Source of the DNA: Candidatus Thorarchaeota archaeon AB_25
GTDB lineage: Archaea > Asgardarchaeota > Thorarchaeia > Thorarchaeales > Thorarchaeaceae
Assembly: GCA_001940705.1 (NCBI GenBank)
Contig: MEHG01000002.1
Coordinates: forward strand, 1-64,000
Direction of reading: 5' to 3'
Length of the DNA: 64,000 nucleotides
Each line of letters begins with the position of its first letter. The first letter of the stretch is position 1. The translations under genes and the position numbers were made by a program. The notes below the pieces were generated by a model that was given only the letters and a program-made list of their open reading frames with translations, was not told where the DNA came from and did no database searches. This document shows positions 1 through 64,000 of the stretch, piece after piece.

Positions 1-2
1 GT

Positions 3-1970
3 GATGAACTGACCAGATGGCAGTTTGTCAGTAATCAGGCTAACGTCATGAAGATGGACCTATCAAAACCAAGTGGTTTGGGCGACCTGTTCCCGCAGAA
101 ACCAATTGTGATGGTGACGGATAACACCATCTTTGGTACATGGGCGGCACCTGGAGATGGTAACACCCTAGAGGTGACCGTTACTACCTGGAAACTAGAG
201 ACTGACGCAAACATCGGCTTTGCAGCTAACGGTGATGACTGTGATGTCACACTGACAGCTCCGTCAGAGTATGGTATACATCAGGGCTTCATCAGTGTTA
301 ACGGCAGCTTCGCAATGCCATACACATACAATGTCTATGCAACATACGACACTGCTGACACACCTATGGAACTCGTTGAAGGCGTTGGTGTTGATAGAAC
401 TCCATACGAGCAAGGCGCATTCACTGGTGGCAAGGACAGCTCAACCTACTGGAGCGCTGCGTTCTCTGGTGACCACGCGTCATTCGTCGTTGACCTGACA
501 GACGCTACTGTGAATCACCTAGCAGCGAGGGTCAACTGGACACATGCTGACACTGACATGGATGTATCAATCGTCGATATGGTTGGCACTGAGCTGGCTC
601 TATCTGCAGATGGACTCAAGGATACAGATGACTCAGCAGTTGCCATTGCTGCAGTGAACGGAGCGACTGGAATGTACATCATCTACGTCACTTTGTGGGA
701 GATGGATGGCGCTGACGTGCCTGAAGACTTCACAGTGACCGTCGTTGGTTTCTCATCTCTTGATGAACCAACTCTAGCGCTGACTTACACCGCCAATGAT
801 GTCCTAACACCAACTCCTGTTAGTACAGGTGGTACCGCGTCTGGAGACCATGTAAAGATGAAGGCTACATGGACTGATGGAACTAATCCAGGCATTCCTG
901 AGTTTGGAATCGCCAGCATCGAGATGAAGGTACTCTATGGAAATCTCTTCTATAGAGAGGGCCTGAAGGTACACGCTTCAGATCCTGGTGGTGCATTCAG
1001 CGGACCAATCATTGAGTCTGATTATGCTTGGGAAACAGCTACTGGTTTCAGTGAGGGTGATGTCATACGAGTCGAATGTGACTTTGATGGTTCAGACGTC
1101 GACGTCATGGCATGGTGGTCTGATACTCCGATGGGAGATCGAACCTATGCCAACAACCTCTTGGGAAGTGATATGGCTAGTTCCAATCATCCTGAACACA
1201 CCACAATCACAGCTCTGCGAGATGGAGACATTGATGTAGGTATACTCGACTACGCTAATGACGGTGGATACTACTACCTGACCCTAGACAATAGGGTTGG
1301 TCTTGAGCCGACTGGAATTTCAGGTTCGGAGTTTGAGATTGATACCTATCCACTATTGGCTAACCTGCCATACTCAGTTCTTGTAGCAAGTGCTACTGGT
1401 ACTAACATCAGATACGACATTGAAATCGCAAACATCTTCATCGAAAACTTGTTCGCACCAGAAGTCACGGTCAATGCTCCTATTGATCTAGGCGGTGAAC
1501 TCTACAACTTCACTTGGGATGCCACTGACCGTAACCAGGATGACGACCTATTCTTCTCTGTCTGGATTAGTTCAGATGATGGAGACACCTTCCAAATCCT
1601 GGGACAGAACCTGACGGAGAACTTCTTAGTTTGGAGTGGATCTGGATGGTTTGAAGGCAGCTATATCTATAGGGTTAGAGCTTTCAGCTTTGACACTGTC
1701 TTCCTGTTAGACGGCGAACCACTAGGTACCCTTGACTCTCCACCGGTTTCATACGGTCCCTACTCACTCTACACTGATGGAGTGAGCGCAGCGTTCGATG
1801 CAGGTGATGTGCCAGTCCCAACACCGACACCTACACCTACACCGACACCCACACCTACACCGACTACAACAACACCACCACCATTCGATCCACTACTCAT
1901 TGGATTGATTGGAGGAATTGGCGTCGGCGTCGTTGTGCTACTCATACTCTTCCTAATCAGGAAGAAGTAG
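3..1970 (+). CDS. Large secreted/surface protein, C-terminal part (5' end outside window); Pro-Thr linker and C-terminal TM anchor
   Basis: Frame is open to the window edge upstream of the listed Met48; ends with PVPTPTPTPTPTPTPTTTTPPP, then a TM helix LLIGLIGGIGVGVVVLLILFLIRKK. Confidence 0.8.
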   Translation, partial: DELTRWQFVSNQANVMKMDLSKPSGLGDLFPQKPIVMVTDNTIFGTWAAPGDGNTLEVTVTTWKLETDANIGFAANGDDCDVTLTAPSEYGIHQGFISVNGSFAMPYTYNVYATYDTADTPMELVEGVGVDRTPYEQGAFTGGKDSSTYWSAAFSGDHASFVVDLTDATVNHLAARVNWTHADTDMDVSIVDMVGTELALSADGLKDTDDSAVAIAAVNGATGMYIIYVTLWEMDGADVPEDFTVTVVGFSSLDEPTLALTYTANDVLTPTPVSTGGTASGDHVKMKATWTDGTNPGIPEFGIASIEMKVLYGNLFYREGLKVHASDPGGAFSGPIIESDYAWETATGFSEGDVIRVECDFDGSDVDVMAWWSDTPMGDRTYANNLLGSDMASSNHPEHTTITALRDGDIDVGILDYANDGGYYYLTLDNRVGLEPTGISGSEFEIDTYPLLANLPYSVLVASATGTNIRYDIEIANIFIENLFAPEVTVNAPIDLGGELYNFTWDATDRNQDDDLFFSVWISSDDGDTFQILGQNLTENFLVWSGSGWFEGSYIYRVRAFSFDTVFLLDGEPLGTLDSPPVSYGPYSLYTDGVSAAFDAGDVPVPTPTPTPTPTPTPTPTTTTPPPFDPLLIGLIGGIGVGVVVLLILFLIRKK

Positions 1971-2004
1971 TTGTAGGAACGGTAAGCGTATAGTTTAAAG
2001 GAAC

Positions 2005-2040
2005 ATGGGGGCTTTGCCCCCATCCCCCTTCTTTTTTTTC
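2005..2040 (+). terminator. Hairpin plus T-tract terminator
   Basis: ATGGGGGC-TTT-GCCCCCAT perfect stem followed by CCCCCTTCTTTTTTTTC. Confidence 0.75.
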
Positions 2041-2139
2041 ATAACTCAGAATCGTAGAGAAAGTCCGAAACGATAAACGGATATCCCTAGTTTCCACCGA
2101 ATTTGTCATTGTCATGTGTTGAGGAGAAATGACCTGTTT

Positions 2140-2673
2140 CTATTCGAATCTCTCTTGAACAACAATCTCTGAAGCGTTCTTTCGTGGACGTCTGGGTGGA
2201 AGTTCTCCATCGATTTTTCCAACTGGTATCATCGCAACTGGTCGCATATTGGATGGGATGTTGAGTGTCTTCGAAACTGCATCCTCATTGAAAGCACCAA
2301 TCCAGCAAGCACCATACCCATGAAGATGCGCACCATACAGGATGTTCAATGTAAGTGCTGCAGTGTCTTGAAGTGCGTACAATGTTCTTCCACGCTCTTT
2401 GTAACGCTCCGCAGACTCTTCTGGGACTGCACACACGATATAGACTACAGGTGCAACAGCAATGAAGTTTTGATTATGGGCTGCATCAGCAAGCTTGACT
2501 CTCAACTCATTGTATGTGACGATTACGATTCTCCAAGGCTGGCGATTACCACCACTTGGTGCACTGATTCCTATCTTCACGATATCTTCGATTACTGAAT
2601 CAGGTATTGGCTCACTTGTGAACTTCCTGATTGACTGTCTGGATGTTATCATTTCTATGCAATCTTTGCTCAT
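2140..2673 (-). CDS. Nitroreductase family protein
   Basis: ITSRQSIRKFTSEPIPDSVIEDIVKIGISAPSGGNRQPWRIVIV N-terminal nitroreductase signature. Confidence 0.85.
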   Translation of the reverse strand: MSKDCIEMITSRQSIRKFTSEPIPDSVIEDIVKIGISAPSGGNRQPWRIVIVTYNELRVKLADAAHNQNFIAVAPVVYIVCAVPEESAERYKERGRTLYALQDTAALTLNILYGAHLHGYGACWIGAFNEDAVSKTLNIPSNMRPVAMIPVGKIDGELPPRRPRKNASEIVVQERFE

Positions 2674-3657
2674 TCAAAGCACTTCCGGGTTGACAATATT
2701 TGGTGGTCTCTCACCATTAAGAGCAGCAATGATATTCTTGGCACACATGGTGGCCATTGTTGCTCTTGTATTTTTACTGGCGCTTCCTATGTGAGGGACC
2801 AGAACAACATTTGGTAGACCGATTAGCGGGCTATCCTTAGGAATTGGTTCTTCTGTGAAAACGTCAAGTCCTGCTCCCCCTAGATGTCCAGATGTAAGAG
2901 CACGATACAACGCATCCTGATCAACAACTTGACCTCTTGAAGTATTGACAAGGATGGAACCTTTCTTCATTATCCCCAATTCCTTCTCACCAATCAAGTG
3001 AATAGTTGCTGATGTGAGGGGAACATGTAGGCTAACAATGTCCGATTCGCGAAGCAGTGTATCTAGACTGGTCGACTGTGCACCAACTAATTCCTCCAAG
3101 GCTGCTATACTTTCATTATGGCTACGTGAGTGGAATAACACCCTCATGTTGAATCCTTGCGCTCTCCTAGCAACAGCCTTACCGATTCTTCCCATTCCGA
3201 TAATCCCTAGGGTAGCATCATATATGTCTGCTCCGAGAAGGAGTTGTGGTCCCCAAGCGACATTCCAGTTTCCCTTCCGGATATAGCGATCAGCTTCCAC
3301 AATACGTCTGGCTGTGGCCATTATGAGTGACCAAGTAAGATCTGCTGTGGTCTCTGTAAGGACCCCAGGAGTATTCGTGACAATGATTCCTCTGCGGGTT
3401 GCTTCTTTGACATCAATGTTGTCGTAGCCCACGGCATATTGCGTAATCACCTTGAGATTCGGCAAGTTAGTAATCATGTCCGCATCAATCGTGTCTGAGA
3501 GAAGGGTGATTAATCCTTGACAGTCTGCCGCCATTTCTACAATCTCCTCTTTACTAGGCGGATGTTCTGAAGGCCACGTCGTGACGTAGAACATTCCAGT
3601 AATCATATCTAAGCCCTCTTGAGGGATTTTTCTAGTGACAAACACTTTCTGGGTCAT
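2674..3657 (-). CDS. D-isomer-specific 2-hydroxyacid dehydrogenase (glyoxylate reductase-like)
   Basis: GMGRIGKAVARRAQGFNMRVLFHSR Rossmann motif, NTSRGQVVDQDAL, PHIGSAS; start taken at MTQKVFVTRK. Confidence 0.88.
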   Translation of the reverse strand: MTQKVFVTRKIPQEGLDMITGMFYVTTWPSEHPPSKEEIVEMAADCQGLITLLSDTIDADMITNLPNLKVITQYAVGYDNIDVKEATRRGIIVTNTPGVLTETTADLTWSLIMATARRIVEADRYIRKGNWNVAWGPQLLLGADIYDATLGIIGMGRIGKAVARRAQGFNMRVLFHSRSHNESIAALEELVGAQSTSLDTLLRESDIVSLHVPLTSATIHLIGEKELGIMKKGSILVNTSRGQVVDQDALYRALTSGHLGGAGLDVFTEEPIPKDSPLIGLPNVVLVPHIGSASKNTRATMATMCAKNIIAALNGERPPNIVNPEVL

Positions 3658-3788
3658 TGTACTCGCAATGGGTTTACTAAGGGAGCTCTTGAATCCTACC
3701 ATAGGGGATTATCTTGTTGTTCCTGCTGAGAACGGACTGCTTATATTCGATGAGAGAAATTATGAAGTTGTAGGATTGTGAGTTGCAG

Positions 3789-4091
3789 ATGTCATTGGTA
3801 CTTCCAAACAGTGCAATTTTAGTCCTTGGCAGTCTAGCTGCTGAGGGGCCAATGACTCCAAAGACCATTATCGAGAAGGTAGGTTTGGCACCACGTACAA
3901 TATCATTTGCTCTCAGGACGCTCGTTAGAGAGCAGGTCATCAAGAAGATTCCCAACTTCGCAGACATGCGTCAACCTATCTATCATATCGATATGAAACG
4001 AGTGAAAGAACTCCAGCTTCGTTTTGACTCGGGTCAGATCTCACAGTTCCCCTCTTCTTTCAGACCGTCTGGCCACTCTTTCAACCGTTAA
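3789..4091 (+). CDS. Winged-helix (MarR-like) DNA-binding protein, paralog 1
   Basis: LPNSAILVLGSLAAEGPMTPKTIIEKVGLAPRTISFALRTLVREQVIKKIPN wHTH pattern; paralogous to 4241-4507. Confidence 0.7.
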   Translation: MSLVLPNSAILVLGSLAAEGPMTPKTIIEKVGLAPRTISFALRTLVREQVIKKIPNFADMRQPIYHIDMKRVKELQLRFDSGQISQFPSSFRPSGHSFNR

Positions 4092-4171
4092 TAGTAGAAA
4101 CACCGCAATAGTCCTTCTCAATGGTGAGTAGATACGCTTATTTGTAGAATACTGCTGCAAACCGTTTGTTT

Positions 4172-4194
4172 ATTAATTACAGCGTGTAATTAAT
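4172..4194. promoter_or_regulatory. Perfect inverted repeat, candidate operator
   Basis: ATTAATTACA-GCG-TGTAATTAAT, 10-bp perfect arms, about 46 bp upstream of the second wHTH start and overlapping a TATA-like region. Confidence 0.65.
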
Positions 4195-4240
4195 CAGTGG
4201 GAACAGAAAGACTCACTACTCAGAGGATGGTATAGACTAG

Positions 4241-4507
4241 ATGTCCATCGAACTACCACGCAGCGCTATTATTGTCTTGGACCGTCTGACTACCGAAGGT
4301 CCTATGACACCGAAGGACATTAGCAGCACAGTTGATCTTGCACCTCGAACTGTCAGTTTTGCATTGAGAAAATTAATAGGTCAAAAGTTGTGCAAGAAAA
4401 TACCAAATCTCACTGATATGCGACAACCTCTCTATGCTGCAGATATGGACCGCGCAAGAGAACTTAGGATGAAGTTCGAGCACGTCTTCAGGCAAGTTCT
4501 CGTGTGA
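4241..4507 (+). CDS. Winged-helix (MarR-like) DNA-binding protein, paralog 2
   Basis: LPRSAIIVLDRLTTEGPMTPKDISSTVDLAPRTVSFALRKLIGQKLCKKIPNLTDMRQPLY, collinear with paralog 1. Confidence 0.7.
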   Translation: MSIELPRSAIIVLDRLTTEGPMTPKDISSTVDLAPRTVSFALRKLIGQKLCKKIPNLTDMRQPLYAADMDRARELRMKFEHVFRQVLV

Positions 4508-4830
4508 GTACCCTTTGGCTATCACACATACAACTCATCGCTACATCTCCAGTGTTGAACATCACTGTCTTCTATGATTCTACTGAGATACACTACGATT
4601 ATGTTAATAACCCCACATGGTTTCGCAACGTCAGGCGTTACACGATGGCTCACGAAGGACTCGCAGCATTCATGATCATTCTTGGGGTACTCCTTCTCTT
4701 AGCTTACTATCTTGGTCCGAGGAATGAAGCACGATTGAGAAAACGGAAAGAAGGCCAGATGATGCTCATCCCATCTGCAGTCATACTCTTCTTTCTAGCA
4801 GTAGTTGTTTTCAGTGGAGTTCTAGGGTGA
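4504..4830 (+). CDS. Small membrane protein (two predicted TM helices)
   Basis: Start GTG overlaps upstream stop (GTGTGAGT); hydrophobic stretches LAAFMIILGVLLLLAYYLG and LIPSAVILFFLAVVVFSGVLG. Confidence 0.6.
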   Translation: MSTLWLSHIQLIATSPVLNITVFYDSTEIHYDYVNNPTWFRNVRRYTMAHEGLAAFMIILGVLLLLAYYLGPRNEARLRKRKEGQMMLIPSAVILFFLAVVVFSGVLG

Positions 4831-4833
4831 AAC

Positions 4834-5841
4834 TCAGTGAAAATCAAGTGCCACAAGTTTACAGAATATCCCCGCGGACACAAGATCCGCCGTGGTTCCT
4901 GGATTCAGGAGATTGCCTTCCTTTCTTAATTCCTCATCAAGATGTATCATGAGCTCTATAGGTCCTCTATCATGATTCCACGCCTTCATTGTCTTCTCGG
5001 CGAGTGCCCGGACTTCCTCGGCTCGTTTTTCACCAGCCTTCTTGGCGATGAGACCATCAGGTCGCAGAGATAGCAACCAGACAAATGTCTGGACAATACC
5101 CTCCTCCAAATTCTCAAGATTGTCTGTGATCTTGTCGAGGTATGGAAAGACCTGAGAGATTGTCAGCTGGAATTTGTTAGCCCACTCACTGCTAATCTCG
5201 TCGACATCTGCTGATAACTTGAAAAGATCATACAATGTCAGCTTGTCTTCGAGAATATTGTCCAATATTTGTGGGTTGTCAATATCATATCTGCTGTGGG
5301 TTTCTGTCCAATTTGCTGATCCCTCAACGCTTGGATTTGTCGACCTGATAAGGTGGAAGGTTTTGTAGAGATTCAGAGTATCGTCGACTGAAGTGTTCTT
5401 AGTAATTTCCTTCAACCATTTCACTAGACCTTCAGTCGAGAACCTTTTCTCCTGGGTCACTACTGCAGCACTGGCTACAACAAGCGGAATATAGAGGAGT
5501 ATTGTCCCAAGAATCGTGTTCCGTTTATTGATTCCGGTAAACGTGTCTTGAGCACTTAGATGAATCAGCTCTCCGATATTGATCTCTGAGGAGCTCAGTT
5601 TTCCCTCTGCTAGAGCCACCCCCCTAGAGGCACTCATATAAAGTCCTCTTGCCATCAAAGAGGCACTTGCAAGAAAATGTCTGTAGTCTGTGTCCGAGAA
5701 TCCAAAATGCCTGTTTACATTTCCTGGTTTTGGTGAACTCGCCTCAAGAAGAATTGATAGCTGGCCAATGCTGGAGAGTTTCCAAGAAGTGCGTTTCATT
5801 AGGTTCCCACGGGAATCATCGTCCGATTTAGACATTCGCAT
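4834..5841 (-). CDS. CitG/MdcB-like triphosphoribosyl-dephospho-CoA synthase family protein
   Basis: LLEASSPKPGNVNRHFGFSDTDYRHFLASA motif typical of the CitG family. Confidence 0.75.
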   Translation of the reverse strand: MRMSKSDDDSRGNLMKRTSWKLSSIGQLSILLEASSPKPGNVNRHFGFSDTDYRHFLASASLMARGLYMSASRGVALAEGKLSSSEINIGELIHLSAQDTFTGINKRNTILGTILLYIPLVVASAAVVTQEKRFSTEGLVKWLKEITKNTSVDDTLNLYKTFHLIRSTNPSVEGSANWTETHSRYDIDNPQILDNILEDKLTLYDLFKLSADVDEISSEWANKFQLTISQVFPYLDKITDNLENLEEGIVQTFVWLLSLRPDGLIAKKAGEKRAEEVRALAEKTMKAWNHDRGPIELMIHLDEELRKEGNLLNPGTTADLVSAGIFCKLVALDFH

Positions 5842-5888
5842 TGTTCAATTCAGAAAGCGTAAAAAGGACTTTAATACGCTTCTCAAAC

Positions 5889-6233
5889 ATGTCGAAGGTG
5901 TTTATCCCCGCGCGCTTAACTTTTTCCCAAATTGGAATCTTCATGTCCATTATAGCTTATCTTGTAGTTCGGGGATTATTCGTTGTCTTGAGAATTGGAG
6001 GTTTACTTTGGTTTCAAGCGGGGGGATATCTAGCCATCGCTTTGCCACTTGCGCCTATCATCGTTTTAGGTTTCGCTTCATGTGTCATTTCCTATGCCTT
6101 TTCATACCTTGGTCTATGGATGATGGATAATAATCTGTACATTCTAGGTGTGCTTACGATATTTCTCTCAGTGATAATTATACCCGGCGCTCTTGCAGTC
6201 TACTCTTGGTTCGGATTTACGATAGCAGTCTAA
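5889..6233 (+). CDS. Small integral membrane protein
   Basis: Start at MSKVFIPARL; several hydrophobic helices. Confidence 0.5.
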   Translation: MSKVFIPARLTFSQIGIFMSIIAYLVVRGLFVVLRIGGLLWFQAGGYLAIALPLAPIIVLGFASCVISYAFSYLGLWMMDNNLYILGVLTIFLSVIIIPGALAVYSWFGFTIAV

Positions 6234-6976
6234 TAATCTACTATTTTGGGTATTACTTCAGTAGCTCGACCTTTTAGGACGATGTCTGCCACTGAATCGC
6301 GGTTAGTACCTTCAAGATTCACTAGAATGACCTTAGCTCCTGAGTTCTTGGCCAACTGAGGTAAAAACGCTGCTGGATATATAGAAAGGCTTGTTCCAAT
6401 GACAAGCATCAGGTCAGTATTTCGACACATGTCAGCGGCTTTTGACATTGCAGCCTCTGGTAGTTGTTCGCCAAAAAGTATCGCCTCCGATTTGAGAACT
6501 CCGTTGCATTTCTCGCATTTCGGTGGAATCTCTCCATTGACCACACTCTGGTGAACTTTATCCCCTACATACTCTGCATTACATTCTATGCAATGTGCTC
6601 GCAGGTAGTTACCATGGAGCTCTACCACACGCTCATTTCCAGCTGCTTGATGTAAATTATCAATATTCTGAGTGATTACACCAATCAGTTTTCCGTCTGC
6701 CTCAAGTTTTGCGAGACCGTCATGCGCACTGTTTGGTTCAGCTTTCAAGATTGTTTTAGCTAGCTCGCGACCCATTGTCCAGAATTTAGTGGGGTTTTGC
6801 ATAAAACTCTCAATGGTGGCATACTCGTGAGGATCATATCGTTCCCATAAACCTCCTTCAGAACGAAAATCGGGAATTCCAGAGTCCACACTAATCCCCG
6901 CACCCGTGAAAGCTGTAATCTTCTTGCTTTTAGAAACAAGTTCCTTTGCGCGCTTAATTGCATCAATGTCTGCCAT
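6230..6976 (-). CDS. Sir2-family NAD-dependent protein deacylase (sirtuin)
   Basis: TGAGISVDSGIPDFRS, TQNIDNLH, Cys4 zinc site (CIEC...CEKC), VIGTSLSIYPAA. Confidence 0.95.
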   Translation of the reverse strand: MADIDAIKRAKELVSKSKKITAFTGAGISVDSGIPDFRSEGGLWERYDPHEYATIESFMQNPTKFWTMGRELAKTILKAEPNSAHDGLAKLEADGKLIGVITQNIDNLHQAAGNERVVELHGNYLRAHCIECNAEYVGDKVHQSVVNGEIPPKCEKCNGVLKSEAILFGEQLPEAAMSKAADMCRNTDLMLVIGTSLSIYPAAFLPQLAKNSGAKVILVNLEGTNRDSVADIVLKGRATEVIPKIVDY

Positions 6977-7180
6977 CTTATGCTATTTCGAGAAGTTATC
7001 CTTGATTTTGTTTTCGGTTTCATCAAAATTTACCAAGTCGAAAAGTTTTTCTTTGTATAACAAAGGATTCGCCCGAGTCACCAAGGGAATCTGAAGCATA
7101 AAATCAGTACCCTACTTACGACCCCTTTCTGTATGGTTTGTCAGTCAGTGATTACTACGAATAGGCAGTGTGACCGTGGA

Positions 7181-7780
7181 ATGCACGAAAAGAATGAGAC
7201 GGATCAGGACATCGAGCTAGACCTCTCAGAGGAAGATGTTGATGGCGAAGATGTCTTTGAAATATCTCCTGAAGATCCACTTCATTCTCAACTTGATGAA
7301 GAGAGTGAGAAATCAAAGGACCTTCTTGACAAGCTTCAGAGATTGCAAGCTGAGTTTGATAATTACCGTAAACGAATGGATAGCCGTTTCACTGAGGTGG
7401 CTAAATTCGCCAGTGAAGACATACTTCTGAAAGTTCTTGATATCTATGACAATATTCTGCGAGCACTTGAGATGGATTTCACAGATGATCCTGATGCTGC
7501 AAAGAATGGCATCCAAGCGATTCAGCAACAACTTGACAAGATACTATCCATGGAAGGAGTTCGTCCTATAGAATCAGTTGGGAAGGAATTTGATCCATAC
7601 TATCAACATGCAGCGCAGCGAACGCTTGATCCTGAGAAACCAGATGGAATTATTCTGGAGGAATATCAGAGAGGATACATGCTCAAGGAGAAGGTCTTGC
7701 GTCCTGCTGTAGTCCGTGTGAATCGTCACGAAGATCCCACTGCTGAAACAAATAAAGATGAAGACAATAATGGTGAATGA
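7181..7780 (+). CDS. grpE: GrpE nucleotide exchange factor
   Basis: [11 protein letters not shown] coiled coil and [22 protein letters not shown]; directly upstream of dnaK. Confidence 0.9.
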
Positions 7781-7782
7781 TA

Positions 7783-9672
7783 ATGGCAGGTAAGATTGTA
7801 GGAATTGATTTAGGCACTACGAATAGCGGCATCGCATATATGGAGGGTGGAAAACCAACCATAATTCCGAATGCCGAAGGAAAACGATTGACTCCCTCTG
7901 TTGTGGGTATCACACCCAAGGGTGAGATCATTGTGGGTGAATTAGCGAAGCGACAGGCAGTTTCCATGCCAGAACGCACAGTCCGATCAATCAAACGAAA
8001 GATGGGACAAGATTACAAGGTGAAGATTGGTGACAAGGAATATACTCCTCAAGAAATCTCTGCCATGATTCTGACCAAGATGAAGCGGGATGCGGAGGCA
8101 TTTCTCGGAGAACCAATTGAGAATGCAGTCATAACCGTACCTGCATACTTCAATGATAGCCAGCGACAAGCCACACGAGACGCTGGGAGAATTGCAGGGT
8201 TTGAAGTCGAGAGAATCGTGAACGAACCAACTGCTTCCGCACTAGCTTATGGACTTGACAAGAGCAAGGAAGTCAAGGTCTTAGTTTACGACCTTGGTGG
8301 TGGTACTTTTGATGTGTCAATCTTGGACATTGGCACGGTTGATGGAGACACTGTTTACGAGGTCCTATCAACAAGTGGTAACACACAACTTGGTGGAGAT
8401 GACTGGGACAAGAGAGTCATCGACTGGATGGTTGAAGAGTTCAAGAACCAGACTGGTGTCGATCTATCTAAGGATCTTTCTGCCATGCAGAGGGTTCGTG
8501 ATGCTGCAGAACAGGCGAAAATAGAACTGACAACAGTAATGCAGACTAACATCAATCTTCCATACGTCACCGCAGATGAAAGTGGTCCAAAACATCTCAA
8601 TCTGGATCTTGCACGTTCCAAATTTGAAAAGATGACAGACGACCTTGTTGATGCTACCGTCGGACCCATTCGACAAGCACTTAGCGACGCAAAGTTAGAG
8701 CCTGAACAGGTTAACAAGATTCTACTCGTTGGTGGTGCAACCAGAATGCCGATGATTCAGAACATCATCCGTGATTTATTTGGCAAAGAAGGGGACAAGA
8801 GTATCAACCCAGACGAATGTGTTGCTCTTGGTGCAGCCGCACAAGCTGGAGTAATGTCTGGAGATGTGAAGGACATTCTCCTATTGGATGTAACACCTCT
8901 CACACTTAGTATCGAAACTCTTGGTGGCATTGCGACCCCTCTGATCGAGCGCAACACCACTGTTCCGACTAGAAAGAGCAAGACGTTCACGACTGCTGCT
9001 GATGGGCAGACTGCTGTAGACATTCATGTTGTTCAGGGTGAGCGGAAGATGGTTGCTGATAACATGACCCTCGGGAGATTTCAACTTGTAGGTATCCCTC
9101 CTGCTCCTCGTAACACTCCCCAGATTGAGGTCTCCTTTGACATCGATGCAAATGGAATTGTCAATGTCAAAGCCAGGGACACAGCCACTGGAAATGAACA
9201 GGGAATCACAATCACTGCAAGTACTAACCTCTCCGACGGCGATGTTGATAGAATGGTCAAAGACGCAGAGAAATATGCAGAGGAAGATGCCAAACGTGAG
9301 GATGAAGTTCAGACAAGAAACAATGCAGACCAGATGATTTTCCAAGGTGAGAAGCTTCTCAAGGACTTGGGGGAGAAAGTTCCCGCAGATCTAAAGAAGG
9401 ATTTTGAAACAAAGGCTGCTGAAGTACAGAGAGCAATCGAAACTGATGACTTGGAGAAGATGAAATCTGGTACGGAAGAACTTCAACAGATAATCTACAA
9501 GATCTCAGAGAAGGTCTACGGATCCACTGGTCAAGGTGCTCCAGATCCAGGTGCAGCAGGGTTTGATCCTAGCCAAATGGCAGGTGCAGGGTCTGCTGGT
9601 CCAACGCCTGAACAGACTCCTCAAGAGGATGAAGAAGACGTAGTAGACGTAGACTTTGAGGATCTCGAGTGA
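7783..9672 (+). CDS. dnaK: Chaperone DnaK (Hsp70)
   Basis: [46 protein letters not shown], acidic C-terminal tail. Confidence 0.97.
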
Positions 9673-9695
9673 GTCTAAACGATAGGTGATACTCC

Positions 9696-10724
9696 TTGGC
9701 TGAAGATGACTATTATGACCTTCTGGGTGTAAGTCGGAGAGCTACTCAGGATGAGATAAAGAAGGCATATCGTCGACTAGCTAGAGAGTTTCACCCAGAT
9801 CGTAATCCTGAGAAAGGCGCAGAGGAGAAACTCAAGCGAATAAATGAGGCCTATGATGTCTTGAGTGACTCTGAGAAACGAGCCAACTACGACCGATACG
9901 GCACTGCAGATTTTCAAGGTATCAACATGGATGGGTTTGGAGATATCTTCAGTTCTCTATTTCGAGGGTTTGGTGGTTTTGGTGGAGGAAGAGGTAGAGC
10001 TGGACCGCCTCCAGGTCAAACACTTCGTATGACCATCAATCTGAGTTTCGAGGAAGCGTTCTTTGGTTCGGAAAAGGAGATTGCCTTCGGAAGGAAAATC
10101 AAATGTGACAACTGTGGTGGAAGTGGAGCCAAGCCCGGTTCTTCACCTACACAATGTCGAACATGTGGGGGTCAAGGTCAAGTTGTTAGATCGATGGGTG
10201 GATTCATGAGTGTCGCTCAGACGTGCCCAACCTGTCGAGGTCTCGGTGAGTCAATCGAATCACCTTGTCCCAAGTGTAAGGGCCAAGGACTACAGAAAGA
10301 AAGGAAAGAGACCACGGTGCCCATACCTCCAGGTGTAGAGGATGGGCAAGGAATTCGAATCCAAGGTGGGGGTAATTTTGGATTGAGGGGTGGACCTCCT
10401 GGAGATCTCATACTCATGTTCTCGGTGAAACCTCACGATTCATTTGTACGAAGAGGTCTTCATGTCTATATGGAGACCGATATACCTTTCTCAATTGCTG
10501 TCTTGGGGGGTGAGGTAGAAGTACCAACCATGTGGGGGAATAGCAAGATAAAGGTGAAAAAAGGGACCGATGGTGGTACCCTATTCCGGATGAAAGGGAA
10601 AGGGGTTCACACTGAGGGTGGTCGGACTGGAGATCAACTTGTACGAGTGAATATCCACATACCACAGAAATTGAACAAGGAACAGAAGGAACTTCTGAAG
10701 CAATTTGATGAGGTTTTTGATTAG
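9696..10724 (+). CDS. dnaJ: Chaperone DnaJ (type I, four zinc-finger repeats); TTG start
   Basis: [34 protein letters not shown], four CxxCxGxG repeats. Confidence 0.96.
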
Positions 10725-11293
10725 AACTCCAGAGGTTTGCAGAGACATGCCTTCATTCTCATTTTCGTGAATGCATGTGAGTTTGCTGGTCTAATGACCC
10801 ATGCAGTATCAGCACCTCTTCCAGTTCCTCCAACACATACAACATCTTTGTCTACAGGGACAAGACCTGCGTCCGCAGCCATCATCGCAATCTCTGCACA
10901 GACTTTGGTTCCCTGACCAAATGTCTTGAGCGCCACAGCAACGATCTCAGTGGTCATCCAGGTGCCTAATTCCTTCCTGAAGCTCCGAGCAATACCTGCA
11001 AAGACATGAGTTGCAGTCAAAACCTCTGCCCCCAGTTTCTCAATCTGAAGTCTATTGGCATCACTAAGCTCATTCTCGTTCTCCACCGCAAATCCTGTCT
11101 GATGCGATACTACGATAACCTTATTGTCTGGGAATTCCTTTGCAGCTGCAATTCCTGTAGCCCCCTCTGTTGTAGCCACAACAACATGTTCAATATCGGG
11201 ATTGTCGATTAGATACTCCTTTGCCAAAGCAAGTACTTTTCCAGTATGTTTTGAAGATGCTTTGTCAAAATAGTATGTTTTTACTGACATCAT
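10721..11293 (-). CDS. Stand-alone pyruvate kinase C-terminal (alpha/beta) domain-like protein
   Basis: [31 protein letters not shown] and [22 protein letters not shown]; no PK barrel domain. Confidence 0.65.
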
Positions 11294-11740
11294 TCATGCA
11301 TCCTTTGTCTGTTGAGTCCTTACCAGCCATTCAAGGACTGCAAAAGCCAGTAGAACAACTACTGCCAATATGAAGTCAACTGCCCCCTCAGTAAGGACAG
11401 AAGCCACCCATGAAGCTAAAACTACTACAAGAACTACAAGCGTCAAGCGCATAGTGTAGTATATCCATCTATCAATGTTACTCTTTCTCTCCTCTTCGTC
11501 AACCTCTTCTTTTCCATACTCCTCCGCGATTTCTTCTGGTGTGCCTAGCGCTTCAAGCACTTCTCTGACCATAGATTGTTTGTCCTCATCAGGATTCTTC
11601 TGAACTTTGTCATTATATGAATCATTGATATGAACTCTCAGATCTTCCAACAGATCTTCTGTTTCAAAGCTATCTGGTAAAATTTTTCGGATCTTCTTCA
11701 AATAATCCTCTATAACGCGATTGATTTCATCATTTCTCAT
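11294..11740 (-). CDS. HAAS-like (DUF1700-type) membrane protein paired with PadR regulator
   Basis: N-terminal helical domain with LGTPEEIAEEYGKEE followed by TM helices; overlaps upstream PadR gene by 4 nt. Confidence 0.6.
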   Translation of the reverse strand: MRNDEINRVIEDYLKKIRKILPDSFETEDLLEDLRVHINDSYNDKVQKNPDEDKQSMVREVLEALGTPEEIAEEYGKEEVDEEERKSNIDRWIYYTMRLTLVVLVVVLASWVASVLTEGAVDFILAVVVLLAFAVLEWLVRTQQTKDA

Positions 11741-12117
11741 TCTTTCAGAGCCTCCAGTTTCTCAAAGATGTCCCCAACTAGTAAGGTCAGGTGCCGAAAC
11801 ACACGGTCTCCTTCTCCAGTCAAAACGTAGACTTTCCTACTGGGCCCGGACTCGGATTTTTCTGTATGAACATTGAGGAGTCGTTCCTTTCGAAGCCTAT
11901 GGAGAATTGGATATAGCGTACCCTCTTTCACCTGAAGTAGACCATCAGTTCGTTCCTCAAGTTCACGAGCAATACCATAACCATGAATTCCTTTCTCGTG
12001 ACGATTTACAATGGCAAGGACTGCATATTGAAGAATCCCTCTTCTGATTTCTACCTTCCAAGTATCTTCAAAGCTGGGTCCTTTCACCAACCTGATGCAA
12101 TCCTTTCTATTATTCAA
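11737..12117 (-). CDS. PadR-family transcriptional regulator
   Basis: GYGIARELEERTDGLLQVKEGTLYPILHRLRKERLL...GPSRKVYVLTGEG. Confidence 0.85.
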   Translation of the reverse strand: MNNRKDCIRLVKGPSFEDTWKVEIRRGILQYAVLAIVNRHEKGIHGYGIARELEERTDGLLQVKEGTLYPILHRLRKERLLNVHTEKSESGPSRKVYVLTGEGDRVFRHLTLLVGDIFEKLEALKE

Positions 12118-12156
12118 GAAAGTGGATTCTATTACATCTCCTTAAGTATGTCTATT

Positions 12157-13542
12157 CTAAACGATATCCGCATCATGTCGTCTACCAGGAAGACGTGCAC
12201 TAATTTCTAGCCATAGTGTGGAGGAGTACTCCCTTGGTTCTCGTATGAGAAGATAGAAGAATGAAGCAAAGAAACGTAAGACCCCACTGAGTAGTAGCAT
12301 GAAGAACACAGAAAGATATTCACTTCCAAAGGCAATGAGTATTAGTTGCCCAAGCACACCTGCTATCAATGAACCACAAAGATACACGACTCCTGTGAAT
12401 GTGTTGTATACGGCGAGATGAGATCCTCTTTCCTCCTCAGGTGATATATCATAGATGTAAGCGGTTATTGCATTCATACCAGATGCAACACAAAAGCCTG
12501 CAAGTATGTTGGCAGTATAAACATAGTACACATTTTGAGCAAAGGCATACATGATTGGTACAATGAACAGAAGTCCTCTCCCTAGAAGTATTAGGGGTTT
12601 TCTCCCAACCCTATCACTAAGTCTTCCGAACGGCACAGTGAATATGATTATGGACATGGTCATGACAGCAGAAGCAATTGCTATCTCAAGATTGGAGTTA
12701 TTCAACCATGATTTTTGAACGACAATGAAGTAGGGCCATGCCATAGACATTGCAAATGAAAAGAAAACAGCGATGAAACAGAAACGTCTGAAATCACCCG
12801 GTTGAGAGAGCAGTCGATGAATTGGTGGGAATTTCCGTGGACCATCCTGAGGCTTCGGACGTTCTTTGATAGTAGTTGACAGTAACGACGAGATGATTCC
12901 TACAATGGCTGTGAAGAAGAACGGACCATAATAGGCTTCTCTGAATGCTTGTTCATCCATTTGAATGGGGAAAAGGATGGGTCCTAGACCCCCAAACAGA
13001 TTTCTAAGAAATGGTACGAGGGCAGGTAGCACTGCAATGAAACCTGAGATCAGGGTGGCTGATAGAGAAGCAATGTTAGTTGCAAGTCCAAGCTTTCCAA
13101 GCTCATCTCCTCTCTTTCTGTCATCCATCAAACCTCCAACCAGCGACAACCAGGTGGGAATCTGAATGCTGAACAGAATTGATTGAATTGCGTAGAGTAC
13201 GATCATCTCAAGAGGTGAAGATGCCCACAAGAACATGTACACGACTAAGAACCCGGTTATTGTGCCAAAAGCAACGAATGCTTTGGTATTCCTGACTCTG
13301 TCAGATGTTGCTCCCCATGCTGGTTGAAGAACTGTTGGTGCAAAATTCCCGACACTTCGGAATGCCCCTTGTTCTGCGAAGTTCTGAACGCCTCGGAGTG
13401 CAACTTGCATATCAATTAGATAAGCTTGAAGGAATGGTGAATACAGACCTACTCCAAACTGGGTTAATGCTCCAACAAGGTACGCACGTGCTGGTAACTT
13501 CCTAGGCTCAGGGCTTTCAGTTTGTGTGTCAGTTTCAGTCAT
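12157..13542 (-). CDS. Major facilitator superfamily transporter
   Basis: About 12 TM helices; FGRLSDRVGRKPLILLGR MFS loop motif. Confidence 0.88.
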   Translation of the reverse strand: MTETDTQTESPEPRKLPARAYLVGALTQFGVGLYSPFLQAYLIDMQVALRGVQNFAEQGAFRSVGNFAPTVLQPAWGATSDRVRNTKAFVAFGTITGFLVVYMFLWASSPLEMIVLYAIQSILFSIQIPTWLSLVGGLMDDRKRGDELGKLGLATNIASLSATLISGFIAVLPALVPFLRNLFGGLGPILFPIQMDEQAFREAYYGPFFFTAIVGIISSLLSTTIKERPKPQDGPRKFPPIHRLLSQPGDFRRFCFIAVFFSFAMSMAWPYFIVVQKSWLNNSNLEIAIASAVMTMSIIIFTVPFGRLSDRVGRKPLILLGRGLLFIVPIMYAFAQNVYYVYTANILAGFCVASGMNAITAYIYDISPEEERGSHLAVYNTFTGVVYLCGSLIAGVLGQLILIAFGSEYLSVFFMLLLSGVLRFFASFFYLLIREPREYSSTLWLEISARLPGRRHDADIV

Positions 13543-13661
13543 CCTTGTTTTTCGAAATCCTTAGACCACCTATTAACTCTAATTCCTACAATACCTGTTG
13601 ACCTGACCGTCACGGTTATCTGGAACCGATTATATACTCTCTTGGTTGTGAGAGATCAGCA

Positions 13662-14771
13662 ATGCTCGACGAATCTATTTACAGGGAACGGATTGAACTA
13701 GTGCAAAAACATCTTGATTCATCCAATGTTGATTTTGCATTTCTGACACCATCATCGAATTTTCAGTACCTTACAGGATACACGTATACTATGCATGAGC
13801 GACTAACCGCGCTTGTGATAAGAAGGGATGAAGGGCCACAGATCGTTGCACCTGCATTCGAGGTGTCTGGTCAGTCATCCAAAACATGGATCAATGATTT
13901 TGTTCCTTGGGCAGAGGATGAAGACCCCTACGTCATTGTTGCCAATCTTGTTGGAGAAAAGAGCGGAGGTCATTCAGTCGTTCTTGATGATAGCACTACG
14001 CTAGGAGTATATTGGGCGCTTGAGGCCGCTCTTGGCGGATTTGCCAAGACTGCATCCCTGAGTTCTAAGATTAATGCGATGCGCATCACCAAATCCGACA
14101 AGGAAATCGAATTGATGAAAAAAGCGGGTCAAATCATTAATGATGCAGTTCTCAAAGCTTTTGAAGAAGCAAAGATTGGTATGACTGAACTTGAAGTACA
14201 ACAGATTGTGCAAAAGGAGATTTGTCATCAAGGAGCAACTCCAACTTTTGCAGCTATCCAATTTGGTGAGAACAGTGCAATTCCACATGCAGCAGCTAGT
14301 AATAGAGCGTTGAAGAAGGGCGACGTTGTCCTCATGGATTGTGGCTGCGCATTAGATGGTTACAATACTGATATGACCAGGATAGGTGTCGTCGGTACTC
14401 CCTCGGAAGAAGTAAAGCGTGTCTATTCAACAGTCCTTCATGCTGTAGAGACCGCTCTTGAGAATATAGGTCCTGGTATGGCATGTGGAACTGCTGATGG
14501 TCTGGCTCGCCGAGTCATCGATGAGGCTGGGTATGGTGATTACTTCACCCATCGTCTTGGTCATGGTATCGGTCTTGAGGTTCATGAACCCCCATATATT
14601 GTCAGAGGTAGTTCTGAGGAACTGCAATCTGGAATGTGTCATAGTATTGAACCAGGAATCTACCTTGAAGGCAAGTTTGGTATACGGATTGAAGACTTGG
14701 TGTGCATCCGAGAGGATGGTCCTGAGCTATTGACATTCATGCCCCGGGATCTTGTTCAGATTGACCAGTAG
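13662..14771 (+). CDS. M24-family Xaa-Pro peptidase
   Basis: DCGCALDGYNTDMTR, HRLGHGIGLEVHEPPYI, SIEPGIYLEGKFGIRIED metal-ligand motifs. Confidence 0.93.
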   Translation: MLDESIYRERIELVQKHLDSSNVDFAFLTPSSNFQYLTGYTYTMHERLTALVIRRDEGPQIVAPAFEVSGQSSKTWINDFVPWAEDEDPYVIVANLVGEKSGGHSVVLDDSTTLGVYWALEAALGGFAKTASLSSKINAMRITKSDKEIELMKKAGQIINDAVLKAFEEAKIGMTELEVQQIVQKEICHQGATPTFAAIQFGENSAIPHAAASNRALKKGDVVLMDCGCALDGYNTDMTRIGVVGTPSEEVKRVYSTVLHAVETALENIGPGMACGTADGLARRVIDEAGYGDYFTHRLGHGIGLEVHEPPYIVRGSSEELQSGMCHSIEPGIYLEGKFGIRIEDLVCIREDGPELLTFMPRDLVQIDQ

Positions 14772-15381
14772 AGGTTCCTTCTTCGCCTTCAGATCCCTCA
14801 TTTGATTTAGCTAAGATTTCATCCATCTTCTTGCGGTCTTCCTCGGAGAGATTCTGCATTGCCTCCGCTGACTGCTTAAGCATCTGATTCATCAATACGG
14901 AATAGATTGCAGGAAGGGCTACTGTAGTTTCTTTGCGTTCATTGAATTCTTGCTCAGCCAAGTTTCTTGCTTCTTGAAGCGCTTCCTTGGTCACTTCACC
15001 CTCTCCCACACCAGGACAGTCCTTGCTGCTCAAGACAAATTTCTCTCCATTAAACTCGAGTGGGTAGGTCTGACATGAGATTGGTCTACCGTATCTAATC
15101 TCACAAGCATTTGCTTGTTCATTATAAAAAATGCAAGACGTTGTTTCTGGATCGCTCTCCAGAGGTTTTCGGAGAGTCTCGAAGTAAAAGGAATCGTGTT
15201 CTGACTCAGGCATGTGAATACCGATGCCTGGTAGAATATTCATTACGAATCCTTGATTCATCCATCGTGCAAAATCACCAAAAGTTACCAGAATCTGTGG
15301 TCTGATGTGACATGCCTTCGTATCACATTTTTGTTCCAAACACTTGAACGTGTACTTTGATTTCTCAGACAATCTAATCAC
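14737..15381 (-). CDS. YkgJ-family cysteine cluster protein
   Basis: CLEQKCDTKACHIRPQILVTFGDFARWM...CIFYNEQANACEIRYGRPISCQTYPLEF; 35-nt convergent overlap with the M24 gene. Confidence 0.7.
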   Translation of the reverse strand: MIRLSEKSKYTFKCLEQKCDTKACHIRPQILVTFGDFARWMNQGFVMNILPGIGIHMPESEHDSFYFETLRKPLESDPETTSCIFYNEQANACEIRYGRPISCQTYPLEFNGEKFVLSSKDCPGVGEGEVTKEALQEARNLAEQEFNERKETTVALPAIYSVLMNQMLKQSAEAMQNLSEEDRKKMDEILAKSNEGSEGEEGTSTGQSEQDPGA

Positions 15382-15528
15382 CTAATGGTGCAGCTACACG
15401 GTTCGTTCCTACAGTCTCTTTAACAGTTTCGAAATAGGTTATTCCGAGTCCGATAGGTTTTTGTTCAATTACCTAGCGGTCAATATCAATCTCAGAGTAG
15501 AGTTTTCCTTACACTCGGAGTATTAAAA

Positions 15529-18357
15529 ATGACTGAGTGGTACAGCAACGACATTGAACACGTAGTTCAACGCCTTGAATCAACACCTGAGGGTCTCACA
15601 CACACGGAAGCAGATATCAGGTTCAATGAATATGGGCCGAATGAGCTTGTTGAAACAGGGGGTATTAATCCGCTACGTATGTTTCTCCAGCAGTTCATGG
15701 ACCCAATGGTGATTATTCTTCTCATTGCCATTTTGATTTCATTGCTCACAACTGTTCTTTCGTCTGGGGGATCTGACCACGAGAGCGGGATAATTGATGC
15801 AATTGTAATCTCCTTTATCGTGATTTTCAACGCTATCTTTGGTTTTGTTCAGGAGTACAAGTCTGAACAAGCCTTGGAAGCACTGAAGGAGATGGCCGCA
15901 CCAAAAGCGCGAGTTATGCGAGATGGACTCTGGACAGTTATTGACTCACGTGATGTCGTACCCGGTGACCTGCTTGGCTTTGAAGCTGGTGATCGAATTC
16001 CTGCTGATGCTCGGGTTTCCTATGCAGTAGGCCTCTCAGCTGATGAAGCTCCACTCACTGGAGAGTCTGTTGCTGTTCGCAAGATGATTGACCCCATCCA
16101 CCTTCTTACTCCTGTTGTTGGTGACATGAAGAACATGGTGTTTCAAGGGACTACAATAACAGCAGGAAAGGGTCATGCACTTGTTACTGCAACAGGAATG
16201 AGGACTCAGTTTGGGAAGATTGCTGAACTCGTTCAAGAAAGCGAGAAGACCATGACCCCTCTTCAGATAGATTTGGATGATCTTGGAAAGAAACTTGGTC
16301 TTTTGATAATCGTTCTATGTATCATTGTCTTTGGTGCAGAGGTCTTAGAACATGCTACTGACACTATTATGGAAGCACTCTTGGCTGCAATCGCTCTTGC
16401 TGTGTCTGCTATTCCTGAAGGGTTGCCTGCGGTTGTGACAATCACACTCGCTATAGGCGTTCAACGCATGGTTGCGAGAAATGCTATAGTTCGGAGACTA
16501 CCCTCAGTTGAAACCTTAGGTTCTACTACAATCATCTGCTCAGACAAAACTGGTACCATCACAAAGAATGAGATGACCGCCACTACATTGTTTGTCAATG
16601 GGATGACGATTTCGGTCAGTGGTGTTGGTTACAGAAAGGATGGCAAATTCACAAGAGCTAGTGAAGACTATGGAGTCATGGGCGACCCCCATATTGTAAA
16701 ACTTCTAGAAATTGGGCAACTATGCACTAATTCTGTTCTACAGACTGACCCCTCTGGAAAGGCTGATTGGAGTGTGGTTGGCGACCCCACCGAAGGAGCA
16801 CTTCTGGTTCTCGCAGAAAAGGCTGGTCTCTCTCATCAAGACACACTATCTCGAAACACCGAGATAACAGAGATCTCATTCGACTCGGCGAGGAAACGAA
16901 TGACCTCCATCATCCGTGATGAAGATGGTAATCTTGTTGCTAATGCAAAGGGAGCTCCTGAAGTTCTGCTTCCTCTCTGTACGCATATCTATGAGAATGA
17001 CCACATCCGTGAATTGTCCTATGAGGAGAAGGAGAATATAATCCAGATAAACGCTGGATTCGCAGAGGGTGCTTTGAGGGTTCTTGCATTTGCGTATCGC
17101 CCTCTGGAAGAGGAGATTCCTCTTTGGGAACCTGAGAAGGTAGAACGTAATCTTATCTTTGTAGGACTCATCGGGATGATTGATCCACCACGAGATGAAG
17201 TTAGAGATGCAATGCGAATTTGTAAGATTGCTGGAATTCGTCCCATTATGATTACTGGTGACCATATGCTTACAGCCCGCGCAATCGCACGAGATGTTGG
17301 ACTGATTGAGCACGATGGTGAGGTCCTGAGTGGCGTTGATCTTGACAATATGAGTTACGAGGATTACAAAGAAGCCGTCAAGCGTTGTAACGTGTTCGCT
17401 CGAGTTGCTCCGGAACATAAGCTTGAGATTGTGCGTGCTCTGAAGGATAATAACCAAGTTGTTGCGATGACAGGAGATGGCGTGAATGACGCTCCTGCTA
17501 TCAAGACCGCAGATGTTGGCATTGCAATGGGTATACGAGGAGCGGATGTTACAAAGGAAGCGTCAGATGTTATCTTGACAGATGACAACTTTGCTACAAT
17601 TGTCTCTGCAGTAGAGAAAGGTCGCGAGATTTATTCCAACATCAGAAAGTTCGTTCGATTCCTGCTGGCAGCGAACTTCGATGAGGTCTTTCTAATTTTC
17701 ACAGTCATCATGTTGGGACTACCGTTGCCCATCACTGCGATTCAGATTCTTTGGCTCAACTTAGCAACGGATGGCTTTCCCGCTCTAGCTCTTGGAGTCG
17801 ACCCTCCTGAGACCGGAGTGATGAACAGGCCACCACGTGAACCTGGTGCGAAGATGATGGACCGAGGAATGATTTCCTTCATCATCATTGCTGGATTTAC
17901 TGCCTTTCTAGCATCAGTGACAGTGTTCATGTGGTCACTGTGGGCATATGGTGGCTGGATTCCTGGTGTGACTGGTCCAGTCGTTGAATGGACTACGGAT
18001 ATTTCATCCATTACAGGAATGTCCTGGGAGTATGTGCTTGATCATGGAAGAACTGCAGTCTTTGCCAGTGTAGTGTGCTTTGAACTTCTGTTCGTTTGGA
18101 ACTGCAGGGATGAATACCATCCTATTTGGAGAACCGAGGTCCGTGGATCAAAGGTCTTGATGGGTGCAGTTGCATTATCAGCTGTTTTGACCCTTGCAAC
18201 AATCTACTTCCCACCGATGGCGTTGCTCTTTCAGACAGTACCAATCAATGCGATTGACTGGGGTATTATTCTACTGACTTGTATTCCCGCGTTGCTAATT
18301 CCACCACACATAATCTTTGGGCACCATCGAAAGAAAAAGCAGGTTGAACAGGTCTAG
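15529..18357 (+). CDS. P-type cation-transporting ATPase (P2A/PMR1-like)
   Basis: CSDKTGTITKNEMTAT, TGES, AIPEGLPAVVTITLA, MTGDGVNDAPAIKTADVGIAMG. Confidence 0.95.
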   Translation: MTEWYSNDIEHVVQRLESTPEGLTHTEADIRFNEYGPNELVETGGINPLRMFLQQFMDPMVIILLIAILISLLTTVLSSGGSDHESGIIDAIVISFIVIFNAIFGFVQEYKSEQALEALKEMAAPKARVMRDGLWTVIDSRDVVPGDLLGFEAGDRIPADARVSYAVGLSADEAPLTGESVAVRKMIDPIHLLTPVVGDMKNMVFQGTTITAGKGHALVTATGMRTQFGKIAELVQESEKTMTPLQIDLDDLGKKLGLLIIVLCIIVFGAEVLEHATDTIMEALLAAIALAVSAIPEGLPAVVTITLAIGVQRMVARNAIVRRLPSVETLGSTTIICSDKTGTITKNEMTATTLFVNGMTISVSGVGYRKDGKFTRASEDYGVMGDPHIVKLLEIGQLCTNSVLQTDPSGKADWSVVGDPTEGALLVLAEKAGLSHQDTLSRNTEITEISFDSARKRMTSIIRDEDGNLVANAKGAPEVLLPLCTHIYENDHIRELSYEEKENIIQINAGFAEGALRVLAFAYRPLEEEIPLWEPEKVERNLIFVGLIGMIDPPRDEVRDAMRICKIAGIRPIMITGDHMLTARAIARDVGLIEHDGEVLSGVDLDNMSYEDYKEAVKRCNVFARVAPEHKLEIVRALKDNNQVVAMTGDGVNDAPAIKTADVGIAMGIRGADVTKEASDVILTDDNFATIVSAVEKGREIYSNIRKFVRFLLAANFDEVFLIFTVIMLGLPLPITAIQILWLNLATDGFPALALGVDPPETGVMNRPPREPGAKMMDRGMISFIIIAGFTAFLASVTVFMWSLWAYGGWIPGVTGPVVEWTTDISSITGMSWEYVLDHGRTAVFASVVCFELLFVWNCRDEYHPIWRTEVRGSKVLMGAVALSAVLTLATIYFPPMALLFQTVPINAIDWGIILLTCIPALLIPPHIIFGHHRKKKQVEQV

Positions 18358-19208
18358 GCTGGAAGACGCTTATCCAGCCAGCTATAGAGGTCTCCAAGAA
18401 CTTGGTCTTTCTCTGGTTCTTCATGGAGTTGATGATAAAGACCATCATAGAGGTGCCAAGTTTTGTCAGCTGAGCCAAGATTGTCAAAGAACTCCTTGCT
18501 CTTCTCTGGTATCACGAATTTATCCGCCCCTGCCTGTTGCAGTAGGACTGGCATGGTTATGTTTGGTGCGGAACGAAACGCTTCCTTCATTGTCTTTAAC
18601 GCCTCCATACCAAACCGAGGAGTGACCGTTGTGAATCTCAGAGGATCGTTTTCCAACCTCTTCACATTCTCAGGATTTCTAGAAGCCTCTGAATAGCTCA
18701 ACTCATTAGAGAAGTATCTCTTCACATTTAAGACTGAGAGAATTCTACCAGCGAATTTCTTTCCAACTCCAATGCTAAGGCTCTGGCTCACCGCTGGACA
18801 ATGCAAGAGTAGCCCATCCACAGTTCTTGGATACTTAGAGACATACCGAATTGCGTGTTGTCCACCCAGCGAGGCTCCGAAAAGAAAAGTGATTTTGTTC
18901 AAGTATGTATCCTTTACTTGCATGATTAGGTTTTGAAGGTCTTCTACATACTCTTCAAAACTCATGACATGACCCTTTGTACCTGAGTAGTGTCCAAAAC
19001 CCCTCAGGTCTGGTGCAAATACAGTGAGTCCTTTTTCTGCGAGATATTCTCCAATATTCTTCATATCGCCCGCATGACCACTAAGTCCGTGAAGTGCTAC
19101 AACTAGGGCTCTTGGTTTGTCATCATCAGGACGCCAAAGTGCCATGAACATCCTGGTCCCATCAAAACCGATGTACTTGCTTTCCTTGTAAATCAAAATG
19201 GACACCAC
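18354..19208 (-). CDS. Alpha/beta hydrolase (monoacylglycerol lipase-like)
   Basis: LHGLSGHAGDMKNIGEYLAEKGLTVFAPDLRGFGHYSGTKGHV; GASLGGQHAIRY nucleophile elbow. Confidence 0.88.
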   Translation of the reverse strand: MVSILIYKESKYIGFDGTRMFMALWRPDDDKPRALVVALHGLSGHAGDMKNIGEYLAEKGLTVFAPDLRGFGHYSGTKGHVMSFEEYVEDLQNLIMQVKDTYLNKITFLFGASLGGQHAIRYVSKYPRTVDGLLLHCPAVSQSLSIGVGKKFAGRILSVLNVKRYFSNELSYSEASRNPENVKRLENDPLRFTTVTPRFGMEALKTMKEAFRSAPNITMPVLLQQAGADKFVIPEKSKEFFDNLGSADKTWHLYDGLYHQLHEEPEKDQVLGDLYSWLDKRLPA

Positions 19209-19298
19209 TGTTTGGACTTAATCAGTTACCGCTATTTATCTTGTCTATATAAAAGAAGAGAGCGACTGGCCCCTCAAGGACCAGTCTTAAGGCAACAC

Positions 19299-20183
19299 TC
19301 AGAATCGGTTTGGCTTGGGCTTGTCTCCAGAATAATCGTAGAAGCCCATGCCAGATTTCCTACCATACCAGCCTGCACGCACCATCTTCCTCAGTAGCGT
19401 GGGCGCTCTGTACTTGCTGTCTTTGAACTCTTCAACAAAGTAGTCTGAGATGTGGAGCGTTGTATCGAGACCCACAAAGTCTAGCAGAGTCAATGGACCC
19501 ATTGGCCAATTCAATCCGAGCCGAATCGACGTATCCATATCTTCTACTGTAGCTACACCTTCCTGAATGGCAAATACCGCCTCAAGTAATGCTGGTACAA
19601 GTATGCGATTAACAGCAAAACCCGGGGCTTCATTGACTAGCACAGTTTCCTTTCCGACCTTCTTAGACACGTCCTCAATAATTTTGACAGTCTTGTCATC
19701 GGTGGCTTGTCCCTTGATGATCTCAACAAGCCCCATTAAGGGCACTGGATTGAAAAAGTGCATCCCAATGAACTTCTCAGGTCTCTTAGTTACAGCTGCC
19801 ATCTGAGTTATACTAATGCTTGAAGTATTCGAAGCAAAGATGGCATGTTCTGGTGCTGCCTCATCGACCACTTTCCAATTGTCAAGCTTCAGGCTGACAA
19901 TCTCTGGAATTGCTTCAATAACAAGGTCTGCATCTTTCACAGATTCTTTAAGATCTAGAACTCCTTCAATCCTCCCAAGGATGGCATCAATCTCCTCTTG
20001 AGTGATTCTACCCTTCTTGAGACCTCTCTCTAAGTTCTTCTTAATCGTAGCAAGGCCATTGTCAATGAACTTCTGGTCAATGTCCCGCATTTTAACTTCA
20101 TAACCTGCTTGAGCACAGACATGGGCAATACCATTTCCCATCAGGCCTGCACCCAAGACTGCAATTTTCTTAATCTCCAACAT
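19299..20183 (-). CDS. 3-hydroxyacyl-CoA dehydrogenase
   Basis: VLGAGLMGNGIAHVCAQAGYEV; GMHFFNPVPLMGLVEII; GLNWPMGPLTLLDFVGLD. Confidence 0.95.
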   Translation of the reverse strand: MLEIKKIAVLGAGLMGNGIAHVCAQAGYEVKMRDIDQKFIDNGLATIKKNLERGLKKGRITQEEIDAILGRIEGVLDLKESVKDADLVIEAIPEIVSLKLDNWKVVDEAAPEHAIFASNTSSISITQMAAVTKRPEKFIGMHFFNPVPLMGLVEIIKGQATDDKTVKIIEDVSKKVGKETVLVNEAPGFAVNRILVPALLEAVFAIQEGVATVEDMDTSIRLGLNWPMGPLTLLDFVGLDTTLHISDYFVEEFKDSKYRAPTLLRKMVRAGWYGRKSGMGFYDYSGDKPKPNRF

Positions 20184-20275
20184 AATCCGCCTCTATTTTG
20201 TCTGTAGGTTGTACCTTTGGCTCGTGCCTGCCTCTAAATATGTCTAACTGATGAAAATGAAAAGCTGACAAATCC

Positions 20276-20902
20276 CTATTTCTTACAATATCTGAAGGTA
20301 CACCGCTTGTCCCCAGTTGCAATGGTTTCATGACGGGTGAAATGTATCCAGCTCTCAAAGGCCTCTGCTAGGATGTTATCATAGTCGCAGAGTATCGGTC
20401 CCAGCTCAGGTTTGCCTGCCTCTCGAAGGATATCAAAATAGAGGCATTTCTGAATGTCAAAACCAAAGCATTCGTCTTCCTGTTCAACCTCTAGAACTTG
20501 GAAATACTCGTTGTTGTAGTTTGCTTCGTTCCCCTTCCGTATCCACTCGACAAAAGAGTCCCACGGATTATCAGCCTGTTCGAGTGTCGTAGCTTCAGCT
20601 TTGAAGAACTCCTGAAGCATGGCTCGATAAATGGATAGCACGGTCTCCTTAAGCTCAGAGAATGAAGATTTGACCTCACACATCACATCGTCAAGAGCCA
20701 TCACAAAGAGTGAGTTGACACCATGCCTCTTTTCGAGGGGATCTGACATCATATGCTCATAGTTGTTGTAATGGATTTTGAACTGCCGCGTGAAGAGCTT
20801 GTGCATCGATTCTCCCTTGTCATCAAACTGTTTGTTCAATTCTTGTAAAGTCAACTCTGAAAAGTAATCAATCAGCTGCTGGGTCTGTTCATCAGGGGCC
20901 AT
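20276..20902 (-). CDS. L-2-amino-thiazoline-4-carboxylic acid hydrolase-like protein
   Basis: C-terminal ...LCDYDNILAEAFESWIHFTRHETIATGDKRCTFRYCKK resembles the family; assignment from memory only. Confidence 0.5.
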   Translation of the reverse strand: MAPDEQTQQLIDYFSELTLQELNKQFDDKGESMHKLFTRQFKIHYNNYEHMMSDPLEKRHGVNSLFVMALDDVMCEVKSSFSELKETVLSIYRAMLQEFFKAEATTLEQADNPWDSFVEWIRKGNEANYNNEYFQVLEVEQEDECFGFDIQKCLYFDILREAGKPELGPILCDYDNILAEAFESWIHFTRHETIATGDKRCTFRYCKK

Positions 20903-21040
20903 TGTTCAATCACTTTTTTCGAACTTGTAGTGCATTTGAGCCTCTGGTTGGGCTTGATATTCTTGTCTATGTTGTATCGAATCATCTCCTGATAGTAACA
21001 ATATGTGACTCCAATCTGTGACCCTCACAAGTGGCTCCGC

Positions 21041-21050
21041 TATATATACT
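21041..21050 (+). promoter_or_regulatory. TATA box candidate for mini-ORF A
   Basis: TATATATACT about 31-40 nt upstream of ATG 21081. Confidence 0.5.
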
Positions 21051-21080
21051 AAATCTGAGTAGTAATTCTTGTGAAATATC

Positions 21081-21182
21081 ATGGCTCTAACAACTAACTC
21101 ACGAACAACATCCAAACTGAAGAACAACAAAGCAAAGGTTTCGACATTTGCTCTGACTCACGCTATGCTCTATCGGAGGTAG
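21081..21182 (+). CDS. Mini-ORF A, 33 aa
   Basis: MALTTNSRTTSKLKNNKAKVSTFALTHAMLYRR*; shares motif with mini-ORFs B and C; stop overlaps GGAGGT. Confidence 0.5.
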   Translation: MALTTNSRTTSKLKNNKAKVSTFALTHAMLYRR

Positions 21183-21186
21183 TCGA

Positions 21187-21318
21187 ATGGTGTTTTCTGA
21201 GCATCTAATCTGTTGGATATCTGCCCATCTAGATGTGGCTAGTGACTGGTCACCTGGTGGTCACAGAACTGGTCAGTTAGTCTCAGAAACAGCATATCAT
21301 GTGACCAACCTATACTAG
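21187..21318 (+). CDS. Small ORF (43 aa) after mini-ORF A
   Basis: ATG 6 nt after SD GGAGGT (21175-21180): MVFSEHLICWISAHLDVASDWSPGGHRTGQLVSETAYHVTNLY*. Confidence 0.25.
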   Translation: MVFSEHLICWISAHLDVASDWSPGGHRTGQLVSETAYHVTNLY

Positions 21319-21331
21319 GTTGTGAATAATC

Positions 21332-21427
21332 ATGGCTTTACCAAAGAACGATAACCGGTCTGTGCTGAAATACAACCGCGCGCTTCAAACCCGCGCAATC
21401 ACTCATGCTTACACCTACAGGAGGTAA
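21332..21427 (+). CDS. Mini-ORF B, 31 aa
   Basis: MALPKNDNRSVLKYNRALQTRAITHAYTYRR*; N-terminus MAL and C-terminus align with A. Confidence 0.5.
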   Translation: MALPKNDNRSVLKYNRALQTRAITHAYTYRR

Positions 21428-21432
21428 GATGC

Positions 21433-21501
21433 TTGAAAAAGAAGTACAAATCACAGAACATCTCCACTCGTGCAATCACTGATGTCTACTTTAGGAGGTA
21501 G
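21433..21501 (+). CDS. Mini-ORF C, 22 aa, TTG start
   Basis: TTG 7 nt after AGGAGGT: MKKKYKSQNISTRAITDVYFRR*; TRAIT matches B. Confidence 0.45.
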   Translation: MKKKYKSQNISTRAITDVYFRR

Positions 21502-21717
21502 AAATCAATGAGTATCACGTATAACACACTTAATTTTGGTCTGTTTTACAAACAAAATTGTGATTTTAAGTACGGGATACAAAATAATGCTTTGAGAAAA
21601 ATGCTTATATCCAAACCATTAACAAATAATGGTTGGTGTAGCAAACTATATTACGTTTGGAGTTAGAGCAATACAGCTTTCACATTACAGTTACACCGGA
21701 CAAATCTCCTATCTCCG

Positions 21718-21776
21718 AATCTCCTAAGGTGGAGATTCAGCAGCGGCCCTCGTTTGTGTGATCCGGGGGCCGTTGC
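21718..21776 (+). promoter_or_regulatory. Two consecutive stem-loops, candidate leader RNA element upstream of MFS gene
   Basis: AATCTCC-TAAGGT-GGAGATT (21718-21737) and GCAGCGGCCC...GGGCCGTTGC (21740-21776). Confidence 0.5.
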
Positions 21777-21912
21777 AATCCATAGGAAGTTGACAGACAT
21801 GAAACGTGAATCAGAACTCCCAAACAAGGCTATTAAACGTACACGCCTAGAAAGGGTATCAACTTCGATTTCATACAAAGATCACAACCAAAAAATAGAG
21901 TGTTGAAACGTC

Positions 21913-23424
21913 ATGAGTAGGATGAAATCCTTCCTAGGCTTGCCAGACGCCACTGACAAAGTCTTAAGACTGGCAAAAATCATGGGGATCTTGGGACCAT
22001 TAGCCAATGTTATTTTCACCCTGTCTACAACCTTCTTCGTGATCTTTGTAGCTGAAGCTCTTGGTGGGGGTCCTGGAATGTATCTCCAGGGTATGGGGCT
22101 TGTTGGAACTCTTGTGGTTGTGCAGATGGTTGTTCAGATACTGCTCGACTATCCAACTGGCGCAATAGGTGATTGGATTGGCCAGCGATATATAATCGCA
22201 GGCGCCCAGATTTCATATGGTATTGCATTCCTTCTGATTTCCTTTGTCACAGTTGACTCCCCCTACATCTACCTAGTAGGTGTCTATGCATTGATGGGCT
22301 TTGCTCAATCACAGTCGAGCGGAGCTTGGGGTGCCTGGTTTGACAATAACTACAGAGTTGCTATGCCCGGAGATACAGACAGGAAGCAGTATGGCGTATT
22401 CTGGGGCAGGATGGGCATGATGATGCAAATCATAGCAACAGCCTCTTTGATTCCAGGAAGTATCCTAGCAGTGGTGTTCTCAAGGGCTTGGGTGTTTCAA
22501 CTACAAGGCGTCCTAGCATTTGTATTTGCTATGGCTGTCTTTAGACTAGTACGGGACTTCCCTGAAGTCGAAGAAGCGAGAGCTCAGAACGGCGGTCGTC
22601 CAGACATGGGTGAATATGTTTCCATCCTCAAAGGTGGAGTCACTTATCTTTTCAGACATGCATTCGTTCGATACATTGCGATAGGTACCATGCTTGCAGT
22701 GAGCAGCATTATGGTCTGGGGTAATCTCATCCTCTTTCCAATGTATTACCTCTACCTGATCACAGATGTTGGAGTTGCTAGTTTCAGAACACTACTCTTC
22801 ATTCCAGGTATCTTCTCACAAGAGCGTTCTGGAGTCTGGTCACGAAGGTTTGAGCCAAAGAAGTGGATTCCACGGTTCCGCCTGATGCAGACCTGTGGTT
22901 TCATCTTCTTCTGGGTGTTTGCAGCAATCATGACGTTCTTCCCACCTGCAGCGTCTAGCACAAACATCTTGACTCTCTATTGGCCGTTCTCTAGTATTGA
23001 GCTACTGACACTCCCAGTGGAGAACATCGTGCCGATTGCCCTCATATTCACGACCTTTGTATCAACCAGTTTCTTTGGAGGGTTTGCTGAGATTCTGACT
23101 CAGAGAGTGCTGATAGATGTTATTCCAAATAGGATCAGGAACTCTATGTATTCCTTGTTCCCGACTCTCGCAACTCTATTTGCGATTCCACAGATAGCTC
23201 TGTTTGGTTGGTTGATAACCATCATTGGATTCCCCATGACTTTAGCATCATGTGGAGTTGTGTCCTTCATGGGCGTCATGTTGATCATTTATGGTTTCAG
23301 ACATGAAGCTCCAGAGCTTGATGGAGAGACTTGGGCAAATGGGAATGCTGTTCTTCCTCCTGAGGAAGCTGCAGCTGGTGGTGCAGTGGAAGAGTTCGTT
23401 GAAGGAATTCAGCAAGAAGACTAA
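21913..23424 (+). CDS. Major facilitator superfamily transporter
   Basis: Multi-TM protein with MFS-like DYPTGAIGDWIGQRY loop. Confidence 0.8.
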   Translation: MSRMKSFLGLPDATDKVLRLAKIMGILGPLANVIFTLSTTFFVIFVAEALGGGPGMYLQGMGLVGTLVVVQMVVQILLDYPTGAIGDWIGQRYIIAGAQISYGIAFLLISFVTVDSPYIYLVGVYALMGFAQSQSSGAWGAWFDNNYRVAMPGDTDRKQYGVFWGRMGMMMQIIATASLIPGSILAVVFSRAWVFQLQGVLAFVFAMAVFRLVRDFPEVEEARAQNGGRPDMGEYVSILKGGVTYLFRHAFVRYIAIGTMLAVSSIMVWGNLILFPMYYLYLITDVGVASFRTLLFIPGIFSQERSGVWSRRFEPKKWIPRFRLMQTCGFIFFWVFAAIMTFFPPAASSTNILTLYWPFSSIELLTLPVENIVPIALIFTTFVSTSFFGGFAEILTQRVLIDVIPNRIRNSMYSLFPTLATLFAIPQIALFGWLITIIGFPMTLASCGVVSFMGVMLIIYGFRHEAPELDGETWANGNAVLPPEEAAAGGAVEEFVEGIQQED

Positions 23425-23435
23425 AATCAGTTGAA

Positions 23436-23457
23436 AGGCTGTGTATTTAGACAGCCT
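23436..23457 (+). terminator. Hairpin terminator after MFS
   Basis: AGGCTGT-GTATTTAG-ACAGCCT. Confidence 0.5.
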
Positions 23458-23501
23458 CACTTTCATTTTATCTGCAGGCACTAAGTTTATACTCTCTACC
23501 G

Positions 23502-24347
23502 TTGAATGAACCTCGGTGCTTACAATTGACAGACAGACCTCAGTTTTTGACCGTTTCATATTCTGATTCAGGACTTCAAACCATGAATCATGAACGCAAG
23601 ATGGTCCGCGAGAAAGATGTGAAATTTGATGGAGAGGATGGGTCGCTCGAGCTTACTGATGTTCGCCTGGTATGGTACAAGAAACCATCTAGGAAAGGTG
23701 GACTGAAAAAATGGGGGGCTCTTGCTGGTGCAGTCGCTGGTGCAGCTCTGCTTGAAGGAGCCGGACGACAAATGGGTGGCGTTGGCCGCCATGTCACACG
23801 TTCACTAGCTCGAGGCATTACCTATGCAGCTGTTGGAACAGCAATTTCTTCCTGGACTGCTGATTCTTATTATAACAAAGATAAGGATGGAAACACGGAG
23901 AGTATGGCTCTTCCTCTTATTGCAATCAGTAATGCAAGTCAGAGTGGTGACAGACTGATTGTCGAGCTGAAATCCGGTGGATCGATGGACTTCAAATTCA
24001 AACAGAAGAGAGTGATTCCCTCGATAATTGCTAACGTTTCCTCCGCGCAAAGCCAAGGCAAGTGCCCCTATTGCGGGACCAATGCTGGCAATGTTCCCAG
24101 TTGTCCAAATTGTGGTGGCGTCATCGAAGGTGGAGCCCCCGCACCAGGAGCTGGAGCGCCTGCAGGTGGAGCAGGGTCGATGACTATTCACTATCAAGAC
24201 CGAGATGGAGATGGTGAACCAGATTCGGTCACAGTCACAGGTGCTGGTGCTCCTGGTGGTGGCCAAGCTGGCTTCTGTATGAATTGTGGTCAACCCTATC
24301 CACAGGGTGCAAGATTCTGTAACGGCTGTGGCCAGAAGGTTGGATAG
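23502..24347 (+). CDS. PH/GRAM-like N-terminal domain plus two C-terminal zinc ribbons
   Basis: DGEDGSLELTDVRLVWYKK strand pattern; Gly-rich hydrophobic segment; CPYCGTNAGNVPSCPNCGG and CMNCGQPYPQGARFCNGCGQ; true start may be TTG 23527. Confidence 0.6.
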   Translation: MNEPRCLQLTDRPQFLTVSYSDSGLQTMNHERKMVREKDVKFDGEDGSLELTDVRLVWYKKPSRKGGLKKWGALAGAVAGAALLEGAGRQMGGVGRHVTRSLARGITYAAVGTAISSWTADSYYNKDKDGNTESMALPLIAISNASQSGDRLIVELKSGGSMDFKFKQKRVIPSIIANVSSAQSQGKCPYCGTNAGNVPSCPNCGGVIEGGAPAPGAGAPAGGAGSMTIHYQDRDGDGEPDSVTVTGAGAPGGGQAGFCMNCGQPYPQGARFCNGCGQKVG

Positions 24348-24360
24348 TTCATATAATTGA

Positions 24361-24381
24361 AGGGCTCTCTTTTTGAGCCCT
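24361..24381. terminator. Bidirectional terminator hairpin
   Basis: AGGGCTC-TCTTTTT-GAGCCCT between convergent genes. Confidence 0.6.
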
Positions 24382-24401
24382 CACTAATTCTTTTTCCAGA
24401 A

Positions 24402-25205
24402 TTATCGAAACAGGTCTTCATCTCTAGACCTTATGATATCTGAACTGGTTTCACTTCCGTCCTGATACTCATAACCCCTTATTATAACAACTGGGACTTT
24501 TTCTCCTGCTTGACCCATGAGTGGTTCTGCAAGGGATGCAAGTTCATCAATCTGACAGACAGTCGATCGTTTCAATACTCTTCCATGGAGGTCAGTTTTT
24601 CCCTTGTTATACTTGAAGGCGTTAATTCCTGCGCATCCTATGGCAACATTGACTGAGCCCTTTCTCCAGGGTCGACCCTGTGTGTCTGAGATTACCACTG
24701 CAAGATTCAGGTCTGTTTCTTTCATGAGACCCTCACGAATACTCTCTGCAGATTGGTCGGGTTTTGTTGGTAGCAGGACATACTCTTCCTCAGGGGCATT
24801 AGACTTGTCAATCCCACTGAAATTACAGATAAAACCTGAATGAGTTTCTGTGATTAGTACACCATCACTTCTAATGACCTCAACGGATTCACTAAGGGCT
24901 AGTTCAACATGGATTGGGTCAAATCCATTCTTCTCTGCGATCTCTTTAGCTCTCTTTGACACCTTGACTTTTGATGCCTTCACTAGTCTGTTCTCAGCTT
25001 TGGAAACAATCTTGGACGCAATCACAAAGACATCACCACTGTTCACGTTGATGTCAGTTTCCCTGATTGATTTGAGTATCAACTCAACTAGACTATCTCC
25101 CGGTTCAACAATCGGAATCGAAGATAATGCAATTGCACTGATGATTTTAGGTGTCATTATTCCATTCTTGTTTTCGATGTTAATCCTACGGAAAAGTTTG
25201 TTCAT
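24402..25205 (-). CDS. cofE: Coenzyme F420-0:L-glutamate ligase (CofE)-like
   Basis: PGDSLVELILKSI...NVNSGDVFVIASKIVSKAENR; VISDTQGRPWRKGSVNVAIGCAGI. Confidence 0.85.
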   Translation of the reverse strand: MNKLFRRINIENKNGIMTPKIISAIALSSIPIVEPGDSLVELILKSIRETDINVNSGDVFVIASKIVSKAENRLVKASKVKVSKRAKEIAEKNGFDPIHVELALSESVEVIRSDGVLITETHSGFICNFSGIDKSNAPEEEYVLLPTKPDQSAESIREGLMKETDLNLAVVISDTQGRPWRKGSVNVAIGCAGINAFKYNKGKTDLHGRVLKRSTVCQIDELASLAEPLMGQAGEKVPVVIIRGYEYQDGSETSSDIIRSRDEDLFR

Positions 25206-25389
25206 CCCATATTCATAGCCGATGCACTTAGAACACGTGTTGAAAATAACAAGTATACTCGTGTTTCACCCTCGATATGACTTCAAAAGTGTCCTCTGAG
25301 GTATAAAATCGCAGAAAGAAACGTTTTGAGGGGATTAGTGACAGAAATCATTAATATACGATAAAAGAAATCTCGTTATTCAACACAGA

Positions 25390-27501
25390 ATGCCGTTTCG
25401 TGAGGAAACCTGTCCTAGCGAATTGACATGGGATGCATATCATATCCATACTTTGGAGCGAACTATATTGAGTCCACCCAAAAAGTCCAAGCCTAAAAAG
25501 AATGACAAACCCAAGGCACCCCGTACTCCATCCCCTGCACCAGTTATGTCTGATTCAGGAGATATCAAACAGGGTACGATTGCAAAATTCATGCGAAAGC
25601 GAACTCAGCTAGTGGGTTTTGAAACTGGACTCAACAAACACACGCAATATGCGATTGAATTTTTGGATAATGCAATTGATGCACTTGAGAGTTGGTGGTG
25701 GAAGGCCAAGCGGCGACCTCGACTTCAAGAGCAGTTGGATCCAAAGGTTGTAGAAGAAGTCCGTGCTAAACTTGAGGAAGGTCAGATTGATACTATCGCT
25801 ATTAGTAAACAGCTTGAACGAGATGTAAGGGCTGGAAAGGAAGTTGAGATACCACCAAGGCGTAAAGAAACGATTGAAGAGCGAATCACAGAGTTCAGAA
25901 AATTCGTAATGCCTCTAAGACCTTTATTGTCAAAGAGAGAGCCTCTTGTGGTCATAGAGCTGAAAGAAATTCAAATGCCTGATCTTGTATCCGTCGATGA
26001 TGAGGAGGGATTCAAGGTCTATGAGTTCACCTGCTTTGATACAGGGGTTGGAATGGTCCCAACTGATCTTGAAAAATTTGGTATATATCTTGCTTCTAGT
26101 AAATCTGAGAAACTCAGACAAACACGAGGGAGTCAAGGTTTTGGTGCACCATCAGCATTTAGTGATGCCCAGAATACTACTGGAAAACCCATTTTCACCA
26201 TATCAAAACGATTCACTTCGGATGACGCGACGGTCACAAACTTCTACACTACTACTGCAAACACAAAGGACCACGTTGGCGGACCCGTTGATATGGACCT
26301 TCCGTTCAATCATGGGACCTACATTAGACTGTATTATCTGAACATCCAATACCGGCGAGGATACGCTGATATCTACTCTGAGATGGCTTCACTCCTTAAC
26401 TCTCATGTGACAATCATTTTCATTGACCCGTATGGCAAAGTTCACATTTATCCAAGAAGAGTAAACGCTTTCCCTGAGGAACCAAAATATGCACAACCGC
26501 ATCCTGCGAGTATCCGAATTGGTGAGTTTCAAGACCTGCTCAGGGAAACAAGAGAAACGGAATTGAGAGGATTTTTGACAAAGGCATTTTGCCGACTGAG
26601 CACCAACAAGGCAAAAACGATTGTGTCCAATGCAAGCAAGGACCTCAGAAGACGTCATCTTGATGACCTAAAAATGAGCACGCCAACTGACTCGCTGTCA
26701 AAAACAGAGGTTGAGTTACTCTATCGATCATTCTCAAATGAAGACTATATCGCCCCACCCACAGACACAGTGGTCCCGGTGGGTGAAGAGGTGTTCGAAC
26801 AAACAATAGATCTTGCCTATAATCCAGACTTTGTTACTGCAGTTACTAGGAAACCGACATCAGGTAAGGGACTCTCATTTGCTATAGAAGTTTGCATAGC
26901 TTATGGTGGAGAAATCAAACCGGCAACATCTGCTCCAATGGTCCTCTGGCGTTTTGTAAACCGAGTACCAAAGCTTCGAGACAATAGCGACTGTGCCACA
27001 TGGAAAGCAACAGCATCTGTCAATTGGAAGAATTATAAAGTAGCCACATTCGACAACGGAATTCCTCGTGGACCCTTGATGGTATTCATTCATGTTGCGG
27101 GAGCATACGTTCATGTCATGTTCAAAGGTCAGAGTAAACAGGCTTTGGCAGAAGATGAAGTGCTCCTTAGGGAGATCAAACTAGCACTTGAGGATGCAGG
27201 TAGAAGATTCAGACGGTTCATAACAAGGCGAGAAACTGCTCAAAGGAAAGCAAAGCGTGCTGGGATTCTTGCTATGTACGCAGACCAATTTGCACAGAGC
27301 CTTACAACTATTGTAAATTCTGGCAAACGAAAACCGCTCTTTGATGCTGAAACAATCGCTAGCAAACTTAGGGATTCAATCACTGGATTCGAAACTGTTG
27401 AGGATCAAGAGGAAATAGAAACAGATGCTGCTGGGACTGATCTTGTTGCAGACATCTCCTTAGATGATGTGGGAGATAATGAAGGAGGTGAGCTTGAATG
27501 A
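25390..27501 (+). CDS. top6B: DNA topoisomerase VI subunit B, divergent
   Basis: GHKL motifs EFLDNAIDA, DTGVGM, RGSQGFGAPSAFSDAQNTTGKP; stop overlaps downstream Top6A start (ATGA). Confidence 0.88.
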   Translation: MPFREETCPSELTWDAYHIHTLERTILSPPKKSKPKKNDKPKAPRTPSPAPVMSDSGDIKQGTIAKFMRKRTQLVGFETGLNKHTQYAIEFLDNAIDALESWWWKAKRRPRLQEQLDPKVVEEVRAKLEEGQIDTIAISKQLERDVRAGKEVEIPPRRKETIEERITEFRKFVMPLRPLLSKREPLVVIELKEIQMPDLVSVDDEEGFKVYEFTCFDTGVGMVPTDLEKFGIYLASSKSEKLRQTRGSQGFGAPSAFSDAQNTTGKPIFTISKRFTSDDATVTNFYTTTANTKDHVGGPVDMDLPFNHGTYIRLYYLNIQYRRGYADIYSEMASLLNSHVTIIFIDPYGKVHIYPRRVNAFPEEPKYAQPHPASIRIGEFQDLLRETRETELRGFLTKAFCRLSTNKAKTIVSNASKDLRRRHLDDLKMSTPTDSLSKTEVELLYRSFSNEDYIAPPTDTVVPVGEEVFEQTIDLAYNPDFVTAVTRKPTSGKGLSFAIEVCIAYGGEIKPATSAPMVLWRFVNRVPKLRDNSDCATWKATASVNWKNYKVATFDNGIPRGPLMVFIHVAGAYVHVMFKGQSKQALAEDEVLLREIKLALEDAGRRFRRFITRRETAQRKAKRAGILAMYADQFAQSLTTIVNSGKRKPLFDAETIASKLRDSITGFETVEDQEEIETDAAGTDLVADISLDDVGDNEGGELE

Positions 27502-29657
27502 GCCGCAAGAAGTCGAAGAAGAAACCAGAAACCGTTCAAGCAACTTTGGGTGAGGTAATAGCTGACTCGAAACCAAAGAAGACCACTAAGAAGACTACAA
27601 AGAAAAAGGCCGCAAGTAAACCCAAGAGAACAACTACTAAGAAGAAAGCCCCTGCTATGAAGAAGGCACCTTCTGAGAAGAAAGCACCCACCAAGAAGAA
27701 ACCGGCAAAGAAAAAGAAGACTCCAGCAAAGAAGAAAGAACCTCCTAAGAAGAAAGAGGTACCAGCTGCTCCTGAGAGTACTTTTAGCCTGAAGCAACTA
27801 CCTGGCGTCGGACCTAAGCTAGAGGAGAAACTCAAGAAAGCGAAATACGAAACGGTCGAGAAAATATCGCGTGCTAGGTCAACCTCAATCGCCAAGAAAG
27901 TGGATGGACTGAGCAAAGCAGGTGCGAGGAAACTCGTAGATGCTGCAAAGGATCTGGTCAAGACAGGCAAGACTCCAGAGAAATCAGTTGAAACTTCAGA
28001 GGAAAGTCCAACTGATGAGGTTGCCCCTCCAAGACTCTCCCTTACAGATGTCCCGGGTCTAGGGTCTAAACTCGCTTCATCAATGGAGCGAGCAGGTTAT
28101 GATTCAGTTGCACGACTTGCGAGAGCAACACCTGGGAATGTCGCGAAGAAAGTCGACGGTCTAAGTTCAGCCAAAGCCAATTCAATTGTAGCCGCTGCGA
28201 AAGATCTGATACGCAGACAAGAAATGGCACGATTGACTGAAGAGCCAGTAGCTGTGATTGCTGCAAAACCCACAAAAGATGCTAAAACTCCACCTAAGAA
28301 GGAAGAGGCAGTGACAGAAACACCAACTACGCCAACTAGGAAGAAAGCTCCAAAGAAAGCTGCTCCAAAGACGAAAGCACCTGCTAAGAAGAAACGTGCT
28401 AAGAAACCCAAAGCTCCGCCTAAACGGATCAAACCAAAAGCAATCCGAAAAGAGTCTGGACTACCAGTTCCAAAAGCTGTAGAAGATTTGGCAGTTGAAC
28501 TAAAGGAAAAATGGGCTGCTGCAGATAAGAGAGTAGAGGATGCAAAGCTGCCCGGTCATATTGCCCTACCTCAGGTTGAAACCGTTCAAGTTGTGAGTCT
28601 AGCAGTTGATGATACAACTGAACGGATTGTGGACACGGCATTAGATATACTCAATGATACTATGACAAGTGGTCGCCCCGCCTTTGAAATTCCAAGCAGG
28701 TCGGGTGACAATATTGTCTGGGATGAGATTCGAGACCTCCTACTTCTAGGAATGCGTACTATCTCGCGTCCATATCACTCACTAGCATCAGTGGTCGACG
28801 CCACAAGAACTGCACGAGTGATGGAGATTGTGTTCAACCTACTGAAATCCAATTTACACGCAACTAAACGTGAGGTCTACTATAGCGATGTTAACCTGTT
28901 CAGAGAACAGAAGTATAGTGACAAAATCATCGAAGATGTGGCCTCTATGATTAAGACCACCCGTGACAGCATTCATGTTGTTGCATCTGCTCGTGGGTCA
29001 GCAATGGGTCGTGTGACCATCCGAGATGGTGGCGACCTCATTGATCTCACTAAGATGGGTACTGGTGGTTGGGCTGTTACACCTTTCTTGGATCAGCTTG
29101 AGATTGTAGAGAGTGATGCAGAATTCATCATACTGTCAGAGAAAGATGCCGCAGTCATGCGACTGGCTGAAGCAAAGTACTGGAATCGCCAGCCGTGTAT
29201 TGTGATCACTGGAAAGGGTTCGGGTGACATTGCTACCAGAGCTTTTCTCAAGATGTTAGTCAAGGAACTTGAGATTCCTGCCTTCGCACTGGTCGACTCT
29301 GACCCCTATGGACACTATATCTACTCGGTATTCCTACGAGGCAGTAAGAGACTGAGCTACGAATCTCCATTCATCGCCACACCCGAACTAAAACTATTGG
29401 GTGTATTAAGCCGTGACTTGGATGAGTACAAGATTCCAAAGGCAGTCAGGATTCCTATGCAGCCTACTGACATCAAACGTGTCAAGGATATGTTGAAGGA
29501 ACCATTTGTTCAGAGGAACAAACCCTGGGTAGAAGACCTGGAGTTGATGCTCAAGCTCAAAGAGAAAGCTGAGATTCAGGCTTTCGCTAGCCACAGTTTC
29601 GAATACCTGACAGATGATTATATTCCACGCAAGCTCGAAACTGGTGACTGGATCTAG
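27498..29657 (+). CDS. top6A: DNA topoisomerase VI subunit A with N-terminal H1-like/HhH extension
   Basis: TKREVYYSDVNLF (catalytic Tyr), VDSDPYGHYIY Toprim; N-terminal Lys/Pro/Ala-rich tracts and two HhH units. Confidence 0.93.
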   Translation: MSRKKSKKKPETVQATLGEVIADSKPKKTTKKTTKKKAASKPKRTTTKKKAPAMKKAPSEKKAPTKKKPAKKKKTPAKKKEPPKKKEVPAAPESTFSLKQLPGVGPKLEEKLKKAKYETVEKISRARSTSIAKKVDGLSKAGARKLVDAAKDLVKTGKTPEKSVETSEESPTDEVAPPRLSLTDVPGLGSKLASSMERAGYDSVARLARATPGNVAKKVDGLSSAKANSIVAAAKDLIRRQEMARLTEEPVAVIAAKPTKDAKTPPKKEEAVTETPTTPTRKKAPKKAAPKTKAPAKKKRAKKPKAPPKRIKPKAIRKESGLPVPKAVEDLAVELKEKWAAADKRVEDAKLPGHIALPQVETVQVVSLAVDDTTERIVDTALDILNDTMTSGRPAFEIPSRSGDNIVWDEIRDLLLLGMRTISRPYHSLASVVDATRTARVMEIVFNLLKSNLHATKREVYYSDVNLFREQKYSDKIIEDVASMIKTTRDSIHVVASARGSAMGRVTIRDGGDLIDLTKMGTGGWAVTPFLDQLEIVESDAEFIILSEKDAAVMRLAEAKYWNRQPCIVITGKGSGDIATRAFLKMLVKELEIPAFALVDSDPYGHYIYSVFLRGSKRLSYESPFIATPELKLLGVLSRDLDEYKIPKAVRIPMQPTDIKRVKDMLKEPFVQRNKPWVEDLELMLKLKEKAEIQAFASHSFEYLTDDYIPRKLETGDWI

Positions 29658-29749
29658 ATTCCCGAGCATTCTGTGCCACAAGTGAGCTCTTATTACTGGA
29701 TGAGGGTGCTGAAACATAACTATAGAGAATTTTAGGGGACATTATAGCA

Positions 29750-30667
29750 GTGATTTCGAAAGTTGGAACTGAAGTAATTGATAGTCATGCACACTTCTTC
29801 ACATATGATACAATAAAGAGATGGTTAGCCAGTGGGGCTTCACTGGAACGAATGCAGAGCAGGGTTTCTTTTCAGACTGACATGCCACAGTTAACAATTC
29901 CGGATGAGAGCTGGGATCCTGGTCAGATGTGGGCTGATGAACTGGACAAGTATGGAATCACAGCTATTGGTATGATGATTGGAGAAGAAGTCTGGGACGA
30001 GTTCAATGAAACTCGGAAACGGTTTCCAGGTCGGTTCCTAGGTTATGCCAATATCAATCCTGCTGATGAAAATGCAGTTGATATGGTAAAGCGAGCTGGA
30101 AAGGATGGCTTCCAAGGCATCAAACTCTATCCTAGTTCATGGGACTTTCATGCATATGATGAACGTGTATATCCTGTCTATGAGGAGGCGAAAAAACAAA
30201 ACCTGCTAGTCATCCTCCACTTTGGCATCACCATTGGGACTCAGGCGAATCTTCGATATGGAAACCCTCTTGACATTCAGAAACCCGCACTTGACTTTCC
30301 TGACCAGAATTTCATGATTGCCCACTTTGGAGCAGGATTCTTCCGTGAAGTATTGATGCTCATGTATCAAACACACAATGTCGTGATGGATACTAGCGGG
30401 AGTAATAGCTGGATGACATACTTACCGTATGACCTTACAATCACAAAAATCTTCGAACGCGCTTTGAAAGCTGGTGCTTCATGCAGGGTTGTATTTGGTA
30501 CTGACTCATCATTCTTCCCACGTGGATTTAGGTATAACATTCTCGAAGAACAATACAACGCAGTTAAGTCACTGTTGCCCCAGTTCAACTATACCCAAGA
30601 AGATATTGATCTTATATTTAGAGACAATATCCTGAGACTCACTGGTTTCAAGCCAAGGACGAGTTAG
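29750..30667 (+). CDS. Amidohydrolase-2 family metal-dependent hydrolase
   Basis: VIDSHAHFFTYD; GFQGIKLYPSSWDFHAYDERVYPVYEEA; ILHFG; FGTDSSFFPRG. Confidence 0.85.
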   Translation: MISKVGTEVIDSHAHFFTYDTIKRWLASGASLERMQSRVSFQTDMPQLTIPDESWDPGQMWADELDKYGITAIGMMIGEEVWDEFNETRKRFPGRFLGYANINPADENAVDMVKRAGKDGFQGIKLYPSSWDFHAYDERVYPVYEEAKKQNLLVILHFGITIGTQANLRYGNPLDIQKPALDFPDQNFMIAHFGAGFFREVLMLMYQTHNVVMDTSGSNSWMTYLPYDLTITKIFERALKAGASCRVVFGTDSSFFPRGFRYNILEEQYNAVKSLLPQFNYTQEDIDLIFRDNILRLTGFKPRTS

Positions 30668-30672
30668 AGGAT

Positions 30673-31908
30673 TTATGCTTTCCTTATCTTCTTCTCAAGA
30701 CCTTTGAGTTTCTTATTGTCTTGCCCCTCACGATATTTTGCAGCCGCTTCTTGATACTTTGCTAAGGCATCTCTTGAGTCACCCTGCTTAGACAAGTGGT
30801 CTCCCTGTGTTTCCAGATTTTTCCCCCACTCTACGTATGCTTCTCGGACCTTCTCTGAACAGTGAGCTCTCTTCTTGGCATCTGTACTAAACATATAGAG
30901 TTCTCTTGCTTTCCTATATTGTACAATCGCCCATTCAAACTCATGGGCTTTCATGTGGTTGTCACCCTGATCGAAATGGAATCTGGCCATAGCGTCGTAT
31001 CCAATATCAACTCTCTTCGTGCTCTCTGCGACACCCTTCTCATTCCCAGCTCTTTCAAAGAGCATCTTTGCTATCTCAAACGATTCAATTGCTTTTTCAT
31101 GTTCGTTCTCTTGTAGGTGATGTTCACCGTACTCAAGCCGTGCTTTCCCCATAGCATCAAAAACATAGGGAGGATACTCAAACTCGTCTGAAGAGAGTGC
31201 AATACCACAATTGGGACATGCAGGAGTTTCAAGCTCTTGGAGTGGTCCCTTTAATCCCACCTTATCTGGTTTCCCAACTACTACATCAATAAATGTTGTA
31301 GTTGTACTTCCTCTTCCTTCAGGGAATAAGTGCTCCACAGCCTCTTTAGTTTCTTCACGAATCTCTTTGGGAGCACCTTCAGGGAATAGGTGCTCAAGAG
31401 CTTCTTCAGTGCTCACCGGAATTTCTTCATCATAAACTCTCGGAGGTTCAACCTCTGTGAAGGGCATTCCTTCTTTGATCTCATAACCACCCTCTTCCCA
31501 AGACATATCTGTACTTCGACCAGAAGGTGATTCAGGCTCTCCAATTGGGAGTAAGGGTGGTCCTTCTGATTCTCCCGCTACCAAAGTTTTCTCATCAGAC
31601 GAGAGGCTTTCTTCAATTTGCAGTGGCTCATGTGCTGGAACAGACTCATCCCAACTAAGGTCCTCATCAACTGCAGGCAAGACCTCTGGTTCAGAGACGG
31701 GTGGTGTTTCGGGTGGTAGATCCTCTAATCCTGAGTCTTCTAGATTGGGTAGATCCTCTGTGTCATCTAAGTCCTCAGGTTCTTCGAGTGTGGGTTCTGG
31801 TGGGGCGGTTGGCAAATTTTCAGGCACTTTGTTTCCACAACCTATACAGAATGTCGATCCTTTTCTAATGCGGTTTTGGCATGACGGACAAATTACTTGT
31901 TCCTGCAT
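30673..31908 (-). CDS. Zinc-ribbon, acidic-linker, TPR-like repeat protein
   Basis: N-terminal CPSCQNRIRKGSTFCIGCGNK, long D/E/P-rich linker, C-terminal helical repeats AIESFEIAKMLFERAG...AIVQYRKARELY...ALAKYQEAAAKY. Confidence 0.7.
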   Translation of the reverse strand: MQEQVICPSCQNRIRKGSTFCIGCGNKVPENLPTAPPEPTLEEPEDLDDTEDLPNLEDSGLEDLPPETPPVSEPEVLPAVDEDLSWDESVPAHEPLQIEESLSSDEKTLVAGESEGPPLLPIGEPESPSGRSTDMSWEEGGYEIKEGMPFTEVEPPRVYDEEIPVSTEEALEHLFPEGAPKEIREETKEAVEHLFPEGRGSTTTTFIDVVVGKPDKVGLKGPLQELETPACPNCGIALSSDEFEYPPYVFDAMGKARLEYGEHHLQENEHEKAIESFEIAKMLFERAGNEKGVAESTKRVDIGYDAMARFHFDQGDNHMKAHEFEWAIVQYRKARELYMFSTDAKKRAHCSEKVREAYVEWGKNLETQGDHLSKQGDSRDALAKYQEAAAKYREGQDNKKLKGLEKKIRKA

Positions 31909-32284
31909 TTTCGAATCGCATTCCTATAGTTAGACAGCATAATAACTGCATGTAAGAAAATTGAGAGTTCACATATGAACTGTTTTCGTACAAAATCATT
32001 GAATGCGCATTCTCTCCCTCAAGCTAAATAAACGAAAAAAACGAAAATAGGTTTTTGATAGCTTCTCCCCAAGAAAGTTGTGTTCTTTGCTTATGGTTGA
32101 GTCCAGTAGTCACTAGTTCCGATATTCTAGTCATCGGATGTATTTTAGTGGTTCAAGTCTATAAGGGCGAGAATCATTCATTCTCAGAAGTGGGAATAAT
32201 TGCATTCATATATGCGTATAATTATCATAAGGTTCGAGCAGTACTAGAAACGACTTTGAATTTAGAAATAGGGAGTGAAATAGC

Positions 32285-32419
32285 ATAAGCGAGAAATATT
32301 GTCATGTCTGCAATAAGAAACTTCTCAAAAATGCCAATATCACAAAGACAAAGAAAGATGGTAGAATTGTCTACTACTGTTCTTTAGGTTGTAAGTGGAG
32401 TGATGAAGAGGAAGAATAA
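32285..32419 (+). CDS. Small zinc-finger protein with apparent ATA start (or degraded start)
   Basis: (ATA)SEKYCHVCNKKLLKNANITKTKKDGRIVYYCSLGCKWSDEEEE*; in-frame TGA at 32276 leaves no ATG/GTG/TTG before the first Cys. Confidence 0.4.
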   Translation: MSEKYCHVCNKKLLKNANITKTKKDGRIVYYCSLGCKWSDEEEE

Positions 32420-32494
32420 GACTGATTAATACTCCTTCTTTTTACGAGAGATGAGCTGTTATCATACAGAATCATTGAATATACATTTTTGTTC

Positions 32495-33148
32495 TCATGA
32501 CATATAGAGTATGAAATAGGTGATCCACGAGATTATAACCGCGAGAATAACTCCTGTAATTGACTGTTTTAGAGAATGTTGTTTCAAGGTTACCCTGGAG
32601 TAAATCACTAGCATCCAGACAAAGACGACAAAAAGCGCGAATGGGCCATAGACGTAGATTAGGGCTGCACCCGGACCTCCAACTCCTGCTCCATGTACAG
32701 ATATCTTTGATTTACAGCTAACTAAAAGAACTCCTGCAGTCACAGAAAAGTATGCTGCTGCAAGGGTGCTCATGATGTGACAGCCAAAGTATCCATACAC
32801 AACAAACGCTATGACATCGCACATCATCGAGAACGCAAAGAATTTTGTCCTGCTCTCTCTCACAGACACATCTAGGTCTACATTCCCTTTCCAAGCCTCG
32901 TACACGATGGGTGCAATGGGAAGAATAACCATCACGACGAGACAAATTAGAATCGAGGCCAAAGGAGTGAGAACTGGTCCTAGTCCAATTGGTGAAGCTA
33001 ACGAAAAGATGATACCAACGTAGAGGTTGATGAGCGGTGCTGGAGTGAGTCTCGAAATCACACGAGAAATGGTCACTCGTGATCCCTGCAATTCTAACAG
33101 CTCATCGTGGTACTTCACTAGACTCACCGAGTTAATTCGAGGTTTCAA
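32495..33148 (-). CDS. Integral membrane protein, PAP2-phosphatase-like
   Basis: About six hydrophobic helices; KISVHGAGVGGPGA resembles a PAP2-like motif. Confidence 0.5.
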   Translation of the reverse strand: MKPRINSVSLVKYHDELLELQGSRVTISRVISRLTPAPLINLYVGIIFSLASPIGLGPVLTPLASILICLVVMVILPIAPIVYEAWKGNVDLDVSVRESRTKFFAFSMMCDVIAFVVYGYFGCHIMSTLAAAYFSVTAGVLLVSCKSKISVHGAGVGGPGAALIYVYGPFALFVVFVWMLVIYSRVTLKQHSLKQSITGVILAVIISWITYFILYMS

Positions 33149-33158
33149 AACCCTATCT

Positions 33159-33758
33159 TCACTCTTTTCTTCGAATTAGAGGGAGAAACCTACCTGTTCG
33201 TTTCATGTAACTCTGATATTCCTCCCCGAATTGGTCGGTCAGCATGCGTTCCTCTTTTTGAGTAATCCACTGAAATGGAATTGCTATTAGTATCGCAAAC
33301 ACAATCATTAGCAAGTTTGACGAGATTAATGCCACAGCCAGAGAGAACAGAATGAAGACAGTGTACATCGGATGCCTGACTTTATTGTATGGACCTGCCT
33401 TGATTAGTGCGTGTTCTTTTTGAATCTCCAATTTGGCCGCGTACTGCCGTCCGAGCGTATGATGAATCCAGGCCAGAAGTCCAATACCTAGGGCTGCAAG
33501 TGCGAGTCCTGCCCAACGGATGACAATATGGAGATCAAGGTGTGCCCAGAATATCCAGTTTGGTATTAGAATATAGATGAACATCGATGCGAAGTATGCA
33601 AGGATAACAACTGAAAGGAAGATTGTTGGTTTATCCATCAGAGACTCTTCCTTCTCGCTCTCCCTGCCAATTGTCTGGCTCCTATAGTAGATACGAATGG
33701 AACCAAAAATGGAGTAGGTCAGAACGAATATGATGCGAAACATGAGTTCTTCTTCCAA
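33159..33758 (-). CDS. Isoprenylcysteine carboxyl methyltransferase (ICMT)-family membrane protein
   Basis: GPYNKVRHPMYTVFILFSLAVAL and C-terminal EERMLTDQFGEEYQSYMKRTGRFLP. Confidence 0.85.
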   Translation of the reverse strand: MEEELMFRIIFVLTYSIFGSIRIYYRSQTIGRESEKEESLMDKPTIFLSVVILAYFASMFIYILIPNWIFWAHLDLHIVIRWAGLALAALGIGLLAWIHHTLGRQYAAKLEIQKEHALIKAGPYNKVRHPMYTVFILFSLAVALISSNLLMIVFAILIAIPFQWITQKEERMLTDQFGEEYQSYMKRTGRFLPLIRRKE

Positions 33759-33852
33759 TACTTCTTCACTCCTGAGCTACTGGTTATATGACAACAAGCT
33801 TTTTCTTTGTCCATTTAACACCTTTCAGATACCAGAACACCCTGAAACTGCT

Positions 33853-34179
33853 ATGGATGTGCACAAAAACATGACCGCAATGCCAAAACGCGAGATTTTC
33901 GAGAGAATCATTCAAAATATCACAAGCAAGTTTCCAGATGTCTATGCAGCTCTCTTCATCAGTCCTGAAGGATTTCCCATTAACACTTGGGGAGTCACAC
34001 TAGAGAGGGCTGAGGAGATATCAGCTCTTCTGAGTGCATTGATTGGCAAGACTTGGGAAATAGTCAGGGGCGTTAAGGAAGGCGGAGAGTTGGCATTCAT
34101 CCAAATTCAGACAAACATGGGTGGTATCCGAATTGCTCCCCAAGAAGAGTTCATTCTGGTCACCTTGACACGTGGTTAG
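33853..34179 (+). CDS. Roadblock/LC7 domain protein
   Basis: FPDVYAALFISPEGFPINTWGVTLERAEEISALLSALIGKTWEIVRGVKEGGELAFIQIQTNMGGIRIAPQEEFILVTLT. Confidence 0.8.
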   Translation: MDVHKNMTAMPKREIFERIIQNITSKFPDVYAALFISPEGFPINTWGVTLERAEEISALLSALIGKTWEIVRGVKEGGELAFIQIQTNMGGIRIAPQEEFILVTLTRG

Positions 34180-34394
34180 ATTCTCATCTTTTCATTGAAT
34201 TCTGTTACATCTAAGAATTAGTCGATCTAAGAATAGTTTGTGCATGGAGAGCTAACTTCTCAGGAATCGATATAGTCCCCTCACTCGGTTTGTCCACTAG
34301 TGCCATTTTTATATGCAGTGAATCGACACTAACACGTCTACATACTCAACGAAGTTCATAGATAGAAGTTGGGTGATATAGGGAGGTCTTCTAC

Positions 34395-35450
34395 TTGTCA
34401 CCAAAGAAGGAAGCAGATGCAGAAAAAGACAACGATGAAATTGACTACGAGGAATTTGAAGGTAATGAACAGGAAACCCTGAATGAGGTTGGAGGCGACG
34501 ACTCCAGTGTTTCTGGTATTGAAGTCACGGATCTTCCCGGCGTAGGTCCAGCTATTGGAAAACGATTAGCCGAATCTGGCTACAAGAGTGTTGAAGCAAT
34601 CGCTGTTGCTTCACCCGGTGAACTTGCTGCGGCAGGATCAATCGGTGAAACCACAGCTACTAAGATTATCAAGGCAGCTCGTGAGATGCTTGATATCGGT
34701 TTTGAAACTGCAGATCTTCTTCTAGAACGGCGAAAGATTGCTGGTCGAATCTCAACAGGTTCAAAGGCACTGGATGAAATGTTTGGAGGAGGACTTGAAA
34801 CTCAAGCCATTACTGAGATGTATGGGTCTTTCAGATCTGGAAAAACCCAGATGGCGCATCAATTATCTGTAATGGTACAACGACCTCCTGGAGAAGGAGG
34901 ATTGAGTGCGAAGGCAATCTATGTTGATACTGAAGGAACATTTCGACCAGAGCGCTTAGTTGATATGGCAGAAGCCTACGGAATGGATACTGCCAAAGTC
35001 TTGAAGAATGTCGTATGGGCTCGAGCCTATAATTCAGACCATCAAATATTGCTATGCGACCAAGCTATGGAGATGGCGACTGAGCATAATGCCAAATTAC
35101 TGGTTGTGGACTCAGTCACAAGCCACTTCAGAGCTGAATATACTGGTAGAGGCACTCTTGCAGCAAGACAACAAAAACTAAACAAACACTTGCATCATCT
35201 ACAGCGAGGCGCAGAGATCAACAACCTGGCAGTCTATATCACAAATCAGGTGATGTCTCGACCCGATGCTTTCTTTGGAGACCCAACAGCTCCTGTGGGT
35301 GGTCACGTATTGGCACATGTACCACAGACTCGTTGTTATCTCAGGAAATCAAAAGGTGAGCGAAGAATCTGTCGTCTTGTGGACTCACCTAATCTCCCTG
35401 AAGGTGAAGCCGTCTTCACCGTTGTGAAAGATGGTATTCGTGATGTCTAA
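34395..35450 (+). CDS. radA: DNA repair/recombination protein RadA; TTG start
   Basis: HhH N-terminus ([19 protein letters not shown]), Walker [42 protein letters not shown]. Confidence 0.95.
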
Positions 35451-35462
35451 GTACTAGAGGTA

Positions 35463-35483
35463 GATGGTCTCCAAGGGACCATC
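35463..35483. terminator. Bidirectional terminator hairpin
   Basis: GATGGTC-TCCAAGG-GACCATC between convergent genes. Confidence 0.55.
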
Positions 35484-35492
35484 ACTTCTCTT

Positions 35493-36845
35493 CTATTCAA
35501 AATTAGCTGATTCGATTATTCCTAAGACTGTCTCTTCCCAGTCCTCGAGTTTGTCTGGGCTGTCTGGATAATTGATATAGGCTTTATTCATCTTCTTCAT
35601 TAAGCCAGCAGCTTTTTGCAATTTCATTAGGAGTGATATCTTACCTGCCCCTCTCTTCACTCTCTTTAGTTTATCTGCCATACTAAGAGAGATTCCATCA
35701 CCAGCGTTTGCAGCCATTAGATCTTTTGCCTCGAGGAGTCTTCTTTCAAAGCCAAAGTCCATATCCTCATCGGAAACACCTTGGAGAAGTCTTCGGAAGA
35801 TTTCGAGTGATGCCAGTCTCCTACCAAAATTGGGAAGATACCGAGTGTTGTACGACCATAGACCCGTCGCAGAGAGGTCTCTCCTTGCTATTGCTCCTCG
35901 TACAACCTCGCCAAGGATTATTCCAGCTCTCATACCAGCTCCAATTCCTCCACCATGGATTGGATTAACCTGAAGGGCTGCATCTCCAACAAAAGCGACT
36001 CCATGTCCCACCATACTCTTGAGAGGTCTCCGAACTGGGACTGCACCCCCCTTTCCATCAATCAACTCTGTCCCAAAGAGAAGTGGATATTTCTTCTTGA
36101 ATTTTATGAAGTGTGATTTAGGTGACCCTCGACCTTTGCCTCCGGTTATCCCAACGCCTGCATTGATTTCTTGGACTCCCTTTGGGAAAATCCATGCGTA
36201 TCCTTGAGGCGCAATCTCTCCTCCAAGAAAGACACGAGCGACTTCTGGTTCAGCTAATGGCATCTTTAGAGTGAGTATCTCCCTATAACAGAGGGCAATG
36301 TCTCTTTTGTCGATGTCATTCTCAATCAAAGAACTTTCTAGTTTGTTTCTGATTACTGCAGCAAAACCGCTAGCATCAACAACAATCTTGCTCTTAACAA
36401 TGACCTCCTGCCCAGATGAGAGGTCCTTGTACTCAACACCTGTTACCTGCTCTCCTATCACCATAGGCATGCCAACATGGATGTTTGGAAGGAATTTGGC
36501 GCCAGCATCAATCGCTTCTTGTAAGAGCCGCTGTCCCCACGATAGTCTGTTCACAGTCCAGCCATCAAACTCTGACCATCCTCGGACCCGCAACTCGTTC
36601 TTCATATTTGGTGGATAAACATCGGCACCTGCAATTACAGAGGATATTTCATCATCCGCCGGATATTCGATTCCCGTTGCCTCAAAGTGTGATTTACTGA
36701 CTTCATCTCCACATACTTTCTGTCCGACTTCTTTCTTTGGTTTTCTGTCCAAAAGGAGTGTCTTCAATCCAAGTTCAGCACATCTTCTTGCAGTAACGCA
36801 TCCAGCGGATCCAGCTCCAACAATTACAACGTCAGGTCTCTTCAA
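35493..36845 (-). CDS. Geranylgeranyl reductase family FAD-dependent oxidoreductase
   Basis: DVVIVGAGSAGCVTARRCAELGLKTLLLDRK; WIFPKG; GVAFVGDAALQVNPIHGGGIGAGMRAG. Confidence 0.9.
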   Translation of the reverse strand: MKRPDVVIVGAGSAGCVTARRCAELGLKTLLLDRKPKKEVGQKVCGDEVSKSHFEATGIEYPADDEISSVIAGADVYPPNMKNELRVRGWSEFDGWTVNRLSWGQRLLQEAIDAGAKFLPNIHVGMPMVIGEQVTGVEYKDLSSGQEVIVKSKIVVDASGFAAVIRNKLESSLIENDIDKRDIALCYREILTLKMPLAEPEVARVFLGGEIAPQGYAWIFPKGVQEINAGVGITGGKGRGSPKSHFIKFKKKYPLLFGTELIDGKGGAVPVRRPLKSMVGHGVAFVGDAALQVNPIHGGGIGAGMRAGIILGEVVRGAIARRDLSATGLWSYNTRYLPNFGRRLASLEIFRRLLQGVSDEDMDFGFERRLLEAKDLMAANAGDGISLSMADKLKRVKRGAGKISLLMKLQKAAGLMKKMNKAYINYPDSPDKLEDWEETVLGIIESANFE

Positions 36846-37015
36846 GGTCTATCGACATCATAGAGGCGCTCTGTAATTTAAATGCCTGCATGATTGCCAA
36901 GTTCAACCTCGCGTTTCTTGCTAGGTAGAATGGTTATCTGCAACCATCCATGGATCGAAAAAATAAATTTCTCGCAGAGCTAAGTCGTTGTTGAATTGCA
37001 GCAGGATGACGAATC

Positions 37016-37552
37016 CTAAACATGCCGTCTCTCTATCATCACGATTGATATAACAATGACTCCTGCTATAATGAGAAGTAACGGTGGAGCGTAATTTAGG
37101 AATATCCCAAAGTACTGGACAATTCTTGATGGGTCTAGTGCAATTATGGTGAGGTGTCCCCAAACTAGGAGAAATCCATAGATTGCGAAAATTGGATAGA
37201 GAATTGGACCACCAGTAATAACAAGTAGGAGAATGATAACTGCAAGACGATTCTTTGTGGGGTCAAAAAGAGGTATTGTTATTGTCTCCTCGTCGCCAAC
37301 ATCGAAGTAGTACAGGATGAGAATGGTTGGGGTCCTCATTTTTATGAATTCTAAAATCTGAACGCCTTGCTGTACTGCTAGAAGGACGAAGGTGTGGACT
37401 AGCATATACCCTAAGACCAATATATTAAGGAAAGGTAATGTTGGTGAAAAGAGTTGAAGGCTCTCAATTATTCCAACAAGCACTGAGAAATTGACCAATA
37501 GCAGAAATAGATGTCCAATTGCACCTCTCAAATACTGAGTTTTAGAAACCAT
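37016..37552 (-). CDS. Integral membrane protein (about 4 TM)
   Basis: Hydrophobic helices throughout; no family recognised. Confidence 0.6.
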   Translation of the reverse strand: MVSKTQYLRGAIGHLFLLLVNFSVLVGIIESLQLFSPTLPFLNILVLGYMLVHTFVLLAVQQGVQILEFIKMRTPTILILYYFDVGDEETITIPLFDPTKNRLAVIILLLVITGGPILYPIFAIYGFLLVWGHLTIIALDPSRIVQYFGIFLNYAPPLLLIIAGVIVISIVMIERRHV

Positions 37553-37575
37553 CCATATCCTTCCTAGTAGTCCTC

Positions 37576-38175
37576 TCAGACGCCTAGCTTGAATGGTTTT
37601 GGTGGTTGGGTCCCTGAAAGCGAATCGAGCGAACCCAATTCCGCTTGTTTAGCAATCGCTCGTTGGACCAAATCCGTGAAGAGAGTATCTACGTTCTCAC
37701 CAGTCTTGGCTGAGGTTTCGTAGTGAAGGACATCTAACCACTGATTGACCATATTGCCGGCTTCTGGTGGGACAAGTCTGTCCTCGCGGTCTATTTTGTT
37801 TGCTACAACCGCAACGACAGCATTTGGACACACAGTGATAAACTTGGTGAACCATTCACCAATGTCTAGAAAGGTCTGAGGTCGAGTCACATCATATACT
37901 ATTATGGCCATTGTAGCCCCGGCCATATATCTACGTCTTAATTCGTTGTAGGTCGGTTGACCTGCCAGATCCCATAGAACTACTCGAGCTGTAACAGTAC
38001 TCCCACTTGGTAGGACAGTGTCTACAGTCTTCAAGGCAAAGGTTGTGCCAATAGTGGCTATGTATCTCTCACTGAAGCTACCCTCTGTGTATCTCTTAAT
38101 GCAACTGGTTTTTCCCACTGCCCCGTTACCAAGGGCTACCAGTTTGAACATGTGTGATACATCAGAAGTTGACAT
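37576..38175 (-). CDS. Ras/Rab-like small GTPase
   Basis: GNGAVGKTSCIKRYTEGSF, DLAGQ, ANKID, ETSAKTGENV; no C-terminal Cys. Confidence 0.92.
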   Translation of the reverse strand: MSTSDVSHMFKLVALGNGAVGKTSCIKRYTEGSFSERYIATIGTTFALKTVDTVLPSGSTVTARVVLWDLAGQPTYNELRRRYMAGATMAIIVYDVTRPQTFLDIGEWFTKFITVCPNAVVAVVANKIDREDRLVPPEAGNMVNQWLDVLHYETSAKTGENVDTLFTDLVQRAIAKQAELGSLDSLSGTQPPKPFKLGV

Positions 38176-38364
38176 TGTTCTCAGTCCTAAGTTTCACTAC
38201 CAAGTATATCTGCTTAGGTTTGGTTAATAATAGTTCTGAGTATATCATCGTAGTATTGAACCGTTTACGTAAAATGACACAACAGTGTTATGGGTTCATC
38301 ATAGTAAGGATTATACTGGAGATTTTCCATATTCGGATGAATTTCCAGACACAGGTGACACATC

Positions 38365-39066
38365 ATGGCAGAGCAATTCCTTGGCCGATTGACGAAGATC
38401 GAAGATAGCATCAACCAACTAGGTGAAACTCTCAAACGAATGATTACAATACTGGGCACAGTCACTGAGATAAAATCTGAGGTACGTGTCGCTAAGGACG
38501 AAATCATAGCTGCTCTAGAAAAACAAGCCCAAGCTGCTCCAGCTGCTGACAATCAAGAAGCCCTGGCTTCAATGGTGGTTCAGGAAGTAGGGGCGATCCG
38601 GGTTTTTGTACAAGAATCCATGGAGAAACTGCGTAACGAAATGCTTGAGATTATCAAGGAAATGCCAGCTCCAGTAGTTCCTGCTGCTCCAGCTCCTGCC
38701 CCTGTTGCGCCTGCACCTCCTCCAACACCTGCACCAGCTCCTACACCTGCCCCTGCACCAGCTCCTACACCTTCAGTAGCTCCATCATCAGTTCCAGCAG
38801 ATCGAGCAATGCAGATTGCAGATCATCTTGATTCAATCATCAAGTCTTTGAAGATGGGCTGCAAAGCTGGAGCTGTCTTGGATTCGATGGCTGAGGCAAA
38901 AGACGCCATTACAAAAATAGTGCCTAGTGATCCAATCATGGTCCATATTGATCGATGGGCTGGTGTTGTGGGTGGATATCAGAAACGCAAAGAGCTCCAG
39001 GCACGAGACATTCTGAAACTAAAGAAAGAGATCAAAGCCGAGATCCCAAAATACAGACCTGCTTAG
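38365..39066 (+). CDS. Coiled-coil, Ala/Pro-rich linker and helical C-terminal domain; unknown function
   Basis: N-terminal coiled coil, (AP/TP)n linker, C-terminal helical region. Confidence 0.65.
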   Translation: MAEQFLGRLTKIEDSINQLGETLKRMITILGTVTEIKSEVRVAKDEIIAALEKQAQAAPAADNQEALASMVVQEVGAIRVFVQESMEKLRNEMLEIIKEMPAPVVPAAPAPAPVAPAPPPTPAPAPTPAPAPAPTPSVAPSSVPADRAMQIADHLDSIIKSLKMGCKAGAVLDSMAEAKDAITKIVPSDPIMVHIDRWAGVVGGYQKRKELQARDILKLKKEIKAEIPKYRPA

Positions 39067-39485
39067 TCCTCACCTAGTGGTGCACCATCAGCAATGAGCT
39101 TCATTGTTGCCAATACTCTGATTATATCTGTAGCAGCCACTAGTCCAATGATATCATTCCCTTCGATGACTGGTATGTGATGTTTTCCTGTCTGATTCAT
39201 TAGAGCAATTGCCTGTCCAATGTCCGCTTCTGGGCCAATTGTCACAACAGGTGTGGTCATGATATCTTCTACACGAAGAGATTGAAAGGACTCCTCAGAG
39301 AGAAGCTGAGCACCAATGACCTCACGACGAGTAATCATCCCTGCAAGAACATCTGCCTTTGTAATAAGAAGACTCCCAATATCTTCAGCCGCCATCAATT
39401 TAGCGGCATCTACAACTAGAGTGTCTTCTTCAGCTGTCATAATCAATGCAGTCATGAAATCCCGTACTTTCATGTTCCCGTCCAC
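39063..39485 (-). CDS. CBS-domain pair protein
   Basis: VRDFMTALIMTAEEDTLVVDAAKLMAAEDIGSLLI...VEDIMTTPVVTIGPEADIGQAIALMNQTGKHHIPVIE. Confidence 0.92.
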   Translation of the reverse strand: MDGNMKVRDFMTALIMTAEEDTLVVDAAKLMAAEDIGSLLITKADVLAGMITRREVIGAQLLSEESFQSLRVEDIMTTPVVTIGPEADIGQAIALMNQTGKHHIPVIEGNDIIGLVAATDIIRVLATMKLIADGAPLGED

Positions 39486-39500
39486 CTCACCTGGAAGAAA

Positions 39501-40097
39501 TCACATCAGAGGACCTTTGCTCTCCGAAAGTGCCTTTTCCAGAACAACCTCCGCAACGCGTGTAAACACATTGTTGACAGCATCGCCGGTCTTTGCCGAA
39601 GTTTCAAAATACTCTGCTTGGAACCAATCCTGCAGCATCATTCCGGGCTCATTAGGGACCATTCTCATGTCTGAAAGATCCACCTTGTTGGCACTAATAA
39701 TGACAGGTGAATCTGGACAGACTTCTTTGAATGATTCAAACCAATTGTTCATCGCCATGAATGTTTCAGGACGAGTAACATCGTATACAATAATAGCCCC
39801 TGAGGCACCTTTCATGAACTGTCTGCGAAGCTCTCTGTAGGTCGATTGACCTCCCATATCCCATACATTCAAACGAACTTTACGAACGTTGCCATCACTA
39901 TCGGTCACATCAATGTCCTTAGTGGCAAAGGTCGTTCCAATGGTCTGTTTGTATTCCTCATCAAAGACGTTCTCAGTGTATCTCCTCACAAGCGACGTCT
40001 TTCCTACAGCTGCCTCACCTAGTAAAACCACTCGAAACTTGTATCCTTCGAACCCATCGTCAGATGTGGCATCTGAAGTATCATCTCTCTGAGTCAT
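39501..40097 (-). CDS. Ras/Rab-like small GTPase
   Basis: LGEAAVGKTSLVRRYTENVF, DMGGQ, ANKVD, ETSAKTGDAV; no C-terminal Cys. Confidence 0.92.
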   Translation of the reverse strand: MTQRDDTSDATSDDGFEGYKFRVVLLGEAAVGKTSLVRRYTENVFDEEYKQTIGTTFATKDIDVTDSDGNVRKVRLNVWDMGGQSTYRELRRQFMKGASGAIIVYDVTRPETFMAMNNWFESFKEVCPDSPVIISANKVDLSDMRMVPNEPGMMLQDWFQAEYFETSAKTGDAVNNVFTRVAEVVLEKALSESKGPLM

Positions 40098-40198
40098 GCA
40101 GAAGCACCCTAGGATATCGCTTACCGGATGTACTCTGACACTTCACAGGTCTTGCTATATATCTTTTCTGCGGAGATTCTCAAGGTGTCAGATTGACA

Positions 40199-41878
40199 TT
40201 ACTTAAGCCAATCCATGTTCCTGGGAATGAAAATCTCGAAAGCTACCAAAGGATAACCAATACCGAAATTCGAGAGTATCTTAGGAGAGACCTCACCAAA
40301 CGTCCCCCATTTGTTACCATCAACTATGATACTTGCAGACCTGCCCTCTATGTAATCTAAGTTCTTCTCTGACTCGAAAGTAAAGCGCTCTTCAAGTCCA
40401 AGGTTTCGTAACAGGAATCCAATCTCTGACATGAGTTTAGTGATGTTAACTTTGACATCGGTTTCCAGACCACAAATAGAGGGAACCTGGTCAACACGTG
40501 TTTCTTTGGACTCATCAGGAATTACCACGTCTCCGACCTCGAAGATCTTCTGTGGATAGTCTGCATGCTGATTCTGTGAGGTGAAATCAAGAAGAATCGG
40601 CAAAAGCGAATTTCTGAGTACAGAGTAGTTTCGACTCTTTGGATTCTCAGTGGTCATCACAGGTCGGTCTCGAAGCACTTTGTCATTAAGTAAATCAGGA
40701 GATGTCATTATGTAGCTCATGACTTCGTGATAGCCCAAACCCACCATGAGGTCTCTTACCTTGTTCTTGATTCTGGTCACTGGATTGATCTTCCCCGTGG
40801 TCATTGTCTGTGGCATTGCTGGTTCCAGATTATCAAATCCATATCCAATGGCAATGTCCTCCATGATGTCAACAGGATGAAGAATGTCCATCCGGAACTT
40901 GGGAATAAGGACTTGTATCTGCTTTGTCTTCACGACCTTTGCTCCATAGCCTATTCTCCCCAGAGCTTGGATTATCTCGTCCTCTGTCAAATCAAGTCCA
41001 ATTAACGCAATGATGTCCTCGATTTTGAGTGTCATCTTTTCAGGATTGAAATCTGGAGTCTCATCTGTAGAACCATCCGGGTAGACCACAGTCATCGACT
41101 CAATCTTTCCTCCCCTTTCTGCAAGAGATGCTGTTATGATGTTTAGGGCTTGATGGACTGTGGGAAGATGGGTCCCTGTAACCTCTACAAAGAGGTTCTT
41201 GGTTTCTGTGGTCATGCGACCAAGGCTGTTGCTATTGATGATTGGTGGAAGACTCAATACCTGATTGCTTGAGTCGTAAAGCAGTGGCCATTTCTTGTGC
41301 CTCTTAATGATTGGTCCAAATTCGACTCCCTTTTCGTGATCAGTCAAAATTGTTGGGCCATCCATCTCGACCTCAAAACCTAATGGTACGAACTTGATTT
41401 TCTCAGGAGTCTGGGGTCCATAGATAATTGGGAACTTAAGGTCATCATAGACGTAGAGACCTATGCTAGCCTTGCTTCTGTTCCTTCCATGTGTTGATGT
41501 AAGTGCATCCTGCAGGTGCATATACTCCTTGATCAACTCATCATCCGCTGGGATGCCTTTGATGATTGAACAACAAATGAATGGTCTGATTTTGCTAAGA
41601 CCTGGTTTTACGATGATCTGTTTTCCAGACTTTTTCACAGTATAGTTCTTCAATCCAGAGTCAAGACCTATAAATGACCTGACAGCTCGTGCTATCCCCT
41701 CGGTGGACAACATATCTTGACGGTCTGGATTCACCTCTATCTCGATGATGTTCCCCTCAATCTTCTCAACCTCTGCTTTTATCAGAAAGAGCATGTCCTC
41801 TAGTTGCTCAAGGGTCAGTTTCTTTCCAATCAGAGAAAGAAGGTCATCGATTCTACATTCTACGATCATAGCTTTCAC
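40199..41878 (-). CDS. pheT: Phenylalanine-tRNA ligase subunit beta (archaeal type)
   Basis: IEIEVNPDRQDMLSTEGIARAVRSFIGL; VDIMEDIAIGYGFDNLEPAMP; overlaps pheS. Confidence 0.95.
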   Translation of the reverse strand: MKAMIVECRIDDLLSLIGKKLTLEQLEDMLFLIKAEVEKIEGNIIEIEVNPDRQDMLSTEGIARAVRSFIGLDSGLKNYTVKKSGKQIIVKPGLSKIRPFICCSIIKGIPADDELIKEYMHLQDALTSTHGRNRSKASIGLYVYDDLKFPIIYGPQTPEKIKFVPLGFEVEMDGPTILTDHEKGVEFGPIIKRHKKWPLLYDSSNQVLSLPPIINSNSLGRMTTETKNLFVEVTGTHLPTVHQALNIITASLAERGGKIESMTVVYPDGSTDETPDFNPEKMTLKIEDIIALIGLDLTEDEIIQALGRIGYGAKVVKTKQIQVLIPKFRMDILHPVDIMEDIAIGYGFDNLEPAMPQTMTTGKINPVTRIKNKVRDLMVGLGYHEVMSYIMTSPDLLNDKVLRDRPVMTTENPKSRNYSVLRNSLLPILLDFTSQNQHADYPQKIFEVGDVVIPDESKETRVDQVPSICGLETDVKVNITKLMSEIGFLLRNLGLEERFTFESEKNLDYIEGRSASIIVDGNKWGTFGEVSPKILSNFGIGYPLVAFEIFIPRNMDWLK

Positions 41879-43386
41879 CTACTCACGAAATGGCTCCTCC
41901 TAAGCCAATTCAGATCTCGCGAGAAGAGATCTCTGATGTCATTGATACCCATTGCTGCCATGTAGAGCCTTCCAGATCCAATCCCCCAAGCGAGGACTGG
42001 CTCCTTTATTCCAAGGGGCTGCGTGACCTCTGGTCTGAAGATTCCTGAACCCCCAAGTTCAATCCACCCAAGTTTTTCGTGTTTGCCGAAGGTTTCAACA
42101 CTCGGTTCCGTGAAAGGGAACTGTCCAGGTTTGAACTTGAGTTTCTCAATACCCACTGCCTTGCATATTGATGTGAGGTATCCTAGCAGGTCTCTTAGGC
42201 TCAATCCTTTGTCCATGATGATTCCTTCACACTGATTGAACTCCTGTGCATGTGTTGCACTGAGTGTTTCTGACCTGAAGTTTCGATCAATGATAAACAT
42301 CTTCTGAGGCCCTTCACGATGTTCATAGAGGTACCTCATTGATACTGGAGTTGTGTGTGGACGAAGACAGAGTCTGGTTGCTATCTCTTCACTATATGGC
42401 CAATCCCATCCCTTTGATCCTGTGTCACCACCGTTCTCATGGACTGCCCTCACTGCCTTGAAGTACTTCCTATCCGTAATATGTCCATGATCATAAGGAG
42501 ATGCAACTCGGAATTGATCCTGTACTTCTCTTGAAACATGATCTTGAGGTACGAACAGGGTGTCATGGCCCCAGAACTCCGTTTCTACATAAGGTCCAAA
42601 CCATTCTGTGAAGCCTAAACCCACCATAATCTCTCTGAGCCAGTCATTGAACTCTGCGTATGGATGCTTTTTTCCATAGTTAGCGTATGCTGGTACGATG
42701 CCTACATTGTAAGGTCTGAATGACTCTTCCTTCCAAGCACCACTTGCAAGTATCTCTGGAGTAAGGTCTCCAATGCCCTTCACACCCATAGATACTAGTC
42801 GGTCTATTTCTCCGATCTTAGTTCCAACAATTTCAGCTTCGAACTTCTTTGTGATTATCTCAGAGACCAGTTTCCTTTCAAGAGCTTGGTTCAGAGAATC
42901 GGTATGTGTCGAAGATACTGACTCTTTTCCTGAAAAGAGTTGTGAGAGCACATCCAACACGTCAGATTCAGGTGATTCAACCAGAGAACGTAGCACTGTC
43001 GCTCCATCATCTTTGGATATCTCTAACCATCCATTTTTTCGAGCCCAATTCATGGCGATGCCCTTGGTCTTTGGATTAAGTCCTGAATGAGCAACAGCAT
43101 CATCAAAGAAGGCCTTGCCACCAAGATCCTTCACCCCATTAAAGAGTCGGACCTCGGGAAGTCCAGAATCAACATATTCCAGTCCTTCATCAGTAAGTGA
43201 ATGCGACACAATCTCTCGAGTATGAATCTGTACTAGACTCCTACTTGCCAGTGAGTTGAGAATTGAGATTACTCGTTCTTCACCCTGATTGAGATTATTT
43301 GCAAGCTGTGAAGCTGGAACGCGCTGACCTAGGTTCATTAGTTCTCTGAGTACGGTTCTCTCTCCTTTAGTCAACTGTTCGCTCAT
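41875..43386 (-). CDS. pheS: Phenylalanine-tRNA ligase subunit alpha (archaeal type)
   Basis: wHTH N-terminus; FRSETLSATHAQEFNQCEGIIMDKGLSLRDLLG; KFKPGQFPFTEPSVE. Confidence 0.95.
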   Translation of the reverse strand: MSEQLTKGERTVLRELMNLGQRVPASQLANNLNQGEERVISILNSLASRSLVQIHTREIVSHSLTDEGLEYVDSGLPEVRLFNGVKDLGGKAFFDDAVAHSGLNPKTKGIAMNWARKNGWLEISKDDGATVLRSLVESPESDVLDVLSQLFSGKESVSSTHTDSLNQALERKLVSEIITKKFEAEIVGTKIGEIDRLVSMGVKGIGDLTPEILASGAWKEESFRPYNVGIVPAYANYGKKHPYAEFNDWLREIMVGLGFTEWFGPYVETEFWGHDTLFVPQDHVSREVQDQFRVASPYDHGHITDRKYFKAVRAVHENGGDTGSKGWDWPYSEEIATRLCLRPHTTPVSMRYLYEHREGPQKMFIIDRNFRSETLSATHAQEFNQCEGIIMDKGLSLRDLLGYLTSICKAVGIEKLKFKPGQFPFTEPSVETFGKHEKLGWIELGGSGIFRPEVTQPLGIKEPVLAWGIGSGRLYMAAMGINDIRDLFSRDLNWLRRSHFVSR

Positions 43387-43692
43387 GTGTCAATCAAAAC
43401 TCCTACGTTTAGATTCAATAGGGACAGACACGCCGCATTACTTCTGTTTTGGTACAATGAGTTACCCCCTATGGGGTGAGTGTAAATTGGCGGTTATCCA
43501 TCCGTCCTTCACCTGTTTGAACCTGAAACAACGAGTTCACCTTTTTAATCTGTCGCCAAAAACCTGTTTTTATGGATGAAGAGAGCCAACTTGGGTGGCA
43601 TGTCGCAATGTTAAAATACGCTCACTCGGGATTCTCAGTCGGCAGGTATAAACCGCCTCTGATTTTGATGAAATCAGTAAAACCGTAATAGA

Positions 43693-44787
43693 ATGAAGGT
43701 GAAGAACATGTCCGCAGAGAGACACAAGCTCCGGCGAAAGGTAGAGCAGCTCAAGGCTTACCAAGGACGCCACAGTTCGTTCACCACTATTTACGTTCCT
43801 CCCTCTAAGAACCTCACCGATGTCATCAGCTTCGTAAAGTCAGAGCTTGCGGGTGCGGAGAATATCAAGAGTAAGGCAAACCGAAAGCATGTTTCGGACA
43901 ACCTCACAGCAATACTTAGTGAACTCACAAAGATTGATGGGCTTCCTGATAATGGCTTAGCATTCTTCTACGGTGTTGAGGAAGAAGGTGGTACCGAGAG
44001 GGAGATTCGAGAATTAGTAGTCCCACCCATACCGATCTCTCAGTTCATCTATCTCTGTGGGCGAGAGTTTGTCACTGAAGAACTTGAGAACATGACGAAA
44101 CCCAAGAGTCTGGTTGTAATCGTTCTGATTGAAGGTGGAAAAGTAACCGTCGGATATCTCCGGGGAAAGCACATGGAGCTAATTCGTGATGAGGACTTCT
44201 ACATCATTGGAAAGACACGAGCTGGAGGTCAATCAGCAAAGAGATACATGCGACTCCGTGAGGAGAAGATGATGGAGTTCTTCAAATTTGTGGGCCGATT
44301 ACTCAATACACTCCTGCTTGATGATCTCGAGAACGTTGATGCAATTGTCCTGGGAGGGAATACAATCCGTGCCCAAGAGTTCCTGGAGAAGGGTGATCTT
44401 GACTATAGACTCCGCGAGAAGGTTGCAGAGACTATCATCCCTGTGAGCATAATCGACGAGACCGGTCTCTACCAAGCCATGAAGGAAGCATCACGGGTTC
44501 TTCGTGAGACTGAGATCTATGCTGAACGACAGGCTTGGGACAGTTTCATAGAAGACTTGATGAAAGGTCTAAACACTGTGACTTATGGTAAGAAAGAAGT
44601 CATGGATGCAATGCGTGAAGGACGAGTGGATACTATAATGGTGCTCGAAGATCTCTCTGATCAGATGGATGAGCTCTATGACGAAGTAACCGCATATGGT
44701 AGCAAGTTGATGGTTTTCTCAAACCAGACTGAATCAGGAGCACAACTGAAGTCATTTGGCGGAATGGCTGCTCGTTTACGATGGTAG
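43693..44787 (+). CDS. prf1: Peptide chain release factor aRF1
   Basis: NIKS (GAENIKSKANRKHV), YLCGREF, GGQ (GKTRAGGQSAKRY), FGGMAARLRW. Confidence 0.95.
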   Translation: MKVKNMSAERHKLRRKVEQLKAYQGRHSSFTTIYVPPSKNLTDVISFVKSELAGAENIKSKANRKHVSDNLTAILSELTKIDGLPDNGLAFFYGVEEEGGTEREIRELVVPPIPISQFIYLCGREFVTEELENMTKPKSLVVIVLIEGGKVTVGYLRGKHMELIRDEDFYIIGKTRAGGQSAKRYMRLREEKMMEFFKFVGRLLNTLLLDDLENVDAIVLGGNTIRAQEFLEKGDLDYRLREKVAETIIPVSIIDETGLYQAMKEASRVLRETEIYAERQAWDSFIEDLMKGLNTVTYGKKEVMDAMREGRVDTIMVLEDLSDQMDELYDEVTAYGSKLMVFSNQTESGAQLKSFGGMAARLRW

Positions 44788-44802
44788 TAAAATAATGCGA
44801 TT

Positions 44803-45219
44803 CTACCCTCTGGGTGGTCGAGGTAATCCCTTCATTGTTTCAATATCTTCAATCCACTTTGTCAACTCGTTGTTGATTCCATTTATGTATTCCAAGAGGA
44901 CCTGTTGATATTTTCGTAAATGCTGCTGCTCTAGTTTCTTCGACTTCGTAAGGAAATCTTTTGACCGTCTTGGAAAACCAGTTGACCAACGTCGAAGATT
45001 GAGCTCAGCCTTTCGATCCTCAAGTACCTTTTTGGCCAAGCGAATAGTGCGACGTTTAGTAAGGAGGTCTTCAAGCAACTTTTGTAGTGTAATTGTGGCT
45101 GCAACAAGCTCCTTTGCATCGAATTTTGTATCCTGATTTCGTGCGGTGTAGTAGACACGCTTGAGGTCTCTTTTAGCTGTCATCACATGTGTCAGGAGTC
45201 TTGTCAATGAATGAACCAT
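44803..45219 (-). CDS. Basic coiled-coil protein of unknown function
   Basis: Long helical Lys/Arg/Leu-rich ORF with no recognised domain. Confidence 0.5.
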   Translation of the reverse strand: MVHSLTRLLTHVMTAKRDLKRVYYTARNQDTKFDAKELVAATITLQKLLEDLLTKRRTIRLAKKVLEDRKAELNLRRWSTGFPRRSKDFLTKSKKLEQQHLRKYQQVLLEYINGINNELTKWIEDIETMKGLPRPPRG

Positions 45220-45283
45220 GGTATCTTTGTGTTGAGTCTATGACGTAAAAAGGTCTGTGTTGCTGTATCCTTCGTTGTCCTCG

Positions 45284-45943
45284 TCAGACTAGGGAGTAAT
45301 TACATCTGTCCTTGCTATACGGACAAACTCTGCAGTTACGTTGTTCCTGAGTAGGTCTAGGCCGTTTTCCATTGTACCAGACTTCATCCAGTCTTCCTAA
45401 CTTTCTGAGCACATTCTTTGGTTTGAATCGAGTCACGTATGTTTTACCACCACTACATCGCCAACATTCTTTGGTTGATTTCTTGTCAAGGCATCTTTTT
45501 GCCTTATCTTGTAAACAGTAGACCGTTACAAGCCTTGTTGATGAACATGAAATACCACTCTCAAGAAGTGCCAGTGCATAGAGACCTGATTGAAAGACAT
45601 CCTCTGGATTTGCCTGTTTTGGCAGATGCTTCAAAGGAAACTTGTACTCAATGACAAGGTCCAATATCGGTGTTTTTTCATGGTGGAGAATCGCTCCATC
45701 AAGTCTTCCAACAAACCTGTGACCTAAGGACCTAACGTTCTCTTCGGAGAAGAAGTAAAACTGATTGACCTTCCATCGATTAGGCCTCTCCTTGAGAAAT
45801 TCTGATAAGCTCCATGGAGCTGGAATCGCTCGCCTCATCTTCATTCCAGTTGTAGCAAAACCTGTTCTTGGCTGTAGTGCAAGAAGAAGAATAACTCCAG
45901 CGATGAACACTACCATCATGATCAGACTAGCCAAACCACTCAT
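45284..45943 (-). CDS. Membrane-anchored PD-(D/E)XK nuclease, C-terminal half (Cas4-like) with Cys cluster
   Basis: ATG at 45943; N-terminal TM (MSGLASLIMMVVFIAGVILLLAL), FVGRLDGAILHHEKTPILDLVIEYKFP, C-terminal CRVCPYSKDRC. Confidence 0.65.
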   Translation of the reverse strand: MSGLASLIMMVVFIAGVILLLALQPRTGFATTGMKMRRAIPAPWSLSEFLKERPNRWKVNQFYFFSEENVRSLGHRFVGRLDGAILHHEKTPILDLVIEYKFPLKHLPKQANPEDVFQSGLYALALLESGISCSSTRLVTVYCLQDKAKRCLDKKSTKECWRCSGGKTYVTRFKPKNVLRKLGRLDEVWYNGKRPRPTQEQRNCRVCPYSKDRCNYSLV

Positions 45944-45947
45944 CCAA

Positions 45948-46217
45948 TCACCACAAAATCCACAAGACCCCTGCAATCAGGGTCAGGATTATTATCAGCA
46001 TGGGTGCAATCCGGCTCTCTGTCTTCCCTGTATATTGACTATCTGATTGGATTGACACACGCCGATGCAACTCTGTCCCAGTGACACTAGCTGGAGAGTG
46101 TGAATCTCCAAATTTGTGCCTGAGATGCAGTCGATACTCGCACTGGAACTGTGTTCTCAATTCCGATACTTCACGCATCTTGTGAAATGGTTCTTTTTCA
46201 GCCTCGGTCAGTCTCAT
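45948..46217 (-). CDS. Cas4-like N-terminal half with C-terminal TM
   Basis: VSELRTQFQCEYRLHLRHKFGDSHSPASVTGTELHRRV resembles the Cas4/RecB-like N-terminal Cys/GxxxH region; TM PMLIIILTLIAGVLWILW. Confidence 0.55.
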   Translation of the reverse strand: MRLTEAEKEPFHKMREVSELRTQFQCEYRLHLRHKFGDSHSPASVTGTELHRRVSIQSDSQYTGKTESRIAPMLIIILTLIAGVLWILW

Positions 46218-46345
46218 TACATGTCAGAGTAGTGTTTCTGACAATACTACAAAAGGGCCACACATCAGACCAAACAGTAGAGATTCACTTATATTCAACT
46301 CTTACAATTTACATCATCAGGATTTCGCTACGGAGACAAATACTG

Positions 46346-46768
46346 ATGGCAGACGAAACCTATGAAGGCGCAACCGCCGGAAAAGTACTAGTTTTTGATG
46401 CAAGTGAGACCGTAAAATTCCCAACTGCCTTCAAAAACGCCATGGGAACAGGTCAAGGTCTAATGGTGCTAGTGCACAAAGACCGACTCATTAAGATATT
46501 TCCTCTCGAGAGCGACGAAGTATTGTTTCTCAGTCTCGAGATTGGAAAACTCACAAATGACTTCTTGACCAAACTATCTCAAATATTCAAGAAGGCAGGT
46601 CTCGTTGATCTCCTATTTTCAACGGGTGTGTGTCTCCGAGGAACAAGATGTTTCTACGAGTGCTACTTTAACCCCGGACAACTCAGCTCAGACCTTACAG
46701 ACCTGGAGAGCTCACTCAAGGTTCTGGATGGAGTTCAAAGAGTTGTTGTTGAAAAGGTGTCAGTTTGA
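46346..46768 (+). CDS. ACT-like fold protein of unknown function
   Basis: Start at MADETYEGATAGK; C-terminal TGVCLRGTRCFYECYFNP...LKVLDGVQRVVVEKV resembles an ACT pattern. Confidence 0.45.
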   Translation: MADETYEGATAGKVLVFDASETVKFPTAFKNAMGTGQGLMVLVHKDRLIKIFPLESDEVLFLSLEIGKLTNDFLTKLSQIFKKAGLVDLLFSTGVCLRGTRCFYECYFNPGQLSSDLTDLESSLKVLDGVQRVVVEKVSV

Positions 46769-46804
46769 TCTAGAAAATCAAGCAGTAGCATTGGTGCCCT
46801 TGAC

Positions 46805-47494
46805 ATGCAGAATATTTTCCAATTCATAACAGACATGATTAGTCAGGGGTATGTTGGTCTCTTCATCATCTGCTTTGCTATCAACATGATTCCATTTCTC
46901 AGTCCTAGTAATATGGTCCTTGCTGGAGCTGCAGTATTGACCTTCTCAATCTTAGGACCTGTTGGAATAACAGAGGCACTCCTCATAGGAATAATCGTGG
47001 CAATAACTGCCACACTTGCAAAGTTGATTCATTTCTATGTTGTCAGAGGGTCAAGAGTAGTTCTCTCTGAGGAGCGACTGAAATCTCTAGATTCAGAAAA
47101 GCAGCGTGTTGAGAAATGGGGGGCGCTTGCACTGTTCATTGCAGCAGCTTCACCAGTCCCAGATGATCCTTTGATAGTCTATGTTGGCCTCACGAAATAT
47201 AACACTGCTAAGTTCATAATCAGCTATTTCACAGGAAAAGTAGCTGTGACAATCGCTGGAGCAGTCATTGCTCTTTTCGGACTCACTTTGGGAGGAGGAT
47301 TCTTTGAGTCAATGCCTATTGTTGTAGCATCAATCGCCCTAACTGTTATTATTACAGGGATTCTATTCAAACGAAAGACTGAGGGACAAGAGTCTGATAT
47401 GCTCCAAGATATTCTTGAAGATGAGTTAATCCATGACGAAGAGTCTTTGAACACGAGAAATGATGATGAAAAAACCGATTCTGAGGATTATTGA
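46805..47494 (+). CDS. VTT/DedA (SNARE-associated Golgi)-like membrane protein
   Basis: KWGALALFIAAASPVPDDPLIVYVGLTKYNTAKFIISYFTGKV. Confidence 0.7.
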   Translation: MQNIFQFITDMISQGYVGLFIICFAINMIPFLSPSNMVLAGAAVLTFSILGPVGITEALLIGIIVAITATLAKLIHFYVVRGSRVVLSEERLKSLDSEKQRVEKWGALALFIAAASPVPDDPLIVYVGLTKYNTAKFIISYFTGKVAVTIAGAVIALFGLTLGGGFFESMPIVVASIALTVIITGILFKRKTEGQESDMLQDILEDELIHDEESLNTRNDDEKTDSEDY

Positions 47495-47543
47495 CTAGTA
47501 CGGAATTCTTAAGAGGCAACCAAAGAGATTCTATTTTGTTTAG

Positions 47544-47948
47544 GTGACAATTTTGACCAGTACAAGTCTAGCAGAAGTGAAATGCACAAAATGCAAGAAG
47601 GTCTATGAAACAGATGTAGTGGATCATATCGATTTGTCTGAAGACCGAGATTTGATCAATGCGTTGAAAACTGGCAAAGCAAATCGAGTTCAATGTCCTA
47701 AGTGCAAGAAAGTGATGTACTTGAATAGGAGCATCGTCGTGAACTTCGAACCTGAGAATAGAATTGTTGTCTTCGATCCAGCAGCCCGAACTAAAGCTGC
47801 TAAAGAGGATTTCATACAAGATTTTCATAGTGTCATTTCTTTCAATGAAACCCTCAGTGAGATTGGTGAGGAAACTGAATTCCTCGTCATTAGCAAAATT
47901 GACAAGCTTAAAACTATGCTTGACGACTATCTCAAAGCATACAAGTAG
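47544..47948 (+). CDS. CpXC-like zinc ribbon protein
   Basis: VKCTKCKKVYETDV...VQCPKCKKVMYLNRSIVVNFEPENRIVVFDP. Confidence 0.65.
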   Translation: MTILTSTSLAEVKCTKCKKVYETDVVDHIDLSEDRDLINALKTGKANRVQCPKCKKVMYLNRSIVVNFEPENRIVVFDPAARTKAAKEDFIQDFHSVISFNETLSEIGEETEFLVISKIDKLKTMLDDYLKAYK

Positions 47949-47952
47949 TTCC

Positions 47953-49029
47953 CTAGAGTCTTCGTTTTCCTAGAAGGAACTCCTCCACCCATCTCTCAGC
48001 TCTGTACATTGTTGTGGGTGTTGGAGGCATTTTGAAGCCATATGCTGAGATCGATTCCAGAGACCCACTAAGACCTCTCTTTAGAGCGAGCTTTGTTCCT
48101 CTGATTGTATCCATGAGAATTGGACCCGCATTTGGACCGTCTGTGACTTCCATTCTGATATCAATCTTGATTGGTGCACCGCCAAACTGGCGACCGTTTA
48201 TATAGAAGAATGAATCCCGGCTATTGTCCATAAAGGAAACGAAATCGCTTGATCCAGCAACGAGTGGTGCATCATATGGAAGATCTTGACTGATTGCCTC
48301 GCTCTTCACCCCTCTCTTCCTCATCCTTCCTCTGTAGTGGGAATCGAGCGACTCAGCCCCACCACCAATATCGAGCTGGTAGCTCTTGTCTACATGGACA
48401 CCTCTTGATACTAAGAGCTGGAGGATGCTGCGATGAAGTACTGTAGAGCCCAGCTGGTCTTGAATGTCATCTCCAACTAATGGAAGACCTTTCTCTTCGA
48501 ATTTCTTACTCCATTCAAGATCTGATGCAATAGGAATCGGGGCACCATTGATGAAAGCACAACCAGCTTCGAGAGCTACGTTCGCATAGTACTTGGTAGC
48601 TTCTTCTGCTGAACCGGGAATAAGGTTGATGAGGATCTCTGCTTTTGAATCCTTGAGAACTTTCACCACATCGGCATCTTTGACTGTTGAAACAGTGACA
48701 AGCGCTTTGAGCATGTCATCAACACCATCAAGTGCAGGTCCCTTCATTACTTCAACACCTGTCTTCGGAACGCTGGCAAAAGCCATCACGTTGTTTGGTT
48801 TGGCAAAAATGGCCTCTGAAAGATCAAAGCCTACCTTGGTGTTAGCAACATCAAAGGCTGCAACAAACTGGATGTCCTTGATGTGAAAACCTGCAAAGTC
48901 CGGATGTCCGAGCCCGATATTCTCACTATCTGCTCTGGCTTCTTTGTAGAATTCAACACCTTGCACAAGTGCGCTTGCGCAGTTGCCTACTCCAACAATA
49001 GCGACCTTTATTCCGTTCAAATATGTCAC
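47953..49029 (-). CDS. Myo-inositol-1-phosphate synthase
   Basis: VAIVGVGNCASALVQGVEFYK; VGDDIQDQLGSTVLHRSI; NSRDSFFYINGRQFGGAPIKIDIRMEV. Confidence 0.93.
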   Translation of the reverse strand: MTYLNGIKVAIVGVGNCASALVQGVEFYKEARADSENIGLGHPDFAGFHIKDIQFVAAFDVANTKVGFDLSEAIFAKPNNVMAFASVPKTGVEVMKGPALDGVDDMLKALVTVSTVKDADVVKVLKDSKAEILINLIPGSAEEATKYYANVALEAGCAFINGAPIPIASDLEWSKKFEEKGLPLVGDDIQDQLGSTVLHRSILQLLVSRGVHVDKSYQLDIGGGAESLDSHYRGRMRKRGVKSEAISQDLPYDAPLVAGSSDFVSFMDNSRDSFFYINGRQFGGAPIKIDIRMEVTDGPNAGPILMDTIRGTKLALKRGLSGSLESISAYGFKMPPTPTTMYRAERWVEEFLLGKRRL

Positions 49030-49136
49030 CTCTGGCTCTATTCCTGCAAAATCCGGTGAATTTCTTATAAGTTATTCTATGAGTATAGAATAGTTGCATA
49101 CTCAGAACACTTATGTTGGTATGTTGCGTACAGTAT

Positions 49137-49389
49137 GGTGGACGATTGGTCGGATGCCCCGTTGCTCCAAGCATCGTCGATAAGTCGTGGGAACGATGCG
49201 ACACATTTGTAATGGCGTATACGAATATCCTTCTGCAGGGAAATTCGGATCTCTCACCCCCGAGGGTTCAGAGAAGTGTCTTAGCAATGTGTGCACTGGA
49301 GCGCCACTCATGTTCAAAATAACAAAAGAGGGTGGACCTCGAGCCCGCAAAATCGGGCACCAAGTCTTAGGTGTCCACCATCGTCCACC
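49137..49389 (+). ncRNA. Structured non-coding RNA candidate, family not identified
   Basis: 5' GGTGGACGAT pairs perfectly with 3' ATCGTCCACC (10 bp); nested GGTGGAC/GTCCACC, GCCCG/CGGGC, ACCC-CCGA-GGGT, GCATCGT/ACGATGC helices; T-rich TTTTCTGTGATTTTC follows; no convincing ORF. Confidence 0.6.
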
Positions 49390-49565
49390 TTTTCTGTGAT
49401 TTTCAAGGTTTAGCTAAGAGTTTAAAGGGAAATGTACTACCACGAAGGATAGCAGTGCCCTCAAACATTAGTTGAATCACAAGCTCCAGAGTTCCAGGCA
49501 CAGCTTTGCGATCCCTGAGGAAGATTCTACTTTTGAAGACCTGCAAATCAAAGACGTGAGAGATT

Positions 49566-50039
49566 ATGGGATATCAAGAGAGAGAGCCAATTGAGGCTCA
49601 GATTTCAGAACTGAAACCGAGAATGAAGAGTGTGAACATTTCGTTCAAGGTCATCGAAAAAGGCGAAGTCAGGGAAGTGACATCCAGAGCTGACGGAGAA
49701 CAGCACCGCGTATGCGACACAGTTGTTGGTGATAGCACTGGTCTTGTGACCGTCCCACTTTGGGATGCCGCGATTGATGAAGTCGTGGATGAAAAGACCT
49801 ATCGTCTTGAGAATGGTTATACTACTCTCTTCCAAGGACACCTCCGGCTCAACATAGGCCGATATGGCACGCTGAAGGAGGCCGAGGAAGCCATTGAAGA
49901 AGTCAACAATGAAGTTGATATGAGCGCCGAAGAGCACGAGCGCCGACCAAGATATGGTGGTGGCGGAGGCGGCCGAGGTGGCGGTAGAGACCGTCGTGGT
50001 GGCGGTGGTGGATACCGCGATAGGGACGGCGGCTACTAG
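49566..50039 (+). CDS. OB-fold single-stranded nucleic acid-binding protein (SOSS-B/RPA-like) with RGG-type tail
   Basis: VNISFKVIEKGEVREVTSRADGEQHRVCDTVVGDSTGLVTVPLWDAAID; tail GGGGGGRGGGRDRRGGGGGYRDRDGGY. Confidence 0.88.
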   Translation: MGYQEREPIEAQISELKPRMKSVNISFKVIEKGEVREVTSRADGEQHRVCDTVVGDSTGLVTVPLWDAAIDEVVDEKTYRLENGYTTLFQGHLRLNIGRYGTLKEAEEAIEEVNNEVDMSAEEHERRPRYGGGGGGRGGGRDRRGGGGGYRDRDGGY

Positions 50040-50069
50040 TTCAAATTCATAATCAATCAATTATGGCTG

Positions 50070-50088
50070 ACGCTACTTCGTGTAGCGT
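50070..50088. terminator. Bidirectional terminator hairpin
   Basis: ACGCTAC-TTCGT-GTAGCGT between convergent genes; T-rich flank. Confidence 0.6.
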
Positions 50089-50105
50089 TTGCCCATCTTC
50101 TTTTT

Positions 50106-51266
50106 TCATTTCAGACTTTCAGCAAGCAAGTCTACAACATCAACGACACGAATCTTACTTTCAATCTGTTTCGCACCTGCCTCGAGATTATTTTCACAGA
50201 ATGGACAAGCAGTAGCGATTATTTCAGCATCAATTTCCATTGCACTCTTCACTCTATCTGCAGCCATCCTCTTAGACAATTCTGCATCATATGATCGGAG
50301 CCCTCCTCCAGCACCGCAGCACATCGCAGTGTTTCTGTTGGTCTCCATTTCCACGAGTTCAACACCTGGGATTGATCTAATTATCTCTCTCGGGTCATCA
50401 TAGACCCCGGCAGCCCTCGAAAGATGGCATGGATCATGGTATGTTACCTTTACTCCCTTACCCAGTGGTTTTAGCTTGAGTTTCTTTCCTTGGACAATCT
50501 CCTGAAGGGCTTCAGTTATATGAAGGATCTCTGGAAGTTCTAAACCGAGCTTTGGATAATCATTCCTGAGAGTCTTCAAACATCCTGCACATGTCACGAG
50601 TATCTTCTTGGCTCCCGAGTTTTTAATGACCTCTACAAACTTCTCAGCATTCTTCTGTGCATCTTCTACTCTTCCTGTGCGAAGCATGACGCTACCACAA
50701 CACGGCTCTTCTTCAAGTACTGCAAAATCAATGCCAGCTGCCTTGAGAATCTTAGCAGTGGACTTGGCTATGTTTGGCAGTCTCATACCTGCTGTGCAAC
50801 CAGTGTAGTAGAGCACCTCTCCAGTTGTTGGGACATCGAAACCGACCTCTTTGACCCAGTTCCGCTTGATCTTGTTATCTTCCTCGTATGGATTATCATA
50901 TTTCATGATTTTCTCTGCAATGGTGTCGTGAACGTCATTGGGAATATCATTTAGAACTGCTCTTACCTTCTCAAGGCACTCAGTCGGGTCGAACTCTGCT
51001 GCACAGATTTCAGTGCAATTCCCACAGAGTGTGCAGGTAAATAACGATTCAGCATTCTCTGGTGTTTTCTCAAGTGTGCCATCAAGCAGAGCTAGTGCCA
51101 CTTGAATTCTACCACGCATGAAACTGGTTTCAAAGCCGGAAGAGTTCCTCCAGACTGGACAGACTCCATCAAATCCTCTATCTTCGTACACAGCATTACG
51201 ACAGATGCCGCATCTGCGACATTGCATCAAGTTCTCAACGAGTTCATCAAGGTCTATCTCTATCAT
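50106..51266 (-). CDS. (Fe-S)-binding oxidoreductase subunit, GlcF/HdrD-like (CCG domains)
   Basis: CRRCGICRNAVYEDRGFDGVCP, CTLCGNCTEIC, YTGCTAGM...EEPCCGSVMLRTG, CCGAGGG. Confidence 0.88.
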   Translation of the reverse strand: MIEIDLDELVENLMQCRRCGICRNAVYEDRGFDGVCPVWRNSSGFETSFMRGRIQVALALLDGTLEKTPENAESLFTCTLCGNCTEICAAEFDPTECLEKVRAVLNDIPNDVHDTIAEKIMKYDNPYEEDNKIKRNWVKEVGFDVPTTGEVLYYTGCTAGMRLPNIAKSTAKILKAAGIDFAVLEEEPCCGSVMLRTGRVEDAQKNAEKFVEVIKNSGAKKILVTCAGCLKTLRNDYPKLGLELPEILHITEALQEIVQGKKLKLKPLGKGVKVTYHDPCHLSRAAGVYDDPREIIRSIPGVELVEMETNRNTAMCCGAGGGLRSYDAELSKRMAADRVKSAMEIDAEIIATACPFCENNLEAGAKQIESKIRVVDVVDLLAESLK

Positions 51267-51269
51267 CCG

Positions 51270-52682
51270 TTAGATACCTCCTAGGACTCCTGGGTTCATT
51301 ATGTTACTCGGGTCGATGGTGTTTTTGAGTAGCTTGAGGAATGCCATATAGTCGTCCATGTCTTCAATCGCATCTTTCCAATACTCTGCAAGTTTGAATG
51401 GGACTGCGCCTGATCTGAACAATGTCTTCGCGATTTCTTTATGGGCTTCTACTACCTTTCTTTCCTCTTCTTTGTCTTGGGGGTCAAAGTAGAGATGAGG
51501 ATATAGGTTCATTGATGAATGTCCAGTATGAAATCCTGCGGTGTGGCCTAGGAATTTGTACTTGTCCATCGCTTCCATTATGATGTCCACTGACTTGTGT
51601 GAATTGGTTGGTGTCTGATGATGGTAAAGTGTTCTCCAGTGCCAACCGTGTAAGTATGAGGCGCGTACAAAATTCCAGAATCGACCTTCCCATTCCTGCT
51701 GTGGCATCTCTGGAACCTCCAACACCTTGCCTCCCAAGTCCTCACAAATCTCACGAGCAAGTTTGGCATCGCTCTCCACCATGTCCTCTCGTACTCTACC
51801 TATTGTCATTGATACAGTACGTCTTGAATGTTCAAAACTAGGAAAACCGAGTTCCTCAGACAGCATATCCATGAACAGGTCAAGAACTTCTCCCGAATAG
51901 ATCGAAGTAAAGAGACCATTGATATCATTCTGCTTTACCTCGACTAGGAACTTCTCTGCCTGTTGTTCGGTATCAAACCCATACATGTTGTAATTGAAGT
52001 ACTTCATTCGCTTGAATGTCTTCACCGATACCTTTGTGATAATTCCGAAACTTCCGAGTGACCCTATGAACAGACCTGTTAGATCCGGACCAAAGGCGTA
52101 ACGAATGAATGGTCCAGGAGCATTTGGATTGGCTTCTGAGCCGGTCTGGATGACTGTACCATCAGGTAGGACAATCTCAAGACCAAGAACCATCTCTGCA
52201 ATGCTACCATAGAGACTTGAACCAGGCCCAGCACCATTAACTGCAACATTACCTGCTACAGTACAAATCAAAGAAGACTCTGGATAGACCGGCAGAAAGA
52301 GGCCATGTTTTGTTAGGAATTTGTCTAACTCTCCATAAGTGACTCCAGCCCCTACCGTCACAGATCTGAGATCCTCGTAAAGCGTTATCCCCCCCAACCT
52401 CAATAAATCAACCACTATTCCACCAGGTTTTGGTATTGCCTCACCCTGAAGACTTGATCCTCCCGATCGGGGAGTCACTGGCACCTTGTACTTATTTGCT
52501 AGTTTTAGGATTTGAGAAACTTCATTGGCATTTGCTGGCCGAACGACAACAGCTGGAATGACTGGTTTGACTGCCATTGATGCGGTCTGCGAATATGTCA
52601 ACAAAACATCAGGTTTTGTTGATACAAATTCTGCTCCGACTATTTCTTCAAACCTCTTGACTATCTTCACATTCATTGCCAC
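51270..52682 (-). CDS. FAD-linked oxidase, GlcD-like
   Basis: VPVTPRSGGSSLQGEAIPKPGGIVVDLLR; CTVAGNVAVNGAGPGSSLYGS; C-terminal DPSNIMNPG. Confidence 0.93.
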   Translation of the reverse strand: MAMNVKIVKRFEEIVGAEFVSTKPDVLLTYSQTASMAVKPVIPAVVVRPANANEVSQILKLANKYKVPVTPRSGGSSLQGEAIPKPGGIVVDLLRLGGITLYEDLRSVTVGAGVTYGELDKFLTKHGLFLPVYPESSLICTVAGNVAVNGAGPGSSLYGSIAEMVLGLEIVLPDGTVIQTGSEANPNAPGPFIRYAFGPDLTGLFIGSLGSFGIITKVSVKTFKRMKYFNYNMYGFDTEQQAEKFLVEVKQNDINGLFTSIYSGEVLDLFMDMLSEELGFPSFEHSRRTVSMTIGRVREDMVESDAKLAREICEDLGGKVLEVPEMPQQEWEGRFWNFVRASYLHGWHWRTLYHHQTPTNSHKSVDIIMEAMDKYKFLGHTAGFHTGHSSMNLYPHLYFDPQDKEEERKVVEAHKEIAKTLFRSGAVPFKLAEYWKDAIEDMDDYMAFLKLLKNTIDPSNIMNPGVLGGI

Positions 52683-52699
52683 TCATTCTCCCCTAATAT

Positions 52700-53023
52700 T
52701 TAGAAGATGTGTCTTAATTTCATTAGATCGGAGGTTGACCCTTTCACCTTCAACTTCCTTTTGAAGAGAGCCGCGGTAGCACTCATTTCCTCGAGGAAAA
52801 GCTTGCGTATTGTTTCTTCATCACTCTGAATTCTCATGTCTGCATCATCTAATGGTCCTTCATGAAGTGTGATAGTGTTGTCTTTTACGATGAAGTGGTA
52901 TACAGGCCCTTCCTTCAAGGTAAGTTGTGCCGTTCGTTCCCATCCCTCGATGGCGTCAATTGTCGCTTCTCGTTCAAGTCCAATTGCGAGTCGCTCTCGC
53001 ATGAGTTCTAGTAAGTCATGAGT
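52700..53023 (-). CDS. SCP2 sterol-binding-domain-like protein
   Basis: AQLTLKEGPVYHFIVKDNTITLHEGPLDDADMRIQSDEETIRKLF...GDL-type SCP2 ending KLKVKGSTSDLMKLRHIF. Confidence 0.65.
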   Translation of the reverse strand, partial: THDLLELMRERLAIGLEREATIDAIEGWERTAQLTLKEGPVYHFIVKDNTITLHEGPLDDADMRIQSDEETIRKLFLEEMSATAALFKRKLKVKGSTSDLMKLRHIF

Positions 53024-53084
53024 CATCTTGGTGCGCTCCAATGCCCACGTGCTGGCTCAGAGCTAGATTTAGTTGTTTCCCTTC

Positions 53085-53735
53085 CTAGCTTCTGTGCTTT
53101 TTTACAATATCAAGGAAGTTTCTGACGTTCTCGGTAATCACCTCAAACCTACCCTCCTTGATTGCTTTCTTGTCTGTGATAGCTCCACCTACTCCAAGAG
53201 CATAAGCGCCTGCATCAAGCATGGGTCCTGCTGTATCAAGATTAACTCCTCCAGTTGGAACAAGGGGGATTTGCGGTAAGGGACCTCTGATGGCTTTCAG
53301 ATACGCAGCCCCTCCCACCGTTCCACAGGGGAAGACTTTCACAGCATCTGCTCCCATCGTGTAAGCATCAAAGATTTCTGTAGGTGTGAGAGCTCCTGGG
53401 ATTATGGGTTTGTTATGCTTGATTGCAGTTTCAATTAGATTTTGTGAGTAGTTTGGGCTTACAATGAACTCGCTTCCGGCTTTGATGACCTCCTCTGCCA
53501 TCTTCCCATCAACGACTGTTCCGGTACCAATCAGAACCTTGTCACCGAATTTCTCAATAAGTTGTTTCACAACATCAATGGCACCGGGAACACTCATCGT
53601 CACTTCAATGATGTTGATATTTCCCTCAAGGAACGCATCTGCCACCTTGAAAGCAATATCTGCAGACTCAACACGGATTATCGGTATGAGACCGGTGTTA
53701 TAGATCAGTTTCATTGCCTTTTCTTTTGTCCACAT
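53085..53735 (-). CDS. KDPG/KHG aldolase
   Basis: GLIPIIRVESADIAFKVADAFLEGNINIIEVTM; IGTGTVVDGKMAEEVIKAGSEFIVSPN; VKVFPCGTVGG. Confidence 0.93.
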   Translation of the reverse strand: MWTKEKAMKLIYNTGLIPIIRVESADIAFKVADAFLEGNINIIEVTMSVPGAIDVVKQLIEKFGDKVLIGTGTVVDGKMAEEVIKAGSEFIVSPNYSQNLIETAIKHNKPIIPGALTPTEIFDAYTMGADAVKVFPCGTVGGAAYLKAIRGPLPQIPLVPTGGVNLDTAGPMLDAGAYALGVGGAITDKKAIKEGRFEVITENVRNFLDIVKKHRS

Positions 53736-53741
53736 CTAAAC

Positions 53742-54737
53742 TCACCTATCAATGCGAAGGCCTCTCTCGCGTCCCTTGATTAGTTTCTCAACCTCTGACT
53801 TGTAGATAAATGCTAAGTCTCCAGGGACTGAGTGCTTCAATGCTGAGAATGCTGAACCGAAATCAACTGCTTTCTGCAAGTCCTTCAACTCAAGATAACC
53901 GTAAATGAATCCTGCACTACACGAATCGCCTCCACCTAGACGGTCCACTACTTCCACGTCATAGACAGGACTTCTGAAGACCTTGCCATCAGAATATGCA
54001 AAGACTGACCACTTATTCAACCAGACTGATGGGGTTTCTCTCAGTGTTATGACGACTACTTCGAATCCAAACTTGTTAATCAGTTTCGCTGCAACATCCT
54101 CGTAGTCTTTTCCTTCAATCCCATAGACTACCTTAGTGTCCTCTTCTGTCGTGATTAAAACGTCAATGAACTCTGAGGCAGGTTCTGTGAACTTCTGAGC
54201 CTCTTTGGGAGTCCATAGTTTCCCTCTATAGTTAACATCGTAAGACACCTTGACTCCCTGCTCCTTCGCTAGCCTGAGAGCTTCATCTGTTGCCTTCGCA
54301 CAACTAACACTAAGGGCGGGAGTGATACCACTGGTGTGAAATAATTTTGTGCCTTTCAGGATTTTCTTCCAATCAACCTCTCCCGGTTTTATCTTACTTA
54401 TTGCGGACTCCTTCCGGTCATAGATTACACGATTAGTTCGAGGGGCCGCCCCAAATTCAACAAAATAAACTCCACATCGACTGTCTGAATCCCATAGAAT
54501 GTGAGATGTGTCAACCCCATGTTCACGTGCTTTGTTTCGAATGAAATGGCCAATGGAGTTGTCACCTAGTTTGGTGACGTAGGCTGAGTTTAACTCTAAT
54601 CTCGCACATGCTACAGCAACATTCATCTCAGCGCCACCTGCGTGAGCGTTAAAGTTCTCAGTTTGCTCAAATCTCTTGAAGTCAGGAGGGGAGAGGCGAA
54701 GCATTACTTCTCCAAAGGTCACTACGTCATAACCCAT
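53742..54737 (-). CDS. PfkB-family sugar kinase (2-keto-3-deoxygluconate kinase-like)
   Basis: GYDVVTFGEVMLRLSPPDFKRFEQTENFNAHAGGAEMNVAVACARL; VVDRLGGGDSCSAGFIYG. Confidence 0.92.
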   Translation of the reverse strand: MGYDVVTFGEVMLRLSPPDFKRFEQTENFNAHAGGAEMNVAVACARLELNSAYVTKLGDNSIGHFIRNKAREHGVDTSHILWDSDSRCGVYFVEFGAAPRTNRVIYDRKESAISKIKPGEVDWKKILKGTKLFHTSGITPALSVSCAKATDEALRLAKEQGVKVSYDVNYRGKLWTPKEAQKFTEPASEFIDVLITTEEDTKVVYGIEGKDYEDVAAKLINKFGFEVVVITLRETPSVWLNKWSVFAYSDGKVFRSPVYDVEVVDRLGGGDSCSAGFIYGYLELKDLQKAVDFGSAFSALKHSVPGDLAFIYKSEVEKLIKGRERGLRIDR

Positions 54738-54805
54738 CTGTCACAACTCGCTAGATGTTTAACAAATGATTACTGTCTCATGGAAATGTTAAATCTGCCG
54801 TTGAG

Positions 54806-57118
54806 TCAAGAGAACTCAGTCCGTGCTATCACTTCGTCTTGCACAAATGGATCAAGCTCGATAAAGTATGCACTATATCCTGCTACACGAACAATGAGGT
54901 CTCTGTGCTGCATAGGATTGACTTTGGCATCCTCAAGGGTCTCTCGTGAAACCACATTGTACTGAACATGGAATCCACCCATTCCGAAGTATGCGTCAAC
55001 CATGCTGATGAACTTCTTTCTTCTCGACTCAGTATCGAAAAAGTCAGGTGTGAACTTCATGTTGTAGAGAGTTCCGTTGTAGCACAGTGTATGATCGAGT
55101 CTAGCAACCGATTTCATCGCCGCAGTAGGTCCGTTGACATCCCTGTTCTGAGTGGGCGAAACCCCATCTGAGATCATATAGCCAGCTTTTCTTCCATCAG
55201 GAGTTGCTCCAAGGACCTCCCCTTGGGGAATATACATGGACACAGAGAAGAGGGCTCCATGATATGGACCATTTCTTGTTGTCATCCTGCTCTGTATTGA
55301 ATTGCAGAATGCTCTTCCTGTATCTCTTGCAAGGATGTCAACTCTCTCAATGTCATTACCGTACTTCGATGGATCGTTCTCTACTCTGACCCTCAGTTCC
55401 TCATGCCCTTCGTAATCATTTGCTAGGATCTGAAGTAAGTCATCCATCGAGAGTTCCTTCTCCTCGAAGATGTATTTTCTTAGAACTTCCAGCGAGTCTG
55501 CTACAATCGCAATTCCAACGCCCATTATTCCACCGGAGTTGTAGACCGCTCCACCCTCCTGCATTGTCTTTCCAGACTCATTACATCCGTCCAGAAGTGA
55601 TGAAATGAAGGGGGTGGGTGTATTCTCTGCTAGGACTCCTGCTGCGACTCTGTCCGCAAGTGTTAGCATCTCTATTGTATAATCAATCTGTTCTTCAAAT
55701 GCTAACCATAGTTCATCGAATGATTTGAAACTTTGAGGGTTTCCGGTCTCTCTCCCAACTAGCGCGCCTGTCTTTGGATCCTTACCATTGTTAAGGGTGA
55801 TCTCAAGGATCTTTGGTAAGTTGACATATCCGATGTTCTGTCTTGGGTCCGACTTTCCACCAATGATAGGCTCCACACAACCGAGTACAGAATACTCATG
55901 AACCTCTGAGCTGTCAGTGCCTTTCTCAATCATCATTGGAATGATTGCATCGTCGTTGAAGAGACCTGGCATACCTAAACCCTTTGAGATAACATCAACT
56001 ACCTGCAGTTTGACATCCTCTGGTGTGTTCTTGTGCCACCGGAATGAAACACTAGGTTGAGTGACACGTATGTTTGCAGTAGCTTGAAGAATCAGTCTTG
56101 TGAGGTCGTTTGTGGCATCAGTCCCATCTGCGTTCTGACCGCCAATCGTGAGGTTCTGGAACATTGGATGACCGGCAAATGCGATGCTATAGTATTCATT
56201 TCTAATCTTGATGAGAGAGGTCATCTTGACCCAGAGCAGCTCAAGGAGTTCAAGAGCTGCTTCTTCGTCTATCCGGTTGTTCTTGATGTCCTCGTTGTAG
56301 AACGGAAACATGTACTGATCGAACCTACCTGTGGACATGGAATGACCATTTGACTCAGTTTGTATCAATAGGTGGATGAACCAGAAAGACTGGATTGCCT
56401 CGTGGAATGACCCCGCTGGTTCAGCCGGGACCTTCTTACAGATTCTAGCAATCTCAAGCAGCTCGCCCTTTCGGTCTTCATCAGTTTCTTTCTTGGCTAA
56501 ATGAGATGCAAGATTCGAGAAGCGCTCAGCGAACCTGAGAACTGCAATTATCTCAGTACGGACTGCATCGTGGTAATTACCCTTTTCACCTTCTATCTCG
56601 TCAAGGATTCTCAGGAGACCCTTTCTCAGGACATTCTCATAATTCACAATGACATGTCCAATGCCCGTTCCTGGTGCTCCTATCGTGAATAATCCCGCCT
56701 TAGATGCCTCAATCGACTCCTTGGGCATCACAGTTGCAGCGATTTCTGCTGTGCTCTTTCCTTTCCAGAACTTGAAGACCTCACGTAGATTCTTCTTATC
56801 TTCATCAGTGATTGAAAATCGCTCAGTCCTTCTTTTGTCAAACCTATCGAGTTCCTTCTCAATCCATTGCCAGCTATACTCTGGAAAGACTTGACAAGAA
56901 CGAGGAGTTGGACCCATGTTGCCAACAATCAGTTCCTCTGGCTCTATTCTGATGGTCATATTATCAAGAACATCAGCAAAGGCACCAGCAAGTCGGAGTA
57001 AAGTTGGCTCAGACTCATGTTCTTTCATGTACCCTGTGAAAAGGACTGCTCTCTCTGACGAGATCGTAGGCTCAGAATCAAGCATCCTTTGCTTGAGTCG
57101 CTTACTCCGGGATGTCAT
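54806..57118 (-). CDS. Glycyl radical enzyme (PFL/GDH-like, dehydratase-type active site)
   Basis: SVLGCVEP active-site Cys/Glu motif and C-terminal RVAGYSAYF glycyl radical loop. Confidence 0.93.
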   Translation of the reverse strand: MTSRSKRLKQRMLDSEPTISSERAVLFTGYMKEHESEPTLLRLAGAFADVLDNMTIRIEPEELIVGNMGPTPRSCQVFPEYSWQWIEKELDRFDKRRTERFSITDEDKKNLREVFKFWKGKSTAEIAATVMPKESIEASKAGLFTIGAPGTGIGHVIVNYENVLRKGLLRILDEIEGEKGNYHDAVRTEIIAVLRFAERFSNLASHLAKKETDEDRKGELLEIARICKKVPAEPAGSFHEAIQSFWFIHLLIQTESNGHSMSTGRFDQYMFPFYNEDIKNNRIDEEAALELLELLWVKMTSLIKIRNEYYSIAFAGHPMFQNLTIGGQNADGTDATNDLTRLILQATANIRVTQPSVSFRWHKNTPEDVKLQVVDVISKGLGMPGLFNDDAIIPMMIEKGTDSSEVHEYSVLGCVEPIIGGKSDPRQNIGYVNLPKILEITLNNGKDPKTGALVGRETGNPQSFKSFDELWLAFEEQIDYTIEMLTLADRVAAGVLAENTPTPFISSLLDGCNESGKTMQEGGAVYNSGGIMGVGIAIVADSLEVLRKYIFEEKELSMDDLLQILANDYEGHEELRVRVENDPSKYGNDIERVDILARDTGRAFCNSIQSRMTTRNGPYHGALFSVSMYIPQGEVLGATPDGRKAGYMISDGVSPTQNRDVNGPTAAMKSVARLDHTLCYNGTLYNMKFTPDFFDTESRRKKFISMVDAYFGMGGFHVQYNVVSRETLEDAKVNPMQHRDLIVRVAGYSAYFIELDPFVQDEVIARTEFS

Positions 57119-57170
57119 CTCAAAACCTACTGTTTTTTCTATTCATTACTTTTCGCATCTGACATAACTA

Positions 57171-58337
57171 TCATAGTAATTTCGGCAGATAGCTGTCTAG
57201 CCTGCTCAGAGCCTCATTGATTCTCTCAGTTGAAACAGCATAACATAATCTCAGGAATCCTTCTCCGTATTTTCCAAAGGCTGTCCCATGGACAGTTACA
57301 ACATTTGTTTCATTCAGAATCTTGTGCACGAGATCGAACGATTTTACGTCATAGGCTGATACATCCGGGAATGCATAGAACGCACCTCCTGGAGGTTGCA
57401 GGTCTACACCCTCGATGTCATTGAGTCCCTTTGTGATGAGATCCCGTCGCTTTCGAAATGCCTGGAGCATTTCTTCAACACAGTCTTGAGGTCCAATGGC
57501 TGCAGCCGCGGCTGCTTTTTGTGCAATCGAAGTTGGCATTGCTATGACATGTTCCTGGAGCTTGGTCATTGCACCAATTATCTTGCTTGAACCAGTAGCA
57601 ACAGCGATGCGCCACCCTGTCATTGCGTAGGTTTTAGAGAAAGAGAATATTGAAACAGTTCTCTCTTTCATCCCGGGGAGTGAGCCAATGAATAGAGGTT
57701 TTTCATCCACGTATCTGAATTTCTCATAGGCCTCATCAGCAATCACGAAGATATCCTTATCAATGCAGAGCTCTGCAATTCGTTTCAATTCCATATTGGA
57801 AATGACCCCACCAGTTGGATTGTTTGGTGAGTTAAGCACAATCATCTTTGTCTTGGGTGTGATTTTACTTTCAACATCCTCTGCCGTGAAACCGAATCCA
57901 TGTTCTTTCTTCAGCTGAACAGGAACCGGAATTCCTCCTGCAAGTTTGATGTGTGCAAAGTGACTTACAAAACCAGGGTCAGGATAGATCACCTCATCAC
58001 CGGGGTTCACAAGAACCATATTTGCTAGCATGAGTGCTCCCATCCCACCTGCTGTACAGACTAGCTCAGTTTCAGGGTCTGCAACAATGTTGTTATCCCG
58101 CTTCAGTTTCTGTGCGAGCGCCTCCCTGACCTCAATGTAACCTGCATTGTGGGTATATGTTGTAAATCCATCATCAATGGCTTTCTTTGCAGCATCTTTG
58201 ATGTGTTCAGGTGTATCAAAATCAGGAATGCCAGCGGTCATGTCAAAGACATCAGTTCTTCCGATAATCTTGTTGTAGATCAATCGAATTTCGCTAGCAG
58301 GAACATTTACGTTTCTCTCAGCAAGCATTAATATCAC
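57171..58337 (-). CDS. Class I/II PLP-dependent aminotransferase
   Basis: NSPNNPTGGVISNMELKRIAELC; DEAYEKFRY; SFSKTYAMTGWRIA. Confidence 0.95.
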   Translation of the reverse strand: MILMLAERNVNVPASEIRLIYNKIIGRTDVFDMTAGIPDFDTPEHIKDAAKKAIDDGFTTYTHNAGYIEVREALAQKLKRDNNIVADPETELVCTAGGMGALMLANMVLVNPGDEVIYPDPGFVSHFAHIKLAGGIPVPVQLKKEHGFGFTAEDVESKITPKTKMIVLNSPNNPTGGVISNMELKRIAELCIDKDIFVIADEAYEKFRYVDEKPLFIGSLPGMKERTVSIFSFSKTYAMTGWRIAVATGSSKIIGAMTKLQEHVIAMPTSIAQKAAAAAAIGPQDCVEEMLQAFRKRRDLITKGLNDIEGVDLQPPGGAFYAFPDVSAYDVKSFDLVHKILNETNVVTVHGTAFGKYGEGFLRLCYAVSTERINEALSRLDSYLPKLL

Positions 58338-58484
58338 CCGTCTGACCCTGCGGGGATATTCCCAGTTTATATAACCTATCGAATGGACCTCTTTGATTTA
58401 AGAAACGACATGTCCTGTTCTCAGAGGAGTTTTAAGACACCTCACTAATCCTTTGTATCAACTCGCAACGGATAGTGTTGAACA

Positions 58485-58958
58485 ATGTCGAATCCAAGTG
58501 CAGATGATTTTCGGAGGGCCAACATGAATACACTCGCTGACGCCCACGCAATCTATGTGGAAGCAATCCGCAGTCTGATGGGAGATGAAGGATTGAAGGC
58601 GATTAGTGAGGTTAATCGTCTCCATGGTCTGGAGCTCGGAAAAGCAGGAATTGAGCAGAGAACTCTGCGGAAGGGGGACTTTCGGTCTATCTTCGAATTC
58701 TTTGATGGAGGTCGTCCCTACTTTGGATTTGATCTCTCGATAGGTGCTCTGACTGACAAGAGATTCGACCTAAAAGTTACGTCTTGCCCATGGATAGAAT
58801 CGTTCAAGGCTAGAGGTGCTGGTTCGGACCTATGTGAATATGTGACAAAGATCGACGAGGGAATAGGCCAGGTAGTTGATCCTGATGTTTCAATGTCAAT
58901 ACCAAAATGCATGATGCGCGGTGATGATCACTGCATCTATCGCTGGGTGACGGAGTGA
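58485..58958 (+). CDS. L-2-amino-thiazoline-4-carboxylic acid hydrolase-like protein
   Basis: KVTSCPWIESFKARGAGSDLCEYVTKIDEGIGQVVDPDVSMSIPKCMMRGDDHCIYRW. Confidence 0.5.
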   Translation: MSNPSADDFRRANMNTLADAHAIYVEAIRSLMGDEGLKAISEVNRLHGLELGKAGIEQRTLRKGDFRSIFEFFDGGRPYFGFDLSIGALTDKRFDLKVTSCPWIESFKARGAGSDLCEYVTKIDEGIGQVVDPDVSMSIPKCMMRGDDHCIYRWVTE

Positions 58959-59629
58959 CAACTATGACCGATAGGAATACCATTATTGATCGAACAATGA
59001 AACTCTATGTAGCAGCGCTTTCTGATGCCGCGGATGAGATAGGGCTCGAGAAAGTGTGTATGGACAGAGGTATTATACCTCTAACAAAGAACAAACGAAT
59101 GGCGGGATTTGCTAGAACTGGAAAACTGATCCGGTCTCCTGCAAATCAACCATATGATGAGAAACAACTGGATGTCTTCATGAGTCTTGGAACTGAGGCT
59201 ATTGATGGTGATTTGCTTGTTATTGACATGGCGGGTGCAACTGATTGTTCCGCTTGGGGTCAGATATTGACAAAGATAGGAATACCAAAAGGAGTCCGAG
59301 GGGCGGTGGTTGATGGGACCTCACGAGATATCCATGATATAGACAAGATGAACTTCACAGTCTTTGCCCGGGGTCGTCATCCTGGAACCATGAGAGGTCG
59401 CCTAGACATGGAGTCTGTACAGAAACCCATTGTCTGTGGTGGTGTCACTGTTAATCCTGGAAACCTCGTATTTGGAGATGGTGATGGAATCGTTGTGATT
59501 CCTGCTGATCGCATTGAAGAAGTCCTCACTCATGCTGAGGAGGTTGTAGCAACCGACGATTGGTGGTCAAACAAATTAGACGAAGGTGAAGACCCTCATG
59601 ATCTTCACAAAGAGAAACCTATCCCTTGA
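58955..59629 (+). CDS. RraA-like / 4-hydroxy-4-methyl-2-oxoglutarate aldolase-like protein
   Basis: GDLLVIDMAGATDCSAWGQILTKIGIPKGVRGAVVDGTSRDIHDI; VNPGNLVFGDGDGIVVIPADR. Confidence 0.85.
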   Translation: MTTMTDRNTIIDRTMKLYVAALSDAADEIGLEKVCMDRGIIPLTKNKRMAGFARTGKLIRSPANQPYDEKQLDVFMSLGTEAIDGDLLVIDMAGATDCSAWGQILTKIGIPKGVRGAVVDGTSRDIHDIDKMNFTVFARGRHPGTMRGRLDMESVQKPIVCGGVTVNPGNLVFGDGDGIVVIPADRIEEVLTHAEEVVATDDWWSNKLDEGEDPHDLHKEKPIP

Positions 59630-59634
59630 CCCAT

Positions 59635-60762
59635 CTATTTCAATGGATAAACACCTTTCTTCGTAGCGTAATCATATAATTCCAGAATCTGTTCCGGGGT
59701 AGACTCTGGTTGGATGTTATGAGCAGGAGCTAGTATGTAACCTCCACCGTGTGCAAGTGCATCTATTCGAGTGTCAACCTCTGCACGTATATCTTCAAGA
59801 GTGCCTTGAGCTGACATTGCACGTTGAAGGTCTATGCCACCATGGAATGTCAATTTGTCTCCGTATTTCTTCTTGAGTTCAGCTGAATCCATTCCCTTCG
59901 CCAACGGTTGGATTGGATTCAGGATATCCACATCAACTTCAATCAGATCCGGTATCATCTGCTCAATTGCTCCGCATGAGTGATAGAGAATCCTTACATG
60001 CGCTGCTTTCTTGTGGATGTCACTATAGACCTTCTTATGACGGTGTTTCACCATGTTTCTATAGATTCTTGGACTTATGAGAAGTCCATCCTGATGACCT
60101 AGGTCATCACCAACTTGCACTATATCTAGGTATTCACCAACTTCATCAAGAAGGACTCGATTCATCTCCAAAGCAAGTTCCATGCTTTTGTCCATCATTG
60201 CTTCTGCGAGGTCTGGTCGTCGAAGTAGGTCAACAAGGAACTTATCGAAGCCTCTCATGTAATGAGCGACAACCTCGAAAACTCCCCACGGTCCGCCTAC
60301 CATCCCAACAACAGCATAATCGGTTTCCTCATGGAGATATTTTGCCCACTCCCGGACTCCTTCCATTCTTGAAGGGTCATCCGGGTTTATCCACTCGAAC
60401 TCCTCGACCTGTTCAACTTCTGAGAACTCTGCCCATGGATAGTATGTGACCTCGTAGTATCCCCCAATCAGTTTCATTCCACACTTAAACTCTGTTTCAA
60501 TTGATCCATCTGGCAGAGGTTGTGGTTCAAAGCCTGCTGCTGGGTTCATATAGACACGTCTGAAGTCTACATTGAGCCGTTTCAGCAACTCCTCTGATGT
60601 TTTCCATGAAGACATTATTCCCCATTCTTGTGTTTCAGGTGTCGTGATGCCTAGGTGGTCTCTTAGGTTCTCATATGCCTGAGGAGTTGTCCAATAATCC
60701 AATGGAACTCGGTCGGGCTCTTCATGATTCACTACTGCATGGAACCTCTCTCTTGGTTTCAT
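59635..60762 (-). CDS. Uroporphyrinogen decarboxylase (URO-D/MtaA) family protein
   Basis: KPRERFHAVVNHEEPDRVPLDYW; YHSCGAIEQMIPDLIEVDVDILNPIQPLAKGMD; GGGYILAPAHNIQPE. Confidence 0.92.
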   Translation of the reverse strand: MKPRERFHAVVNHEEPDRVPLDYWTTPQAYENLRDHLGITTPETQEWGIMSSWKTSEELLKRLNVDFRRVYMNPAAGFEPQPLPDGSIETEFKCGMKLIGGYYEVTYYPWAEFSEVEQVEEFEWINPDDPSRMEGVREWAKYLHEETDYAVVGMVGGPWGVFEVVAHYMRGFDKFLVDLLRRPDLAEAMMDKSMELALEMNRVLLDEVGEYLDIVQVGDDLGHQDGLLISPRIYRNMVKHRHKKVYSDIHKKAAHVRILYHSCGAIEQMIPDLIEVDVDILNPIQPLAKGMDSAELKKKYGDKLTFHGGIDLQRAMSAQGTLEDIRAEVDTRIDALAHGGGYILAPAHNIQPESTPEQILELYDYATKKGVYPLK

Positions 60763-60864
60763 ATGAACATCATCCCACACTTGAAGATTTTATAATCTCT
60801 ACTTAAATTGGGTTCGGACCGTAGTCTTTAATTAATCGGTAGGTTATACCCTGACAGTTAGTCA

Positions 60865-62262
60865 TTGGAGATAATCATGATGGTCGACATCAAGAAGGTC
60901 ACATCTCTGCTGCAAGAGGTTGTGAGCTCGAGTCGAGTCACCGACAGGGACTTTGACTTGATTCCGTATAGTCGTGACCTGAGTCCGGCAGAACAAAAGA
61001 TACCAACTCATGTTGTCATGCCTGAAACTCCTGAGGAGATTCAGGCTATTCTGAAGATAGCGAATGATCAGGATGTTCCTGTGTATATACGCGGTGGTGG
61101 TACCTCCCATTGGGATGGCTTTCTACCTCAAGAACCTGGAATCATGCTCGATTTAGGTCGCATGAACAAAGTGCTAGAAATCAACGACCGTGATCTTGTC
61201 GCAACCGTACAACCCAACTGCACTTGGGCTAAACTAGACCAAGAATTGCGTAAACAAGGTTTGACTTACCTTTGTAGTGAGGCTGGTGGTCCTGCGATGA
61301 CTATTGGCGGATCGGTCATGAAAGCAGGAGGCGGACCACACTCGACTGCTAAGTTTGGGTTCCATGGTAATCAAGACATTGTAACTCTTGAGATGGTTCT
61401 TCCAAACGGGGACATTGTTGAGACTGGTTCTGCAGCCTGGCCAAGCGCCGGTAAGTTCAAGCGTCAGTGTCTAGGTCCTGATCTTGCTGGAATGTTCATC
61501 GGTGCAGAAGGTATTCTTGGAGTATGTACAGAACTCACTGTGAGGATTCGACCAGCAACCGATATTTCTGAGCGTCTCACAGCGACGATGAAGACACTTG
61601 ATGATGTCATAGAATTCGGTCACTTCATCAATAGACACGTAGGTGATGAGTATATGCAGGGTATCTATCTCTGGGTAGATCCCTCAGCACCCGAAGTATT
61701 CTTCCTGATGATGGACATTTTCGGTTATGAGCAGGAGATTGTCGACCACAGGAAAAAGAAGATCATTGAGAAACTCAATGAATTGGGTGGAGAGATTGGT
61801 GACCGTGCTCCGGCCGATGACTATTTTGGAAGAATGCTCACAGGACTCACGGGCTTGTTCACAGCTGGTGTATGGCACTTCTTTGGCTCTGGGTCTCTCA
61901 GAATAGACGACATTCCATTTGTATACAAGACTTGGAAAGAGGAGCTCCTCGAGAAACGAGGATATACCAAGGCTGGTTTTGGTGGACAGATTCTCCCAAG
62001 AGACTGGCTTGCGTTTATGGTGACCAACTATAGAGAACCAGAAGAATGGCAAGAACTAGTCAAGATGGCTGATGAGATTGATGAGATCATACTAAGTGGT
62101 CCAGTTGTGCCTTACGGAATAGGCGGAAAAGATGGTCTTCGCAGATTTGTAGCAGAGAGAGACACCGGGTACTATAGGTTACTGAAGACGCTCAAGAAGA
62201 CTCTAGATCCCAAGAACATCTTGCAGAGAGGAATATTCATCCCACAGGAGGACTTGAAATGA
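60865..62262 (+). CDS. FAD-linked oxidase, GlcD-like (second copy)
   Basis: VPVYIRGGGTSHWDGFLPQEPGIMLDLGRMNKV; LDPKNILQRG; overlaps downstream FeS gene by 4 nt. Confidence 0.92.
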   Translation: MEIIMMVDIKKVTSLLQEVVSSSRVTDRDFDLIPYSRDLSPAEQKIPTHVVMPETPEEIQAILKIANDQDVPVYIRGGGTSHWDGFLPQEPGIMLDLGRMNKVLEINDRDLVATVQPNCTWAKLDQELRKQGLTYLCSEAGGPAMTIGGSVMKAGGGPHSTAKFGFHGNQDIVTLEMVLPNGDIVETGSAAWPSAGKFKRQCLGPDLAGMFIGAEGILGVCTELTVRIRPATDISERLTATMKTLDDVIEFGHFINRHVGDEYMQGIYLWVDPSAPEVFFLMMDIFGYEQEIVDHRKKKIIEKLNELGGEIGDRAPADDYFGRMLTGLTGLFTAGVWHFFGSGSLRIDDIPFVYKTWKEELLEKRGYTKAGFGGQILPRDWLAFMVTNYREPEEWQELVKMADEIDEIILSGPVVPYGIGGKDGLRRFVAERDTGYYRLLKTLKKTLDPKNILQRGIFIPQEDLK

Positions 62263-63452
62263 GAATCGAAGAGTACAAGGACATGATCTACGCCTGTGGT
62301 AGATGTGAGATTTGCCGAGGAATTGACTACAATGAACGATGTCCTGAGGTTTTCACACAACACTGGGAGTCCTCTACTGCTCGAGGCAGAATGGCAATTG
62401 CCAGAGCTATCCTTGAAGGCAAACTTGAGTATTCTGAAGACCTTGCAGAGAGAATCTTCGGCTGCTTCATGTGTGGGAGATGTAAAGAGGAGTGTAAGAT
62501 TGCAGCTCAGATTGATGTGATTGCAATAACCAAGGCTATGCGACAGGACTTCATTGACCTAGGAATTAAGATTCCTGAAGCTGGGGCAAATATGGCAGAC
62601 ACAGTCACCTCATCTGGGAACATCTTTGCTGACCCTCCTACGGTACACAACAAGTGGGCCGAGGGACTCGATTTCAAAGAGGGTTCGGGAACATTGTTCT
62701 ATCCTGGCTGTCTAGCAAGTCACCGGTTCAAAGAGAAGACAAACATCCTTGTCCAGCTTCTTCAAGCGGCAGGATATGACCTAGATTTCCTTGGCGATGA
62801 CCAAGACTGTTGTGGCACTCCATACTGGATAACTGGAAAGATGGAGAACGCAAAAGACTATGCCAAGGCATACCTGAAGAAACTGCAGGACCGGGGTGTG
62901 AAAGAGATCATTACACCCTGTCCAAGTTGTTTCAGGGCGTTTGATGAAGAATATCCTCATCTGCTAGGAATGGAGGAGTTCCCAATCAAGGTTCGCCACA
63001 CAAGTGATGTCCTTTTAGAGATCGTTGAGCAGAAGAAACTGAAGTTCAAACCAGTCAAGAAGAAAGTGTCCTACCATGACCCCTGCGAGATTGGACGCTA
63101 CCGAGATATCTATGACCCACCACGAAAGGTGCTAGAAGCAATCCCTGGTCTGGAGCTCATCGAGATGTCCAGAAATCGTGAGCAAGCCTTCTGTTGCGGT
63201 GGAGGTGGAGGGTGCAAGATTATGTTCCCTGACCACTCACAAAAAGTGTCAGACGAGCGCATCCGTGACTTTGTGGAAACCAATGCTGAGCTGATGACTA
63301 CGATCTGTCCTGCGTGCGAGATGAATCTGACACACGGAATGTATGAAGCAGATCTAGCTGTCAGAGTACTAGATATAGCAGAGATACTGGCTGTTTCAGC
63401 AGGTGTTGTTGACCCCGAGATTCTAGAACCGGATTACTTCCCTGAAGACTGA
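62259..63452 (+). CDS. (Fe-S)-binding oxidoreductase subunit, GlcF/HdrD-like (second copy)
   Basis: CGRCEICRGIDYNERCP, CFMCGRCKEECK, YPGCLASH, DDQDCCGTPYW, FCCGGGGGC. Confidence 0.9.
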   Translation: MRIEEYKDMIYACGRCEICRGIDYNERCPEVFTQHWESSTARGRMAIARAILEGKLEYSEDLAERIFGCFMCGRCKEECKIAAQIDVIAITKAMRQDFIDLGIKIPEAGANMADTVTSSGNIFADPPTVHNKWAEGLDFKEGSGTLFYPGCLASHRFKEKTNILVQLLQAAGYDLDFLGDDQDCCGTPYWITGKMENAKDYAKAYLKKLQDRGVKEIITPCPSCFRAFDEEYPHLLGMEEFPIKVRHTSDVLLEIVEQKKLKFKPVKKKVSYHDPCEIGRYRDIYDPPRKVLEAIPGLELIEMSRNREQAFCCGGGGGCKIMFPDHSQKVSDERIRDFVETNAELMTTICPACEMNLTHGMYEADLAVRVLDIAEILAVSAGVVDPEILEPDYFPED

Positions 63453-63454
63453 TT

Positions 63455-63473
63455 GAGGGTGAGTTTCACCCTC
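63455..63473. terminator. Bidirectional terminator hairpin
   Basis: GAGGGTGA-GTT-TCACCCTC between convergent genes. Confidence 0.6.
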
Positions 63474-63485
63474 TCTCCTATGTTT

Positions 63486-63776
63486 TCATCCACCCACTGC
63501 GGCAATCATGAACACGATGAGGTCTCCTTTGGATAACCTTGTCTTCTCTCCTTTTCGAGCAACCATGTTCATTCCGTTGACAACAACCACTGCATCTCTT
63601 CTCAGAACTCGTTTCTCTTTGTCTTCAAGATAGACTTCGAATCTCTCCCCGTACTCTTCATGTAGCTCATCAATCAAATCTTGGACAGTTGCATCTTCTT
63701 TGGTTTCAAATGTAAACTTGTCATGTTCCGAGTATTTGAGCCCTTTATTCATAAGCTTCACAAAGACTTCTGTCAA
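63486..63776 (-). CDS. Ubiquitin-fold MoaD/ThiS/Urm1-like protein ending in Gly-Gly
   Basis: ATVQDLIDELHEEYGERF...VVVVNGMNMVARKGEKTRLSKGDLIVFMIAAVGG*. Confidence 0.88.
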   Translation of the reverse strand: MTEVFVKLMNKGLKYSEHDKFTFETKEDATVQDLIDELHEEYGERFEVYLEDKEKRVLRRDAVVVVNGMNMVARKGEKTRLSKGDLIVFMIAAVGG

Positions 63777-63944
63777 TTTTCCAATTCACCACTCACTCTT
63801 TTTAGTACATCATTAAATTTCATATTAAGTATGTCGAAGTAGGTCTCAATACCACTTTCAGGTTTCGTAAATCTTAAGCGGAAATGTTTATGTAGTTCGC
63901 TGAGTCAGGACATCTTCTTGAGGAGGTTCTACGATTTGGGAAAG

Positions 63945-64000
63945 ATGAAAGCTGGTATCCTATATGGCCCTAGGGATTTACGGATTGAGGAAATTGATAT
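63945..64000 (+). CDS. Zinc-dependent (medium-chain) alcohol dehydrogenase, 5' fragment
   Basis: MKAGILYGPRDLRIEEID N-terminal MDR pattern, truncated by window end. Confidence 0.6.
   Translation, partial: MKAGILYGPRDLRIEEID

Follow-up and report, generated by a model that had tools for sequence, protein, structure and literature searches.

Tandem cationic mini-ORFs of Candidatus Thorarchaeota belong to a selected, multicopy family that usually carries a common promoter

The 64,000-nucleotide stretch of Candidatus Thorarchaeota DNA analysed here (the window) contains three short frames in series, A, B and C, whose predicted peptides end alike. Are these frames genes, and if so, what might such peptides do? 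A preliminary description had reported them as three unlisted frames encoding related basic peptides with a common C-terminal motif, and all three were found exactly as quoted, with a GGAGGT sequence at each end:

21081..21182, + strand: mini-ORF A (ORF1 class), 33 aa, ATG start, MALTTNSRTTSKLKNNKAKVSTFALTHAMLYRR
21332..21427, + strand: mini-ORF B, 31 aa, ATG start, MALPKNDNRSVLKYNRALQTRAITHAYTYRR
21433..21501, + strand: mini-ORF C (ORF2 class), 22 aa, TTG start, (M)KKKYKSQNISTRAITDVYFRR
21175..21180, + strand: GGAGGT Shine-Dalgarno sequence, overlapping the RR codons and stop of A
21420..21425, + strand: GGAGGT Shine-Dalgarno sequence, overlapping the end of B and serving C
21494..21499, + strand: GGAGGT, overlapping the end of C

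The arrangement at the end of A recurs in orthologous units. Direct DNA repeats join the starts of A and B (21069-21098 and 21320-21349, 80% identical) and the ends of B and C (21389-21412 and 21466-21489, 79%).

The common C-terminal motif does not arise by chance. A profile built from 33 ORF2 sequences (A2), which included B and left out A and C, recovered C (E=1.3e-5) and A (E=0.011) in the host's own genome, and an ORF1 profile (A1) that contained A and not B scored B at E=2.3e-6; the score of A itself against A1 (E=3.5e-14) is that of a member. The claimed relationship is thus upheld by profiles from which each query was absent. We define the family by a C-terminal ST-x-A-[ILV]-x-x-A-[YF] with a terminal Arg, as recovered by a profile without the query, and by a common operator/TATA block upstream, which at the window lies at 20993-21050; both criteria are satisfied there. 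We conclude that the three frames belong to an unannotated family of cationic microproteins of 22-39 aa; that they are selected ORFs is shown below, and that they are expressed is inferred.

None of the three frames is interrupted by an in-frame stop in 12 orthologous loci, and variation across these loci is in excess at third codon positions (A, p=0.0079; B, p=0.014; C, p=0.0001). The TTG start of C is supported, since six of the 12 orthologues have ATG there. Two neighbouring frames were rejected by the same analysis. A 43-aa frame at 21187-21318, considered as a fourth peptide, gave a third-position p of 0.25 and reads through a conserved operator block, and a 52-aa frame at 21508-21666 gave p=0.74 and contains internal stops in 6 of 12 orthologues.

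Within the host's taxonomic family, profile A2 matched 46 of the 47 genomes (Thorarchaeota MAGs), with as many as 11 places in a genome; the 184 Asgard genomes outside that family gave no match. When 21041-21920 was compared by blastn with 59 related genomes, many places were found per genome, mostly at non-orthologous sites, and about 80 were retrieved for comparison. The recurring part is ∼110 bp long (window 20990-21098), and nearly everywhere an ORF begins at a constant distance within it, at position +92, reading MALTTNSRNTSVLKNxxxxxSTDALTYAY, then TYRR or xTVVR, then a stop. Several orthologous contexts recurred: before the MFS gene, as in the window; before a second type of MFS gene; downstream of a PolX-like gene; near desulfoferrodoxin-like and GNAT-like genes; and downstream of an elongation factor 1A-like gene. 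These names were read from translations, with only the MFS genes confirmed by Pfam. As the contexts recur, these are chromosomal units, most of which have been inherited at a fixed site. The earlier suggestion of a duplicated small peptide gene therefore held but was understated, as this is an old multicopy family, and the two checks proposed with it, for homologous frames in related genomes and for substitutions that respect the frame, were both passed.

Units were chained by following each ORF to the next start preceded by a Shine-Dalgarno sequence. The usual unit consists of ORF1, ORF2, often an acidic ORF3, and a terminator hairpin. ORF1, which begins ∼40 bp past a TATA box, has the consensus MALTTNSRxTS...STDALTYAYxYRR/xTVVR; ORF2, sometimes present in two copies, has the consensus MALAK...ISTDAITxAYFRR; and ORF3, found in many units, encodes 30-40 aa, is usually acidic and ends in (E/D)VLxLEAT. 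The net charge is about +5/+6 for ORF1/ORF2 and about -2 for ORF3. One peptide predicted from ORF1/ORF2 is VSTFALTHAYTYR. Nearly every stop overlaps the Shine-Dalgarno sequence of the next ORF (GGAGGTAA, GAGGTGA). Tricistronic units also occur without the operator A described below (G000:C10 in the host genome, L221, L226 and L228). Many units are free-standing, with their own terminator and a convergent gene or tRNA-like sequence downstream. The tRNA-like sequence (GATTCGAACCC / ACTTGAACTC) was seen on the opposite strand just past the terminator at seven loci (L021, L041, L067, L073, L076, L079 and L081).

Could overlapping signals, and not peptide function, account for the conserved ends? 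For ORF3 they largely do: its end is encoded by the terminator hairpin GAAGTGCTCGCGTTGGAAGCAACGTGAGCACTTC and a T-rich stretch, with paired changes, and the EVLALEAT ending was rejected as a peptide motif. Units that end in ORF2 have a different hairpin directly after it (AGGCGCTGAGAGAT...ATCTCTCAGCG). In these, CGC or CGT and not AGG encodes the last Arg (the RR codons of terminal ORFs being AGG-CGC, AGA-CGC, AGG-CGT or CGC-AGG). Because RR is kept with non-AGG codons, it is conserved as peptide and not only as a Shine-Dalgarno sequence. The preliminary statement that the Shine-Dalgarno sequence does not explain the motif thus held, terminal ORFs that need none still keeping RR.

Coding was assessed on 98 distinct ORF1, 58 ORF2 and 28 ORF3 sequences. 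As pN/pS across all paralogues was saturated, dN/dS was taken from close pairs only, giving 0.38 for ORF1 (180 pairs), 0.22 for ORF2 (38 pairs) and 0.375 for ORF3. Third-position heterozygosity exceeded that of positions 1 and 2 by column permutation (ORF1, p=2e-4; ORF2, p=5e-5; ORF3, p=0.035), and three to six synonymous codons are in use for each of the conserved motif residues Ser, Thr and Ala. The peptides are under purifying selection, which acts most strongly on the C-terminal motif, ST-x-A-[ILV]-x-x-A-[YF]...R. In ORF2 the last ∼14 residues hold most of the conservation, and ORF1 is conserved at both ends. The first ORF1 codons are conserved even synonymously, which suggests an extra DNA or RNA constraint at its start. 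These are real, selected, multicopy small ORFs, usually with a common promoter.

That promoter, the three-ORF unit with its terminator and a second operator block at the window all go beyond the preliminary description. Two blocks lie at the locus:

20993..21050, + strand: operator/promoter A, TAGTAACAATATGTGACTCCAATCTGTGACCCTCACAAGTGGCTCCGCTATATATACT, an AGTnACA-N3-TGTGACT inverted repeat with more TGTGAC and GTGGCT half-sites
21041-21049, + strand: TATA box of operator A
21247..21320, + strand: operator/promoter B, TGGTCAC...GGTCACAGAACTGGTCA...TGTGACCAACCTATAC, with GTCAC/GTGAC half-sites and a weak TATA-like element

The 58 bp upstream of ORF1 are conserved at nearly all unit loci, and most units have one operator/TATA block in common (TAGTcACAnnnTGTGAC...TATATAC). 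The promoter consensus TAGTcACAnnnTGTGACtnCnnnnTGTGACCctnannGTGGCTncGnTATATAC comprises the inverted repeat, further half-sites and the TATA box ∼40 bp before ORF1. Operator B is conserved in all 12 orthologous loci and in other units, and at three loci (L025, L045 and L052) it directly precedes a large gene. Among ∼85,000 species genomes, a strict operator-plus-TATA pattern found 78 stretches, nearly all in Candidatus Thorarchaeota MAGs; the exceptions were two records titled 'Lokiarchaeota' and two titled only 'archaeon'. A shorter pattern with one mismatch allowed was present in 66 of 231 Asgard genomes, and a reversed control pattern gave zero matches in every genome listed in that scan, the host's own included. 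The host genome holds six exact copies, which precede mini-ORF units (C2, C7 and C59), a bactofilin-like gene (C33:3280), a gene for an Arg-rich multi-TM protein (C183:4379) and a nitroreductase gene (C263:1274).

Operator blocks at different loci within one genome are 88.2% identical, whereas those at the same locus across genomes are 82.8% identical (label permutation, p=0.0005). The window block (20993-21086) is 97.9% identical to that of G000:C59, whereas its identity to the orthologous block at L024 is 89.4%. This homogenisation would be explained if the copies undergo gene conversion or co-evolve tightly with the regulator. One candidate regulator was a 174-aa gene that lies divergent from one locus class; its only Pfam match was a sub-threshold one of LexA type, and no regulator is proposed.

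The remainder of the window locus contains the following:

20276..20902, - strand: divergent neighbour of the L-2-amino-thiazoline-4-carboxylic acid (ATC) hydrolase family (PF14196, E=7.6e-22)
21631..21646, + strand: operator-like element of the GGTTTG-N5-CAAACC type, GGTTGGTGTAGCAAAC, upstream of the MFS gene
21740..21776, + strand: RNA hairpin in the MFS leader, GCAGCGGCCCTCG-loop-CGGGGGCCGTTGC
21913..23424, + strand: MFS transporter gene downstream of the units (PF07690, E=1.5e-14)

The order is thus operator A with A, operator B with B and C, the GGTTTG-type element, the hairpin and the MFS gene. The ATC hydrolase family neighbour is conserved at orthologous loci, and MFS homologues, a cluster of 17 proteins, lie near the block at other loci. 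The 27-nt stretch around the GGTTTG-type element (21625-21651) is matched at 93% upstream of G000:C10, a unit of three ORFs in the host genome without operator A, and the peptides are therefore not tied to a single regulator. Similar elements lie near TATA boxes before other mini-ORF units (L220, L227 and L229) as well as before the window MFS gene. Across 10 orthologues, four of the 13 pairs of the hairpin show double-sided compensatory changes. The hairpin lies between C and the MFS start and has an invariant GTGTGAT loop, and a conserved CTCCTATCTCC before it could possibly pair with GGAGGTAG at the end of C. An Rfam search of 20900-22000 gave only a sub-threshold miRNA match.

Outside the host family the operator TAGTcACAnnnTGTGAC precedes MFS homologues of the window transporter (L208 and L212), an Hsp20 gene (L216) and bactofilin-like genes. 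Across several Asgard families (L179-L218) the linked genes encode bactofilin-like, Arg-rich multi-TM, nitroreductase, MFS and Hsp20 proteins, in what appears, judging by the operator, to be a conserved Asgard regulon. Analogous mini-ORFs, another feature absent from the preliminary description, follow the operator in two of these families. In family f21, tandem ORFs such as MNRTKQKIEQKIRKDYEQTRIKFALITGA do so (L199-L206), and their profile matched all nine f21 genomes, at 2-13 places each, and one f3 genome. In family f10, MKKDKRNPQGNRTATVYRDLAFRLAASR and its relatives do so (L207, L210, L211, L213 and L215), and their profile matched 7 of 8 genomes. These mini-ORFs have no detectable sequence relation to A-C but resemble them in length (27-31 aa) and in charge (median +6); their coding status rests on protein conservation only, without a codon test. 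Subject to that reservation, we infer a regulon of long standing, with a microprotein output that varies between lineages. Four of the f10 mini-ORFs (L210, L211, L213 and L215) are followed by a conserved GC-rich GGACGTGCCC...GGGGCTCGGGC...GGGCACGGGTCCCC and then a T-rich stretch, perhaps a structured terminator. At a further locus (L197; G034:C1, about 572-574 kb), two operator units lie 1.7 kb apart; in one a mini-ORF is followed by a peptidase S41 gene, and the other is followed by an MFS gene.

Database searches offered no function. A, B and C matched nothing in Pfam, NCBIfam or PADLOC; PHROGs gave only chance-level matches (E 0.057 or worse), as did the PDB for the ORF2 profile (best E=0.76), with none for the ORF1 profile. 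The statement in the preliminary description that no family could be recognised therefore stands, and of the regulatory, leader, antimicrobial and toxin-like options it had listed, the sequence evidence singles out none. Nothing relevant on such genes in Thorarchaeota was found in the literature searched. AlphaFold models A as one long helix with low confidence (mean pLDDT 67, pTM 0.25). The C-terminal hydrophobic moment (last 16 residues) was not above that of shuffled sequences (mean z 0.35 for ORF1 and -0.47 for ORF2). An amphipathic, membrane-active helix is thus not supported, and for the same reasons a binding surface is not demonstrated.

The reading we favour, with a probability of roughly 0.5, is that the peptides are trans-acting intracellular microproteins of a conserved Asgard regulon; expression, translation and a partner are all inferred from sequence alone. 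In this model the peptides would come from short polycistronic mini-genes that are dispersed over the chromosome and in most cases controlled by one common operator. A regulator bound to the GTGAC/GTCAC repeats would induce the units along with a regulon of stress or envelope type. Ribosomes would read the ORFs by coupled re-initiation, and the released peptides would act in trans, with the C-terminal segment as the putative surface that contacts a common partner inside the cell. At the window locus and its orthologues, where the units precede an MFS transporter, they may additionally serve as a translated leader. The trans-acting model is favoured because selection is purifying and because many units end in a terminator of their own that is followed by nothing co-directional; where a convergent gene or a tRNA-like sequence comes after a free-standing unit, there is no target for regulation in cis. 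Against it, a conserved C-terminus with a variable N-terminus also marks ribosome arrest peptides, and in two classes the unit lies immediately upstream of an MFS gene.

Those points lead to the strongest rival, in which the ORFs are cis-acting leader (arrest) peptides. Stalling on the conserved C-terminus at the stop codon, itself only postulated, would mask the overlapping Shine-Dalgarno sequence, and through it the following ORF and ultimately the MFS gene or the terminator would be controlled. In its favour are the concentration of ORF2 conservation in the last ∼14 residues, the overlap of nearly every stop with the next Shine-Dalgarno sequence, the covarying hairpin between C and the MFS gene, the overlap of the ORF3 terminator with the ORF3 coding end, and one locus class in which only a few nt separate the last mini-ORF from the MFS start (L022, L068 and L092). 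Against it, in many units there is no gene downstream that could be regulated, the conservation of ORF1 extends to both of its ends, and the MFS homologues of f10 have the operator but no mini-ORFs, so that a leader is not needed for the link between operator and MFS gene. A short ORF lies just upstream of a candidate regulated gene in two MFS locus classes but not in free-standing units. As a general explanation the leader is unlikely; as a possible additional role it is plausible for those two classes.

Exported signal- or leaderless-bacteriocin-like peptides, with the adjacent MFS proteins as exporters or self-protection, are also unlikely but cannot be excluded. The peptides are tandem, related, leaderless and cationic, ∼30 aa long with a conserved C-terminal motif, and an MFS gene adjoins in two locus classes, one product matching PF05977 'transmembrane secretion effector'. 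Against this, their hydrophobic fraction is 0.42-0.44 without an amphipathic signal, selection is purifying and not diversifying, the units are inherited in essentially all genomes at conserved loci, and most have no transporter, with no secretion signal seen. A toxin-antidote-like module, in which the basic ORF1/ORF2 peptides would be checked by the acidic ORF3 peptide or by RNA, is more doubtful still: opposite charges in one multicopy operon would fit, but ORF3 is often absent, its conserved EVLALEAT end is largely the terminator hairpin and its coding signal is weak (p=0.035). A non-coding repeat, spacer or RNA element with chance open frames is all but ruled out by the synonymous substitution pattern, the lack of stops in 12 orthologues, the use of multiple codons for the same residues and the failure of two neighbouring control frames, although the promoter block and first codons are unusually conserved as DNA and homogenised within genomes.

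A bolder reading can be put forward, to which as a whole we would give slightly less than even odds: a single ancient transcriptional regulon is common to several Asgard lineages and serves mainly to produce basic microproteins of ∼30 residues, often in tandem, and the sets are renewed in each lineage with unrelated sequences (f1, f21 and f10). They would form a class of effectors or signals, acting in stress or at the envelope, that has not been seen before. Among known prokaryotes the Asgard archaea are the nearest relatives of eukaryotes, and almost nothing is known of how they are regulated. A repeated, conserved, unannotated gene set with an operator provides a testable regulon that can be read from the sequence alone, and it raises testable questions: which regulator binds TAGTCACAnnnTGTGAC, what its inducer is and what the peptides bind. 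With products of only 22-39 residues, genes of this kind are liable to be missed by standard annotation.

Several known systems bear comparison. Ribo-seq in archaea, e.g. Methanosarcina mazei, has revealed small proteins (PMC11456600); these too are previously unannotated archaeal ORFs of at most 70 aa, whereas the Thorarchaeota ORFs form a multicopy, operator-linked family (sequence relation between the two sets was not compared). Ibs/Sib and Ldr of E. coli are tandem small toxic hydrophobic membrane peptides with antisense RNAs. They share with the present family multicopy short ORFs at several chromosomal sites, but the Thorarchaeota peptides are basic and polar, with a hydrophobic fraction of about 0.43. 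Regulatory leader peptides such as ErmCL, TnaC and SpeFL are encoded by short ORFs with a conserved C-terminus near the stop. The mini-ORFs likewise have a conserved C-terminus near the stop, and some copies lie upstream of transporters; unlike those leaders, many have their own terminator and no downstream target, and two or three related ORFs occur in series. The multi-peptide leaderless bacteriocins aureocin A70 and garvicin KS are encoded by tandem ORFs for related cationic peptides of ∼30 aa without a signal peptide. The Thorarchaeota mini-ORFs match this description in being tandem, leaderless, cationic and ∼30 aa long, but no dedicated ABC exporter or immunity gene was noticed nearby, and they differ from those bacteriocins in being archaeal, without an amphipathic signal, under purifying selection and present in many chromosomal copies.
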